Source: Desulfobacterales bacterium
GTDB lineage: Bacteria; Desulfobacterota; DSM-4660; Desulfatiglandales; Desulfatiglandaceae
Direction: 5' to 3'
Assembly (NCBI GenBank): GCA_027027005.1
Contig: JALVMN010000072.1
Location: forward strand, 1-45,535
DNA: 45,535 nt
The translations under genes were made by a program, and so were the position numbers. This document shows, piece by piece, positions 1 to 45,535 of this stretch. The notes under the pieces are model-generated. The model searched no databases. It saw only the letters and a program-made list of their open reading frames with translations, and was not told the DNA's origin. Positions within the stretch are counted from its first letter, which is position 1; every line of letters starts with the position of its first letter.

Positions 1-61
1 TTGTAATGAATCATCTATAACGCCACAATTAAAAAACATAGAGAGGTATCAAAATATTCGT

Positions 62-805
62 TTGAGAAAACTTTATAAAAAGGTCTTCCGTGAATCTACT
101 CGGATAGCGATGTCAAGGTCTTTTTGGGATCGAGTTTTGTATGACAGAGAATGGTTTGGACAGGGAGCCGATCCCTTAACAATGGTGGAGAGGGAAATTC
201 AACACAAAGATTGCACCCTCCTGAAAGGAGGCAGGACCAGCACCCTTTTTCTTATCAACCTGGGAAGAAAACCCGTTGTGGTCAAACGATACAACACGAA
301 GGGAGTTCTTCATGTCATACGTAAGGCTATTTCACCCTCCCGGGCAAGCAAGTCATGGGCCCTTGCCCATGTTCTAGAAATGATAGGTATCCCAACACCA
401 AAGCCAATTGCCATGATCGAAAAAAGACTCGGTCCTTTTCGAGGGATTTCCTATTATGTATACGAGTATGTTGAAGGTATTGAGGCTCAAAAGTTTTTCA
501 TGGGTGGCATCGCGGAAGAACAGATCTTAATGGCAACTAAGTTAGCCGAACTTTTCAAGGCACTGGCTAGTTATTGTATTTCACATGGCGATACCAAAGC
601 TACCAACTATATAATAGCTCCTTGTGGTCCTTACATTTTGGACCTGGATGGTATGAAAATTCATAGGCATAGGTTTTTGTTTAAGAAAAGATTTAAGAGG
701 AATGTGGAAAGGTTTATGGCTAACTGGGAGGGAATAGAGGATACCTTGGAACTATTCAGAAGACTACTAAAGGACCTGGATGAACGTCTCGGGGACAAGT
801 CATGA
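62..805 (+). CDS. LPS core sugar kinase, WaaP/Kdo kinase family (possibly 5'-partial)
   Basis: Probable cytoplasmic kinase that phosphorylates a lipopolysaccharide core sugar (heptose or Kdo) with ATP. The 247-residue translation has a glycine-containing nucleotide loop (LLKGGRTSTLF, about 52-62), a Lys in VVVKRY that fits the ATP-binding lysine, the catalytic-loop signature HGDTKATN (about 176-183) and a metal-binding LDLDG about 10 residues later; together these are typical of the Kdo/WaaP family. The start used is a TTG, but the frame stays open to the first bases of the window, so the true N-terminus may lie outside it. The next gene overlaps the stop by four bases (ATGA), implying translational coupling with a heptosyltransferase. 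Family is fairly certain; the sugar acceptor is unknown. Confidence 0.75.
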   Translation: MRKLYKKVFRESTRIAMSRSFWDRVLYDREWFGQGADPLTMVEREIQHKDCTLLKGGRTSTLFLINLGRKPVVVKRYNTKGVLHVIRKAISPSRASKSWALAHVLEMIGIPTPKPIAMIEKRLGPFRGISYYVYEYVEGIEAQKFFMGGIAEEQILMATKLAELFKALASYCISHGDTKATNYIIAPCGPYILDLDGMKIHRHRFLFKKRFKRNVERFMANWEGIEDTLELFRRLLKDLDERLGDKS

Positions 806-1761
806 AGTTTCCTTACAAAAGAGTGCTTATTGTTTCCCCTAAACGACTGGGTGACACTATTTTCTGTACCCCGGCCATCACTTTCCTTAAAAAACATCGC
901 CCTGAGATTGAATTAGACATTATTGCCCTTTCTGAAATTGCACATGAAACACTCAAGTTTAATCCCTATATCAATAAGTTAATATTCAGACCAAGGAAGA
1001 AAGAGCTAGCCGCTATGAAAGGGTATTACCAAATAGGTGTAAATTTGCATGACAGTGATGAAGCTAGAAGCTTGTTCGAGTATCTTGAACTTGATGTCAT
1101 CCATTGTCCACCTCCGGATCACAATATTCATCAGGCTTATCAAAACCTGTCCTTTATCGGCTCTTTAATATCAGAAAAAGTGCGTGAAAAGGATCTTAGA
1201 TTGACCATATATCCCCAAGAAAGTAATTTTGGACGAGTTAAAAAACTGCTGAGGGCAGAGGGGGTAGAGTGGGGGCGCGATATATTAATAGGTGCTCAGG
1301 TCGGATGCCATGGTATAGCAAAAAAAGGTAATAAGTTTTGGAAGAGATTAAGGCACGATAAAGTATGGCCCTTGGAGAAGTTCATTGAGCTTGGAGAGAC
1401 GCTGCAATTGATAGACCAGAGAATTAGGTTGGTTTTGATTGGCAGCAAGGGGGAGAGGCGGCTGGCCAAGAAATGTTCAAATGCGGTAAGGAATTCTATT
1501 AATATGGTTGGCAAAACCTCTGTTTTGGATTTAGCCGCTCTTATGGATTTTTTGGATGTTTGTATCTCTCCCGACACTGGTACTCTGCATGTAGCATGTG
1601 CCAGGAATGCGAAAACTGTAGCGTTATTTGGACCAACTAATATTAGGCGCACAGGACCATTTCCTTCCAAGAATTCTGTAAAGGTCATCACTGCACAATC
1701 TATGGATCATATATCGACATCACAAGTCATCGAGTCCCTCCAGGAGTTGGGAGTTATGTAA
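802..1761 (+). CDS. Glycosyltransferase family 9 (heptosyltransferase-like)
   Basis: Likely transfers a heptose or related sugar from a nucleotide-sugar to the LPS core at the inner face of the cytoplasmic membrane. The 319-residue protein begins VLIVSPKRLGDTIFCTPAITFLKK, the usual GT9 N-terminus in which a Gly-Asp pair sits near the acceptor site. It has a C-terminal nucleotide-sugar binding half with the GT9 pattern CISPDTGTLHVACARNAKTVALFGPT (about 251-276): D-[ST]-G-x-x-H-x-A followed by ALFGPT. Length is normal for the family. The ATG overlaps the kinase stop. Acceptor and donor cannot be read from the sequence. Confidence 0.88.
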   Translation: MKFPYKRVLIVSPKRLGDTIFCTPAITFLKKHRPEIELDIIALSEIAHETLKFNPYINKLIFRPRKKELAAMKGYYQIGVNLHDSDEARSLFEYLELDVIHCPPPDHNIHQAYQNLSFIGSLISEKVREKDLRLTIYPQESNFGRVKKLLRAEGVEWGRDILIGAQVGCHGIAKKGNKFWKRLRHDKVWPLEKFIELGETLQLIDQRIRLVLIGSKGERRLAKKCSNAVRNSINMVGKTSVLDLAALMDFLDVCISPDTGTLHVACARNAKTVALFGPTNIRRTGPFPSKNSVKVITAQSMDHISTSQVIESLQELGVM

Positions 1762-1860
1762 AAGAGATCTTAAGAATGCATTAAAATAGGCCTTAAAAAT
1801 GTGGATGACACAGTCGCACAATTTGCTTTGCCCATGATTTCATAAAAGTTGTCTTGTATG

Positions 1861-3399
1861 CTAAGGCGACATCAAAGCCATATTTATTTTTGTGGTTTTG
1901 TTTGGACAGAAATGCAGGGGTATTTCCTCATGATGAATTGAAGTGATGTTAATTGGTAAACCAAGGGTGTTCAGGATATATGTCTTCAAGGGGATAGGAA
2001 CCGGCTTTGATCTGGAGCCCCTCCACAATATAATTACTTGTTTATGATGGTTGAGATGATTGGGCTCCAAGAAAGAAAGTTCAGGGCACAAGGCAAGTGA
2101 GTTGGGAAATTGAATCTTCAATGATCCTGCCAAGAGGCGGTCTTCGGCAATGATGGTGCCATTCTTAAAACCTGCATTTTTCATTTGATTTGCCAGTTCG
2201 GCCGAAGGGAAATTAAAATCAGATTCTCGGCCGGTGACAGGGCATCCTAAGTTTCTTATAATCATGGTTAATAGAATGATCGCAGCTATTGCAATGACGG
2301 TTTTTGAAAAAAGCTTCACTCTGGCCTCGGGCACAGCTCTTAGGTCTATTCTTGACACATAATAGATGGGTAGGAGTATGAATAGAGGAGCAAGCCATCT
2401 GTTCTTCAACTTTTCAATTTGAAAGGCTAAGACTAGAAATACCAACAAGACCAGCAATATAATGAAAAAGCGTGATAGCAGCTTGGAATAGGTACTGCTC
2501 TGAGCGTTGTTGTTGGCCCCCCTGAATCCTTGAGGAAGAATAATAGCAAACAAGGCAATCATGGGAAGTAATATGACTCCTATGCTGTAAAGAAGGGAGA
2601 AGGGCATCTTGACCAGACCATAAGAAATGCTGATTTGCGAGGCAGTAACTGAAGCGCCGGTGAACAGGTTGTTGTAAATCAGCCAGTAGAGATAAAGTGA
2701 ACTGATTAGGAGGGCTATGGAAAAGGAGATAAGGACTCTTGGGTGAATTAATCTGCTACGATACTCCCGGAGAGTCAGGCATGAGAATATCAAGGCGGCT
2801 GCAAAGATCAGGAAATTAGGCTTTGAAAGAGCCCCAACTCCCATGGTTAGACCAAAGAGGGTATACGCTTTAAGAGAACATTTTTCCAATATCACGAGGG
2901 TAGCGTAAAAAAATGCTGAAGATGCAGCAAGGAGTAGGACAGTGTGCGTGAGGTCCTTTTGGGCGGTCCATGAGATCTGTGGAATAAAAAAGAGGGAACT
3001 TGCTGCTATTATAGCAACTGAGGGTTCCTGGATAACTTTCCTCGCCCCAAGGTATAGAAACAGATACATTGTAAAGAGAAGCATGTTTTTTAAGAGACTG
3101 AGAGGGAGGACCCCTATGCCAAAGACTTTGATAAATACAAACTGAAGCCATGTGTAGAGGGGGGGATGAGTGGAGTAGCTTGGCAGCAGCCACTGGCTCA
3201 ATAATATTTGCTCGGCTTCGTCGAGCTCAAGGGCAGGAGATGATACTAGTCGGAGAACAATGTGGGCGGAAAAGTACAAGGCCAGAAAGATAAAGAAATT
3301 TCGTATAAGCCATGGCCCCTTGGAGTCTGTGATCAATTGGGTAGGCATTGCAGCTTTTGATTTGCCAATTCTCCAACTATATCCATTTGGTCTCGCCAA
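1861..3399 (-). CDS. Membrane glycosyltransferase, PMT_2/GT39 (ArnT-like) family
   Basis: Polytopic membrane enzyme that probably uses a polyprenyl-phosphate sugar as donor and glycosylates lipid A, core or another envelope substrate on the periplasmic side. In the 512-residue protein the first long hydrophobic segment (about 30-50) is followed by ELDEAEQ, the acidic motif in the first periplasmic loop of GT39 enzymes, then THPPLYTW, and about ten further membrane segments up to residue ~385. The C-terminal ~120 residues are soluble and probably periplasmic. The first 17 residues may not be translated; Met18 is another possible start. It lies 22 bases after the CgeB-like gene on the same strand, so the two probably share a transcript. 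The exact sugar is unknown. Confidence 0.8.
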   Translation of the reverse strand: MARPNGYSWRIGKSKAAMPTQLITDSKGPWLIRNFFIFLALYFSAHIVLRLVSSPALELDEAEQILLSQWLLPSYSTHPPLYTWLQFVFIKVFGIGVLPLSLLKNMLLFTMYLFLYLGARKVIQEPSVAIIAASSLFFIPQISWTAQKDLTHTVLLLAASSAFFYATLVILEKCSLKAYTLFGLTMGVGALSKPNFLIFAAALIFSCLTLREYRSRLIHPRVLISFSIALLISSLYLYWLIYNNLFTGASVTASQISISYGLVKMPFSLLYSIGVILLPMIALFAIILPQGFRGANNNAQSSTYSKLLSRFFIILLVLLVFLVLAFQIEKLKNRWLAPLFILLPIYYVSRIDLRAVPEARVKLFSKTVIAIAAIILLTMIIRNLGCPVTGRESDFNFPSAELANQMKNAGFKNGTIIAEDRLLAGSLKIQFPNSLALCPELSFLEPNHLNHHKQVIILWRGSRSKPVPIPLKTYILNTLGLPINITSIHHEEIPLHFCPNKTTKINMALMSP

Positions 3400-3421
3400 A
3401 TTTTAATTTTTCCAGTGGTCC

Positions 3422-4423
3422 CTATAGTTGTTTTAAAAGTTCAAGGGCACGGTGTTTGTGGGTGTGGTGTGCCAGACAGCGGCGTCTACCTGCATCACCT
3501 ATCTTTTGAGCCGATTTAGTCTCAAAAGCATATTTATTTGCTTTCTCAATAAATTCTGAGCGATCTTTGAAAACCAGGATTTCAGTGTCTGGTTCAAATG
3601 CTTGTTCAAGCTCCTGCACCCACTCGGTAAGAAGGCATGTGCCGCAGGCTGGCACGGAAAAAACCTGGAGGTTCATTATGGTGCGTTTCTGAGCAAAGGG
3701 CTCTCTCAGGATGTTCAAGACCACAGTGGAAGCATTATACATTTTTACCAAATCCTCACCCAGTATATCTGATTTTAGACGTAACGCCTTTTTGATCTTC
3801 GGGTTATTCACATATGGATTCCTGAACCACCTTTCTCCCCAAATTGCCAAGGACTCTGTTGGAAGCTGCTGGAGTAACTCTGCACGCCTCTTAGAGGGGC
3901 GGCCCACAAAAGAAAGAGGAGAATGGAATCTTTGTCTGTCTGTTGTTGAAAGGGATAAGGGCCTGTAAAATCCTGTGTCCACCGCGTGAGGCCAATAGAG
4001 GACATTTGGGAAGCCTAGGCCCATCAAATGGTTTACAGTCAGGCGGGACACCGTGGCAAGGAGGTCTATGTTATTTATCCAATTAAGGTCGTCTCTAAAG
4101 CAGGGGAGTGCGGGCCCATCCATATCAAAGAATACCACGATGCCGGAATACTGCGCTCTTATGAGGGAGAAGTCAAATATGAGGTGCGCCAAAGCAAAGA
4201 TTACGATGTCTGGTTTAATCTCATTAAGGTGACTGAGCAGCCCAAGCGTCCTGTTTTTAAGTAAGATTTTTTGTGACTTGAGAAATTTGGTCCAAGAGCT
4301 GGCATCCCAATTGTGATAGTCTATAAGTGTTACTTGATGGCCAAGGGCCCGAAATCCTCCTGCCACATGACCCATGTAGGTCCCCATCCATCCTGTTGTG
4401 TTACACACGAGAGAGATTCGCAT
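3422..4423 (-). CDS. Glycosyltransferase, CgeB-like (GT4-type fold)
   Basis: Probable cytoplasmic sugar transferase of the CgeB-like GT-B group found in polysaccharide clusters. The 333-residue protein starts MRISLVCNTTGWMGTYMGHV with a Rossmann-type first strand and a GWxG turn. The middle contains LSFVGRPSKRRAELLQQLP (about 171-189), the start of the second GT-B domain. The C-terminal part, NLQVFSVPACGTCLLTEW followed by ELEQAFEPDTEILVF, matches the nucleotide-sugar binding pattern of CgeB proteins. It is divergent from the GT9 gene at 4516 and upstream of the PMT_2 gene on the same strand. Donor and acceptor are unknown. Confidence 0.75.
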   Translation of the reverse strand: MRISLVCNTTGWMGTYMGHVAGGFRALGHQVTLIDYHNWDASSWTKFLKSQKILLKNRTLGLLSHLNEIKPDIVIFALAHLIFDFSLIRAQYSGIVVFFDMDGPALPCFRDDLNWINNIDLLATVSRLTVNHLMGLGFPNVLYWPHAVDTGFYRPLSLSTTDRQRFHSPLSFVGRPSKRRAELLQQLPTESLAIWGERWFRNPYVNNPKIKKALRLKSDILGEDLVKMYNASTVVLNILREPFAQKRTIMNLQVFSVPACGTCLLTEWVQELEQAFEPDTEILVFKDRSEFIEKANKYAFETKSAQKIGDAGRRRCLAHHTHKHRALELLKQL

Positions 4424-4466
4424 AATGCTATTTTGCAGTCTATTAATCCATGATCCTCAAGAAGTA

Positions 4467-4494
4467 TTGCAAGTTCTGAGAGAAGGGGTTAAAT
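4467..4494 (+). promoter_or_regulatory. Candidate sigma-70 promoter for the second GT9 gene
   Basis: TTGCAA (4467-4472), a 16-base spacer and TTAAAT (4489-4494), each matching the consensus at four or more positions. It lies in the short divergent gap between the CgeB-like gene and the GT9 gene and would start transcription near 4501. No experimental support. Confidence 0.4.
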
Positions 4495-4515
4495 GGATAT
4501 AAAGAAAATATTCTG

Positions 4516-5472
4516 GTGAGTGGAAATCGGGCTTCCATGCACAATCGCTTAGCAAATCTGATGAAATCTGTCAATCGAATCGCAGTTGTATGTTCTGATG
4601 GGGTCGGGGATGCTCTGATTTTCATGACCCTTGCACATAACCTTAGGATAAATGGTTATGAGGCGGTCCTGTTTTCCGGAATTGGTTCTGAGTTGCAAGA
4701 TTGGTTTCCCGGTTCTCCTATGCTTAAGACACCTCAACTACACGAGCTGCCTGATGCCCTGAGTTCCTATGATTTGGTCTTCGCACAGGCGCACTCCAAA
4801 GCTAGCATTATCGCTCAAAAAATAGGTTCCGAATGTTATGTCTTTGACAAAAGAGTTATCTCTCATCCTGGGAGTCTTGTGGATAAGATCCTAGAATTCT
4901 GCAAGAGCGTTCTGAATCTCAAGAATTTGGTAAAGCACAATGGGATCAAAATACCCAAAGGATTGACTTTAAGACGACATAAAAATAAGATAATCGTACA
5001 TCCTACGAGCAAAGATCCTGCCAAGAACTGGCCTCAAAAAAAATTTTTGACCTTGGCTAGGAAACTGAAAAATATGGGCTACGAGGTAGTTTTTGTGATG
5101 TCTCCCAAAGAGAGGCTGTCGTGGATCGATATGGCTGGCAATAGATTCTCAGTTCCACATACAAACGGCTTAGATGACTTGGCAAGACTCTTATGCGAAG
5201 CGGGCTGGATGATTGGGAACGATTCTGGTGTAGGTCACTTAGCCAATAATTTAGGTATTCCAACACTATCTATTTTTTCTCGTAAGGGCACAGCTATGTA
5301 CTGGCGACCTGGATGGAATTTAGCAGAAGTTATATACCCAAAGATAATCATTCCCGGAAAATTAGGACACCGGCATTGGAGCTTATTGCTCACTACGAGG
5401 ATGGTTCTCAAAGCCTTTTTTCACCTGGTACGGAAAGTTAGTGGAGAAAAGCAACATTGTAAGGTTATGTAA
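4516..5472 (+). CDS. Glycosyltransferase family 9 (heptosyltransferase-like), second copy
   Basis: Second GT9 enzyme of the locus, expected to add a sugar to the LPS core. The 318-residue translation has the N-terminal acceptor region VNRIAVVCSDGVGDALIFMTLA and the C-terminal donor-site pattern MIGNDSGVGHLANNLGIPTLSIFS (about 234-257): D-S-G-x-x-H-x-A followed by L-S-I-F. IIVHPTSKDPAKNWPQKKF is the usual link into the second domain. It is clearly diverged from the copy at 802-1761, so it is a separate transferase rather than a recent duplicate. The GTG at 4516 has no good ribosome-binding site; ATG codons at 4537 and 4561 are credible alternatives, and the GT9 homology begins just after the latter. 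Confidence 0.83.
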   Translation: MSGNRASMHNRLANLMKSVNRIAVVCSDGVGDALIFMTLAHNLRINGYEAVLFSGIGSELQDWFPGSPMLKTPQLHELPDALSSYDLVFAQAHSKASIIAQKIGSECYVFDKRVISHPGSLVDKILEFCKSVLNLKNLVKHNGIKIPKGLTLRRHKNKIIVHPTSKDPAKNWPQKKFLTLARKLKNMGYEVVFVMSPKERLSWIDMAGNRFSVPHTNGLDDLARLLCEAGWMIGNDSGVGHLANNLGIPTLSIFSRKGTAMYWRPGWNLAEVIYPKIIIPGKLGHRHWSLLLTTRMVLKAFFHLVRKVSGEKQHCKVM

Positions 5473-5539
5473 TGTGGGGTCACTTGGTGTATTGGGATCC
5501 ACCTTATTTTATTATTCCTGCGACATTTTCATTTTGCTT

Positions 5540-7084
5540 TTACTTTGCGATAACTTTGGGGACCATCAAAATCATGGCTACTGCATATTTTCGACCTTCA
5601 AAAAGGGACATCAGACGGTGATTTTGGAGTATTTTTTCTATCGCTTCGCGCTCCCTTGCCTTGGCCCTCAGAACAAGAAGCCAGGGTTGTCCTTCATGAT
5701 GGGTGATTTTTAGGCCATCAATTTTTGTTTTTCGGTTTTGAATGTCCAAGTCCAACTGTACCCAATCATATCGGCCAGCATGAAAGGCGATTCTGGGATC
5801 ATTTGTTGCCAGCTTCATCCTTTTGGCACCTGCATATGCTTTAAGCCATTCCGCGGCTTCAAGGATTGAGCGGTCTTGTTTTATTACATAGTAGATATTT
5901 TTTGAAAGGGCCGTAAGAATGAGAAAAATTATCAGGCTTGATGTAAGGAAGAAATGCCTTTTGGATCCGGCTGATGTAGCTGCTAACCTTTCAAAGCCAG
6001 CCCCCAGCCAAGGATAGATAAGGAGGACAGGCGCCAGCAAAAAACGATATTCCAGGAAATCTCGCTTGAGCAAACTGAGATAGATCAGCCCGATATAAGC
6101 AATTGCAAATGTAAGAACCCATACGTGGCGTATGTTCCAGGAGTGCCTGAGTCCCCACAGGAGCGGTATAATAAAAAAAGGAAAAAAGACCTTAATGAAA
6201 GCCCTCAGCACACCCATAAAATAGATAAGAGGCATGTGGTGACGGGCTATTTCAGCAAAATTTTGCTTTCCGCCAGGGAAATAAGAGGATTCTTCCAGAC
6301 TTCTCAAAGACTCATATATCTGAGTGTATCTGTCGAAAAAACCGCCCGATGTGAGTTTTAGCCACCAATCAATGACCTGATCAAGGCGGGTGGCTGACAA
6401 AAACTGTGTGCCAAATAGCGGTAGGCAGGCGAGGGCCAATATAGTGGGCAGGCCCACCCAGACAATCAATCCTTTCATAGAATGCCTGCGAAGTTCTCCG
6501 GACTTGAAAATAGCCACTGCTGCCAGAAAGAGAGCAAAACATGGGAAGATCAGAATGCCTTCGATGCGAAACATGACTGACAGCAATGCGAATGCAGTTG
6601 CCAGCAAAAACTGTGATATTTTTCCATCCATCAGTGCCCGTTGTGAAAAATATAGGCTCCACAACAAGCAGAAAACAAACATGGGATTTCTTATAATGTC
6701 CAGTGCCCAGTCGTTGAAAAGGGGATTTATTGCTGAGGCAAGACATGCCCAGAAGGCCGCCTTTGATGAGAACATCTCTTTTGTCATAAGATAAAGGGGG
6801 ATGAGAACCAATGTCATCCCTAGAATGGAAATGACCCTTCCGGCCCAAATAAGGTCCAGCCCTGCCGTATTCAACCCAGCTATTAGTAAGGAATAAAAAG
6901 GGAGAGAGGCTTGGCTGAAAACCTCTTTGATTTCCCCGAGGGCGATTTGCCTGGCCCAATCCAAATAAAGGGTAGCATCTGGGTTTATCACCTTTCCTGG
7001 CAGACACAGGGATAATTTGAGGATAACAGAAGCTAGTAATGTAAAGAATAGGCCATATTTTGTTTCTAAGATTTTCCTTATCAT
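5540..7084 (-). CDS. Membrane glycosyltransferase, PMT_2/GT39 (ArnT-like) family, second copy
   Basis: Integral membrane enzyme likely to move a sugar from a polyprenyl-phosphate carrier to a periplasmic acceptor. The 514-residue protein opens with a membrane segment (about 11-29), then NPDATLYLDWARQIALGE, which carries the acidic residue of the first periplasmic loop, then SLPFYSLLIAG, and roughly ten more membrane segments to about residue 400, followed by a ~110-residue soluble tail. One base separates its start from the stop of the acyltransferase gene upstream, so it is almost surely co-transcribed with it and could act on the acylated lipid A. It converges on the GT9 gene at 4516-5472 with 67 bases between the stops and no clear terminator. 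Confidence 0.8.
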   Translation of the reverse strand: MIRKILETKYGLFFTLLASVILKLSLCLPGKVINPDATLYLDWARQIALGEIKEVFSQASLPFYSLLIAGLNTAGLDLIWAGRVISILGMTLVLIPLYLMTKEMFSSKAAFWACLASAINPLFNDWALDIIRNPMFVFCLLWSLYFSQRALMDGKISQFLLATAFALLSVMFRIEGILIFPCFALFLAAVAIFKSGELRRHSMKGLIVWVGLPTILALACLPLFGTQFLSATRLDQVIDWWLKLTSGGFFDRYTQIYESLRSLEESSYFPGGKQNFAEIARHHMPLIYFMGVLRAFIKVFFPFFIIPLLWGLRHSWNIRHVWVLTFAIAYIGLIYLSLLKRDFLEYRFLLAPVLLIYPWLGAGFERLAATSAGSKRHFFLTSSLIIFLILTALSKNIYYVIKQDRSILEAAEWLKAYAGAKRMKLATNDPRIAFHAGRYDWVQLDLDIQNRKTKIDGLKITHHEGQPWLLVLRAKAREREAIEKILQNHRLMSLFEGRKYAVAMILMVPKVIAK

Positions 7085-7085
7085 T

Positions 7086-8009
7086 TTAGTCTGAGAAAGT
7101 ATTAGGCGGTATGGTTTTCTTATGCCTTTTTCTTTTCTGCCGCTGTCTCATCTTGCGTGCAATGTCTTCCAAATACAGGTATGGGTAATGGCGTTTCCAT
7201 CTCTTATGAAACCAGAACCACTGCTCCGGGCGGCGACGAATAGCATCCTCTATGACATCACACATTTTTTGAGTATTAGTAGTTATGTCATGGTTGTAGT
7301 CACTTGTTTTTACCAAGGATAAAGGGGGGCCGGCTTCTAACTTCAAGGATCCATCGTCACCCCTAATACAGAATGCAGGTATCACGGGAACGCCATAGCG
7401 CCTGGCAAGTATGGCTGCTACTGGTGTAGCAGCGGTCTTTTTACCGAAAAAGGTGACCTCGACTCCCTCAGAGAGTTTTGTCCCTTGATCGATCAAGATC
7501 CCGATGGTCCTACCTTGGCGTATTGCGCGCACCAATTTGATAAATGCCCCCTTTTTGTCGAGGATGACACTTCCAAACCTACTCCTTACATGATTGAGCA
7601 TACGGTTGACCATTTCCGGTTTTACTTTTCTTGCTATCAAAACCAATGGGTCCTCCAGATAACAGGCAACAAAAATATGTGCCATTTCCCAGTTTCCCAT
7701 GTGTGCGGAGATTATTACAGCCCCCTTTTTTCGGGCTTGGCGAAGATGCTCTCCCCCTTCAATACTTACCTTTGCCAATACTTCCTCTTTTGATAAAGTT
7801 GCTATCTGGAGAACCTCAAGGAAAGTGGTTGCAGCGTTTTGGAATACCTTTCTGGTTGTGCGCCTTACCCAAAAAGGGTCTTTTTCGGGCATGGCAAATC
7901 GGAGATTTCTTCTGACTATCCTCCTGTGACGGGCGTCAAGCAGGTATGCAATGTCTCCCAGGAGGCCGCCTATGATCTGGAGGGCTCTATTGGATATACT
8001 GGATGACAT
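7086..8009 (-). CDS. lpxL: Lipid A lauroyl/myristoyl acyltransferase family (LpxL/HtrB-like)
   Basis: Transfers a secondary acyl chain to the lipid A precursor at the inner membrane. The 307-residue protein contains the catalytic H-x4-D/E motif in VIISAHMGNWEMAH (His at about 102), the conserved GILIDQGTKLSEGVEVTFFGKKTAATP block (Asp-Gln pair, then the F-F-G-x3-A-x-T-P signature at about 183-196), and the C-terminal RRPEQWFWFHKRWK sequence typical of LpxL, LpxM and HtrB proteins. The N-terminus lacks an obvious long membrane anchor. The ATG has no good Shine-Dalgarno sequence, and no other ATG, GTG or TTG lies nearby in frame. The exact acyl chain and whether it acts before or after Kdo addition are unknown. 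Confidence 0.88.
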   Translation of the reverse strand: MSSSISNRALQIIGGLLGDIAYLLDARHRRIVRRNLRFAMPEKDPFWVRRTTRKVFQNAATTFLEVLQIATLSKEEVLAKVSIEGGEHLRQARKKGAVIISAHMGNWEMAHIFVACYLEDPLVLIARKVKPEMVNRMLNHVRSRFGSVILDKKGAFIKLVRAIRQGRTIGILIDQGTKLSEGVEVTFFGKKTAATPVAAILARRYGVPVIPAFCIRGDDGSLKLEAGPPLSLVKTSDYNHDITTNTQKMCDVIEDAIRRRPEQWFWFHKRWKRHYPYLYLEDIARKMRQRQKRKRHKKTIPPNTFSD

Positions 8010-8022
8010 TGGGCAGAATACG

Positions 8023-8044
8023 TTCAGGGCCGAAATGGCCTGAA
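8023..8044. repeat. Small hairpin between the Trm112-like gene and lpxL
   Basis: TTCAGGGCC (8023-8031) pairs with GGCCTGAA (8037-8044) with one bulged G and a five-base loop. It has no run of T on either side, so it does not look like a classical terminator. It might stabilise or process the minus-strand mRNA between the two genes, or be chance. Confidence 0.35.
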
Positions 8045-8087
8045 TTCGGAGAGGATTTGATCATAAAAAACGGTGCCCGGCTATTCA

Positions 8088-8258
8088 CTATGAAATTGGC
8101 TTGGCTTCATCAATGAGCATCACGGGGATACCGTCACGAATTTCGTACAATAACTTGCAATTTTCACAAATCAGGCCATCCTGGGTCTCGTTGAGGTGGA
8201 TTTCCCCTTTGCACTTGGGACAGGCCAAGATCTCGAGAAGTTCTTGACTTATGGACAT
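8088..8258 (-). CDS. Trm112-like small zinc-ribbon protein (YcaR family)
   Basis: A 56-residue protein missed by length-limited gene finding. It reads MSISQELLEILACPKCKGEI, then a short strand region, then LICENCKLLYEIRDGIPVML. The C-P-x-C and C-x-x-C pairs, the L-x-I-L-x-C-P start and the I-R-D-G-I-P-V-M-L ending are the signature of bacterial Trm112/YcaR proteins. These are small zinc-binding partners of methyltransferases and often sit beside lipid A genes (between lpxK and kdsB in E. coli). An AAGGAGGA ribosome-binding site lies upstream, just before the stop of the preceding gene. It sits between the unknown 340-residue gene and lpxL. Its partner is unknown. Confidence 0.88.
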   Translation of the reverse strand: MSISQELLEILACPKCKGEIHLNETQDGLICENCKLLYEIRDGIPVMLIDEAKPIS

Positions 8259-8276
8259 GGCGTTCTATCCTCCTCC

Positions 8277-9299
8277 TTAAATATAAAGTAATCCCTTCCC
8301 GGCAAAATGCCTCAGCCAGGACTTTGTGCCTGACGAGACATCACCAGGAAGAAGGGTGATGATTGAAGCTGTTTTTTCTATACTTCCCACTCTATCAAAA
8401 TAGTCAAAGAAAAAATCCAACTCTTTTGCTTCTGGAGGTTTCTCACCACTTAGAGAATCCAGTAAGTTATGCCAGAAAGTAGGGGAAATTTCAAAAAAAC
8501 CCCCTTCTCTCATGGCCGCTATCTTCTCAAATGGGAGCTTTGAGCAATCGGGCAACAGGATTTCCGCAGATCGAAGCGGCTCGGCTGAAATGATATCTCC
8601 AGATACTGACTCTTCAAACCGGTCCTTCACAAATTGGAATACCTCTTGTGAAAAGGTAACAACCAGGGAAAATTGTTTGAGACCCGTGCCGAAAAGCCGT
8701 ACCCAGGCATCCACAATAAATTCCAGTTGTTCATGGCCCATTGGCGTGAGCCCGGAGGAAAGGGCTGCATCCAAAGCGGAAGGAGGTGTGCTAACAAGCT
8801 CATCCAGGGCACCCTCCAATGGAGAGGGAAGGCAGGCAATGCCCTGAAGGGCAACGTCAGCGGCTGTTTGATTTTTTTCAAACTCGAAGTAGAGATAAAG
8901 AGCCAGGTGCCAAAGGGCAGATGGTCGAATCCCTTCCTCCTTAGGAAGTGAGGCCTTGCCCCCTTTGATCAAGGATACGATCTCCCACATGGTGTCTTGG
9001 TCTTGATCCATCAAGGCAAAGGTTTTCAAAAAATCTCTAAAATTCAACTCCCCTCTTGTCTGGGCCCACATCCGGACTTCTGCCACAGTCTTTTTGAACT
9101 CAGCAGGGGGCTTGTATTCAGTTGGAGGATGTATCTTAGAGATAAACTCTTGTGCCTCTTTTATGACCTCTGCTTCCAAATACCACGGCTCTCCCACGAA
9201 GATGCGAGGAAAGAGCCCTGCAACCCTTTTTATGCGGGGTTCAGAAAGATACAGGTGAGGAAAAATGAGAACTCTTAAATCGCCAGTACCCTCGGCCAT
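8277..9299 (-). CDS. Conserved-looking protein of unknown function, 340 aa
   Basis: I do not recognise this protein. The 340-residue sequence has no signal peptide, no membrane segment and no cysteine-rich or nucleotide-binding motif. It begins with a strand-rich stretch (LRVLIFPHLYLSEP) and continues as mostly helical, acidic sequence with many Glu, Asp and Leu residues. Codon use looks like its neighbours and it is packed into a cluster: the start follows the acetoacetate-CoA ligase stop by six bases, and the Trm112-like gene follows 18 bases after its stop, so it is very likely a real translated gene. Opening words (loves of sites called out in text such as HLYLSEP and FVGEPW) give no family clue. 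A soluble cytoplasmic role is inferred only. Confidence 0.75.
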   Translation of the reverse strand: MAEGTGDLRVLIFPHLYLSEPRIKRVAGLFPRIFVGEPWYLEAEVIKEAQEFISKIHPPTEYKPPAEFKKTVAEVRMWAQTRGELNFRDFLKTFALMDQDQDTMWEIVSLIKGGKASLPKEEGIRPSALWHLALYLYFEFEKNQTAADVALQGIACLPSPLEGALDELVSTPPSALDAALSSGLTPMGHEQLEFIVDAWVRLFGTGLKQFSLVVTFSQEVFQFVKDRFEESVSGDIISAEPLRSAEILLPDCSKLPFEKIAAMREGGFFEISPTFWHNLLDSLSGEKPPEAKELDFFFDYFDRVGSIEKTASIITLLPGDVSSGTKSWLRHFAGKGLLYI

Positions 9300-9305
9300 A
9301 TCCCA

Positions 9306-11264
9306 TCAGTCCTCTTGGAGTTCAGGGATATTGGCATAGAAATCAAGGGCCTCAGGGTTCCTGAGGGAATCCTTGTTCAAGACCGGCCTGTTGTGAATGA
9401 CGTTTTTAACCGCCAGCTCTACCTTTTTCATATTAAGGGTATAAGGGATATCTGGCACTTCTATTATTTTTGCAGGCACATGCCTGGGAGACGCATTGGT
9501 GCGAATCACGTCACGGATCTTCTTTTTCAGCTCATCGGTGAGCTGATAGCCAGGCTTCATCTTGACAAACAATATGACCCTTACATCGTTTTTCCACTCT
9601 TGGCCCACCACGATGCTGTCTTCAATCTCCTCAAGCAATTCCACCTGCCTGTATATCTCGGCTGTGCCAATCCTCACTCCCCCTGGATTCAATGTGGCAT
9701 CCGAGCGACCATAAATTATCACGCCTCCCCGGTCATTTATCAGGATATAGTCTCCATGACGCCACACTCCTGGATAGACATCAAAGTAAGCGGAATGATA
9801 CTTTTTCCCATCAGGGTCATTCCAAAAGTATATGGGCATGGAAGGGAAGGGCGCGGTACATACCAGTTCTCCTTGTTTGTTTATTACAGGCCTTCCATTT
9901 TCATCCCAGGCCTCCACCTTCATGGCAAGTCCACGGCACTGAAGCTCTCCAGCATAAACCGGCTTCATGGGACATCCAAGGGCAAAACAGCCATTAAGAT
10001 CAGTCCCCCCAGAGATGGATGAAAGTTGCACGTCGCTTTTCACTTCCTGGTAAATGTATTCGAAGCCTTCCTCGGATAAGGGTGATCCTGTGGAAAGGAT
10101 TGTCTTAAGGGGGCTCAAATCATAGTCCTGACCTGGTTTAACCCCTTCATTCATCAAGGCGCTTATGTAGCCTGCGCTGGTACCAAAGATGGTAATTTTC
10201 TCATCCTGGGCCATTTTCCACAGGGCTCCAGGGTCTGGGTAAAATGGATTTCCATCAAAAAGGACAAGGGTTGCACCTAGGGAAAGTGAACTTGTCAACC
10301 AGTTCCACATCATCCAGCCACAGGTAGTAAAGTAAAAGATGGTGTCTTCTCTCTTCAGATCAGTATGAAGCATCAATTCCTTGATGTGGTGGACCAATAT
10401 GCCGCCTGCACTCTGGACCATGCACTTGGGAAGGCCTGTGGTGCCTGAAGAATACATGATGTAAAGGGGATGCTCGAAAGGTAGCTGTTCAAATTCGACC
10501 TTAAGGCCTGTTTCAGAAGACTTGAAATCATTGTACATCACGGCATTGGGAATACCGGATATGTCAGGATTTTCATCGGTGTAAGGCACCACCACAACGC
10601 GCTCGGTGGTGGGTAGCTCCTTTAAGACCTCTCTTATCCGGGCGAGGGAGTCAAATTGTCTGCCCTTGAAGGAGTAACCGTTGGCAGTAAACAAGACCTT
10701 GGGTTGGATCTGGCCGAATCGGTCCAGCACACCCTTTATACCGAAATCAGGGGAGCAGGAAGACCATATGGCGCCAACGCTAGTGGCAGCCAGCATGGCT
10801 ATAATGGTCTCCGGCATATTGGGCATAAAGCCAACCACCCGGTCTCCCTGGGTCACACCAATGTCCCTAAGAGATTTTGCAACCCGGGCTACTTCATCGT
10901 ATAGTTCCTTATAAGTGAGCCTGCGGCTCTCCTCCATGGCCTCTCCCTTGAAAATCAGGGCCACGTGCTCGTCTCTGTAACGAAGCAGGTGTTGTGCAAA
11001 GTTGAGTTCAGAGCCTATGAACCACCTGGCCCCTGGCATCTTGGCCAGGTCGTCAACCACTGTGTCGTATGGCTTGGAGGCCTTTATCTCGGCAAAATCC
11101 CACATCTCGGCCCAGAACTGTGGGATATTTTCTATGGACCACTGATAAAGCTCTTCGTACTCGGTAAATTCATTTGAATACTTCTCATTAATAAGGGTCA
11201 AGAACTTGTACATATTGGAATTTTTGACCCTCTCTTCACTTGGCTCCCACAGTATCTTGGACAT
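9306..11264 (-). CDS. aacS: Acetoacetate-CoA ligase (acetoacetyl-CoA synthetase)
   Basis: Activates acetoacetate with ATP and CoA to acetoacetyl-CoA in the cytoplasm, feeding ketone-body or short-chain acid metabolism. The 652-residue enzyme is of the ANL superfamily: an N-terminal FWAEMWDF segment shared with acetyl- and acetoacetyl-CoA synthetases, the phosphate-binding loop MYSSGTTGLPK (about 267-277), the motif STGSPLSEEGFEYIYQEV, the ISGGTDLNGCF region, the hinge region YGRSDATLNPGGVRIGTAEIYR and a C-terminal domain ending near the catalytic lysine region. SISGGTDL in place of the acetyl-CoA synthetase counterpart and the overall length favour AacS. ATG at 11264 is chosen because a full Shine-Dalgarno precedes it; the GTG six bases upstream falls inside that site. 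Related acyl-CoA substrates are possible. Confidence 0.87.
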   Translation of the reverse strand: MSKILWEPSEERVKNSNMYKFLTLINEKYSNEFTEYEELYQWSIENIPQFWAEMWDFAEIKASKPYDTVVDDLAKMPGARWFIGSELNFAQHLLRYRDEHVALIFKGEAMEESRRLTYKELYDEVARVAKSLRDIGVTQGDRVVGFMPNMPETIIAMLAATSVGAIWSSCSPDFGIKGVLDRFGQIQPKVLFTANGYSFKGRQFDSLARIREVLKELPTTERVVVVPYTDENPDISGIPNAVMYNDFKSSETGLKVEFEQLPFEHPLYIMYSSGTTGLPKCMVQSAGGILVHHIKELMLHTDLKREDTIFYFTTCGWMMWNWLTSSLSLGATLVLFDGNPFYPDPGALWKMAQDEKITIFGTSAGYISALMNEGVKPGQDYDLSPLKTILSTGSPLSEEGFEYIYQEVKSDVQLSSISGGTDLNGCFALGCPMKPVYAGELQCRGLAMKVEAWDENGRPVINKQGELVCTAPFPSMPIYFWNDPDGKKYHSAYFDVYPGVWRHGDYILINDRGGVIIYGRSDATLNPGGVRIGTAEIYRQVELLEEIEDSIVVGQEWKNDVRVILFVKMKPGYQLTDELKKKIRDVIRTNASPRHVPAKIIEVPDIPYTLNMKKVELAVKNVIHNRPVLNKDSLRNPEALDFYANIPELQED

Positions 11265-11268
11265 AGGC

Positions 11269-11276
11269 ACCTCCTT
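11269..11276 (-). promoter_or_regulatory. Ribosome-binding site that fixes the aacS start
   Basis: On the minus strand this reads AAGGAGGT, a full anti-16S match, four bases from the ATG at 11264. It contains the GTG at 11270 that would otherwise give a two-residue longer protein, so the ATG is preferred. Confidence 0.8.
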
Positions 11277-11302
11277 AAAGTTGACTAAAATCAGGCATTT
11301 TT

Positions 11303-11331
11303 CCTATAGCATTGAGGCCTTTTTTTTTCAA
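11303..11331 (-). promoter_or_regulatory. Candidate sigma-70 promoter for aacS
   Basis: Minus strand: TTGAAA (11331-11326), a 17-base spacer containing a run of A, then TATAGG (11308-11303). Predicted transcription start near 11296, about 30 bases before the aacS ATG. This would drive the aacS, unknown gene, Trm112-like, lpxL and PMT_2 unit. Confidence 0.6.
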
Positions 11332-11477
11332 CTAAACCTTCCCCGGCTCCTACGGCTTTTCCATTGCCTTGGTCTTACCGGCTTTTGGACCGAATCCGAC
11401 GGAATTCCCTCTTGCGACCGTTTTACCTTGACTCCCATCTGTATTTAGATTAGAAATTTTCGTTTAATTTGCTCAAC
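11332..11477. other. Interval between two divergent promoters, with a GC-rich block
   Basis: The 309-base gap between aacS and lysS holds the two divergent promoters and, between them, this stretch. About 11332-11438 is visibly richer in G and C than the flanks. On the minus strand it carries a 36-codon open frame (ATG at 11438, stop at 11328) whose product would be very basic (11 Lys or Arg). No ribosome-binding site is seen. I cannot assign it; a small RNA, a tiny protein or a remnant of a lost gene are all possible. Confidence 0.3.
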
Positions 11478-11505
11478 TTAAAATTCTTGTCAACTATTTT
11501 ATAAT
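11478..11505 (+). promoter_or_regulatory. Candidate sigma-70 promoter for the lysS-envelope operon
   Basis: TTAAAA (11478-11483), a 16-base spacer, then a perfect TATAAT (11500-11505) in an AT-rich stretch. Transcription would begin near 11512, about 60 bases before the lysS ATG. The -10 box is perfect but the -35 box matches only four of six. Confidence 0.5.
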
Positions 11506-11573
11506 ATTTGAACAATCAGGATCCGAATAGCCTGGAGCTCTAGCTAATAGAGGTGCGATGGAGAAGTTTTCAG

Positions 11574-13058
11574 ATGGAGAAAAGATCTCATCTAGTTGAA
11601 GAGAGGCGTCAGAAGGCAGAAAAACTGCGTCAAAGGGGAATCAATACATATCCCACAGGCTTTCGACCCGATGTCTCCATCGGCGATGTGTTTAAAAGAT
11701 ACGGAGACCTAACTGGCGAGGAGTTGGAAGACCTAAATGCCGTCTGCACGGTAGCCGGGAGGATAATGGCCTGGAGAGATTTTGGCAAGGCCTGCTTCTT
11801 ACACATAAAGGATGAGTGCGCCAAGATCCAGTTGTATGTGCGGAAGGACAAGCTGGGCGAAGAAAAGTTCAATAATTTTAAACTGATGGACCTGGGAGAC
11901 ATCATCGGAGTAAAGGGCCAGGTCTTTAGGACCAGGACAGGGGAGTTGACCATCTTGGTCCATGAGCTTCAGCTTCTGGCCAAATCCCTTCGTCCTTTGC
12001 CAGAGAAATGGCACGGCCTCACCGATGTGGAGACCCGTTATAGGCAGAGATATCTGGACCTCATAGTCAATGACCCTGTCCGGGAGGTGTTCAGGACCCG
12101 GAGCAAGATTGTACAGGAGGTCAGGAATTTCTTTATATCGCGGGGGTTTATGGAGGTAGAAACCCCCATGATGCAGCCCATCCCGGGAGGGGCCACGGCA
12201 AGGCCCTTCAAGACATACCATAACGCCCTTGGCATGGAGCTGTATCTGAGGGTGGCACCCGAACTTTACCTCAAGCGCCTGATCGTGGGGGGATTTGAAA
12301 AGGTCTTTGAGCTGAATCGCAATTTTCGGAACGAGGGTATTTCCATAAAACACAACCCCGAGTTCACCATGCTGGAGTTTTATGTGGCCTATGCCACCTA
12401 CGAGGATCTCATGTCGCTCACTGAAGAACTCTTCCTGCACGTGGTACAAAGCGTTTTAGGAAAAACACAGATTGAATACCAGGGTAATATCATTGACTTC
12501 AAGGCCCCATGGCCCAGACTTTCTTTTTTTGGTGCCTTGACCGAGATGGCAGGAGTCAGCCAAGAAGTTCTAAAAGACCGAGCAGAGGCTGTCAGATTTG
12601 GAGAGTCGGTGGGTATAAAGGTAGATGCAAAAGACACTCACGGCAAGATCCTTACAAAGATATTTGATCATCTCGTGGAGCCCAAGCTGATTCAGCCCCA
12701 CTTTATCGTAAATTATCCGATCGATGTCTCCCCGCTTTCCCGCAGGAGCGAAGAGGCCCCAGATATTGCTGAGCGCTTTGAGCTGTTCATCGGCGGAAAA
12801 GAGATCGCCAACGGCTTTAACGAGCTCAATGACCCGGATGACCAGAAAAGGCGCTTTGAACAACAGGTGGCCATGAGGGAGTCGGGCGACGAAGAGGCCC
12901 AGTTCATGGATGAGGACTACATCGTGGCCCTGGAGCACGGGATGCCTCCAACCGCTGGAGAAGGGATAGGGATTGACAGAGTGGTGATGTTATTGACCGA
13001 CTCACCATCCATCAGGGACGTGATCCTATTTCCCCACATGAGACCTAGGCAGAACTGA
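11574..13058 (+). CDS. lysS: Lysyl-tRNA synthetase, class II
   Basis: Charges tRNA-Lys with lysine using ATP. The 494-residue protein has the N-terminal helix and OB-fold anticodon-binding domain (VAGRIMAWRDFGKACFLHIKDE), class II motif 1 around PMMQPIPGGATARPF, motif 2 in ELNRNFRNEGISIKHNPEF with the FRNEG-type Arg, and motif 3 GEGIGIDRVVMLLTDSPSIRDV near the C-terminus. Length is normal for bacterial LysS. ATG at 11574 is preferred to the in-frame GTG at 11553 because GGAG lies ten bases before it and homology starts at EKRSHLVEERRQK. lolC follows after 25 bases; lysS next to lolCD is an arrangement I associate with Desulfobacterota. Confidence 0.96.
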   Translation: MEKRSHLVEERRQKAEKLRQRGINTYPTGFRPDVSIGDVFKRYGDLTGEELEDLNAVCTVAGRIMAWRDFGKACFLHIKDECAKIQLYVRKDKLGEEKFNNFKLMDLGDIIGVKGQVFRTRTGELTILVHELQLLAKSLRPLPEKWHGLTDVETRYRQRYLDLIVNDPVREVFRTRSKIVQEVRNFFISRGFMEVETPMMQPIPGGATARPFKTYHNALGMELYLRVAPELYLKRLIVGGFEKVFELNRNFRNEGISIKHNPEFTMLEFYVAYATYEDLMSLTEELFLHVVQSVLGKTQIEYQGNIIDFKAPWPRLSFFGALTEMAGVSQEVLKDRAEAVRFGESVGIKVDAKDTHGKILTKIFDHLVEPKLIQPHFIVNYPIDVSPLSRRSEEAPDIAERFELFIGGKEIANGFNELNDPDDQKRRFEQQVAMRESGDEEAQFMDEDYIVALEHGMPPTAGEGIGIDRVVMLLTDSPSIRDVILFPHMRPRQN

Positions 13059-13083
13059 TGCCAGAGGAAGATCTTCACTCAAA

Positions 13084-14310
13084 ATGTACTACGAAATATT
13101 TATAGGCCTGAGATACCTGAGGGCAAAGCGAAAGCAGGCCTTCATATCAGTAATAACCCTCATCTCGGTGCTGGGGGTGATGGTGGGGGTCATGTCTCTC
13201 ATAGTGGTGCTCTCAGTGATGAACGGCTACAGGGCAGACCTCATGTCAAAGATCCTGGGCGTGAACGCCCACGTGCTAATCCTGAGCTATGGTGGCCCGT
13301 TCGACAATTACCGCCAGGTGGGCCACCAGGTGGAAAGGATGGAAGGGGTTGAAGCATCCTCTCCTTTCATCTATGCGCAGGTGATGTTGAATCATGCCGG
13401 CAATGTGTCAGGCGCCGTACTTAGGGGGGTTGACAGCTCTGATGAGGACCACTTGAGATACCTAGAGCCCATGATAAAGTCAGGCTCTATCACATCACTG
13501 ACTGCCCGCTCTGACGGTTATCCCACCATTATAGTGGGTAAAGAGCTTGCCAGGCAGCTAGCGGTGCACCCGGGACTGACCTTGACCGTGGTGGCCCCGG
13601 AGGGAAAGGTGACGCCCCTGGGTAGGGCCCCCTATTCCAAGAAATACAAGGTCGTGGGCCTTTTTGATTCAGGCATGTATGAATACGATGCCTCCATGGT
13701 CTGGATGGACCTCAAGGAGGCCCAGGAGTTACTCGGGATGGGCGACCGGGTGACAGGTGTGGAAGTAAGGGTAAAAGACGTCTATAAGGCTGACAGGATA
13801 GCAGAAAACATCCAAAAGGCCCTTGGATACCCGTTCTGGACAAAGGACTGGATGATGATGAACCGCAACCTTTTTGCAGCCCTAAAACTTGAAAAGATCA
13901 CCATGTTTGTGATCCTCACCATGATAGTGCTGGTGGGGGCCCTCAATATCATAAACACCCTGGTGATGCTTGTAATGGAGAAGAGAAAAGAGGTAGCCAT
14001 CTTGAGGGCCATGGGCGCAAAGGCCAAAGGTGTAATGGCCATCTTCATGGTGCAAGGGGTAGTGGTGGGCATACTGGGCACAGTGGCAGGACTTATATCA
14101 GGTCTCACCCTCTGCTATCTCCTTGCCAAATACAAATTTATCAGCTTGCCTGCAGACGTCTATTACATCTCCACCCTCCCGGTCAAGGTCCAGTGGGTAG
14201 ATGTGGTATTTGTGGCAGTGGCGGCTGTTGTTATCTCATTGCTTGCTACCATTTACCCATCCTACCGGGCGTCAAAGGTGAATCCTGTGGAGGCCCTGCG
14301 TTATGAATGA
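13084..14310 (+). CDS. lolC: Lipoprotein-releasing ABC transporter permease LolC/LolE
   Basis: Inner-membrane subunit of the complex that extracts outer-membrane lipoproteins and hands them to LolA. The 408-residue protein shows the family layout: an N-terminal amphipathic segment with RYLRAKRKQAFISVITLISVLGVMVGVMSLIVVLSVMNGY (first membrane helix about 21-45), a large periplasmic MacB-like domain to about 265, then three membrane helices (about 275-295, 320-340 and 375-395) of the FtsX fold, with EKRKEVAILRAMGAK as the coupling segment to the ATPase. Only one permease gene is present, so the complex is probably a homodimer of this protein with LolD, as in many non-gammaproteobacteria. lolD overlaps its end by eight bases. 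Confidence 0.92.
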   Translation: MYYEIFIGLRYLRAKRKQAFISVITLISVLGVMVGVMSLIVVLSVMNGYRADLMSKILGVNAHVLILSYGGPFDNYRQVGHQVERMEGVEASSPFIYAQVMLNHAGNVSGAVLRGVDSSDEDHLRYLEPMIKSGSITSLTARSDGYPTIIVGKELARQLAVHPGLTLTVVAPEGKVTPLGRAPYSKKYKVVGLFDSGMYEYDASMVWMDLKEAQELLGMGDRVTGVEVRVKDVYKADRIAENIQKALGYPFWTKDWMMMNRNLFAALKLEKITMFVILTMIVLVGALNIINTLVMLVMEKRKEVAILRAMGAKAKGVMAIFMVQGVVVGILGTVAGLISGLTLCYLLAKYKFISLPADVYYISTLPVKVQWVDVVFVAVAAVVISLLATIYPSYRASKVNPVEALRYE

Positions 14311-14989
14311 TATCTCTCGGCCTCTGCTGCTCGCCCTCCGGGATGTCCACAAGTCTTATGAGCACGATGGCCAGACCATTGAGGTCCTAAAAGGGGTCAA
14401 CCTGGAGGTTCGAAGCGGAGAAAGTATAGCCGTGATTGGGGCCTCCGGTGTGGGAAAGACCACACTCCTGAACATCATGGGGAGCCTTGATACCCCCACC
14501 CGAGGGAAAGTTGAATTCATGGCCCAGGACCTCTACAGCATGGACGAAGACTCAATCTGTAGATTCAGGAATCAAAATATCGGGTTTGTGTTTCAATTCC
14601 ACCATCTGCTGCCTGAGCTTACAGCCCTTGAAAATGTTATGATGCCTGCCCTTATTCACAGGATTCCGAAATCACGGGCCGAAGGCATGGCCAGAAGTAT
14701 CCTTGAAAGGGTTGCCATGGGCCACAGGCTGCAACACCGGCCAGGTGAACTCTCGGGAGGTGAGCAGCAGAGGGTGGCCATAGCCCGCGCCCTGGTGATG
14801 AGCCCCAAGCTACTGTTGGCAGATGAGCCCACAGGCAACCTGGACTGGGCAACGGGTGAAAGCGTTGCCCGCCTATTGGTGGAACTCAACAAAGAAGATG
14901 AAACAACCCTGGTGGTTGCAACCCACAACATGAAACTGGCCTCAATGATGTCAAGAGAGGTGGAGATCGTAGAAGGGAATGTTGTTTGA
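14303..14989 (+). CDS. lolD: Lipoprotein-releasing ABC transporter ATPase LolD
   Basis: Cytoplasmic ATPase that powers LolC in releasing lipoproteins from the inner membrane. The 228-residue protein has Walker A GASGVGKTT (about 47-55), Q-loop FQFHHLLPELTALENVMMPAL, signature LSGGEQQR (about 149-156), Walker B LLLADEPTGNLD (about 169-180) and the switch His in VVATHN. The Q-loop followed by HHLLPE-F/L-TALENV is typical of LolD rather than of MacB. It overlaps both neighbours (lolC by eight bases, bamA by eleven), indicating tight translational coupling. Confidence 0.94.
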   Translation: MNDISRPLLLALRDVHKSYEHDGQTIEVLKGVNLEVRSGESIAVIGASGVGKTTLLNIMGSLDTPTRGKVEFMAQDLYSMDEDSICRFRNQNIGFVFQFHHLLPELTALENVMMPALIHRIPKSRAEGMARSILERVAMGHRLQHRPGELSGGEQQRVAIARALVMSPKLLLADEPTGNLDWATGESVARLLVELNKEDETTLVVATHNMKLASMMSREVEIVEGNVV

Positions 14990-17681
14990 CCGTATGCCGT
15001 TTTTCAAAGTAGCAACAAATGGTAGAATCGTTGTCTGGGGCCTGGCAGGGGCTCTGATATTGGTCTTGCTTCTCACTCCACTCAGGACTGTTGCCCAAAA
15101 AGGTGAAAACATCGCAGTCCTCCCCTTCAGGGTTCACACCCCCGCCCCGGCAAAGAAACTCCCCTTTGAAGCCCAGGCGATGCTCATGGAACTCCTTTCC
15201 AGGAAAGGGTATCTTCCCGTCCCCATGGAGATCCTGAACAAGCATCCAAAAGCCCTGCTCCCTGCCATTGATTCGAGTGGCATGGTCCGGATAGGCCAGG
15301 ACCTGGGGGCCCGATGGATCGTAAAGGGGAGCCTCACCCAGATCGGGAGGAAGATAAGCCTGGACCTTGTACTGGTGGACAGGGATCAGAAAAGGCCTCC
15401 ATATTTCGTGTACGTAACAGCAGACAGCATGGCTGAACTAGGCCAGGCCATGAAGCGGGTGGCATCCAGCATCCACGCCCATATTGCAGGCCTTATCCAA
15501 GTGGATATGATCAGGGTGGAAGGGAATCAGAGAATCGGAAAAGATGCCATCCTGGCCATGATAGAGACAAAGCCCGGCCAGCCCCTTGATTACGAGCTCC
15601 TGGACAAGGACTTGAGAAGAATCTACAAGATGGGTTATTTCAAGGATGTTCAAATAGAGACGCAAGACGGTCCCAAGGGCAAGGTGGTTGTTTTCAGGGT
15701 AAAGGAAAAGCCCTCCATCGGCAGGATCTCCTTTACAGGCAACGAAGAAGTAAAGGACGACGAACTCAGGAAAGAGGTGGGCATAAAGCTTTACTCTATC
15801 TTGAGCCCTAAAGAGATAAAGGAGAGCGTCAATCGACTCCGGGAATATTACAGGCAAAAGGGATACTATAACGTGGAAATTGATTACAGGCTCGATCCCT
15901 TGCCTCAAAACGAGGTGGGCTTGACATACCTTATTGAGGAGCACGAAAAGGTCCACATTGCCAAGATTGAGTTCCAAGGCAATGAGCACTTTGACGACGA
16001 TGAATTGAAGGACCTGATGGAAACCAGTGAAAGAGGGGTCTTTTCCTGGATCACCGGCTCAGGATACCTGGACAAGAAGAAACTGGAATTTGACATTCAG
16101 AAGATCCAGGCCTTTTATCAAAACCATGGGTTTATCAGGGCCAAGGTTGGTGAGCCGGAGATAACCTACAAAGAGGACGAGGGTCTTCACATACTCATAG
16201 AGATCTCAGAGGGGGAGCGTTTCAGGTTCGGCGAGATAAGGATTTCCGGAGACCTGATAGATGAAGAAGAAAGACTCATTGAGGCCTTGAAGCTCAAGTC
16301 CGGCGATTACTTCAGCCGCGAGGAGGTGAGAAAGGGTATCCTTGCCCTCAGGGACCTTTATGCTGACCAGGGCTTTGCTTATGCAGAGGTAAAGACCCGA
16401 ACACAGGAAGATGAAAAGGAAAGGCGGGTGGACATCACCTTGAATGTGTCGCGGGGCCCCAAGGTGGTATTTGAGAGGATAAATATCACAGGCAATACTG
16501 TAACAAGAGACAAGGTCATACGCAGGGCCCTGAAGGTGGCGGAAGGAGACTACTTCAGTGCAACCAAGTTGAGGAAAAGCACTGCCAATCTGTACAGGCT
16601 CGGGTATTTTGAAGACCTGGAGGTGAATACCAGAAAAGGAAGCCGAGAAGATACCATGGTCTTGGACATAGCCGTGAAAGAGCGCCCCACGGGCTCCTTC
16701 AGCCTGGGGGCCGGATACAGTTCCGTTGACAAGGCCATGGTGATGTTCAGGATATCGCAGAACAACTTCCTGGGTTATGGCCAGAGGCTCAGCGCCTCTG
16801 CCCAGTTGAGTGGAAAGAGCAGCGAGTTTGACATCCGCTTTGTGGAGCCCTGGCTTTTTGACAAACCCTTGTCCCTTTCCCTGGACATATACAAGTGGGA
16901 GAGGGAATACGATGAATACACCAAGGACAGCCTGGGCAGCTCTGTGGGTCTGGGATTCCCCTTGGGGCTGGACGAATATACTCGTGGCTCGGTGAGGTAT
17001 GCCTTTGATAGGGCCCATGTGGACGACATAGCAGATACGGCCTCCTTGATCATAAAGGACATGGCAGGCCGCAATGTGACCAGCAGCATTACCCTTGGCA
17101 TCAGGAGGGACAGCCGGGATAGGCCCTGGAACACCTCTCGAGGTTCTGTCAACTCCCTCTCCTTTGAATATGCAGGAGGATTCCTGGGAGGGGATGTTTA
17201 TTTCAACAAGTACCTGGCAAGGAGCACCTGGTATTTCCCTGTGTGGGGGAAGAATGTGTTCGTGCTTCAGGGCAGATGGGGCTATATTTCACAAAGAAGC
17301 GGGGGAAAGCTCCCAGTCTACCAGAAATTCCGCCTGGGCGGCCTGAACACGGTTAGAGGGTTTGATTATGGGGATATTTCCCCCGTGGATCCTGCCACTG
17401 GCGACAGGATCGGTGGCGAAAAGATGATGGTTTATAATGTTGAATTTAGATTTCCGCTGTTGTATGAGGCAGGCCTGGTGGGCTTGGTGTTCTTTGATGC
17501 AGGAAATGTGTTTGAAAAGGACGAGAGTTACACCTTTAGCGGAATAAAGCGCTCTGTGGGTGTGGGGATAAGGTGGTATTCCCCACTTGGGCCCTTGCGC
17601 CTGGAATACGGCAAGGTGCTCAACCGGCAACCCGGAGAGCCCTCGGGCAACTGGGAGTTCTCCATTGGGGGGCTGTTCTGA
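14979..17681 (+). CDS. bamA: Outer-membrane protein assembly factor BamA with extra N-terminal domain
   Basis: Central subunit of the machine that folds beta-barrel proteins into the outer membrane. The 900-residue protein has a signal peptide (about 1-39, ending ...RTVAQ), an additional soluble domain at about 44-165 beginning NIAVLPFRVH that resembles FlgO/TolB-N-like domains, five POTRA domains at about 172-569, and a C-terminal 16-stranded barrel from about 570. The lid-loop motif VRGF is at about 792-795 and the chain ends in an aromatic residue, as beta-barrel signals require. E. coli BamA has about 810 residues; the excess is the N-terminal domain. Starts at 14979 or 14994 are both possible. 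It overlaps lolD and is followed by ompH. Confidence 0.93.
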   Translation: MLFDRMPFFKVATNGRIVVWGLAGALILVLLLTPLRTVAQKGENIAVLPFRVHTPAPAKKLPFEAQAMLMELLSRKGYLPVPMEILNKHPKALLPAIDSSGMVRIGQDLGARWIVKGSLTQIGRKISLDLVLVDRDQKRPPYFVYVTADSMAELGQAMKRVASSIHAHIAGLIQVDMIRVEGNQRIGKDAILAMIETKPGQPLDYELLDKDLRRIYKMGYFKDVQIETQDGPKGKVVVFRVKEKPSIGRISFTGNEEVKDDELRKEVGIKLYSILSPKEIKESVNRLREYYRQKGYYNVEIDYRLDPLPQNEVGLTYLIEEHEKVHIAKIEFQGNEHFDDDELKDLMETSERGVFSWITGSGYLDKKKLEFDIQKIQAFYQNHGFIRAKVGEPEITYKEDEGLHILIEISEGERFRFGEIRISGDLIDEEERLIEALKLKSGDYFSREEVRKGILALRDLYADQGFAYAEVKTRTQEDEKERRVDITLNVSRGPKVVFERINITGNTVTRDKVIRRALKVAEGDYFSATKLRKSTANLYRLGYFEDLEVNTRKGSREDTMVLDIAVKERPTGSFSLGAGYSSVDKAMVMFRISQNNFLGYGQRLSASAQLSGKSSEFDIRFVEPWLFDKPLSLSLDIYKWEREYDEYTKDSLGSSVGLGFPLGLDEYTRGSVRYAFDRAHVDDIADTASLIIKDMAGRNVTSSITLGIRRDSRDRPWNTSRGSVNSLSFEYAGGFLGGDVYFNKYLARSTWYFPVWGKNVFVLQGRWGYISQRSGGKLPVYQKFRLGGLNTVRGFDYGDISPVDPATGDRIGGEKMMVYNVEFRFPLLYEAGLVGLVFFDAGNVFEKDESYTFSGIKRSVGVGIRWYSPLGPLRLEYGKVLNRQPGEPSGNWEFSIGGLF

Positions 17682-17758
17682 GCCCATGGGACCGGAGTCT
17701 AGTGACCACGGAAATAATTCAGGGTACCATTTTTGCTCAGACAAGGAGGAGATAATAG

Positions 17759-18286
17759 ATGAAGAAACTATTGGTCGTAATCACGGGATTAATGCTTGTG
17801 GGCCTGTTAGCTGCCCCTGCACAGTGCCAGCAGCCGTGTAAGATCGGGATTATTGACATGGAGGCATTTCAGGAGAAGTCGGTGGCCTTTCAAAAGATCA
17901 GGGACAAGCTGAGGGCCAAGTACCAGAGCCTCCAGCAAAAGCTTGACAAAGAAAAGGAAGAGCTTATGCGACTGGAGGAAGAGTTCAGGAAACAGAGCAT
18001 GATGCTGAGCCTTGACGCCAAAGAGACCAAGAAGAAGGAACTGGAAAAGAAAAAGCGTTATTACAAATATTTGTACGAAGAATACAGCCATCAGATGAAA
18101 GATGCTGAACTAGAGGCAAGGCGAACCATAGGCAAAGAGATCGAAAAGATAGTGGAAGAAATAGGCAAGAAACAGGGCTTCACCATCATCCTGGAGAGGA
18201 AGACCATGGGGCTCGTCTATTACAGGGATGAAATAGACATCACAGACCAGGTGGTGAAGGCCTACGACAGGATGAAGAAGAAATAG
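17759..18286 (+). CDS. ompH: Periplasmic chaperone OmpH/Skp family
   Basis: Small periplasmic holdase that keeps unfolded outer-membrane proteins soluble on their way to BamA. The 175-residue protein has a signal peptide (about 1-24, ...LLAAPAQCQ), the conserved KIGIIDMEAFQEKS start of mature OmpH, a long charged coiled-coil (about 45-130; runs of Lys and Glu) forming the tentacle, and a C-terminal strand region QGFTIILERKTMGLVYYRDEIDITDQVV with the usual D-I-T-x-x-V-V ending. AAGGAGGAG precedes the ATG. Its position between bamA and lpxD is the classical Skp location. Confidence 0.92.
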   Translation: MKKLLVVITGLMLVGLLAAPAQCQQPCKIGIIDMEAFQEKSVAFQKIRDKLRAKYQSLQQKLDKEKEELMRLEEEFRKQSMMLSLDAKETKKKELEKKKRYYKYLYEEYSHQMKDAELEARRTIGKEIEKIVEEIGKKQGFTIILERKTMGLVYYRDEIDITDQVVKAYDRMKKK

Positions 18287-18310
18287 GCTCAGCACTCGGG
18301 AGGATTTGAA

Positions 18311-19339
18311 TTGGAGATAACCCTAGGGGAACTGGCAGGGCTTGTGGGTGGTCAGGTGCATGGTGATCCAAGGGTCAAGGTCCATGGAGTCAGCTCTCTC
18401 GAAGATGCTAAACCGGGACAGCTCTCCTTTTTCTTGGATCCACGCTACAAGTCAGCAGTTTCGACCACAAAGGCCTCCGCCCTTCTCACCCAAACCAAGA
18501 TTCCAGAGTTTAGAGCCCCCCAGATCGTGGTTGAAGATGCCAGGGCGGCTTACTTACAAATCGTAAGACTATTCCAGCCTCCCATGGAACATTCCCCAGG
18601 GGTGAGCCCCATGGCATCTGTTCACAAGGATGCGGCCCTTGGGGAAGATGTCTCCATTTTCCCTTTCGTGTATGTTGGAAAAGGGGCCAGGATCGGTCGC
18701 AGGTGCACCCTGTTTCCAGGGGTCTATGTGGGAGAGGAGACCGAAATCGGAGAGGATTGTATCCTGTATCCAAATGTGACGGTGCTTGCCCGATGCAGGA
18801 TCGGCAACAGGGTAATCATTCATGCAGGCACTGTGATTGGAGCCGATGGATTCGGCTACTTGAAAGACGGTTCTAAGGCTTTGAAAATCCCCCAGATTGG
18901 GACGGTCAGGATAGATGACGATGTGGAGGTGGGTGCAAACTGTTGCATAGACAGGGCAGCGCTTGGCACAACCTGGATAAAAGAAGGGGTCAAGGTAGAT
19001 AACCTGGTCCAAATCGCCCATAATGTAGTCATTGGAGAGCACAGTTTGGTGGTGGCACAAGTGGGGATTTCAGGTAGCGTAAAGATTGGAAAAGAGGTGG
19101 TCCTTGCAGGACAGGTAGGGATAGCTGACCACTTGACAGTGGGTGATGGGGCCATGTTGGGCCCTCAGGCAGGTATTGCGCAGTCAGTGGGTCCGGGTGA
19201 GATGGTCTCAGGCACTCCTGCCATGCCCCACAGGCTGTGGCTTAAGTCCTCAAGGCTGTTGCAGCGGCTGCCTGATTGGAACAAAAAGCTTCGAGAGCTT
19301 GAGAAGCGGCTTCAAAAAATTGAAGAAAAACTTGAATGA
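18311..19339 (+). CDS. lpxD: UDP-3-O-acylglucosamine N-acyltransferase LpxD
   Basis: Third step of lipid A synthesis: adds the N-linked 3-hydroxyacyl chain from acyl-ACP in the cytoplasm. The 342-residue protein has an N-terminal uridine-binding domain (about 1-95, with LSSLEDAKPGQLSFF-type sequence and SALLTQ), a left-handed beta-helix of hexapeptide repeats (about 100-305; V-G-x-G-A-x-I-G and similar) and a C-terminal helical tail (RLPDWNKKLRELEKRLQKIEEKLE). The catalytic His is expected in the HNVVIGEHS stretch (about 236-244). Start TTG with GGGAGGA seven bases upstream. Length matches the family. Confidence 0.95.
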   Translation: MEITLGELAGLVGGQVHGDPRVKVHGVSSLEDAKPGQLSFFLDPRYKSAVSTTKASALLTQTKIPEFRAPQIVVEDARAAYLQIVRLFQPPMEHSPGVSPMASVHKDAALGEDVSIFPFVYVGKGARIGRRCTLFPGVYVGEETEIGEDCILYPNVTVLARCRIGNRVIIHAGTVIGADGFGYLKDGSKALKIPQIGTVRIDDDVEVGANCCIDRAALGTTWIKEGVKVDNLVQIAHNVVIGEHSLVVAQVGISGSVKIGKEVVLAGQVGIADHLTVGDGAMLGPQAGIAQSVGPGEMVSGTPAMPHRLWLKSSRLLQRLPDWNKKLRELEKRLQKIEEKLE

Positions 19340-19352
19340 AGGTAAATAACCC

Positions 19353-19805
19353 ATGAAAATGCCAATTGAATATTCTGAAATCAAGAAGATTTTGCCCCAC
19401 AGGTATCCCTTTCTCTTCGTTGACCGGGTGGTGGAGCTTGAAATGGGGAAAAGGGTTGTGGGCATAAAGAATGTCACGATAGACGAGCCTTTCTTCCAAG
19501 GGCACTTTCCAGGAAATCCTGTAATGCCAGGGGTCTTGATCGTAGAGGCCATGGCCCAGGTGGGCGGGGTGTTGGCAAGGCTTTCTGTGGCAGGAGATCT
19601 GGATAAAGTTGGAGAATGGCAGGGAACCATATATTTCATGGCCATAGACAAGGTCAAGTTCAGGCGTCCCGTGGTCCCTGGTGATCAGCTCCGTTTCGAG
19701 GTGGAGACCTTAAGGAGTGGATCCAGGGTCTGGAAGATGGCAGGAAAGGCATTTGTGGAGGGGGCCCTGGTGGCAGAGGCCGAATTTACCGCCACCATTG
19801 GGTAG
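19353..19805 (+). CDS. fabZ: 3-hydroxyacyl-ACP dehydratase FabZ
   Basis: Dehydrates 3-hydroxyacyl-ACP in fatty-acid elongation and so competes with LpxA and LpxD for the same acyl-ACP. The 150-residue hot-dog protein contains [14 protein letters not shown] near the N-terminus and the signature [20 protein letters not shown] (about 49-68), which carries the catalytic His and Glu. Length and motif are standard. Its place between lpxD and lpxA is conserved widely and is thought to balance phospholipid and lipid A synthesis. Confidence 0.96.
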
Positions 19806-19882
19806 TAACCTCTTGCTTGCAATACGCCATAGCTTGGCAACACAGAAAAAGACCTGAACATGCTCTGAGAGGTAAATATCAG

Positions 19883-20656
19883 ATGGAGATACATCCCACA
19901 GCTGTTGTTAGTCCCAAGGCCGAATTGGCTGTAGGAGTTCGAGTGGGCCCTTACAGCATCATAGGGGAAAAGGTGCAGATCGGGGAGATGACCGAGATCG
20001 GCGCCCATGTGGTAATAGAAGGTCCTACAGTGATAGGTGCCAGAAACAAGATCTACCACTTCTCATCCATCGGCACGGCGCCGCAAGACATTGGATACAA
20101 GGGAGAGGACACCCGGCTCATAATAGGTGACGACAACATAATCAGGGAGTATGTCACCATAAACAGGGCCTCCACAAAAGAGGAATGGAAGACGGTCATA
20201 GGGAATCAGAATTACATAATGGCCTATGCGCACATCGCCCATGACTGTGTCCTGGGCGACCAGGTGATCATGGCCAATGTGGCCACCCTGGGAGGCCACA
20301 TCACCATAGGTGACGGGGCGGTTGTGGGGGGGTTGGTGGCAGTGCACCAGTTTGTAAGGATTGGTGCCTACGCCTTTGTGGGCGGTAAGACCGCGTTGGA
20401 CCGCGATGTCCCTCCTTTTATGATCACTGCCGGCCACAGGGCAAAGCTCTATGGAATAAACAGAAAGGGCCTCGTTAGGAGGGGTTTTCCCAAGGAAAAG
20501 ATAGACGGCCTCAAGAAGGCCTATAGAATAATATGGAGGGAGAACCGGCGACTGGAGGAAGGGATAGAGCAGGTGAGGAGAGAAATCGAACCCTTTCCTG
20601 AGCTGGAAATACTCCTTGGGTTTCTTAACGGGACCAAGCGGGGGATATTGAGATGA
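19883..20656 (+). CDS. lpxA: UDP-N-acetylglucosamine acyltransferase LpxA
   Basis: First step of lipid A synthesis: 3-O-acylation of the UDP-sugar by 3-hydroxyacyl-ACP. The 257-residue protein begins MEIHPTAVVSPKAELAVGV, is mostly hexapeptide-repeat beta-helix, contains AYAHIAHDCVLGDQVIMAN with the catalytic His of the HIAHD motif, and ends with the helical LVRRGFPKEKI...KRGILR tail. The FVGG pair aligns with the E. coli site where Gly173 acts as acyl-chain ruler, which suggests a long (about C14 or more) chain. ATG at 19883 is chosen over the in-frame TTG at 19817 because GAGAGG lies ten bases upstream and homology starts there. Whether the sugar is GlcNAc or its 3-amino analogue is open. 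Confidence 0.95.
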   Translation: MEIHPTAVVSPKAELAVGVRVGPYSIIGEKVQIGEMTEIGAHVVIEGPTVIGARNKIYHFSSIGTAPQDIGYKGEDTRLIIGDDNIIREYVTINRASTKEEWKTVIGNQNYIMAYAHIAHDCVLGDQVIMANVATLGGHITIGDGAVVGGLVAVHQFVRIGAYAFVGGKTALDRDVPPFMITAGHRAKLYGINRKGLVRRGFPKEKIDGLKKAYRIIWRENRRLEEGIEQVRREIEPFPELEILLGFLNGTKRGILR

Positions 20657-20684
20657 TAGAACCTCTGGGGGCCGGGGCTCAACA

Positions 20685-21545
20685 ATGAAAGAAGCTGCTG
20701 GGTCAGGAAAAAGAGGTGAGGTGCCCGACTCCTTTGCACAAGGTGAGATGTTGGGGCTTGTTGCAGGTGGAGGGCAGTTCCCCTTACTGGTTGCCCAGGC
20801 CGCAAGGGCAAGGGGACTCAAGGTGGTCGCTGTTGCCCACGAGGGGGAAACCGATCCGACGCTTGCGGCCTCAGTGGATAGCATTTCCTGGATAAAGCTC
20901 GGCAAGTTGGGGAGGCTCATAAAGGTCCTCAAACAGAATGAGGTGAGACATGTTATATTTGCCGGGTCCATCACAAAAAGGAGGATGTTTGACGGTGTCC
21001 GCCCTGATCTGAGGGCCCTTTCTGTGATGACAAAACTGGCCATATTTCACGATGATGACATCTTGAGGGCTGTTGCCGATGAGCTTGAAAAGGAGGGAAT
21101 CAGCGTAATTAGTTCTACCCGTTACCTCCCGGAGATAATGGCACCTAAAGGTTGTCTTACCAAGCGCAGACCCACCAAATCAGAGAAGGAGGACATTGAA
21201 TTCGGCTGGAAGATCGCAAAGGAGCTGGGTCGCCTGGACATTGGGCAATGTGTGGTGGTGAGGAGAAAAACCGTTCTGGCCCTTGAGGCCATAGAAGGCA
21301 CTGACGAGACCATCCTGAGGGGGGGGCGCCTTGCCAGGGAGAAGGCGGTGGTGGTCAAGGTGAGCAAGCCGAATCAGGACCTTAGATTTGATCTTCCCAC
21401 AGTAGGGCTCAACACGGTGAAGACAATGGCAAGGGTGAAGGCCACTGTGCTGGCCGTTGAGGCAGGCAAGACCCTGATGCTGGACAGGGACAAAATGGTT
21501 GAATTCGCCCAGGACAACAACATCACCATTTATTGTAGGGCTTGA
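20685..21545 (+). CDS. lpxI: UDP-2,3-diacylglucosamine hydrolase LpxI
   Basis: Hydrolyses UDP-2,3-diacylglucosamine to lipid X and UMP; LpxI replaces the unrelated LpxH in many alpha- and deltaproteobacteria. The 286-residue protein has the N-terminal LGLVAGGGQFPLLVAQAARARG, the FAGSITKRRMFDGVRPD block, the HDDDILRAVADELEKEGI motif, and the C-terminal catalytic domain with AIEGTDETILRGG and VGLNTV. All are hallmarks of the former DUF1009 family. Met22 (20748) is an alternative start, since family members usually begin there. It follows lpxA by 28 bases and overlaps or abuts the oxidoreductase gene. Confidence 0.93.
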   Translation: MKEAAGSGKRGEVPDSFAQGEMLGLVAGGGQFPLLVAQAARARGLKVVAVAHEGETDPTLAASVDSISWIKLGKLGRLIKVLKQNEVRHVIFAGSITKRRMFDGVRPDLRALSVMTKLAIFHDDDILRAVADELEKEGISVISSTRYLPEIMAPKGCLTKRRPTKSEKEDIEFGWKIAKELGRLDIGQCVVVRRKTVLALEAIEGTDETILRGGRLAREKAVVVKVSKPNQDLRFDLPTVGLNTVKTMARVKATVLAVEAGKTLMLDRDKMVEFAQDNNITIYCRA

Positions 21546-21547
21546 GG

Positions 21548-22513
21548 ATGAAACCTTTGAGAGTGGCGGTAATTGGTGTGGGTCGCCTGGGTAGCTTTCA
21601 CGCCCAGAAGTACTCTGCCCTGCCGGATGTGGAACTGGTGGGAGCGGTGGACATCAAGGAGGACCGGGCCCAAAAGGTGGCAAGGCAGTGCAACACAAGG
21701 GCGTTTACCGACTTTCGGGATGTCTTGGACATGGCCGATGCCGTGAGCGTGGCCGTGCCCACTGAGATTCATTACGAGGTGGGCAAAGAGGCGCTTTCGG
21801 CCGGTTGCCACTTGCTCATGGAAAAGCCCATTACCTATGACATAGCCCATGCTGACGAATTGATCCACATGGCATACCAGAAGGGGTTGGTCCTCCAGGT
21901 GGGGCACGTGGAGAGATTCAATCCTGCAGTCAAAAAGATGAAAACCCTTCTCAATGGACCCATCTTTGTGGAATCGCACCGCTTGAATCTCTTTACCACA
22001 AGGGGCACTGATGTTGATGTGGTCCTGGACCTCATGATCCACGACCTGGACATAATCAATCACATAGTCCCTTACCGAGTGAAAGAGCTCCATGCAGTGG
22101 GCATGACCGTAATAACCGGGAAGATAGATATCGCCAATGTTAGGATCATCTTCGAAAACGGCACTGTGGCAAATCTCACCGCAAGCAGGGTTTCCAACAA
22201 GAACCTTAGAAAGATCAGGATATTTCAACCTGACGCCTATATCTCAGTGGACTGTATGAACAGAAAGATCGGAGTGACCCGCCTGGAGGGGCCTCCAAGG
22301 GGTGAGGAAGAGATGCCCCAGATCAGCACCAGCAAGCTTGAATACCCGGGTAGTGATCCCCTGGCAGACCAGATCCGCTCTTTTGTAAGAACAGTAAAAA
22401 ATGGTGGTCGACCTGAGGTAAGTGGTGAAGATGCCAGGGAGGCCCTACGGCTGGCTCAAAACATAACTGCCCAGATCGAGAGGGGGTGCAAGGATTTCCA
22501 AGCCATCTGTTGA
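21548..22513 (+). CDS. Gfo/Idh/MocA-family oxidoreductase in the lipid A operon (GnnA-like candidate)
   Basis: NAD(P)-dependent sugar oxidoreductase of about 321 residues. The N-terminal Rossmann fold starts VAVIGVGRLGSFHAQKY, the family motif E-K-P is in HLLMEKPITYD (about 97-107), and LDLMIHDLDIINHIV carries the H-D pair expected at the active site. It lies between lpxI and lpxB. In Acidithiobacillus ferrooxidans a related enzyme, GnnA, oxidises UDP-GlcNAc at C3 before transamination by GnnB to give 3-amino lipid A, and lies in the lpx cluster. By position and family this gene may do the same, but no GnnB-type aminotransferase (DegT family) is in the window, so the call is tentative. TTG at 21542 is an alternative start. 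Confidence 0.8.
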   Translation: MKPLRVAVIGVGRLGSFHAQKYSALPDVELVGAVDIKEDRAQKVARQCNTRAFTDFRDVLDMADAVSVAVPTEIHYEVGKEALSAGCHLLMEKPITYDIAHADELIHMAYQKGLVLQVGHVERFNPAVKKMKTLLNGPIFVESHRLNLFTTRGTDVDVVLDLMIHDLDIINHIVPYRVKELHAVGMTVITGKIDIANVRIIFENGTVANLTASRVSNKNLRKIRIFQPDAYISVDCMNRKIGVTRLEGPPRGEEEMPQISTSKLEYPGSDPLADQIRSFVRTVKNGGRPEVSGEDAREALRLAQNITAQIERGCKDFQAIC

Positions 22514-22532
22514 TCCGCCGCAAGGACCTCTG

Positions 22533-23666
22533 GTGGTCGTGGTGGCAGGAGAAGCCTCCGCTGACCTTCACGGCTCAAGATTAGTGAGGGCCATGAAAGG
22601 GCTTAAGGGTCATCTCAGGTTTGCCGGAATCGGGGGTCCCCTCATGGCAAGGGAAGGGGCGAGGTTGGTGGCGGATTGCAGGGATCTGGCAGTGGTGGGG
22701 CTCACCGAGGTGGCAGCCCGTCTTCCCCACATTTCCTTGGCCTATTTGAGGGTGAAGCGTCTGCTGAGGGAGCGCAAGCCGGCCCTATTTATTCCCATCG
22801 ACTATCCAGGATTTAACATTCGTCTGTCAAAGGTGGCAAAGGATGCCGAGATCCCTGTGCTATACTATATCGCCCCCCAAGTTTGGGCCTGGCGACAGGG
22901 CAGGGCAAAGAAGATCAAAAAAAGGGTGGACCGTATGGCCGTGATACTGCCCTTTGAGGAGGCCTTTTACAGAAGACATGGGGTGAGGGCAGAATATGTG
23001 GGCCATCCCCTGTTGGACATGGCTAGGGACGAGGTTTACCCCGATAAAATAAGGGGAGAGGCAGGGCTTGATGAGGCCTCGCCCATCCTGGCCCTTATCC
23101 CGGGGAGCAGGGCCCAAGAGGTGGAAGCCATGTTGCCATCTATGCTGGAAACAGTAGAGGCCCTCCAAGAAAAATATCCCACTCTGGGATGCATCTTGCC
23201 CTTGGCCCCCAGCGTGGAGGAAAATAGAATCAAGAAATTTTTAGACCGTGCCATCGCCCCCCGTGTGGCCCTGTGGCGGGGGGGGATCCAGGGGGCCCTG
23301 GCCGTCTCTGATGCAGCCCTTGTAACCTCTGGCACAGCCACCCTGGAAACTGCCATCATGGGGGTGCCCATGGTGGTGCTCTACAAGGTCTCACCGCTTA
23401 CCTTCTGGATGGGAAAGAAACTGGTGAGAGTAAGACACATTAGCCTTGTGAATCTGGTGGCAGGAAAAGGGATTGTGCCTGAGCTTATTCAAGAGGAAGT
23501 GAACCGGCAGAGGATCCTCGAAGAACTGCTGCCCCTGTTGGAGCCTGGACCCAGACGAGATGAGATGATCTCATCACTTGGCCTGATCAAGGAGAAGATG
23601 GGTGGAGCAGGGGCGTCCATGAGGGTGGCCAGAATGGCCGTTGAGATGTTGAATAGGGAGGTTTGA
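22533..23666 (+). CDS. lpxB: Lipid-A-disaccharide synthase LpxB
   Basis: Glycosyltransferase (GT19) that joins lipid X with UDP-2,3-diacylglucosamine to form the beta-1,6 disaccharide at the inner membrane. The 377-residue protein starts VAGEASADLHGSRLV (the acceptor-side loop with A-G-E-x-S-x-D), has FIPIDYPGFNIRLSK, YYIAPQVWAWRQGRAKKIKK and the second-domain pattern LIPGSRAQEVEAMLPSML, followed by SGTATLETAIMGVPMVVLYK. All are standard LpxB blocks. The GTG start leaves an N-terminus a few residues shorter than E. coli, and no better start is visible upstream. It is the last lipid A gene of the operon. Confidence 0.94.
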   Translation: MVVVAGEASADLHGSRLVRAMKGLKGHLRFAGIGGPLMAREGARLVADCRDLAVVGLTEVAARLPHISLAYLRVKRLLRERKPALFIPIDYPGFNIRLSKVAKDAEIPVLYYIAPQVWAWRQGRAKKIKKRVDRMAVILPFEEAFYRRHGVRAEYVGHPLLDMARDEVYPDKIRGEAGLDEASPILALIPGSRAQEVEAMLPSMLETVEALQEKYPTLGCILPLAPSVEENRIKKFLDRAIAPRVALWRGGIQGALAVSDAALVTSGTATLETAIMGVPMVVLYKVSPLTFWMGKKLVRVRHISLVNLVAGKGIVPELIQEEVNRQRILEELLPLLEPGPRRDEMISSLGLIKEKMGGAGASMRVARMAVEMLNREV

Positions 23667-23672
23667 GGAACC

Positions 23673-25043
23673 ATGGCCAGTACCATTCTGGTGGTGGACG
23701 ACGAACAAAGCATCCTGGATTCCCTAGAAGGTATCCTGGGCGACGAGGGCTACGAGGTGGTGAAGGCCCTTAGCGGCCCTGAAGCCCTTGACAAGATAAA
23801 GGAAACAATTCCTGACCTGGTTCTGTTGGACATCTGGATGCCGGGGATGGACGGGATCGACACCCTGGTTAAGATAAAGGAAAAATATCCCGCCCTCCAG
23901 GTGGTTATGATGTCTGGCCACGGCACCATAGAGACTGCTGTAAAGGCCACCAAGCTGGGCGCCTATGACTTCATTGAAAAACCGCTCTCCCTTGAAAAAC
24001 TTCTCCTCACCATCAACAATGCCCTCGATTATTACAGGCTGTCACAAGAGGTGAGCCTGTTAAAGGAGAAACAGAAAAAACAATATACCATTACCGGCAA
24101 AAGCCCTGTCATAGTGAGGCTCAAGGAACAGATAACAAAGGTGGCGCCCACAGATGCCTGGGTCCTCATCATGGGTGAAAACGGGACAGGGAAGGAACTC
24201 GTGGCCCATACCATACACCGGCTCAGCCCCAGGAATGCCAAGCCAATGGTTGAGGTCAATTGCGCGGCCATTCCAGAAGACCTGATTGAGAGCGAACTCT
24301 TCGGCCACGAAAAGGGCGCCTTTACCGGGGCCTCCACCATGCGGAAAGGCAAATTTGACCTTGCCCACAAGGGGACCATTTTCCTTGACGAAATAGGGGA
24401 CATGAGCCTCAAGGCCCAATCCAAGGTCCTGAGGTTGCTCCAAGAGCAGAAGTTTGAAAGGGTGGGAGGCACCAAGACCATTGAGGTGGATGTGAGGGTG
24501 ATCGCCGCCACCAACAAGGACCTGGAGGAGGAGATAAAAAAGGGAAATTTCAGGGAAGACCTCTATTATAGGGTGAACGTGATCCCGCTTAAGGTCCCCC
24601 CTCTGAGAGAGCGGGTGGAGGATATCCCTGAACTGGTCAATGTGTTTATCAAAGAGTTCTCGCTTCTCACCAATATTCAGCCAAAGAGATTTTCAGACGG
24701 AGCCCTTGAGCTACTGATGCAATATCATTGGCCGGGGAATGTCAGGGAATTGAAGAACCTAGTGGAGCGGATGATGATTCTGTCACCCTCTGAAGTGATT
24801 GAGGCCGACGATATACCTGCCCCCTTCAACCAGCACTCACCTAGAAAAGGGGAGTTTGACCCCACCTTGCTCGGCAACTCCCTGAAAGAGGCAAAAAAGG
24901 AGTTTGAAAAGGCCTTTCTGGAGCGCAAGTTGAAGCAATTCAACTGGAATATCTCCCAGACTGCAGAGGCCATAGGCATAGAGAGGAGCAACCTGCATAA
25001 GAAGATAAAGCTCTATGGACTGGACTCCGGGGGAGGGAGATGA
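23673..25043 (+). CDS. Sigma-54-dependent response regulator, NtrC/NtrX type
   Basis: Transcription activator that uses ATP hydrolysis to open sigma-54 promoters. The 456-residue protein has a receiver domain with phospho-acceptor Asp53 (VLLDIWMPGMDG), an AAA+ domain with Walker A GENGTGKE (about 168-175), the sigma-54 contacting GAFTGA loop (215-220), Walker B GTIFLDE and the second-region-of-homology RVIAATNKDL, and a Fis-type helix-turn-helix at the C-terminus (NISQTAEAIGIERSNLHKKIKLYGL). The receiver and linker resemble NtrX. No histidine kinase is nearby, so its partner is elsewhere. It follows lpxB by six bases, and its 3' end overlaps engB on the other strand by 31 bases. Confidence 0.92.
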   Translation: MASTILVVDDEQSILDSLEGILGDEGYEVVKALSGPEALDKIKETIPDLVLLDIWMPGMDGIDTLVKIKEKYPALQVVMMSGHGTIETAVKATKLGAYDFIEKPLSLEKLLLTINNALDYYRLSQEVSLLKEKQKKQYTITGKSPVIVRLKEQITKVAPTDAWVLIMGENGTGKELVAHTIHRLSPRNAKPMVEVNCAAIPEDLIESELFGHEKGAFTGASTMRKGKFDLAHKGTIFLDEIGDMSLKAQSKVLRLLQEQKFERVGGTKTIEVDVRVIAATNKDLEEEIKKGNFREDLYYRVNVIPLKVPPLRERVEDIPELVNVFIKEFSLLTNIQPKRFSDGALELLMQYHWPGNVRELKNLVERMMILSPSEVIEADDIPAPFNQHSPRKGEFDPTLLGNSLKEAKKEFEKAFLERKLKQFNWNISQTAEAIGIERSNLHKKIKLYGLDSGGGR

Positions 25044-25621
25044 GCGCCGAAGCAGATCTCTTCCAACTCCTGCCAAAGTTCCTCCCGCCCCTCTCTGGTC
25101 TTGGCCGAAAAGAGTAAGGGCTCCCCGGGGTAAACTTCCTTGATGGATGAGGATATGCCTTTGGCTGCCTCTCGGGCCCTCGAGCGTGAGACCTTGTCCA
25201 CCTTTGTAACTACCACCAATGACCTGATGCCATGGTGGGCGAGCCAGTTGAGTAGATCCACATCGTCGGGGTCGGCCCCCCTGCGAACATCGAGTATTAC
25301 CACCACTCCCTTCAGGTTTGATCGTGTCTTGAGGTAGGTCTCTACCATGTTGCGCCAGGATTTCTTGATCTTCACCGGCACCTTTGCAAATCCGTACCCA
25401 GGAAGGTCCACCAGGTACAATTTGCCATTTAAGAGAAAGAAGTTTATGGCCTGGGTCCTGCCAGGCCTCGAGCTGGTCTTGGCCAGGCCTCTGCGGTTGA
25501 CCAGAGTATTTATTAGCGACGATTTGCCCACATTGGATCTCCCGGCAAAGGCCACTTCGGGGAGATCTGCTGGAGGGTAGTCTTTGGGAGTGCGGGCCGA
25601 TACCAAGAATCTTGCATCCAT
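25013..25621 (-). CDS. engB: Ribosome biogenesis GTPase EngB/YsxC
   Basis: Essential GTPase that helps assemble the large ribosomal subunit. The 202-residue protein has G1 FAGRSNVGKSSLINTLV (about 25-41), the switch region with KTSSRPGRTQAINF, G3 DLPGYGFAKV, G4 VTKVDK and the G5-like LLFSAKTREG; length is normal. The start ATG follows the aminotransferase stop with no gap (TAG then ATG), so translation is likely coupled. Its last ten codons overlap the convergent response-regulator gene. Confidence 0.95.
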   Translation of the reverse strand: MDARFLVSARTPKDYPPADLPEVAFAGRSNVGKSSLINTLVNRRGLAKTSSRPGRTQAINFFLLNGKLYLVDLPGYGFAKVPVKIKKSWRNMVETYLKTRSNLKGVVVILDVRRGADPDDVDLLNWLAHHGIRSLVVVTKVDKVSRSRAREAAKGISSSIKEVYPGEPLLFSAKTREGREELWQELEEICFGAHLPPPESSP

Positions 25622-26791
25622 CTACCGGACACCCAGGTATCTTTCAATTCTATCCAGTCCTTCCTTTATGTTTTCCAGGGAATTCGCATAAGAAAATCTC
25701 AGGTAACCTTCTGCATTGGCCCCAAAGTCTATGCCAGGGCTCACGCCTACATGGGCATTTTCAAGTATTTCAAAGGCCAGCTCATAGGAGTTTTCTGAAA
25801 GGTGTCTGGCATTGGCAAGGATATAAAACGCGCCCTTTGGCTCCACCTTTATGCCAAATCCCATGTCACGCAACCTGGCCAACATATATCTTCGCCGCTC
25901 ATTATAAGTTTTTTTCATCCTTTCCACATCGGGCCCGGCCTCCTTGAGGGCAGCCAGCCCTGCCCACTGGGAGATGCTTCCGGCTGATATGAAAAAGTTT
26001 TGCTGGAGCTTTTGAAGCGGCCTCATAAATGGTCTTGGTGCAATAATATAACCAAGGCGCCATCCGGTCATGGCGTATAGCTTTGAGAATCCGTTAAGCA
26101 CAAAGGCCTTGTCTGTGAATTCAAGGATACTGTGTTCCGTGGCTTCATAGACCAAGCCGTGATAAATTTCATCAGATATAATGTAAGGGCCGAGGCCTGC
26201 GATCTCCTCCATCCTTTCAGGTGAGAGGAGATTTCCAGTGGGATTGGATGGAGAATTTATGAGAATGGCCTTGGTCTTGGGTGTGATCTTCTCCCTTATC
26301 ATCTCCGGCCTCAGTTGAAATCCGTCATCTTCAAAAACCTTGACGAATACCGGATTTGCCCCCAGAAATCTTGCAAAATTGGGGTAGCAGGGATAGTGGG
26401 GATCAGACATGATTATCTCTTCCCCAGGCTCCATCAGGGCTGAAAATATCAGGAAGAGGGCAGGGGAGGTGCCTGAGGTGACCATGATCTGATCAGGGGT
26501 TATATTGACCCGGTACTTCTCGTAATAGTGCTCACATATGGCCTCCCTGAGCTCCAGTATCCCCAGGCTATGGGTATAATGGGTCTCCCCCCGGTTCATG
26601 GCCCCCATGGCTGCGCGACACGCACACTCAGGCGTGGTAAAGTCGGGTTCTCCTATCTCCAGGTGAATGATATGGTGCCCTGACCTTTCAAGGGAGTGGG
26701 CCCTTTCCAGGACATCCATGACTATGAAAGGGGGGATCTCTACGGCCCTGTTTGACACATGGGATGAGAGAGCATTGGAACCATCACTCAT
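25622..26791 (-). CDS. PLP-dependent aminotransferase, class I/II (aspartate aminotransferase-like)
   Basis: Fold-type I aminotransferase of 389 residues, probably acting on aspartate or another amino acid with 2-oxoglutarate. The catalytic lysine is Lys237 in NGFSKLYAMTGWRLGY, with the Asp207-Glu-x-Tyr210 pair (ISDEIYHGL) that holds the cofactor, the INSPSNPTGN motif (about 178-187) and Arg in FSYANS (about 369) that binds the substrate carboxylate. Substrate cannot be fixed; aspartate, alanine, methionine or aromatic substrates occur in this subgroup. It overlaps the TPR lipoprotein gene by four bases (ATGA) and abuts engB. Confidence 0.88.
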   Translation of the reverse strand: MSDGSNALSSHVSNRAVEIPPFIVMDVLERAHSLERSGHHIIHLEIGEPDFTTPECACRAAMGAMNRGETHYTHSLGILELREAICEHYYEKYRVNITPDQIMVTSGTSPALFLIFSALMEPGEEIIMSDPHYPCYPNFARFLGANPVFVKVFEDDGFQLRPEMIREKITPKTKAILINSPSNPTGNLLSPERMEEIAGLGPYIISDEIYHGLVYEATEHSILEFTDKAFVLNGFSKLYAMTGWRLGYIIAPRPFMRPLQKLQQNFFISAGSISQWAGLAALKEAGPDVERMKKTYNERRRYMLARLRDMGFGIKVEPKGAFYILANARHLSENSYELAFEILENAHVGVSPGIDFGANAEGYLRFSYANSLENIKEGLDRIERYLGVR

Positions 26792-27573
26792 TTTTCCAAC
26801 TCCCCAGGCTTAATCTTTAATCCATCCAGGAGGTTTTTGGCCTCTCGACCATAAGGACCATCTTTGTCGAGCTCTATTACTTTCAAAAGTTCTCTTTCCG
26901 CCTCCCTTTCCAGGCCCATGGTGAGGTAGAGCCTGGCAAGATGGAGGCGTGGGGCAGGGGCATCAGGTGCATACTTTATGGCGTGTTTAAACGCCTCTTC
27001 GGCCTCGTCCCACCTCTTGAGGGCCTGATAGGCAAGCCCCAGGTTATCATATGCAGGGGCATAATCTCGGAGGTGTCTGAGGGCCTTACGGTAGTAAACT
27101 ATGGCCTCTTCATATTCACCTTTCAGGTGGTATACCGTGCCCAGGTTTGTGTACGCGACGTAAGGGGTTGGATAATAGACGTTTTCGGCTGCCCGCCTGA
27201 AACACTCAATGGCCTTGTCCCATTCTTTGGTGAGGATGTACACAGTGCCCAGATTGTTTTCAGCTTCCGGATAGTTTGGTTTTAGTTCCAGGGCCTTTTT
27301 GAAGTGTCTGATTGCCTCCTGAGGCCTTCCCATATCCCGGTAGGCAAGGCCGATTGAATTTTGGATCCGGGCACTTGTGGGGTCCAGGGAGGCAGCCTCC
27401 AGCAATTCCTTGAGTCCAGCCTCCAGTCTTCCCTCCTGGATAAGGGCATTGCCCAGGGATTCTTTGGCACGGGCCTTCTTGAGCCTCACCCCTGCATCTT
27501 GCCCTGTTGTGGCACATGAACACAGGAATACCAGGCTGACCAGCAGGGACAATGTCATATGCCATCTTTTCAT
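26788..27573 (-). CDS. TPR-repeat lipoprotein (PilF/PilW-like)
   Basis: Lipoprotein of 261 residues with a signal peptide and lipobox L-C-S-C (lipidated Cys at about 20), followed by about six tetratricopeptide repeats from residue ~38 to ~250 (for example RIQNSIGLAYRDMGRPQEAI and PEAENNLGTVYILTKEWDKAI). TPR lipoproteins of this shape include PilF/PilW, which pilots type IV pilus secretins, and others of unknown role. No pilus genes are in the window, so the pilus function is not supported here. It lies nine bases after hisG and overlaps the aminotransferase gene by four bases. Confidence 0.82.
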   Translation of the reverse strand: MKRWHMTLSLLVSLVFLCSCATTGQDAGVRLKKARAKESLGNALIQEGRLEAGLKELLEAASLDPTSARIQNSIGLAYRDMGRPQEAIRHFKKALELKPNYPEAENNLGTVYILTKEWDKAIECFRRAAENVYYPTPYVAYTNLGTVYHLKGEYEEAIVYYRKALRHLRDYAPAYDNLGLAYQALKRWDEAEEAFKHAIKYAPDAPAPRLHLARLYLTMGLEREAERELLKVIELDKDGPYGREAKNLLDGLKIKPGELEK

Positions 27574-27582
27574 TCCATCCCC

Positions 27583-28455
27583 CTATATCACCTTGTTGAG
27601 CGGATATTCTATGATCCCCTGTGCCCCGGCCTGAATCAGCCTTGGGATCAATTCCCTTACAAAATCCTTTGCCACCACCACCTCCACCGAGACCCAGCTG
27701 GAATTGTGGAGCCCTGCGATGGTAGGGGCATTCAGGCTTGGGAGGAGCTCTATTACCCTGTCCACGTCCTTGAGCTGGACATTCATCTTGAGTCCCACCA
27801 TTCCTTCGGCCCTGAGGGCCCCCTGGAGCAAGAGATAGATTTCTTCAATTTTCTGCTTTTTCCAGGGGTCCTTGTATGAATCCGGATTGGCGATGAACTG
27901 GGTGTTGGTCTGCATCAGCTCGTGTATGATCTTGAGGCCATGGGCCCTTATGGTGCTCCCGGTCTCAGTGACCTCCACAACCGCGTCGGCAAGTCCCGAG
28001 ACCACCTTTGCCTCGGTGGCGCCCCAGGAGAATTCCACCTCCACATCAATATTTCGCTCGGCAAAATATCTCTTGGTGAAATTTACAAGCTCGGTGGCTA
28101 TCTTCTTTCCCCTTAAATCCTCCAGGGTCTTTATGTCCGAGTCGGCCCTTACTGCCAGGACCCAGCGGGCAGGGTTTTGGCTCACCTTGGAATAAATGAG
28201 GTCACCGATTACCACCACCCGGGACTCGTTTTCTTCAATCCAGTCCCTCCCGGTAAGCCCTGCATCCAGGGTCCCGTTTTCCACGTATCTGGACATCTCT
28301 TGGGCGCGGCAGATGGAGCACTCGATGGTCTCGTCGTCAATGTCAGGGAAATAGCTCCTGGAATTTACCCTGATCTTCCAGCCTGATTTTTCAAAGAGAT
28401 TAATAGTGGCGTTTTGAAGACTGCCTTTGGGGATACCGAGTTTGAGTTTCTTCAT
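27583..28455 (-). CDS. hisG: ATP phosphoribosyltransferase, long form HisG
   Basis: First, feedback-regulated step of histidine synthesis (ATP + PRPP to phosphoribosyl-ATP). The 290-residue protein begins [23 protein letters not shown], has [12 protein letters not shown] and the PRPP-binding segment [19 protein letters not shown] (about 166-184), and carries the extra C-terminal ACT-like regulatory domain (about 215-290: [30 protein letters not shown]). Being the long form, it should bind histidine itself and not need HisZ. It overlaps hisI by four bases. Confidence 0.95.
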
Positions 28456-28835
28456 TTTCCATATACCTTCCGCGGATCAAATATTTTCTTTCCGAATGGG
28501 ATTAACTTATCACCCTCCACCTTTCTGTAAAAACAGCTCCTGTAGCCAGTGTGACACGCAGCACCTCCCACTTGTTCCACCTTGAAGACCACTGTGTCGT
28601 TGTCACAATCAACCAAGATCTCCTTGATTTTTTGCACATGGCCCGAGCTGGCCCCCTTATGCCAGAGTTCATTGCGGGAGCGGCTCCAGTAGTGGGCCTC
28701 TCGCGTCTCAAGCGTCTTGGCCCATGCTTCCTGGTTGATGTAGGCCAGCATCAAGACCTCCAGCGATTCAGCGTCTTGAACGATTGCAGGCAATAGCCCC
28801 CCGCCCTTTTCAAAATCCAACTTTATTTCATCCAT
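28452..28835 (-). CDS. hisI: Phosphoribosyl-AMP cyclohydrolase HisI
   Basis: Third step of histidine synthesis: hydrolytic opening of the purine ring of PR-AMP. The 127-residue protein has [57 protein letters not shown], the [13 protein letters not shown] metal-site region and [12 protein letters not shown] with the zinc-binding cysteines. It is the stand-alone HisI form without HisE. ATG at 28835 is chosen because conserved sequence starts at [13 protein letters not shown]; a longer frame runs to 28925, but its first 30 residues look unrelated. Only hisI and hisG are here; the remaining his genes must be elsewhere. Confidence 0.93.
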
Positions 28836-28940
28836 GTCCTTGAAACCTCGCTTGAATCCATCTGCACATTTGGCATGTTCAAAAATCCAGTGGAATTTAG
28901 CACTGTTTGGCAAGGGCAGCAACATAAAACAAGAAATTTC

Positions 28941-29984
28941 CTAGTTTCTCTTGCCGGCCAACTGTCCGCAGGCTGCCATGATGTCGGCACCCTTGCTCTT
29001 TCTCACAATGGCTGTTGTGTGCCTTGAGAGCAGTATCTCCTGGAACCGACTGATACTTTCACGGGAAGGTGGGGTGAGATCCAGTTCAGGATGAGGGTTT
29101 AGTGGGATCAGATTCACCTTTGCCCTTATCCCCTTGAGAAGTGTGACGAGTCTGTGGGCATCTTCAGGGCTGTCATTTACTCCATTTATGAGGACGTATT
29201 CAAAGGTGATCATCCTGCGGTTGGGCAAAGGGAATTCCCTGCAGGCCTTCATTAGCTCTTTGAGAGGAAACTTTCGGTTTACAGGCATCAAATGGTTTCG
29301 CACCTCATCAGTGGTAGCATTAAGTGATACTGCAAGATTAAGCGTTAACTCGTTGGAAAGTCGCCGTATTTTAGGGACGATGCCGCAGGTGGAAAGGGTG
29401 ACTTTGCGGTGGGAAAAATTCATCCCATCATCTGCCAAGAGATTCTTTAAGGCCTTGACAACTGCCTGGTAATTGGCCAAGGGCTCTCCCATTCCCATGA
29501 AAACGATGTTGGTTAACCCTCTCTTTTCACCATGCTCAGAAGCGCTCTCCAGTTCTCTTTTTGCAAAGATCACCTGTTCGATGATCTCAGCCGGGGTGAG
29601 GTTTCTCTTGAATCCCGCACGGGCAGTAAGGCAGAACCTGCATCCCATGGCACAGCCCACCTGGGAAGAGATGCAAAGGGTGTAGTGGTCACGCTCGGGG
29701 ATGAGCACTGATTCTATGAAGAACCCATCATCCAGTCGAAACAAGTACTTTCTGGTTCCATCGGAGGATTCCAGGGTCTCCACTGCCTCCAGGTGGTCTA
29801 TGGTGGCTCGGGAGGCCAGCATTTCGCGGGCAGGCTTTGCAAGATCCGTCATCTCATCAAAGGATTGGGCGAGTCGTTTGAAGAGCCAGTTTCGGATTTG
29901 TCTTGCCCTGTAAGGCTCCAATCCCAGGCCTCTAACCCACTCAATGGTTTCGCTGAGATCAAGCCCTTTGGGTTGGATCTTCAT
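28941..29984 (-). CDS. rlmN: 23S rRNA (and tRNA) adenine-C2 methyltransferase RlmN
   Basis: Radical-SAM enzyme that methylates A2503 of 23S rRNA and A37 of some tRNAs. The 347-residue protein has an N-terminal accessory domain, the cluster motif C-x3-C-x2-C in CAMGCRFC (Cys111, Cys115, Cys118), NIVFMGMGEPLANY, the SAM-binding STCG and SLNA segments, and a C-terminal Cys339 in MAACGQLAG that forms the methyl-transfer intermediate. ATG at 29984 is selected because homology begins at MKIQPKGLDL; a longer frame reaches 30104 but its first 40 residues read into the next gene. Its start lies 26 bases inside the 3' end of the ThyA-like gene. Confidence 0.95.
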   Translation of the reverse strand: MKIQPKGLDLSETIEWVRGLGLEPYRARQIRNWLFKRLAQSFDEMTDLAKPAREMLASRATIDHLEAVETLESSDGTRKYLFRLDDGFFIESVLIPERDHYTLCISSQVGCAMGCRFCLTARAGFKRNLTPAEIIEQVIFAKRELESASEHGEKRGLTNIVFMGMGEPLANYQAVVKALKNLLADDGMNFSHRKVTLSTCGIVPKIRRLSNELTLNLAVSLNATTDEVRNHLMPVNRKFPLKELMKACREFPLPNRRMITFEYVLINGVNDSPEDAHRLVTLLKGIRAKVNLIPLNPHPELDLTPPSRESISRFQEILLSRHTTAIVRKSKGADIMAACGQLAGKRN

Positions 29985-30669
29985 TACTACAATTGCCCTT
30001 GGATAGGGCTGAAGGGTTTTCACACATGGTCCTAAGCTTGGCCAGCTCCCAGACATAGTCATAGAGGTGAAGCCCCTTGCTGGCGGCGATAATCTCGCCG
30101 TCATCCACCCCTATGCTGGATGCCATGTATTCCTTCAGGAGCTGGATGGCCCCCAGATTGGCAGGGAACCCGTTCCAGAGGTCCCATGAGCGGAAGTAGA
30201 CGATGAAGTGGAGCTTTCCATCCTGGACCCTGGTATCAATACCTCTCAGACATGGCGGATCGGTGAGATAAATGGATTGAGGGTCTCCCACGGTCATATA
30301 GGCCTGATTGGTTGCATGGCCGTCCTCTTTGTACATGCGTATCACCTCTGCTATCTGATGCTCAAGGTATTGGCCGTATGTATAATCCTCGCCGGGCTGT
30401 TTTGCAGAGGTCATTAAGTATGGGAGGTATTCGTCCAGGTAGTCCTCAGGCACTGGATTGGGTATTCCCAGGGAAGGGGGGATATCTGGAAGTAGGGGAC
30501 GGACTCCTGGATACTTTATGTGGATGGTTATGTAGTCAAACTCAAGGCGTTTCTGGCCCTGATAGCTTCCCCTTTCAATCACATATTCCCTGCCTGTCTC
30601 AAGCAGCCTGTAAACGCATTGAAACCAGGCATCAGGAAGGTCTCTTGCCTGGATAAACTCTAGCCGCAT
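29959..30669 (-). CDS. Thymidylate synthase-like protein (methanogen type), atypical
   Basis: A 236-residue member of the ThyA fold family. Key residues keep exactly the E. coli spacing at an offset of six: Cys140 (catalytic, in DPPC), Arg160-Ser161, Asp163, Asn171, His201 and Tyr203 correspond to Cys146, Arg166, Ser167, Asp169, Asn177, His207 and Tyr209. However the paired arginines that bind the dUMP phosphate across the dimer (E. coli Arg126 and Arg127) are Thr120 and Asn121, the His after the Cys is Leu141, and the chain ends 35 residues after the His-Tyr motif instead of about 57. It resembles the short ThyA of methanogens. It may make dTMP with an unusual cofactor or modify another nucleotide; activity is unproven. 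Confidence 0.72.
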   Translation of the reverse strand: MRLEFIQARDLPDAWFQCVYRLLETGREYVIERGSYQGQKRLEFDYITIHIKYPGVRPLLPDIPPSLGIPNPVPEDYLDEYLPYLMTSAKQPGEDYTYGQYLEHQIAEVIRMYKEDGHATNQAYMTVGDPQSIYLTDPPCLRGIDTRVQDGKLHFIVYFRSWDLWNGFPANLGAIQLLKEYMASSIGVDDGEIIAASKGLHLYDYVWELAKLRTMCENPSALSKGNCSNEDPTQRA

Positions 30670-30771
30670 GGGTCAGCCCCCTTTTGTATCGAGTTTTGTT
30701 ATTAGTGTTACCTTTGCACTGGGAATCGTCAAGGAGAAATTTTCTTTATTCGTTTCCACCAAGGGACTATA

Positions 30772-30801
30772 TTCTGCCTCCCACTTGACCAGGAGGCAGA
30801 A
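30772..30801. repeat. Perfect 10-bp inverted repeat, candidate operator at hbd
   Basis: TTCTGCCTCC (30772-30781) and GGAGGCAGAA (30792-30801) are perfect inverted copies separated by ten bases. There is no T-run, so it is not an intrinsic terminator on either strand. It covers the -35 box of the candidate hbd promoter, the position expected of a repressor operator. The regulator is not identifiable here. Confidence 0.5.
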
Positions 30802-30813
30802 ACCGAGTAGATT
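30785..30813 (+). promoter_or_regulatory. Candidate sigma-70 promoter for hbd
   Basis: TTGACC (30785-30790), a 17-base spacer and TAGATT (30808-30813), matching the consensus at five and four positions. Transcription would begin near 30820, 33 bases before the ATG. The inverted repeat at 30772-30801 lies across its -35 box. Confidence 0.55.
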
Positions 30814-30852
30814 TCCAGGCGCCAGATAAACTTGGAGGAAGGGAGGAAAGAG

Positions 30853-31704
<852 letters not shown>

Positions 31705-31732
31705 TCTCTCGATTGGAGAGCACAGCTTGTCC

Positions 31733-31761
31733 TTGCAAAAGGCGACGGCCTTTAGTATTGT
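31733..31761 (+). promoter_or_regulatory. Possible promoter for the receiver-domain gene
   Basis: TTGCAA (31733-31738), a 17-base spacer and TATTGT (31756-31761), four matches in the -10 and four in the -35. A 6-bp hairpin AAAGGC/GCCTTT (31738-31753) lies inside the spacer, so the stretch might instead be a weak terminator for hbd. Confidence 0.3.
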
Positions 31762-31843
31762 AAATGATTAAATTGCATTCGGGATCTGTGAGTGGAACGG
31801 ACAATGGTTGTGGGGCCTTAACCCAAGACCAGGAGAAGATATC

Positions 31844-32242
31844 ATGGCAAAGATCCTTATCGTGGATGACGAGGAGCACATCAGGTTCCTTTATTCCGAG
31901 GAGTTGACCGAGGCAGGCTACGAGGTGATAACCGCTGACAGTGGTTACAAGCTGCTGGAGCGGATAGAGGAAGAAAAGCCAGACCTTGTGGTGCTTGATA
32001 TCAAGATGGTGGATTACAATGGGTTGGATCTGCTCCAGGACATCAGAAACAAGTTCTACAATCTGCCTGTGGTCCTTTGCACTGCCTATGACACCTTTAA
32101 GGAGGACATGAAGTCCATTGCCGCTGATTTCTATGTTATCAAGTCCTTTGACCTCACCGAACTGAAAAACAAGATTGCCATGGCACTAGAGGCCAGCTCG
32201 GGCATGGAGGAAGAGGAGTCATCAGAAGAGGCCCAGGAATAG
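31844..32242 (+). CDS. Single-domain response regulator (receiver only)
   Basis: A stand-alone receiver domain of 132 residues. The acidic pair Asp8-Asp9 (LIVDDEEHIR), phospho-acceptor Asp52 (VVLDIKM), Thr80 and Lys100 are all present, so it should be phosphorylated by a histidine kinase. The residue after the lysine is Ser instead of the usual Pro (VIKSFD). It ends in an acidic tail rich in Glu (about 115-132) with no output domain. ATG at 31844 is preferred to the in-frame start at 31808 because AGGAG lies about eight bases upstream and the domain begins with MAKILIVDDE. Partner kinase and target are unknown; no chemotaxis genes are near. Confidence 0.88.
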   Translation: MAKILIVDDEEHIRFLYSEELTEAGYEVITADSGYKLLERIEEEKPDLVVLDIKMVDYNGLDLLQDIRNKFYNLPVVLCTAYDTFKEDMKSIAADFYVIKSFDLTELKNKIAMALEASSGMEEEESSEEAQE

Positions 32243-32251
32243 GGTTTAGGA

Positions 32252-32722
32252 CTACTTGTGGTATTTTTCGCCCTTCATTATGGTAAAGGCCCTGTAGATC
32301 TGCTCCAGAAGAACCAGTCTCGCCATTTCATGGGTCAAGGTCATGGGGCTGAGTGCCAATTTTTCGTCTGCTTGGTCGAGTAATGATTGATGTAACCCCA
32401 GAGGCCCTCCCATAACAAAGCTCAAGGGTTTGCCGCTCATTGTCCATCGCTCCAGTTGCCTGGAAAATCCCATAGAATCCAGGAACCTACCCCGGGCATC
32501 CAGAACTATGACAAGATCGTTTTCCCTTACCTGCCTTTTTATCTGCTCTGCCTCCTTTTTGAGGATTTCCTCTTCAGCCCTTCCCCGGGTAATTGGAATG
32601 GGTTTGAGTTGGATCCATTCGGTTCCGATGTAGTGCCTGATCCTTTCAAGGTAAAATCGCTCCCCCTCCCTGATAAAGGGGGCCTTTGTGCGACCCACCA
32701 CTATGAACTTGAGTTTTGCCAT
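32252..32722 (-). CDS. rlmH: 23S rRNA pseudouridine-1915 N3-methyltransferase RlmH
   Basis: SPOUT-class methyltransferase acting on pseudouridine 1915 in helix 69 of 23S rRNA. The 156-residue protein has the RlmH pattern: KFIVVGRTKAPFIREG near the N-terminus, LDARGRFLDSMGFSRQLE, the knot region SFVMGGPLGLHQSLLDQAD (about 101-119), LALSPMTLTHEMARLVLLEQIYRAFTI and the KGEKYHK C-terminus. Length is usual. It lies 33 bases after thrC on the same strand and converges with the receiver-domain gene, with nine bases between their stops. Confidence 0.95.
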   Translation of the reverse strand: MAKLKFIVVGRTKAPFIREGERFYLERIRHYIGTEWIQLKPIPITRGRAEEEILKKEAEQIKRQVRENDLVIVLDARGRFLDSMGFSRQLERWTMSGKPLSFVMGGPLGLHQSLLDQADEKLALSPMTLTHEMARLVLLEQIYRAFTIMKGEKYHK

Positions 32723-32755
32723 TTTGTTTCAAGTGCCTCTGGAGCAGGGGGCGGT

Positions 32756-34261
32756 TTAGGCCTTGGGACTTAGTTGAAGGATCTTGGCTATTTCATTTGC
32801 CATTTCCTTTACAAAAAGGGTGAGTTCTTCGCGATCCAACGGGCTGTCCGGCTTTGGGAACTTTGAAATTCCAGGGGGTAAGACCGATATGGGGGCATTT
32901 TTCAATTCCTCTTTCGGTTTGACCTTGAACTCAGGGCCGAATCTATCCTCAAAATACATTTGCTGAAAATTGGCAAACTTGATGGCATGGGCAGTGGAGT
33001 CCAGCACCCCTATCTCGCCATCAGCCACCAGCCCCATCTCCACTGCATGTTTGAATCCTGCCAGGGACTCACCTCCCTGGGTGCATGCTATGTGGCCGTG
33101 GCGATTCGCAATCAGCATGCAGTCCATTATCTCTTGTTCAGTGACCTGGACCACATATATCCTCTCCTTGCCGGCAGCTTTTTCATAGTCTTCCACCAGC
33201 TTGATCACCCGGGGCATGGAAACGGGATTCCCTATCATGGCTGCCTGGGCAACGCTGGGCTTTACTGCAACCGGCACGAACTTTCGCTTGTCAGGAGATT
33301 TTTCGGTGTAATAACGATAGACCGGGTCTGCGTGGACAGACTGGACCCCTATTATCTTGGGTAACTCTTGGATTACGCCGGCGTCAAAAAACTTAAGGAA
33401 TCCGCTCATCACTGCCGTGATGTTTCCTGCATTTCCTATGGGCACCACCACCACCTTGTCTCCCACCTGGTAGTCAAAATCTTGGGCGATTTCATAGGAA
33501 AAGGACTCCTGCCCAAGGATCCGCCAGCTGTTCTTGGAATTGAGGAGCACCACATTGTAGTTCTCTGCCAGTTCTTCCACGATCTTCATGCAATCGTCAA
33601 ATACCCCTGGTATCTCCAGTACCTTTGCCCCGCTGCCAAGTGGTTGGGAAAGCTGCTGGGGCGTGACCTTGCCTTTTGGCAACAGGACTGCACACTTCAG
33701 AAAGTCGCTGAGATATGAGGCATAAAGGGCAGCCGATGCAGAGGTGTCGCCAGTGGAGGCGCAGATGGCCAGCATCTCCCCCAAGTCCCTTTCCTTTGCC
33801 ACATGGTTTACATAGCTCAGGGCACATGCCATCCCACGATCCTTGAAAGAGGCGCTGGGATTCAGGCCATCATTCTTGAAATAAAAAGGGGCGCCAGCAA
33901 ATCTAGTCATAGTGGAATTGGCCTTCACAAGGGGGGTGTGGCCTTCGCCCAAATAGACAACCAGATCAAGGGGTATCACAGGAGCAATGAATTCGTAGTA
34001 GAGAAAGATGCCCTTGAGAGAAGGGTCGTTGAGCATCCTCCGATGGTCAAATATCCTTCTCCATTTTTCCCCGCCCAGCTCTTTTATCTCGGTGAAATTT
34101 CTGTCTTCCAGCATAAGGAGTCCCCTGCACTCAGGACAGGTGTAAAGGAGTTCGGTTATGGGGAATTCCTGATTGCAAGATAGGCAGTGGTAAGACATGT
34201 CACCCGATGGTTCGGGCCGTATGTATCGCTGTAACTCAGGGGTTATGTCTGCTATTTTCAT
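32756..34261 (-). CDS. thrC: Threonine synthase
   Basis: PLP enzyme converting O-phosphohomoserine to threonine. The 501-residue protein has an N-terminal zinc-ribbon-like module (Cys26, Cys29, Cys42, Cys45), the cofactor lysine Lys140 in NPSASFKDRGMACALSY, the ICASTGDTSASAALYASY motif, PIGNAGNITAVMSGF (phosphate-binding Gly loop) and a long C-terminal extension containing CTQGGESLAGFKHAVE. The large size fits the fungal/E. coli-like threonine synthase class II more than the short class. GAGGAG precedes the ATG. It is upstream of rlmH and divergent from the Sat-APS kinase gene across 237 bases with no clear promoter identified. Confidence 0.93.
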   Translation of the reverse strand: MKIADITPELQRYIRPEPSGDMSYHCLSCNQEFPITELLYTCPECRGLLMLEDRNFTEIKELGGEKWRRIFDHRRMLNDPSLKGIFLYYEFIAPVIPLDLVVYLGEGHTPLVKANSTMTRFAGAPFYFKNDGLNPSASFKDRGMACALSYVNHVAKERDLGEMLAICASTGDTSASAALYASYLSDFLKCAVLLPKGKVTPQQLSQPLGSGAKVLEIPGVFDDCMKIVEELAENYNVVLLNSKNSWRILGQESFSYEIAQDFDYQVGDKVVVVPIGNAGNITAVMSGFLKFFDAGVIQELPKIIGVQSVHADPVYRYYTEKSPDKRKFVPVAVKPSVAQAAMIGNPVSMPRVIKLVEDYEKAAGKERIYVVQVTEQEIMDCMLIANRHGHIACTQGGESLAGFKHAVEMGLVADGEIGVLDSTAHAIKFANFQQMYFEDRFGPEFKVKPKEELKNAPISVLPPGISKFPKPDSPLDREELTLFVKEMANEIAKILQLSPKA

Positions 34262-34498
34262 GTCTGCTCCTCATTTTCAATTTGCAACCACTTTGGCAAG
34301 GAAACCGATTATTTCATCCCTCCCTGACGCCAGGGAAGCGATACCCCGTGTCCTGCCGAAAGCGGGTGGTGGATAGATATAATTGGACATTCATAATCTA
34401 TTACTTTAAATAAAATAAGATATCAACAAACCTCATGGAAAGTCCTTTAAATTCCGAATATATTGCGTGATAAGAGCTTAGGTCAGGACGGGAAACAG

Positions 34499-36220
34499 AT
34501 GGGTGATTTACTGGAATCAGGAAGAGGACCATATGGAGGCCGGCTGGTAGATCTCTTGGTGAGCCCTGAGCGAGCCCAGGTCTTGAAGGAGGTGGCCCTG
34601 AGTTTGCCTGACATTATCCTCAACGAGCGTGGCCTCTGTGACCTGGAACTCCTGGCTACAGGTGCCTTTTCTCCCCTTAAAGGCTTCATGAATAGGCTTG
34701 ATTATGAGGCGGTGCTTGACCGGATGCGTTTAGAAAATGGGTTACTGTGGCCGTTACCCATATGCCTTGATGTACATGAAACTCAGGCCCTTAATCTGGA
34801 GGTGGGCCAATCTGTGGCCCTGAGGGACCCTGAAGGTTACCTGCTGGCCATAATGCATGTGGAAGATATCTGGCCGGTGGAGCCCATAAGGGAGGCCGAG
34901 GCTATTTATAACAGCACTGATACTGCCCACCCTGGCGTCAATTACCTCATGAATGGAGGCAACAGATTTTATCTAGGGGGCAGACTGGAGGTCTTGAGCC
35001 TCCCGCTTCATTTTGATTTCAAACAGCTTAGGCTCACGCCAAGAGAGGTCAGGGCCACCTTCCATAAATTGGGTTGGCAGAGGGTCCTAGGATTCCAGAC
35101 CCGAAATCCCATCCACAGGCCTCAGTTTGAGATGACCACCAGGGCCATGAGGGATGTAAAGGCCAATCTACTCCTGCTTCCCATTGTAGGGATGACCAAG
35201 CCCGGGGACTTTGACCACTATACAAGGGTCAGGTGTTACAAGAGCGTCTTGAAGCACTACCCGCCTGACTCCCTGGTGCTCAGCCTGCTCCCCCTTGCGA
35301 AACGTATGGCAGGCCCCCGCGAGGCGTTACTCCACATGATCATTGCAAGGAATTACGGCTGCACCCATTTCATAGTTGGACGAGATCACGCAAGCCCTGG
35401 ACAAGACAGCTCTGGAAAGCCCTTTTACGGAAAGGATGAGGCCCAGGAACTCTCCGTAAAATTTGCCGGTGAGATTGGTATGGATGTGCTCCCATTTCAG
35501 GAAATGGTCTACCTACCCTTTGAAGATGAATTCAAGACCCTGGTTGAAATCCGGCCAGAGACCAAATACATAGCCATGACTGGCTCTGAGATAAGGGAGA
35601 GGATCAAGGCGGGCAAAAAGATACCGGATTGGGCCACATTCCCTGAAGTGATCGAGGAATTGCAACGCACATACCCGCCACCCCGAAAGCAGGGGTTTAC
35701 AGTGTTTCTGACAGGCCTTTCCGGAGCGGGGAAGTCAACCATTGCCAAGGTCCTTTATTCTAGATTCCTGGAGATTGGGGACAGACCAGTGACACTCCTT
35801 GACGGCGATATAGTGAGGCGGAACCTTTCAAGTGAACTAGGTTTCTCCAAGGAGCACAGGGACATAAACGTACGCCGCATCGGCTTTGTGGCAAGTGAGA
35901 TCACCAAGAATCGCGGGATCGCCATATGTGCCCCCATAGCCCCCTATGCCAACACCAGGGCCGAGGTAAGGGCGGCAATTGAGGCCTACGGCGGATTTGT
36001 GGAGGTGCATGTTGCAACCCCCATCGAAGTATGTGAGAAAAGGGACCGGAAAGGGATGTACGCGAAGGCAAGGGCAGGGCTCATAAAGGGCTTTACAGGT
36101 GTTGACGACCCTTACGAGGAGCCCAAGAATCCCGAGGTGCGAATCGATACCACAGAGCTCACACCAGAGGAGGCTGCCCAAGAAATCCTTCTCTTTCTTG
36201 CTCAAAGGGGCTATATCTGA
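34499..36220 (+). CDS. sat: Bifunctional sulfate adenylyltransferase / adenylylsulfate kinase
   Basis: Fusion of ATP sulfurylase (sulfate + ATP to APS and PPi) and APS kinase (APS to PAPS). In the 573-residue protein the sulfurylase part covers about 1-385 with QTRNPIHRPQ (200-209) and GRDHASPG (294-301), both active-site motifs. The APS kinase domain (about 395-573) has Walker A GLSGAGKST (406-414), LLDGDIVRRNLSSELGFSKEHRD and the lid FVEVHVATPIEVCEKRDRKGMYAKA. The kinase half looks complete. This order (Sat then APS kinase) occurs in some thermophilic and chemolithotrophic bacteria and in animals the order is reversed. A longer frame starts at TTG 34463; Met at 34499 fits family starts better. 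Confidence 0.92.
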   Translation: MGDLLESGRGPYGGRLVDLLVSPERAQVLKEVALSLPDIILNERGLCDLELLATGAFSPLKGFMNRLDYEAVLDRMRLENGLLWPLPICLDVHETQALNLEVGQSVALRDPEGYLLAIMHVEDIWPVEPIREAEAIYNSTDTAHPGVNYLMNGGNRFYLGGRLEVLSLPLHFDFKQLRLTPREVRATFHKLGWQRVLGFQTRNPIHRPQFEMTTRAMRDVKANLLLLPIVGMTKPGDFDHYTRVRCYKSVLKHYPPDSLVLSLLPLAKRMAGPREALLHMIIARNYGCTHFIVGRDHASPGQDSSGKPFYGKDEAQELSVKFAGEIGMDVLPFQEMVYLPFEDEFKTLVEIRPETKYIAMTGSEIRERIKAGKKIPDWATFPEVIEELQRTYPPPRKQGFTVFLTGLSGAGKSTIAKVLYSRFLEIGDRPVTLLDGDIVRRNLSSELGFSKEHRDINVRRIGFVASEITKNRGIAICAPIAPYANTRAEVRAAIEAYGGFVEVHVATPIEVCEKRDRKGMYAKARAGLIKGFTGVDDPYEEPKNPEVRIDTTELTPEEAAQEILLFLAQRGYI

Positions 36221-36246
36221 CCCCTTGCTCATCTACTCTATAGACA

Positions 36247-36295
36247 TGCCATAACTCCATACTTCCCTGACCAAGATATGGGTTCAGGCATTTTT
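36247..36295 (+). terminator. Possible weak terminator after the Sat-APS kinase gene
   Basis: TGCC (36247-36250) can pair with GGCA (36287-36290) and CCATA (36257-36261) with TATGG (36277-36281), followed by TTTTT at 36291-36295. The stem is interrupted by an internal loop, so strength is doubtful. Confidence 0.35.
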
Positions 36296-36312
36296 CGAAT
36301 CATCCCCAGCCC

Positions 36313-36340
36313 TTGACAAGTCTCAATCCTGCATTATCTA
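36313..36340 (+). promoter_or_regulatory. Candidate promoter for the Hsp20 pair
   Basis: A perfect TTGACA (36313-36318), a 16-base spacer and TATCTA (36335-36340). The sequence before it, CCCTTGAC, has some resemblance to a heat-shock sigma -35 box, but no CCCCAT-type -10 box is seen, so a housekeeping sigma-70 promoter is the simpler reading. No CIRCE inverted repeat was found. Confidence 0.45.
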
Positions 36341-36415
36341 TAGGGCAAAACCGAGAAAAGCCGACAAACCCGCTGAGGACGGGCCAATAGGCGATTAACA
36401 GAGGAGGTGATATTT

Positions 36416-36871
36416 ATGGTGCTGTTAAGGTGGAGAGATCCTTTTGAGAGGACAGCCCTTAGCGAACTCAACAAATTGCAGGAAGAGATGAACATGCTTT
36501 TTGAGAGGTTCTTCGGGAGAAGACCCCTTACTCCTGCAACAGGGGTATTTCCACCCATAAACGTAACCGAGGACGACGACAACCTTTATTTGACTGCAGA
36601 ACTCCCCGGCATCCCGGCAGACAAGATAGACATTACAGTGGAAGAGGAAAGTGTCACCATCAAGGGAGAGCGAAAGGCAGAGCCTGAAGGGGAAGAGGTA
36701 AGTTATCACCGCAAGGAGAGAGAAGAGGGCGAGTTCAGCAGGACCATCACCCTACCCACCAGGATCGTTGCTGACAAGGTGACGGCCGAGGCAAAAGATG
36801 GTGTGCTTTCTCTGGTGCTCCCCAAGGCTGAAGAGGTCAAACCCAAGAAAATAGAGATCAAAGTAGGTTGA
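36416..36871 (+). CDS. Small heat-shock protein Hsp20 (first of pair)
   Basis: ATP-independent chaperone that binds unfolding proteins under stress in the cytoplasm. The 151-residue protein has an N-terminal arm (LRWRDPFERTALSELNKLQEEMNMLFERFFG), the alpha-crystallin domain from about 40 to 140 starting FPPINVTEDDDNLYLTAELPGI, the G-V-L motif (KDGVLSLVLPKAEEVKPKKIEI) and a short C-terminal I-x-I/V tail. ATG at 36416 has GGAGGTGAT in ideal position; the in-frame GTG at 36407 lies inside that site. The second copy follows after 18 bases. Confidence 0.93.
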   Translation: MVLLRWRDPFERTALSELNKLQEEMNMLFERFFGRRPLTPATGVFPPINVTEDDDNLYLTAELPGIPADKIDITVEEESVTIKGERKAEPEGEEVSYHRKEREEGEFSRTITLPTRIVADKVTAEAKDGVLSLVLPKAEEVKPKKIEIKVG

Positions 36872-36889
36872 TAAAGGAGGTGATCAGGG

Positions 36890-37291
36890 ATGAGTGAAAG
36901 CAAACAGCTTCAGCCTCATGAGAAAAAAGAATTGGAATCCAAATCCGAGCTGACCCAAACGCGTCCGGTGTTTGTCCCGGCAGTGGATATATATGAAACA
37001 AAGGATGCCCTTGTGCTGTTGGCAGATATGCCGGGTGTGAGCAATGATGGAGTTGAGATACATCTTGAAGACAATGAGCTCACCATCCGGGGAAAGGCCA
37101 AGGAGGAGAAAAAAGGGGTTACTCCTCTCTATACAGAATACCGGAGTGGAGACTACTATCGGAAGTTTACTTTATCCAACATAATTGACCAGGACAAGAT
37201 CGAAGCCATCATGAAGGATGGCGTGTTAAAGGTGGTGTTGCCAAAGGCAGAGGCTGCAAAGCCTCGTCAAATTCAAGTAAAGGCGGGCTGA
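36890..37291 (+). CDS. Small heat-shock protein Hsp20 (second of pair)
   Basis: Companion sHsp of 133 residues. A charged N-terminal arm (SESKQLQPHEKKELESKSELTQ) precedes the alpha-crystallin domain (about 28-128), which contains VDIYETKDALVLLADMPGVSNDGVEIHLEDNELTIRGKA, YYRKFTLSNIID and MKDGVLKVVLPKAEAAKPRQIQV. It lacks the DPFER-type arm of its neighbour and is clearly different in sequence, so the two may form mixed oligomers, as reported for paired bacterial sHsps; that is inference. A strong AAAGGAGGTGATC lies upstream. A terminator follows within 12 bases. Confidence 0.92.
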   Translation: MSESKQLQPHEKKELESKSELTQTRPVFVPAVDIYETKDALVLLADMPGVSNDGVEIHLEDNELTIRGKAKEEKKGVTPLYTEYRSGDYYRKFTLSNIIDQDKIEAIMKDGVLKVVLPKAEAAKPRQIQVKAG

Positions 37292-37301
37292 TGCGCCCCT
37301 A

Positions 37302-37340
37302 AAGGCCTGGCCAGGACAGTAAAGGCCAGGCCTTGTTTTT
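37302..37340 (+). terminator. Intrinsic terminator after the Hsp20 pair
   Basis: A perfect 11-bp stem, AAGGCCTGGCC (37302-37312) with GGCCAGGCCTT (37324-37334), an 11-base loop and then GTTTTT. It ends the Hsp20 transcript. It also lies just beyond the MFS gene 3' end, but its T-run favours the plus strand. Confidence 0.9.
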
Positions 37341-37362
37341 GCCTCCCAAAAGCTCTCTCGGG

Positions 37363-38595
37363 CTAACTACTTCTCTTGGCTTGCTCTTTGGTAGTCACGC
37401 GGATGATTAGAAATATGGTGAGGACCAGGGCCACTGAGACCAGGCCGAGCGCCGGGAAAGAGCTCTCAATCCCCCATCTGGCCTCTATTTTTTCCAGCAT
37501 CTTAACGGCCATTGCACCTACCCCGAATGTGAGCACAAACTTTGCCCCAAAGGCTGAGTGGTGAAATTTCTTGGGGGTAAAGCGTGACACCAGGGTATTT
37601 TCTATTGGCTGCATTCCCAATAAAAAGAAAAAATATATCAAAACCAGTCCGACCAGACCGAGGTCAGATGTAAAAGGGATGAGAAATGCTGGTGGTATTA
37701 CCATAAGGTGAAACAAGAGATATGAGTGGCGCGGATCAAACCTCTCTGCCACCCTACCACCTGAAAACTGCCCCAACATTCCCACCACATAGATAAGGGA
37801 GGTGGTGGCAGTGGCCACCAGGTTTGGAGATAGTTCCATGGCAAGAAATCCAGAAAGCCATTGGAAAAGGGCTTGATTCTTGAGTTCAAAATAAGAAGGA
37901 GAAATAACCGTGGCCCCCCTGTAAGCAATTCCTCCCAACATCATGGCCACCAGAAGGATGCCAAAGGCCAGGGCAAGGCCGTCCTTTTCCTTGCTCTCCT
38001 GGGCCGTGGGCCTGGATTTCTTGATCTCATAGGTTTTGATGGTGAGCAAGAAGCCCGTGATATTAAGAAGTCCAAGGGCCAGGTAAGCAGTCCTCACCCC
38101 CCAAAGCCAGTTGAGTAATCCGGCCAAAAGCGGGGCCAGGGCCAGCCCTAGGTTGCCAAACATGCCATTATAACCCATGGCCCGGCTGACATTCCTGATC
38201 TCCTTGGAAATAAGTCCAAGCCCTATGGGATGGTAGATACCTGAAAAAAGCCCAAGACAGGCTAGAGCGGTGCTAAAGGCAATGGGCAAGTCCACAAACC
38301 AGGCTGCGGCGAGCCCGCTCAATCCTGCACCTCCATAAAATAGGAGCATCAAAGGCCTGGCCCCCACACGATCACCCACAAAGCCCCATGGAAGGGCGGT
38401 CAGGCCAAAGAGAAGGTACATCCAAAAGGATAGGGCAAGGGTTGGCCCAAGCTCGAGCCCAAGCCTAGAGGAGAGAGGAAGCACCAGGGCAGGGAAGACC
38501 AGCATGTTGAAGTGGCTCAAAAAATGCCCCAAACATGTGACGGCTAGAAGACGCCTCTCTCTTGAATCCAATCTGATGGATGGCAGTTTGGCCAT
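37363..38595 (-). CDS. MFS transporter (fosmidomycin-resistance-like group)
   Basis: Twelve-helix major facilitator superfamily permease of 410 residues in the cytoplasmic membrane. The first helix carries LGHFLSHFNMLVFPALVLPL, the loop 2-3 motif appears as GFVGDRVGARPLM (G-x3-D-R-x-G-x-R), and helix 5 holds GYNGMFGNLGLALAPLLAGLL. A charged central loop (about 195-210, KKSRPTAQESKEKDG) separates the two halves. The LSHFNML start and SGIYHPIG segment resemble Fsr-type drug efflux proteins, but substrate cannot be told. It is divergent from the TRAP operon. Confidence 0.85.
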   Translation of the reverse strand: MAKLPSIRLDSRERRLLAVTCLGHFLSHFNMLVFPALVLPLSSRLGLELGPTLALSFWMYLLFGLTALPWGFVGDRVGARPLMLLFYGGAGLSGLAAAWFVDLPIAFSTALACLGLFSGIYHPIGLGLISKEIRNVSRAMGYNGMFGNLGLALAPLLAGLLNWLWGVRTAYLALGLLNITGFLLTIKTYEIKKSRPTAQESKEKDGLALAFGILLVAMMLGGIAYRGATVISPSYFELKNQALFQWLSGFLAMELSPNLVATATTSLIYVVGMLGQFSGGRVAERFDPRHSYLLFHLMVIPPAFLIPFTSDLGLVGLVLIYFFFLLGMQPIENTLVSRFTPKKFHHSAFGAKFVLTFGVGAMAVKMLEKIEARWGIESSFPALGLVSVALVLTIFLIIRVTTKEQAKRSS

Positions 38596-38918
38596 ATGAG
38601 GATACTCCTGGGGGCTCGCAAGGATCAGTATCGACTTACACCTAGAAATTCGGCCCTATGACATCAATAGGTTACTGTACTAGCAAAATAACTTGAAAAA
38701 TCAGCCTCTCAAATCAATAGGCCCAGATGGTAATGGGAAGAAACGCCAAAAATCAAGGACAAAGGAGAAAATGTATTGTTAATAGAGTGAAATTTCTATT
38801 GCATCTCCAAAGCTGATGATTTATATTTCCAAGGCTTTTTTGTCCCGAAGTCGAGGCACCCTTAAAACAAATCGTAGCTGTGAATAAGTTAATAAAACTG
38901 ATGTAGGGTTGAACAGAA
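38596..38918. other. Divergent intergenic region between MFS gene and TRAP operon
   Basis: A 323-base AT-rich gap between the MFS gene and dctQ, presumably holding both promoters and control sites. No confident -35/-10 pair was found. A 9-base motif ATCAATAGG occurs twice, at 38663-38671 and 38713-38721, 50 bases apart. No ORF with a ribosome-binding site, RNA gene or sigma-54 (GG-N10-GC) promoter was seen. Confidence 0.4.
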
Positions 38919-39449
38919 ATGGAATTTTTGAGGAAAATTTGTAATGCCATTGATTCCTTTAATGGATGGATCGGCAACCTCGTGGCCTGGGTTACGGGTC
39001 TACTTGTGGCAGTGGTGTTTGTGGATGTGGTCATGCGTTATGCATTCAATACCAGCTTTGTATTCACCCAAGAGCTCGAATGGCACCTGTTTGGTTTCAT
39101 ATTTCTCATCGGGGCGGGATACACCTTGTCCAAGGACGGCCATGTGCGTGTTGACATAATATATCAGCGCCTCAGTTCCAAGGCCAAGGCATGGGTGAAT
39201 TTGATAGGCGGATTTCTATTCCTTTTTCCCGGTTGCCTGATGGTGGTGATCACTGGCTGGAAATTCACCTATAACGCCTGGACCATACTGGAGGGCTCGC
39301 CAGATCCTGGGGGCATACCTTACCGTTTTCTCATAAAAGGAACCATACCGGTGGGATTTGCCCTTATCACCCTCCAGGGTATTTCAATGGTTCTTCATAG
39401 CATTTTCCAGATCCGCGGATTGGAAAACAAGGAGGAACACCAAGTCTGA
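38919..39449 (+). CDS. dctQ: TRAP transporter small permease DctQ
   Basis: Small membrane subunit of a tripartite ATP-independent periplasmic transporter. The 176-residue protein has four membrane helices (about 18-40, 52-72 with FTQELEWHLFGFIFLIGAGYTL, 92-112 and 130-160) and the conserved E-L-E-W-H and KDGHVRVD motifs of DctQ. It couples the substrate-binding protein to the large permease. A one-base overlap (TGATG) joins it to dctM. Confidence 0.93.
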   Translation: MEFLRKICNAIDSFNGWIGNLVAWVTGLLVAVVFVDVVMRYAFNTSFVFTQELEWHLFGFIFLIGAGYTLSKDGHVRVDIIYQRLSSKAKAWVNLIGGFLFLFPGCLMVVITGWKFTYNAWTILEGSPDPGGIPYRFLIKGTIPVGFALITLQGISMVLHSIFQIRGLENKEEHQV

Positions 39450-40774
39450 TGGAACTCTTGCCTGCGTGGATGTTCTTGGCCCTTACCATCCTACTGATGG
39501 CCGGATTTCCAGTGGCCTTCACCTTGCTTGGGACTGCCCTTGTCTTTGGTTTGATTGGGTTTGGCTGGTCGTTTTTTAACCTCCTTCCTCTAAGGATATG
39601 GGGGCGCATGACCAATGTTACCCTCATAGCAGTGCCGCTTTTCGTGTTCATGGGGGTGATGCTCGAGAGATCAGGGCTTGCAGAAGAGCTGATAGACACC
39701 ATGGGGCTCCTTTTCGGGAAACTAAAGGGTGGGCTGGCAGTCTCTGTGGTGGTGGTTGGGGCCTTGCTCGGGGCCTCTACCGGTATCGTGGGTGCCACGG
39801 TGGTAACCATGGGGCTTTTGGCACTTCCCACCATGTTGAGGAGGGGTTACCAGAAAGAGATTGCCACGGGCACCGTATCCGCCTCAGGCACCCTGGGCCA
39901 GATCATCCCTCCCAGTATTGTACTGGTTCTCATAGGAGACATTGTTGGGGTTTCTGTGGGAGACTTATTTATCGGGGCCGTGCTTCCCGGATTGTTGCTG
40001 GTGGTGCTTTACATCCTTTATATCCTGGTGGCTGCGCACCTGAGGCCGCACATCGCTCCTGCCATCCCGAGGGAAGAGCTTGCAGCACTGGGCCCAGGCG
40101 AGTTGTGGAGGAGGGTTGCCAGAGCTCTCATCCCACCTTTGTTCTTGATGATCGCAGTGCTTGGCTCAATTTTTGCCGGGATTGCTTCACCCACAGAGGC
40201 CGCTGCTGTGGGAGCGGTGGGGGCCACTTTTCTTACAATAGTGAATGGCAAGTTCAGTCTCAATGTGTTACGGCAGGTCATGCACACCACAGTACACCTT
40301 ACATGCATGGTCTTCATTATCCTGTGTGGTGCTGCTGCATTTGGTCTGGTCTTCAGGGGGTTGGGAGGCGACCATCTTGTGAGAGGATTCCTGGGGGGAC
40401 TAGCACACCAATACAGCCATGGCATGGTGCTGGCCATTGTTATGGGTGTTATTTTCATCATTGGGTTCTTCCTGGATTTCATCGAGATCACCTTTATCCA
40501 TGTGCCTGTTTTGGCCCCCATCATGCTGGAATTTGGCTATAATCCCATCTGGTTTTGCATCCTCTTGGCCGTCAACCTCCAGACTTCGTTCATGACACCC
40601 CCATTCGGATTTTCCCTGTTTTATCTCAAGGGAGTAACCCCGCCCGAGGTGACTACAGGCGATATTTACAGGGGGATTATTCCCTTCGTGGCATTTCAGC
40701 TACTGGGATTACTGATTGTGGCATTCTTTCCTCAACTGGCCACGTGGTTGCCCCATGTGGTCTTTGGCGATTGA
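39449..40774 (+). CDS. dctM: TRAP transporter large permease DctM
   Basis: Main Na+-coupled transport subunit of the TRAP system, 441 residues with about 12 membrane segments. It contains SGLAEELIDTMGLLFGKLKGGLAVSVVVVGALLGASTGIVGATVVTMGLLALPTMLRRGY, the GTLGQIIPPSIVLVLIGD region, GIASPTEAAAVGAVGA and a near C-terminal LQTSFMTPPFGFSLFYLKGV, all DctM family blocks. Together with dctQ and dctP it forms a complete TRAP operon; the 68 bases before dctP contain the dctP ribosome-binding site. Confidence 0.95.
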   Translation: MELLPAWMFLALTILLMAGFPVAFTLLGTALVFGLIGFGWSFFNLLPLRIWGRMTNVTLIAVPLFVFMGVMLERSGLAEELIDTMGLLFGKLKGGLAVSVVVVGALLGASTGIVGATVVTMGLLALPTMLRRGYQKEIATGTVSASGTLGQIIPPSIVLVLIGDIVGVSVGDLFIGAVLPGLLLVVLYILYILVAAHLRPHIAPAIPREELAALGPGELWRRVARALIPPLFLMIAVLGSIFAGIASPTEAAAVGAVGATFLTIVNGKFSLNVLRQVMHTTVHLTCMVFIILCGAAAFGLVFRGLGGDHLVRGFLGGLAHQYSHGMVLAIVMGVIFIIGFFLDFIEITFIHVPVLAPIMLEFGYNPIWFCILLAVNLQTSFMTPPFGFSLFYLKGVTPPEVTTGDIYRGIIPFVAFQLLGLLIVAFFPQLATWLPHVVFGD

Positions 40775-40842
40775 GGCAAAGTGGGTCTGCTAGGCATTTT
40801 AAGGGGCCGAAGTGATAACTTAAGCAAGAAAGGAGGTAGGAG

Positions 40843-41946
40843 ATGAAGAGACGTGAATTCTTGAAGAAGGCTGGGGCAGGGGCTGCTGCCGCTGCTGCAA
40901 TCACAACCATTGGTGCGCCGGCGGTAATCGCCAAGAAGCACTATAGGTGGAAGATGGTGACCACCTGGCCACCCAAGCTGCCTGTTCTCCAAGACGGCGC
41001 CGAGAGACTGGCCAAGAGAATTGAGGAGCTTTCCGATGGAAGGCTCAAAATTGAGGTCTTTGCAGGCGGCGAGTTGGTCCCTCCATTTGGGACCTTTGAT
41101 GCGGTCTCTGCCGGAACCGTGGAAGCAGGGTGTGCAGCGGCCTATTACTGGGCCGGAAAGATGCCTGCCTCGCAGTGGTTTGCAGCGGTTCCATTTGGCC
41201 TCAATGCACAGGGAATGTGTGCTTGGTTCCACGGGGGCAATGCACAGAAGCTTTGGGAAGAGACCTATGCCCCTTTCAACGTAATTCCACGCCCTGGCGG
41301 CTCTACGGGGGTTCAGATGGGAGGTTGGTTCAACAAGAAGATCAACACTCTTGATGACTACAAGGGCCTCAAGATGCGCATCCCGGGCCTGGGGGGCAAG
41401 GTGGTTGCAAGGGCAGGTGGGACTGTGGTCCTTGCCCCTGGCGGCGAGATTTTCACCAATCTGGAGCGTGGAGTGATAGATGCCACAGAATGGGTGGGCC
41501 CACTCCATGACTTGAGGATGGGATTTTACCAGGCTGCCAAGTACTATTACTACCCAGGGTGGCATGAGCCGGGCACCTATCTCGAATATCTCTTTAACAA
41601 GAAAGCATATGAATCTCTGCCCAAGGATCTGCAACACATCATTGATGCTGCATGCATGGAGATAGAGAATTGGACCCTGGCCCAGTTTGATGCCAGGAAC
41701 GGAGCAGCGCTTCAAACCCTTATCACCAAGCACAAGGTAAAGCTGATCAAGTTCCCTGATCAGGTCCTGGAGGGCCTTCGCAAGCTGGCCGAGGAAGTGG
41801 TTGAAGAGGAGGCCAACAAGGATCCCCAAGCCAGAAAGGTCCACGAAGACTTCAAGAAATTCCAAAAGATTGTAGGAACCTGGGGTACTATTTCCGAAAG
41901 GGCCTATTATGACATCATCCAGAAGGAATACCCCTTGAAGGCCTAA
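40843..41946 (+). CDS. dctP: TRAP substrate-binding protein, TakP-like (2-oxo/2-hydroxy acids)
   Basis: Periplasmic solute receptor of 367 residues for the adjacent DctQM. The N-terminus is a twin-arginine type signal (KRREFLKKAGAGAAAAAAI), implying folded export. The mature part resembles TakP and lactate-binding TRAP receptors: FAGGELVPPFGTFDAVSAGTVE, then GVQMGGW (Gln158), GLKMRI (Arg179, expected to hold the substrate carboxylate) and ATEWVGP (Glu216, Trp217, near the metal/ligand site). These positions match the pattern known for pyruvate or lactate binding with a cation, so an alpha-keto or alpha-hydroxy acid is the best guess, by analogy only. A GGAGGTAGGAG ribosome-binding site precedes it. 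Confidence 0.9.
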   Translation: MKRREFLKKAGAGAAAAAAITTIGAPAVIAKKHYRWKMVTTWPPKLPVLQDGAERLAKRIEELSDGRLKIEVFAGGELVPPFGTFDAVSAGTVEAGCAAAYYWAGKMPASQWFAAVPFGLNAQGMCAWFHGGNAQKLWEETYAPFNVIPRPGGSTGVQMGGWFNKKINTLDDYKGLKMRIPGLGGKVVARAGGTVVLAPGGEIFTNLERGVIDATEWVGPLHDLRMGFYQAAKYYYYPGWHEPGTYLEYLFNKKAYESLPKDLQHIIDAACMEIENWTLAQFDARNGAALQTLITKHKVKLIKFPDQVLEGLRKLAEEVVEEEANKDPQARKVHEDFKKFQKIVGTWGTISERAYYDIIQKEYPLKA

Positions 41947-41993
41947 ATTGGTGGATCTCGCCCCAGTGGCGGGTGTTTATACAAGTCTTGGTG

Positions 41994-42023
41994 AGGGACA
42001 GGTTCAAGAACCTGTCCCTTTTT
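41994..42023 (+). terminator. Intrinsic terminator of the TRAP operon
   Basis: An 11- to 12-bp perfect stem, GGGACAGGTTC (41995-42005) with GAACCTGTCCC (42008-42018), minimal loop AA, then TTTTTG. Located 48 bases after the dctP stop. Confidence 0.92.
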
Positions 42024-42126
42024 GTTTGAAACTAAATACCTTTTGTTTTCGCCACATTATCCTTGACCAAAGCCATTAGTGCGGGTAGGTATAGGACCAA
42101 TTGTCTTCACGCCTTTAAAGTTAACA

Positions 42127-43449
42127 ATGGGACCAAGAAGATTAAAGAGATTCGTGCTCTCAGAGATATGGAGCATTGAGGAAGAGGGCTTGCCGCGACT
42201 CAAGGCCTTTGCCCTTAGAATTGGCAGGGTCCTGGTTTTATCGGTGAGAGGTGTTTTTGAGGACAAGTGCCAATTGAGGGCCTCAGCTCTCACATTTTAC
42301 TCGGTCCTTTCCCTGGTCCCTGTTCTTGCCATGGTCTTTGGAATATCTAAGGGCTTTGGTCTTGAGAGACTGATAGAAAGGGAACTCCTGGAGACCATGG
42401 GCTCACAGAGCGAGGTTGTAACCAAGATCATTGCATTTGCCAACTCGCTGCTGGAAGGCACCAGAGGTGGTCTCATGGTGGGGGCAGGGGTCCTGTTCCT
42501 GGTCTGGACCATCCTGAATCTCCTTTCGAACATAGAGGACGCGTTCAACGATATCTGGGGAATAAAGGGAGCAAGGAGCATCGGAAAAAAGGTGGTTGAC
42601 TATCTTGCTCTCACCCTCATCGGGCCCTTCCTGGTTATTGTGTCGGGGACCTTGCGAGTGGTAATCGAGGGCCATGCAAAGCTTTTCATGAATAAAATGC
42701 CCTTTCTGGACGTCTTGAGCCCTGCCGTCATCTTGCCTCTGAAGCTCCTTCCCTTTATTGTCATGTGGGTACTCTTTACCTTTATGTACAGATTCATGCC
42801 CAATACAGATGTGAATTTCAGGTCAGCTTTGGTAGGCGGGATAGTGGCCGGCACCCTCTATCACCTGTTTCAATGGGCTTACATTTACTTCCAGATAGGG
42901 GTCGCAAAGTACAATGCCATCTATGGAAGCTTTGCAGCCCTTCCATTGTTTTTGATATGGCTGAACTGGAGCTGGCTGATCGTGCTATATGGGGCAGAAA
43001 TATCCTTTTCCCATCAAAATGTTCGGGTCTTTGAATTTGAAAAAGACTGGTCAGATATTCCTTTTTCCACAAAGAGAGCGCTGGCACTTTATCTGGTCCA
43101 CCACATCGTCAAGAACTTCATTGAGGGACGCCCTCCCCAAGACAGTAATGAAATTGCAAGGGCCTTAAGACTCCCTCTTCGGCCTGTTGAGGAACTGTTG
43201 GGGGAGTTGGTGAGATCAGGGGTGGTGTCTGAGGTAAGGCGGGTGGAAGACAACGGATATGGATATCAGCCTGGAAAAAGTCCTGATGATATGACCCTGC
43301 TTCATGTCATAGAGGCAATGGAAGACCACGGAACCGGGGCCATCCCGCTGGGTGATTCGAAAGAGCTGAAAAAAATCTCCCAGGCACTTGAGGGGTTCAG
43401 AGAGGTGGTAAGGACTTCACCTCATAACCTGAAGATAAAAGATATTTGA
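42127..43449 (+). CDS. YihY/BrkB-family integral membrane protein (UPF0761)
   Basis: Membrane protein of unknown role in a family once misnamed ribonuclease BN. The 440-residue protein has about six membrane segments (about 50-70, 115-135, 170-195, 215-235, 250-275, 285-305) in the N-terminal 310 residues and contains CQLRASALTFYSVLSLVPVLAMVFG, EDAFNDIWGIKGARS and NAIYGSFAALPLFLIWLNWSWLIVLYGAEISF, the family core. A ~130-residue soluble C-terminal part that looks like a winged helix (LYLVHHIVKNFIEGRPPQDSNEIARALRLPLRPVEELLGELVRSGVVSEV) is common in bacterial longer forms. ATG at 42127 fits family starts; the frame extends to GTG 42079. No clear Shine-Dalgarno is seen. Confidence 0.87.
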   Translation: MGPRRLKRFVLSEIWSIEEEGLPRLKAFALRIGRVLVLSVRGVFEDKCQLRASALTFYSVLSLVPVLAMVFGISKGFGLERLIERELLETMGSQSEVVTKIIAFANSLLEGTRGGLMVGAGVLFLVWTILNLLSNIEDAFNDIWGIKGARSIGKKVVDYLALTLIGPFLVIVSGTLRVVIEGHAKLFMNKMPFLDVLSPAVILPLKLLPFIVMWVLFTFMYRFMPNTDVNFRSALVGGIVAGTLYHLFQWAYIYFQIGVAKYNAIYGSFAALPLFLIWLNWSWLIVLYGAEISFSHQNVRVFEFEKDWSDIPFSTKRALALYLVHHIVKNFIEGRPPQDSNEIARALRLPLRPVEELLGELVRSGVVSEVRRVEDNGYGYQPGKSPDDMTLLHVIEAMEDHGTGAIPLGDSKELKKISQALEGFREVVRTSPHNLKIKDI

Positions 43450-43502
43450 AAGCTATAAGCCATTGAAAGGGAAAACCAGTCTAAGCAAATGAGGAACAGA
43501 CA

Positions 43503-44297
43503 TTGAACAAGGGTGTCACAGGGTGGATTGAAGGCCTGGGGGCAAGGGCATTGGAGTCTGTCTATAAGATGGGTGTCATGGGCCTGTTTCTGGCCAAGGC
43601 TTTTCTCTTTGGTTTAATTCCCCCAATTAAGGTCAAAAGAGTATTGAAACAGATTCACTTTACGGGGCTCCAGTCACTGCTGGTAATAGTGCTGACAGGT
43701 GGGTTCACCGGAATGGTGCTGGGATTCCAGGGCTATTATAGCCTCAGCAGGTTCGGGTCAGACGCCTTTCTCGGGCCCATGGTGGGCCTTGCCCTGATAA
43801 AGGAATTGGGGCCTGTCATATCTGCACTCATGGTCACGGGCAGGGCCGGGTCTGCAATAGCTGCTGAAATCGGGATCATGCGCATAAGTGAGCAGATAGA
43901 TGCCATTGAGCTGATGGGGCTTAATCCCTTTCGGTACCTCATAGTCCCGAATCTCATCGCTGCCATGATCTCCATGCCCTTGTTGACCGCAATCTTTGAT
44001 GTTGTGGGTATTTTCGGCGGCTATCTCATAGGGGTGAAGCTGCTGGGAGTGGGAAGCGGGGTGTATTTCGGTGAGATGCAAAACTATGTGGAGATGTCTG
44101 ATGTGCTGGAGGGGGTCTATAAATCCCTGAGTTTTGGGATTATTATTGCCTGGGTGTGCACGTTCAAAGGCTATTATACCGGGATCTTTACAGGTTTTGG
44201 TGCAGAGGGAGTCAGCAAGGCCACCACCCAGGCCGTGGTGCTCTGCTCTGTCTTGATCCTGGTTTGGGACTATTTCATGACATCCTTACTCTTTTGA
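43503..44297 (+). CDS. mlaE: MlaE-type ABC transporter permease
   Basis: Inner-membrane permease of the Mla (maintenance of lipid asymmetry) system that shuttles phospholipids between the two membranes. The 264-residue protein has the family core: FTGLQSLLVIVLTGGFTGMVLGFQGYYSLSRFG, SALMVTGRAGSAIAAEIGIMRISEQIDAIELMGLNPFRYLIVPNLIA, and C-terminal TTQAVVLCSVLILVWDYFMTSLLF; five to six membrane helices. TTG start with GAGGA seven bases upstream. Its C-terminal coding region ends eight bases before mlaF, so the operon is compact. Confidence 0.94.
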   Translation: MNKGVTGWIEGLGARALESVYKMGVMGLFLAKAFLFGLIPPIKVKRVLKQIHFTGLQSLLVIVLTGGFTGMVLGFQGYYSLSRFGSDAFLGPMVGLALIKELGPVISALMVTGRAGSAIAAEIGIMRISEQIDAIELMGLNPFRYLIVPNLIAAMISMPLLTAIFDVVGIFGGYLIGVKLLGVGSGVYFGEMQNYVEMSDVLEGVYKSLSFGIIIAWVCTFKGYYTGIFTGFGAEGVSKATTQAVVLCSVLILVWDYFMTSLLF

Positions 44298-44305
44298 TCC
44301 AGGGC

Positions 44306-45025
44306 ATGATACGGGTAGAAAACTTACATAAATCATTTGACGGAAACCAGGTATTAAAAGGGGTCTCCTTTGAGGTAGAGCCTGGAGAGGTGGTGGCCCT
44401 TGTGGGAGGGAGCGGGACAGGAAAGAGTGTTCTTTTGAAACACATTGCCGGGCTCCTTGAACCTGACAAGGGGAGAGTGCTTGTTGACGGAAAGGAAGTG
44501 GCAAGACTAAAGGGAAGGGAACTATTGAAGCTGAGGGAGCGACTGGGATTCCTGTTTCAAGGGGGTGCACTCTTTGATTCCATGACCGTTTATGAGAACG
44601 TGGCGTTCCCTTTGAAAGAAAAGACGAAGCTAAAGGAGCCCGAAATCAGGAAAAGGGTGCGGCAGGAGCTGGAGAATGTGGGTCTCCTTGGCTCTGAAGA
44701 AAAATACCCCTCCCAGATCAGCGGGGGGATGGTGAAAAGGGCCGCCCTCGCTAGGGCCCTGATTCAGGAGCCGGAAATCATGCTGTTTGATGAGCCCACT
44801 ACAGGGCTCGATCCTGTGATCGGGCATGCCATCTTGGAATTGATCCACAACTGCCACAAACGGCTATCATTTACCGGCATAATTGTTACCCATGAGATAC
44901 CCAAGATATTTGCATATGTAAACCGGGTCCTGATGCTCCACAAAGGGGAGTTGCGTGCCGATGCAACCCCTGAGGAGCTTCTCTCCTCTGAAGATCCTGT
45001 AATAAGGGCATTTGTGAGAGGCTAA
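44306..45025 (+). CDS. mlaF: MlaF-type ABC transporter ATPase
   Basis: Cytoplasmic ATPase of the Mla lipid transporter. The 239-residue protein has Walker A GGSGTGKSV (about 37-45), Q-loop LGFLFQGGALFDSMTVYENVAFPL, signature ISGGMVKRAALARAL (about 137-151), Walker B IMLFDEPTTGLDPV and the switch region VTHEI. The GALFDSMTVYENVAFPL and SGGMVKR patterns are characteristic of MlaF rather than of other importers. ATG at 44306 is chosen; a longer frame to 44156 would overlap mlaE and is not needed. Confidence 0.95.
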   Translation: MIRVENLHKSFDGNQVLKGVSFEVEPGEVVALVGGSGTGKSVLLKHIAGLLEPDKGRVLVDGKEVARLKGRELLKLRERLGFLFQGGALFDSMTVYENVAFPLKEKTKLKEPEIRKRVRQELENVGLLGSEEKYPSQISGGMVKRAALARALIQEPEIMLFDEPTTGLDPVIGHAILELIHNCHKRLSFTGIIVTHEIPKIFAYVNRVLMLHKGELRADATPEELLSSEDPVIRAFVRG

Positions 45026-45048
45026 ATGTAAAGTTTTTTGTCAAATAA

Positions 45049-45060
45049 TGGTTATAACCA
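45049..45060. repeat. 12-bp perfect palindrome between mlaF and mlaD
   Basis: TGGTTATAACCA is fully self-complementary and lies 24 bases after the mlaF stop, in an AT-rich 75-base gap. It could be a protein-binding site, or chance in AT-rich DNA. Confidence 0.3.
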
Positions 45061-45100
45061 ACTGAATTTAAATGCCGTAGTCTAACTGGAGGGCACGCAA

Positions 45101-45535
45101 ATGAGGCGGTTTGGTCTGGAATTTATCGTTGGCGTCTTTATGATAATCGGAATCCTATGCCTGGGATACCTTTCCGTCAAACTAGGGAGAATGGAGGTCC
45201 TGGGCGGGGAGGGATATGAAATCGAGGCCTTTTTTTCCAATTGTGGAGGGCTCAAGAGCGGCTCATCAGTTTGGATAGCCGGCGTGGAGGTGGGTAGGGT
45301 CAAGTCCATTGAGCTCAAGGATTACGAGGCAAGGGTGGTGATGGTGTTACCCAAATGGGTTGCCATTCAAGAAGACGCAATAGCCTCCATTAAGACCAAG
45401 GGCTTAATTGGAGAGAAGTACGTGGAAATAACACCTGGGGGCTCCGATGTGATCATAGAGCCGGGCGGAACCATAATGGATACCCAGCCTGCAGTGGACA
45501 TAGAGGAGCTAATATCCAAGTATGTGTTTGGGAAG
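45101..45535 (+). CDS. mlaD: MlaD/MCE-family lipid transport protein (3'-partial)
   Basis: Membrane-anchored MCE protein that forms the periplasmic hexamer of the Mla system. Only the first 145 codons lie in the window. The N-terminus has one membrane anchor (about 4-25: FGLEFIVGVFMIIGILCLGYLSV), then the MCE domain with FFSNCGGLKSGSSVWIAGVEVGRVKSIEL and IKTKGLIGEKYVEITPGG, and IEPGGTIMDTQPAVDIEELI. GGAGGG precedes the ATG by seven bases. The frame is open to the window end. Confidence 0.93.
   Translation, partial: MRRFGLEFIVGVFMIIGILCLGYLSVKLGRMEVLGGEGYEIEAFFSNCGGLKSGSSVWIAGVEVGRVKSIELKDYEARVVMVLPKWVAIQEDAIASIKTKGLIGEKYVEITPGGSDVIIEPGGTIMDTQPAVDIEELISKYVFGK

Follow-up and report, generated by a model that had tools for sequence, protein, structure and literature searches.

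This locus raises the question whether a protein that keeps the catalytic residues of the thymidylate synthase ThyA, and has lost parts of the enzyme that are otherwise thought necessary, makes the dTMP of the cell that encodes it. The window analysed here, a stretch of 45,535 nucleotides (GenBank assembly GCA_027027005.1, contig JALVMN010000072.1), belongs to a Desulfobacterales MAG that is 97% complete with 8.9% contamination. The open reading frame concerned is a genuine gene, and its 3′ end is overlapped by the probable ATG of rlmN, an arrangement through which the two genes are likely to be translationally coupled (Table 1). In the loci of relatives, gyrB lies upstream in 29 cases, dnaN upstream in 26 and rlmN downstream in 28. 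The window has the same arrangement, and such surroundings fit the role of a thymidylate synthase.

Table 1. Coordinates of the thyA-like gene, the adjacent rlmN and the residues discussed in the text (positions within the window).
Feature	Position	Strand	Description
thyA-like gene (thymidylate synthase family)	29959..30669	-	236 aa from an ATG; coordinates include the stop codon
rlmN	28941..29984	-	downstream of thyA-like gene; Pfam RlmN_N and Radical_SAM; probable start ATG at about 29984
T120-N121-Q122	30304..30312	-	stands where classical ThyA has its phosphate-binding pair Arg126-Arg127
C140-L141-R142	30244..30252	-	nucleophile C140; L141 in place of His147; R142
F159-R160-S161-W162-D163	30181..30195	-	phosphate Arg/Ser and catalytic Asp retained; F159 in place of Gln165
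N171	30157..30159	-	aligns with E. coli Asn177, which favours dUMP over dCMP
H201-x-Y203	30061..30069	-	E. coli His207/Tyr209, deoxyribose contact
C-terminal tail, residues 216-236	29962..30024	-	unconserved; not equivalent to ThyA C-terminal lid

The protein scored 37.8 bits against Pfam PF00303, above the curated gathering cutoff of 24.3. PF00303 was the only domain detected in the Pfam scan, with no PF02511 (ThyX) domain, and a database annotation based on Pfam would read thymidylate synthase. The best match to any model, and the only one that was near full-length, was to NCBIfam TIGR03283, the methanogen thymidylate synthase (E 3e-25; residues 5-207 collinear with positions 2-198 of 201), and this model also matched 35 of 35 diverse relatives with a best E of 3e-31. 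The kinship to methanogen ThyA proposed in the first-pass annotation is thus upheld, although the score of 88.9 bits is far below the curated equivalog cutoff of 174.55. The classical ThyA model, TIGR03284, failed with 34.4 bits against a cutoff of 108.35, and a profile-profile alignment to classical ThyA covered only residues 75-223, the first third of the protein not being alignable. Structure prediction, which the first-pass annotation had suggested, gave an AlphaFold2 model with the ThyA fold (mean pLDDT 91.3, pTM 0.87), and the Foldseek matches of this model are ThyA-fold enzymes. Since the Pfam cutoff is passed, the TIGR03283 match has an E of 3e-25 and the ThyA-fold model is confident, the resemblance did not arise by chance.

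From E. coli residue 105 to 221 the two proteins align without a gap, with 28 of 117 residues identical, and a constant offset of -6 places Cys140, Arg160, Ser161, Asp163, Asn171, His201 and Tyr203 on Cys146, Arg166, Ser167, Asp169, Asn177, His207 and Tyr209. This offset bears out the exact E. coli spacing that had been claimed for these seven residues, and the alignment likewise confirms the claim that Thr-Asn (T120-N121) stands in place of the Arg pair and Leu (L141) in place of the His after the Cys. To these changes we add the replacement of Gln165 by the invariant Phe159. None of the altered residues is private to the window protein, as they are shared family-wide. Conservation was followed in three alignments: 18 sequences from the order, with a mean column identity of 83%; A2, with 35 sequences; and A3, with 114 bacterial and viral sequences. 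In A3, Gln122, Cys140, Phe159, Arg160, Ser161, Asn171, His201 and Tyr203 were found in 114 of 114 sequences, Asn121 in 113, Arg142 in 112 and Asp163 in 111, and position 120 is Thr or Asn throughout the family. Asn171 was also kept in 35 of 35 sequences of A2, in which two odd members (L076 and L083) are without His201 and Tyr203. The hallmarks of the family in A2 and A3 are T/N120-N121-Q122, L141, R142, F159 and W162.

Arg126 and Arg127 of classical ThyA are a phosphate-binding pair supplied by the second subunit, and its C-terminal segment closes over the active site and encloses the folate; both the pair and the lid are important in the E. coli enzyme. R142 follows the nucleophile by two residues and should therefore face the same side of its strand; it is a candidate substitute for one of the lost phosphate Arg residues. 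The C-terminal shortening described in the first-pass annotation is real, but its figure of about 20 residues was too low. In all aligned relatives conservation ends at about residue 215, so that the whole lid (E. coli 222-264, about 43 residues) has no counterpart; the last 11 residues of the window protein (226-236) have a pLDDT below 50 in the AlphaFold2 model.

We were unable to detect a ThyX (PF02511) match in the source genome, or a PF00303 protein other than the product of the thyA-like gene itself. Among 61 genomes of the same order, the ortholog was found in 47, representing 35 of 40 genera and mostly at 75-89% identity, while ThyX was found in 2. No genome had a classical ThyA, since the PF00303 matches proved to be the orthologs. 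A wider sample of the phylum comprised 297 genomes, of which 73 match the subfamily profile, and the 37 that do so with at least 330 bits were taken as close carriers. ThyX was present in 0 of these 37 as against 191 of the 260 other genomes (Fisher 2e-19). Since species are not independent, the count was repeated by family, with ThyX in 1 of 14 families having close carriers and in 63 of 76-83 others (p about 1e-6 to 1e-7; families tallied by hand). Coexistence with ThyX was seen in 12 of the 73 matching genomes overall and is commoner in the more divergent members; among 31 named carriers ThyX was above cutoff in 4, and in 0 of the 8 from Dehalococcoidia or Chloroflexi. Dehalococcoides were reported in 2009 to have both ThyA and ThyX (PMC3224940), and that ThyA may be of the same short type. 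With no ThyX, no second ThyA and the same pattern throughout the clade, the loss of dTMP synthesis that the first-pass annotation had entertained is unlikely.

Our results suggest, with a probability of about 0.8, that the thyA-like protein is the sole thymidylate synthase of its cell and represents a short, methanogen-like ThyA subfamily that has spread across Desulfobacterota and Dehalococcoidia as well as their viruses. This reading draws on its being the only candidate for the function, the mutual exclusion with ThyX, the catalytic set kept in 114 sequences, the ThyA fold, the genomic place and the tetrahydrofolate (THF) genes of the clade described below. Several observations speak against it: the Arg pair and the lid are both missing, carriers are without FolA, the usual partner of ThyA, some of the divergent relatives, though a minority, occur alongside ThyX, the formate-THF ligase (FTHFS) was not found in the source MAG itself, and no ortholog was seen in 14 of the order's 61 genomes, of which two are 98% complete. 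If the protein is the synthase, Cys140 would add to C6 of dUMP to give the covalent intermediate, Asn171 would select uracil, and Asp163, His201 and Tyr203 would orient the base and the sugar. The phosphate could be held by Arg160/Ser161 together with a further basic residue that replaces the Arg126′/127′ pair, the conserved R41, R142 and R147 being candidates, methylene-tetrahydrofolate would be the carbon donor, and the pocket would have to close without a C-terminal lid. For the reduction, the hydride would most likely come from the folate, as in classical ThyA, and an enzyme other than FolA would then have to reduce the dihydrofolate.

The other readings of the protein differ in what they make of its missing parts and of its methanogen-like sequence. 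The loss of the Arg pair and the lid would be natural in a decayed or redundant ThyA that makes no dTMP in a cell salvaging thymidine, yet the column identity across the order, the catalytic residues kept in bacterial and viral sequences alike and the mutual exclusion with ThyX make this the least credible of the readings. Hydroxymethylation or hydroxylation of a pyrimidine nucleotide instead of dTMP synthesis, as by dCMP hydroxymethylase, MilA or AfhB, would agree with the shared fold, the altered phosphate site and the common viral copies. dCMP hydroxymethylases, however, have Asp at the position of the dUMP-selecting Asn, and Asn was seen there in 114 of 114 sequences; most carriers, moreover, have no other thymidylate synthase. 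The invariance of Asn171 led us to reject a nucleotide hydroxymethylase, and it makes the other nucleotide substrate raised in the first-pass annotation unlikely. Its suggestion of another folate such as a pterin corresponds to a thymidylate synthase dependent on tetrahydromethanopterin (H4MPT), like the methanogen enzymes, and TIGR03283 is indeed the best model match, but far below its cutoff. FTHFS, a THF enzyme, was found in 52 of the 61 genomes of the order, including a congener of the source MAG, and the methanopterin enzyme Mch, an H4MPT marker, in 3, two of these without the thyA-like gene; Mch was not found in the source genome. Since FTHFS is common and Mch rare, the carbon carrier is most likely tetrahydrofolate despite the resemblance to methanogen enzymes. 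H4MPT was rejected as the carrier on these distributions, and dependence on it seems quite unlikely.

The absence of FolA, overlooked in the first-pass annotation, is the most unusual feature of the system, and it bears on the reduction step. FolA (PF00186) was not found in the source genome and was present in 0 of the 37 close carriers of the phylum sample, as against 3 of the 3 genomes of this sample with classical ThyA, in two of which the genes are adjacent (read from coordinates). ThyA and FolA have been treated as a functional unit (PMC9931769), and bacteria without FolA mostly use ThyX (PMC1971073). A thymidylate synthase that took its hydride from an external donor (a flavin, a reduced pyridine nucleotide or another carrier) without oxidising the folate, in effect ThyX-like chemistry on a ThyA fold, would return tetrahydrofolate, so that FolA would not be needed. 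The absence of the folate-enclosing lid is in keeping with such an enzyme, as is the existence of short ThyA-fold enzymes that act on dCMP with FAD (PDB 9iqu, 9iqc; TM 0.70-0.79 to our model). However, FolA is rare across the phylum (23 of 297 genomes), and its absence from 37 carriers is therefore not significant alone (p 0.09). De novo folate synthesis also needs some dihydrofolate reductase even in organisms with ThyX, and in many cases that gene has not been recognised (PMC1971073). The protein showed no flavin-binding motif, and in fold it is no closer to 9iqu than to MilA or ThyA. We give an external hydride donor a small but real chance; recycling of dihydrofolate by a reductase other than FolA is the conservative reading.

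Among known systems, the TIGR03283 methanogen family is similar in its near end-to-end match and its short length, whereas the hosts here are bacteria with THF genes, and Mch is absent from 58 of the 61. Classical ThyA (PF00303, TIGR03284; E. coli) shares the fold and the Cys, Arg, Ser, Asp, Asn, His and Tyr at identical spacing; in contrast to it, the window family has T/N-N for Arg126-Arg127, Leu for His147 and Phe for Gln165, ends without the C-terminal 43 residues, has a first third that is unalignable by profile, and has no FolA partner. The window protein is accordingly filed neither under TIGR03283, given its score below the cutoff and a host without the H4MPT marker, nor as a classical ThyA, given the Arg pair, the lid, the model cutoff and FolA; it is a member of a short, methanogen-like ThyA subfamily that is widespread. 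ThyX (PF02511) fills the same slot, with no close carrier having it, and also occurs mostly without FolA, but it is unrelated in fold and sequence. The phage dCMP hydroxylase AfhB and its FAD-dependent relative (9iqu, 9iqc) are likewise short (217-234 residues) with a ThyA fold, but they share 17-18% identity with the window protein and their chemistry is dCMP hydroxylation. A special kinship to AfhB was considered and rejected, as its query-normalised TM-score is no better than those of MilA or ThyA and AfhB does not appear in the 60 sequence matches listed. Asgard ThyA sequences group with methanogen ones, and archaeal thymidylate synthases are scarcely characterised (PMC9931769). Our literature search found no paper on this bacterial ThyA branch, nor on AfhB.

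If the protein is the sole synthase, a large clade of bacteria that use THF but have no FolA contains no thymidylate synthase that we could find other than a ThyA-type enzyme, in contrast to what would be expected from the ThyA-FolA unit (PMC9931769) and from the prevalence of ThyX in FolA-less bacteria (PMC1971073). Either a dihydrofolate reductase other than FolA serves the enzyme, or the enzyme works differently. Should the hydride be external, hundreds of anaerobic bacteria and viruses would make dTMP without FolA, and the ThyA fold would be bridged to ThyX-like chemistry. The family suggests that some ThyA enzymes can do without both the Arg126/127 pair and the lid, and it offers a bacterial, probably THF-using entry point to a barely characterised, archaeal-type branch of ThyA.

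At least 566 relatives were confirmed. The named ones come from Desulfobacterota MAGs (labelled Deltaproteobacteria, Desulfobacteraceae, Desulfobacterales or Syntrophaceae), Chloroflexi/Dehalococcoidia and others, and none was labelled archaeal among the best 80 matches of the contig scan. Relatives are also encoded on 178 viral-contig stretches from IMG/VR, membership of which alone is no proof of viral nature, and viral and bacterial sequences are interleaved in the tree, with at least 11 changes by parsimony. A plasmid or phage origin of the window copy was rejected because all records in the plasmid and phage collections fall below 60% identity, yet IMG/VR contigs reach 82%. Many viral copies have neighbours that encode RecA, the beta clamp, a Toprim protein, a GroES-like protein and a fusion of DNA polymerase A with a uracil-DNA-glycosylase domain; one such fusion is the open frame L241:1687-4338, near the thymidylate synthase gene of its viral contig. 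Viral contigs L195, L198, L200, L203, L207, L211, L213, L218, L219, L228, L251 and others have a QueE-like radical SAM gene and a GroES-like gene close to the thymidylate synthase gene, and several of them also an HslV-like gene (QueE and HslV assigned by eye). The QueE-like gene might point to 7-deazaguanine DNA modification.

The more divergent members L080-L082 and L088-L090 have an insertion of about 20-40 residues immediately ahead of the stretch that leads to the T/N-N-Q motif, and some of their genomes also have ThyX. The odd member L083 (G343) has a long insertion before the Cys and reads CLKLGLAEAY where His201 and Tyr203 are lost; its family (f71) also has a PF00303 protein of about 500 aa and a weak FolA match. 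Open frames of about 500 aa with a weak PF00303 match (profile 90-262) were seen in genomes without ThyX (G063, G093, G127, G133, G156, G210, G231, G251, G268, G270, G287, G308 and others) and may represent a further, longer type of ThyA-like synthase. Within the same order, two genomes from a single genus (G042 and G045, 98% complete) are without the thyA-like gene, ThyX and PF00303, and have FolA and Mch. In the phylum sample, 24 of 297 genomes, each at least 85% complete, match none of the subfamily profile, PF00303 and ThyX. A tandem-domain ThyX, with two PF02511 matches in one frame of about 500 aa, was seen in L033/L034 (G056) and in many other ThyX matches of the phylum sample, and it resembles the domain-duplicated ThyX described in Chloroflexi (PMC3224940).
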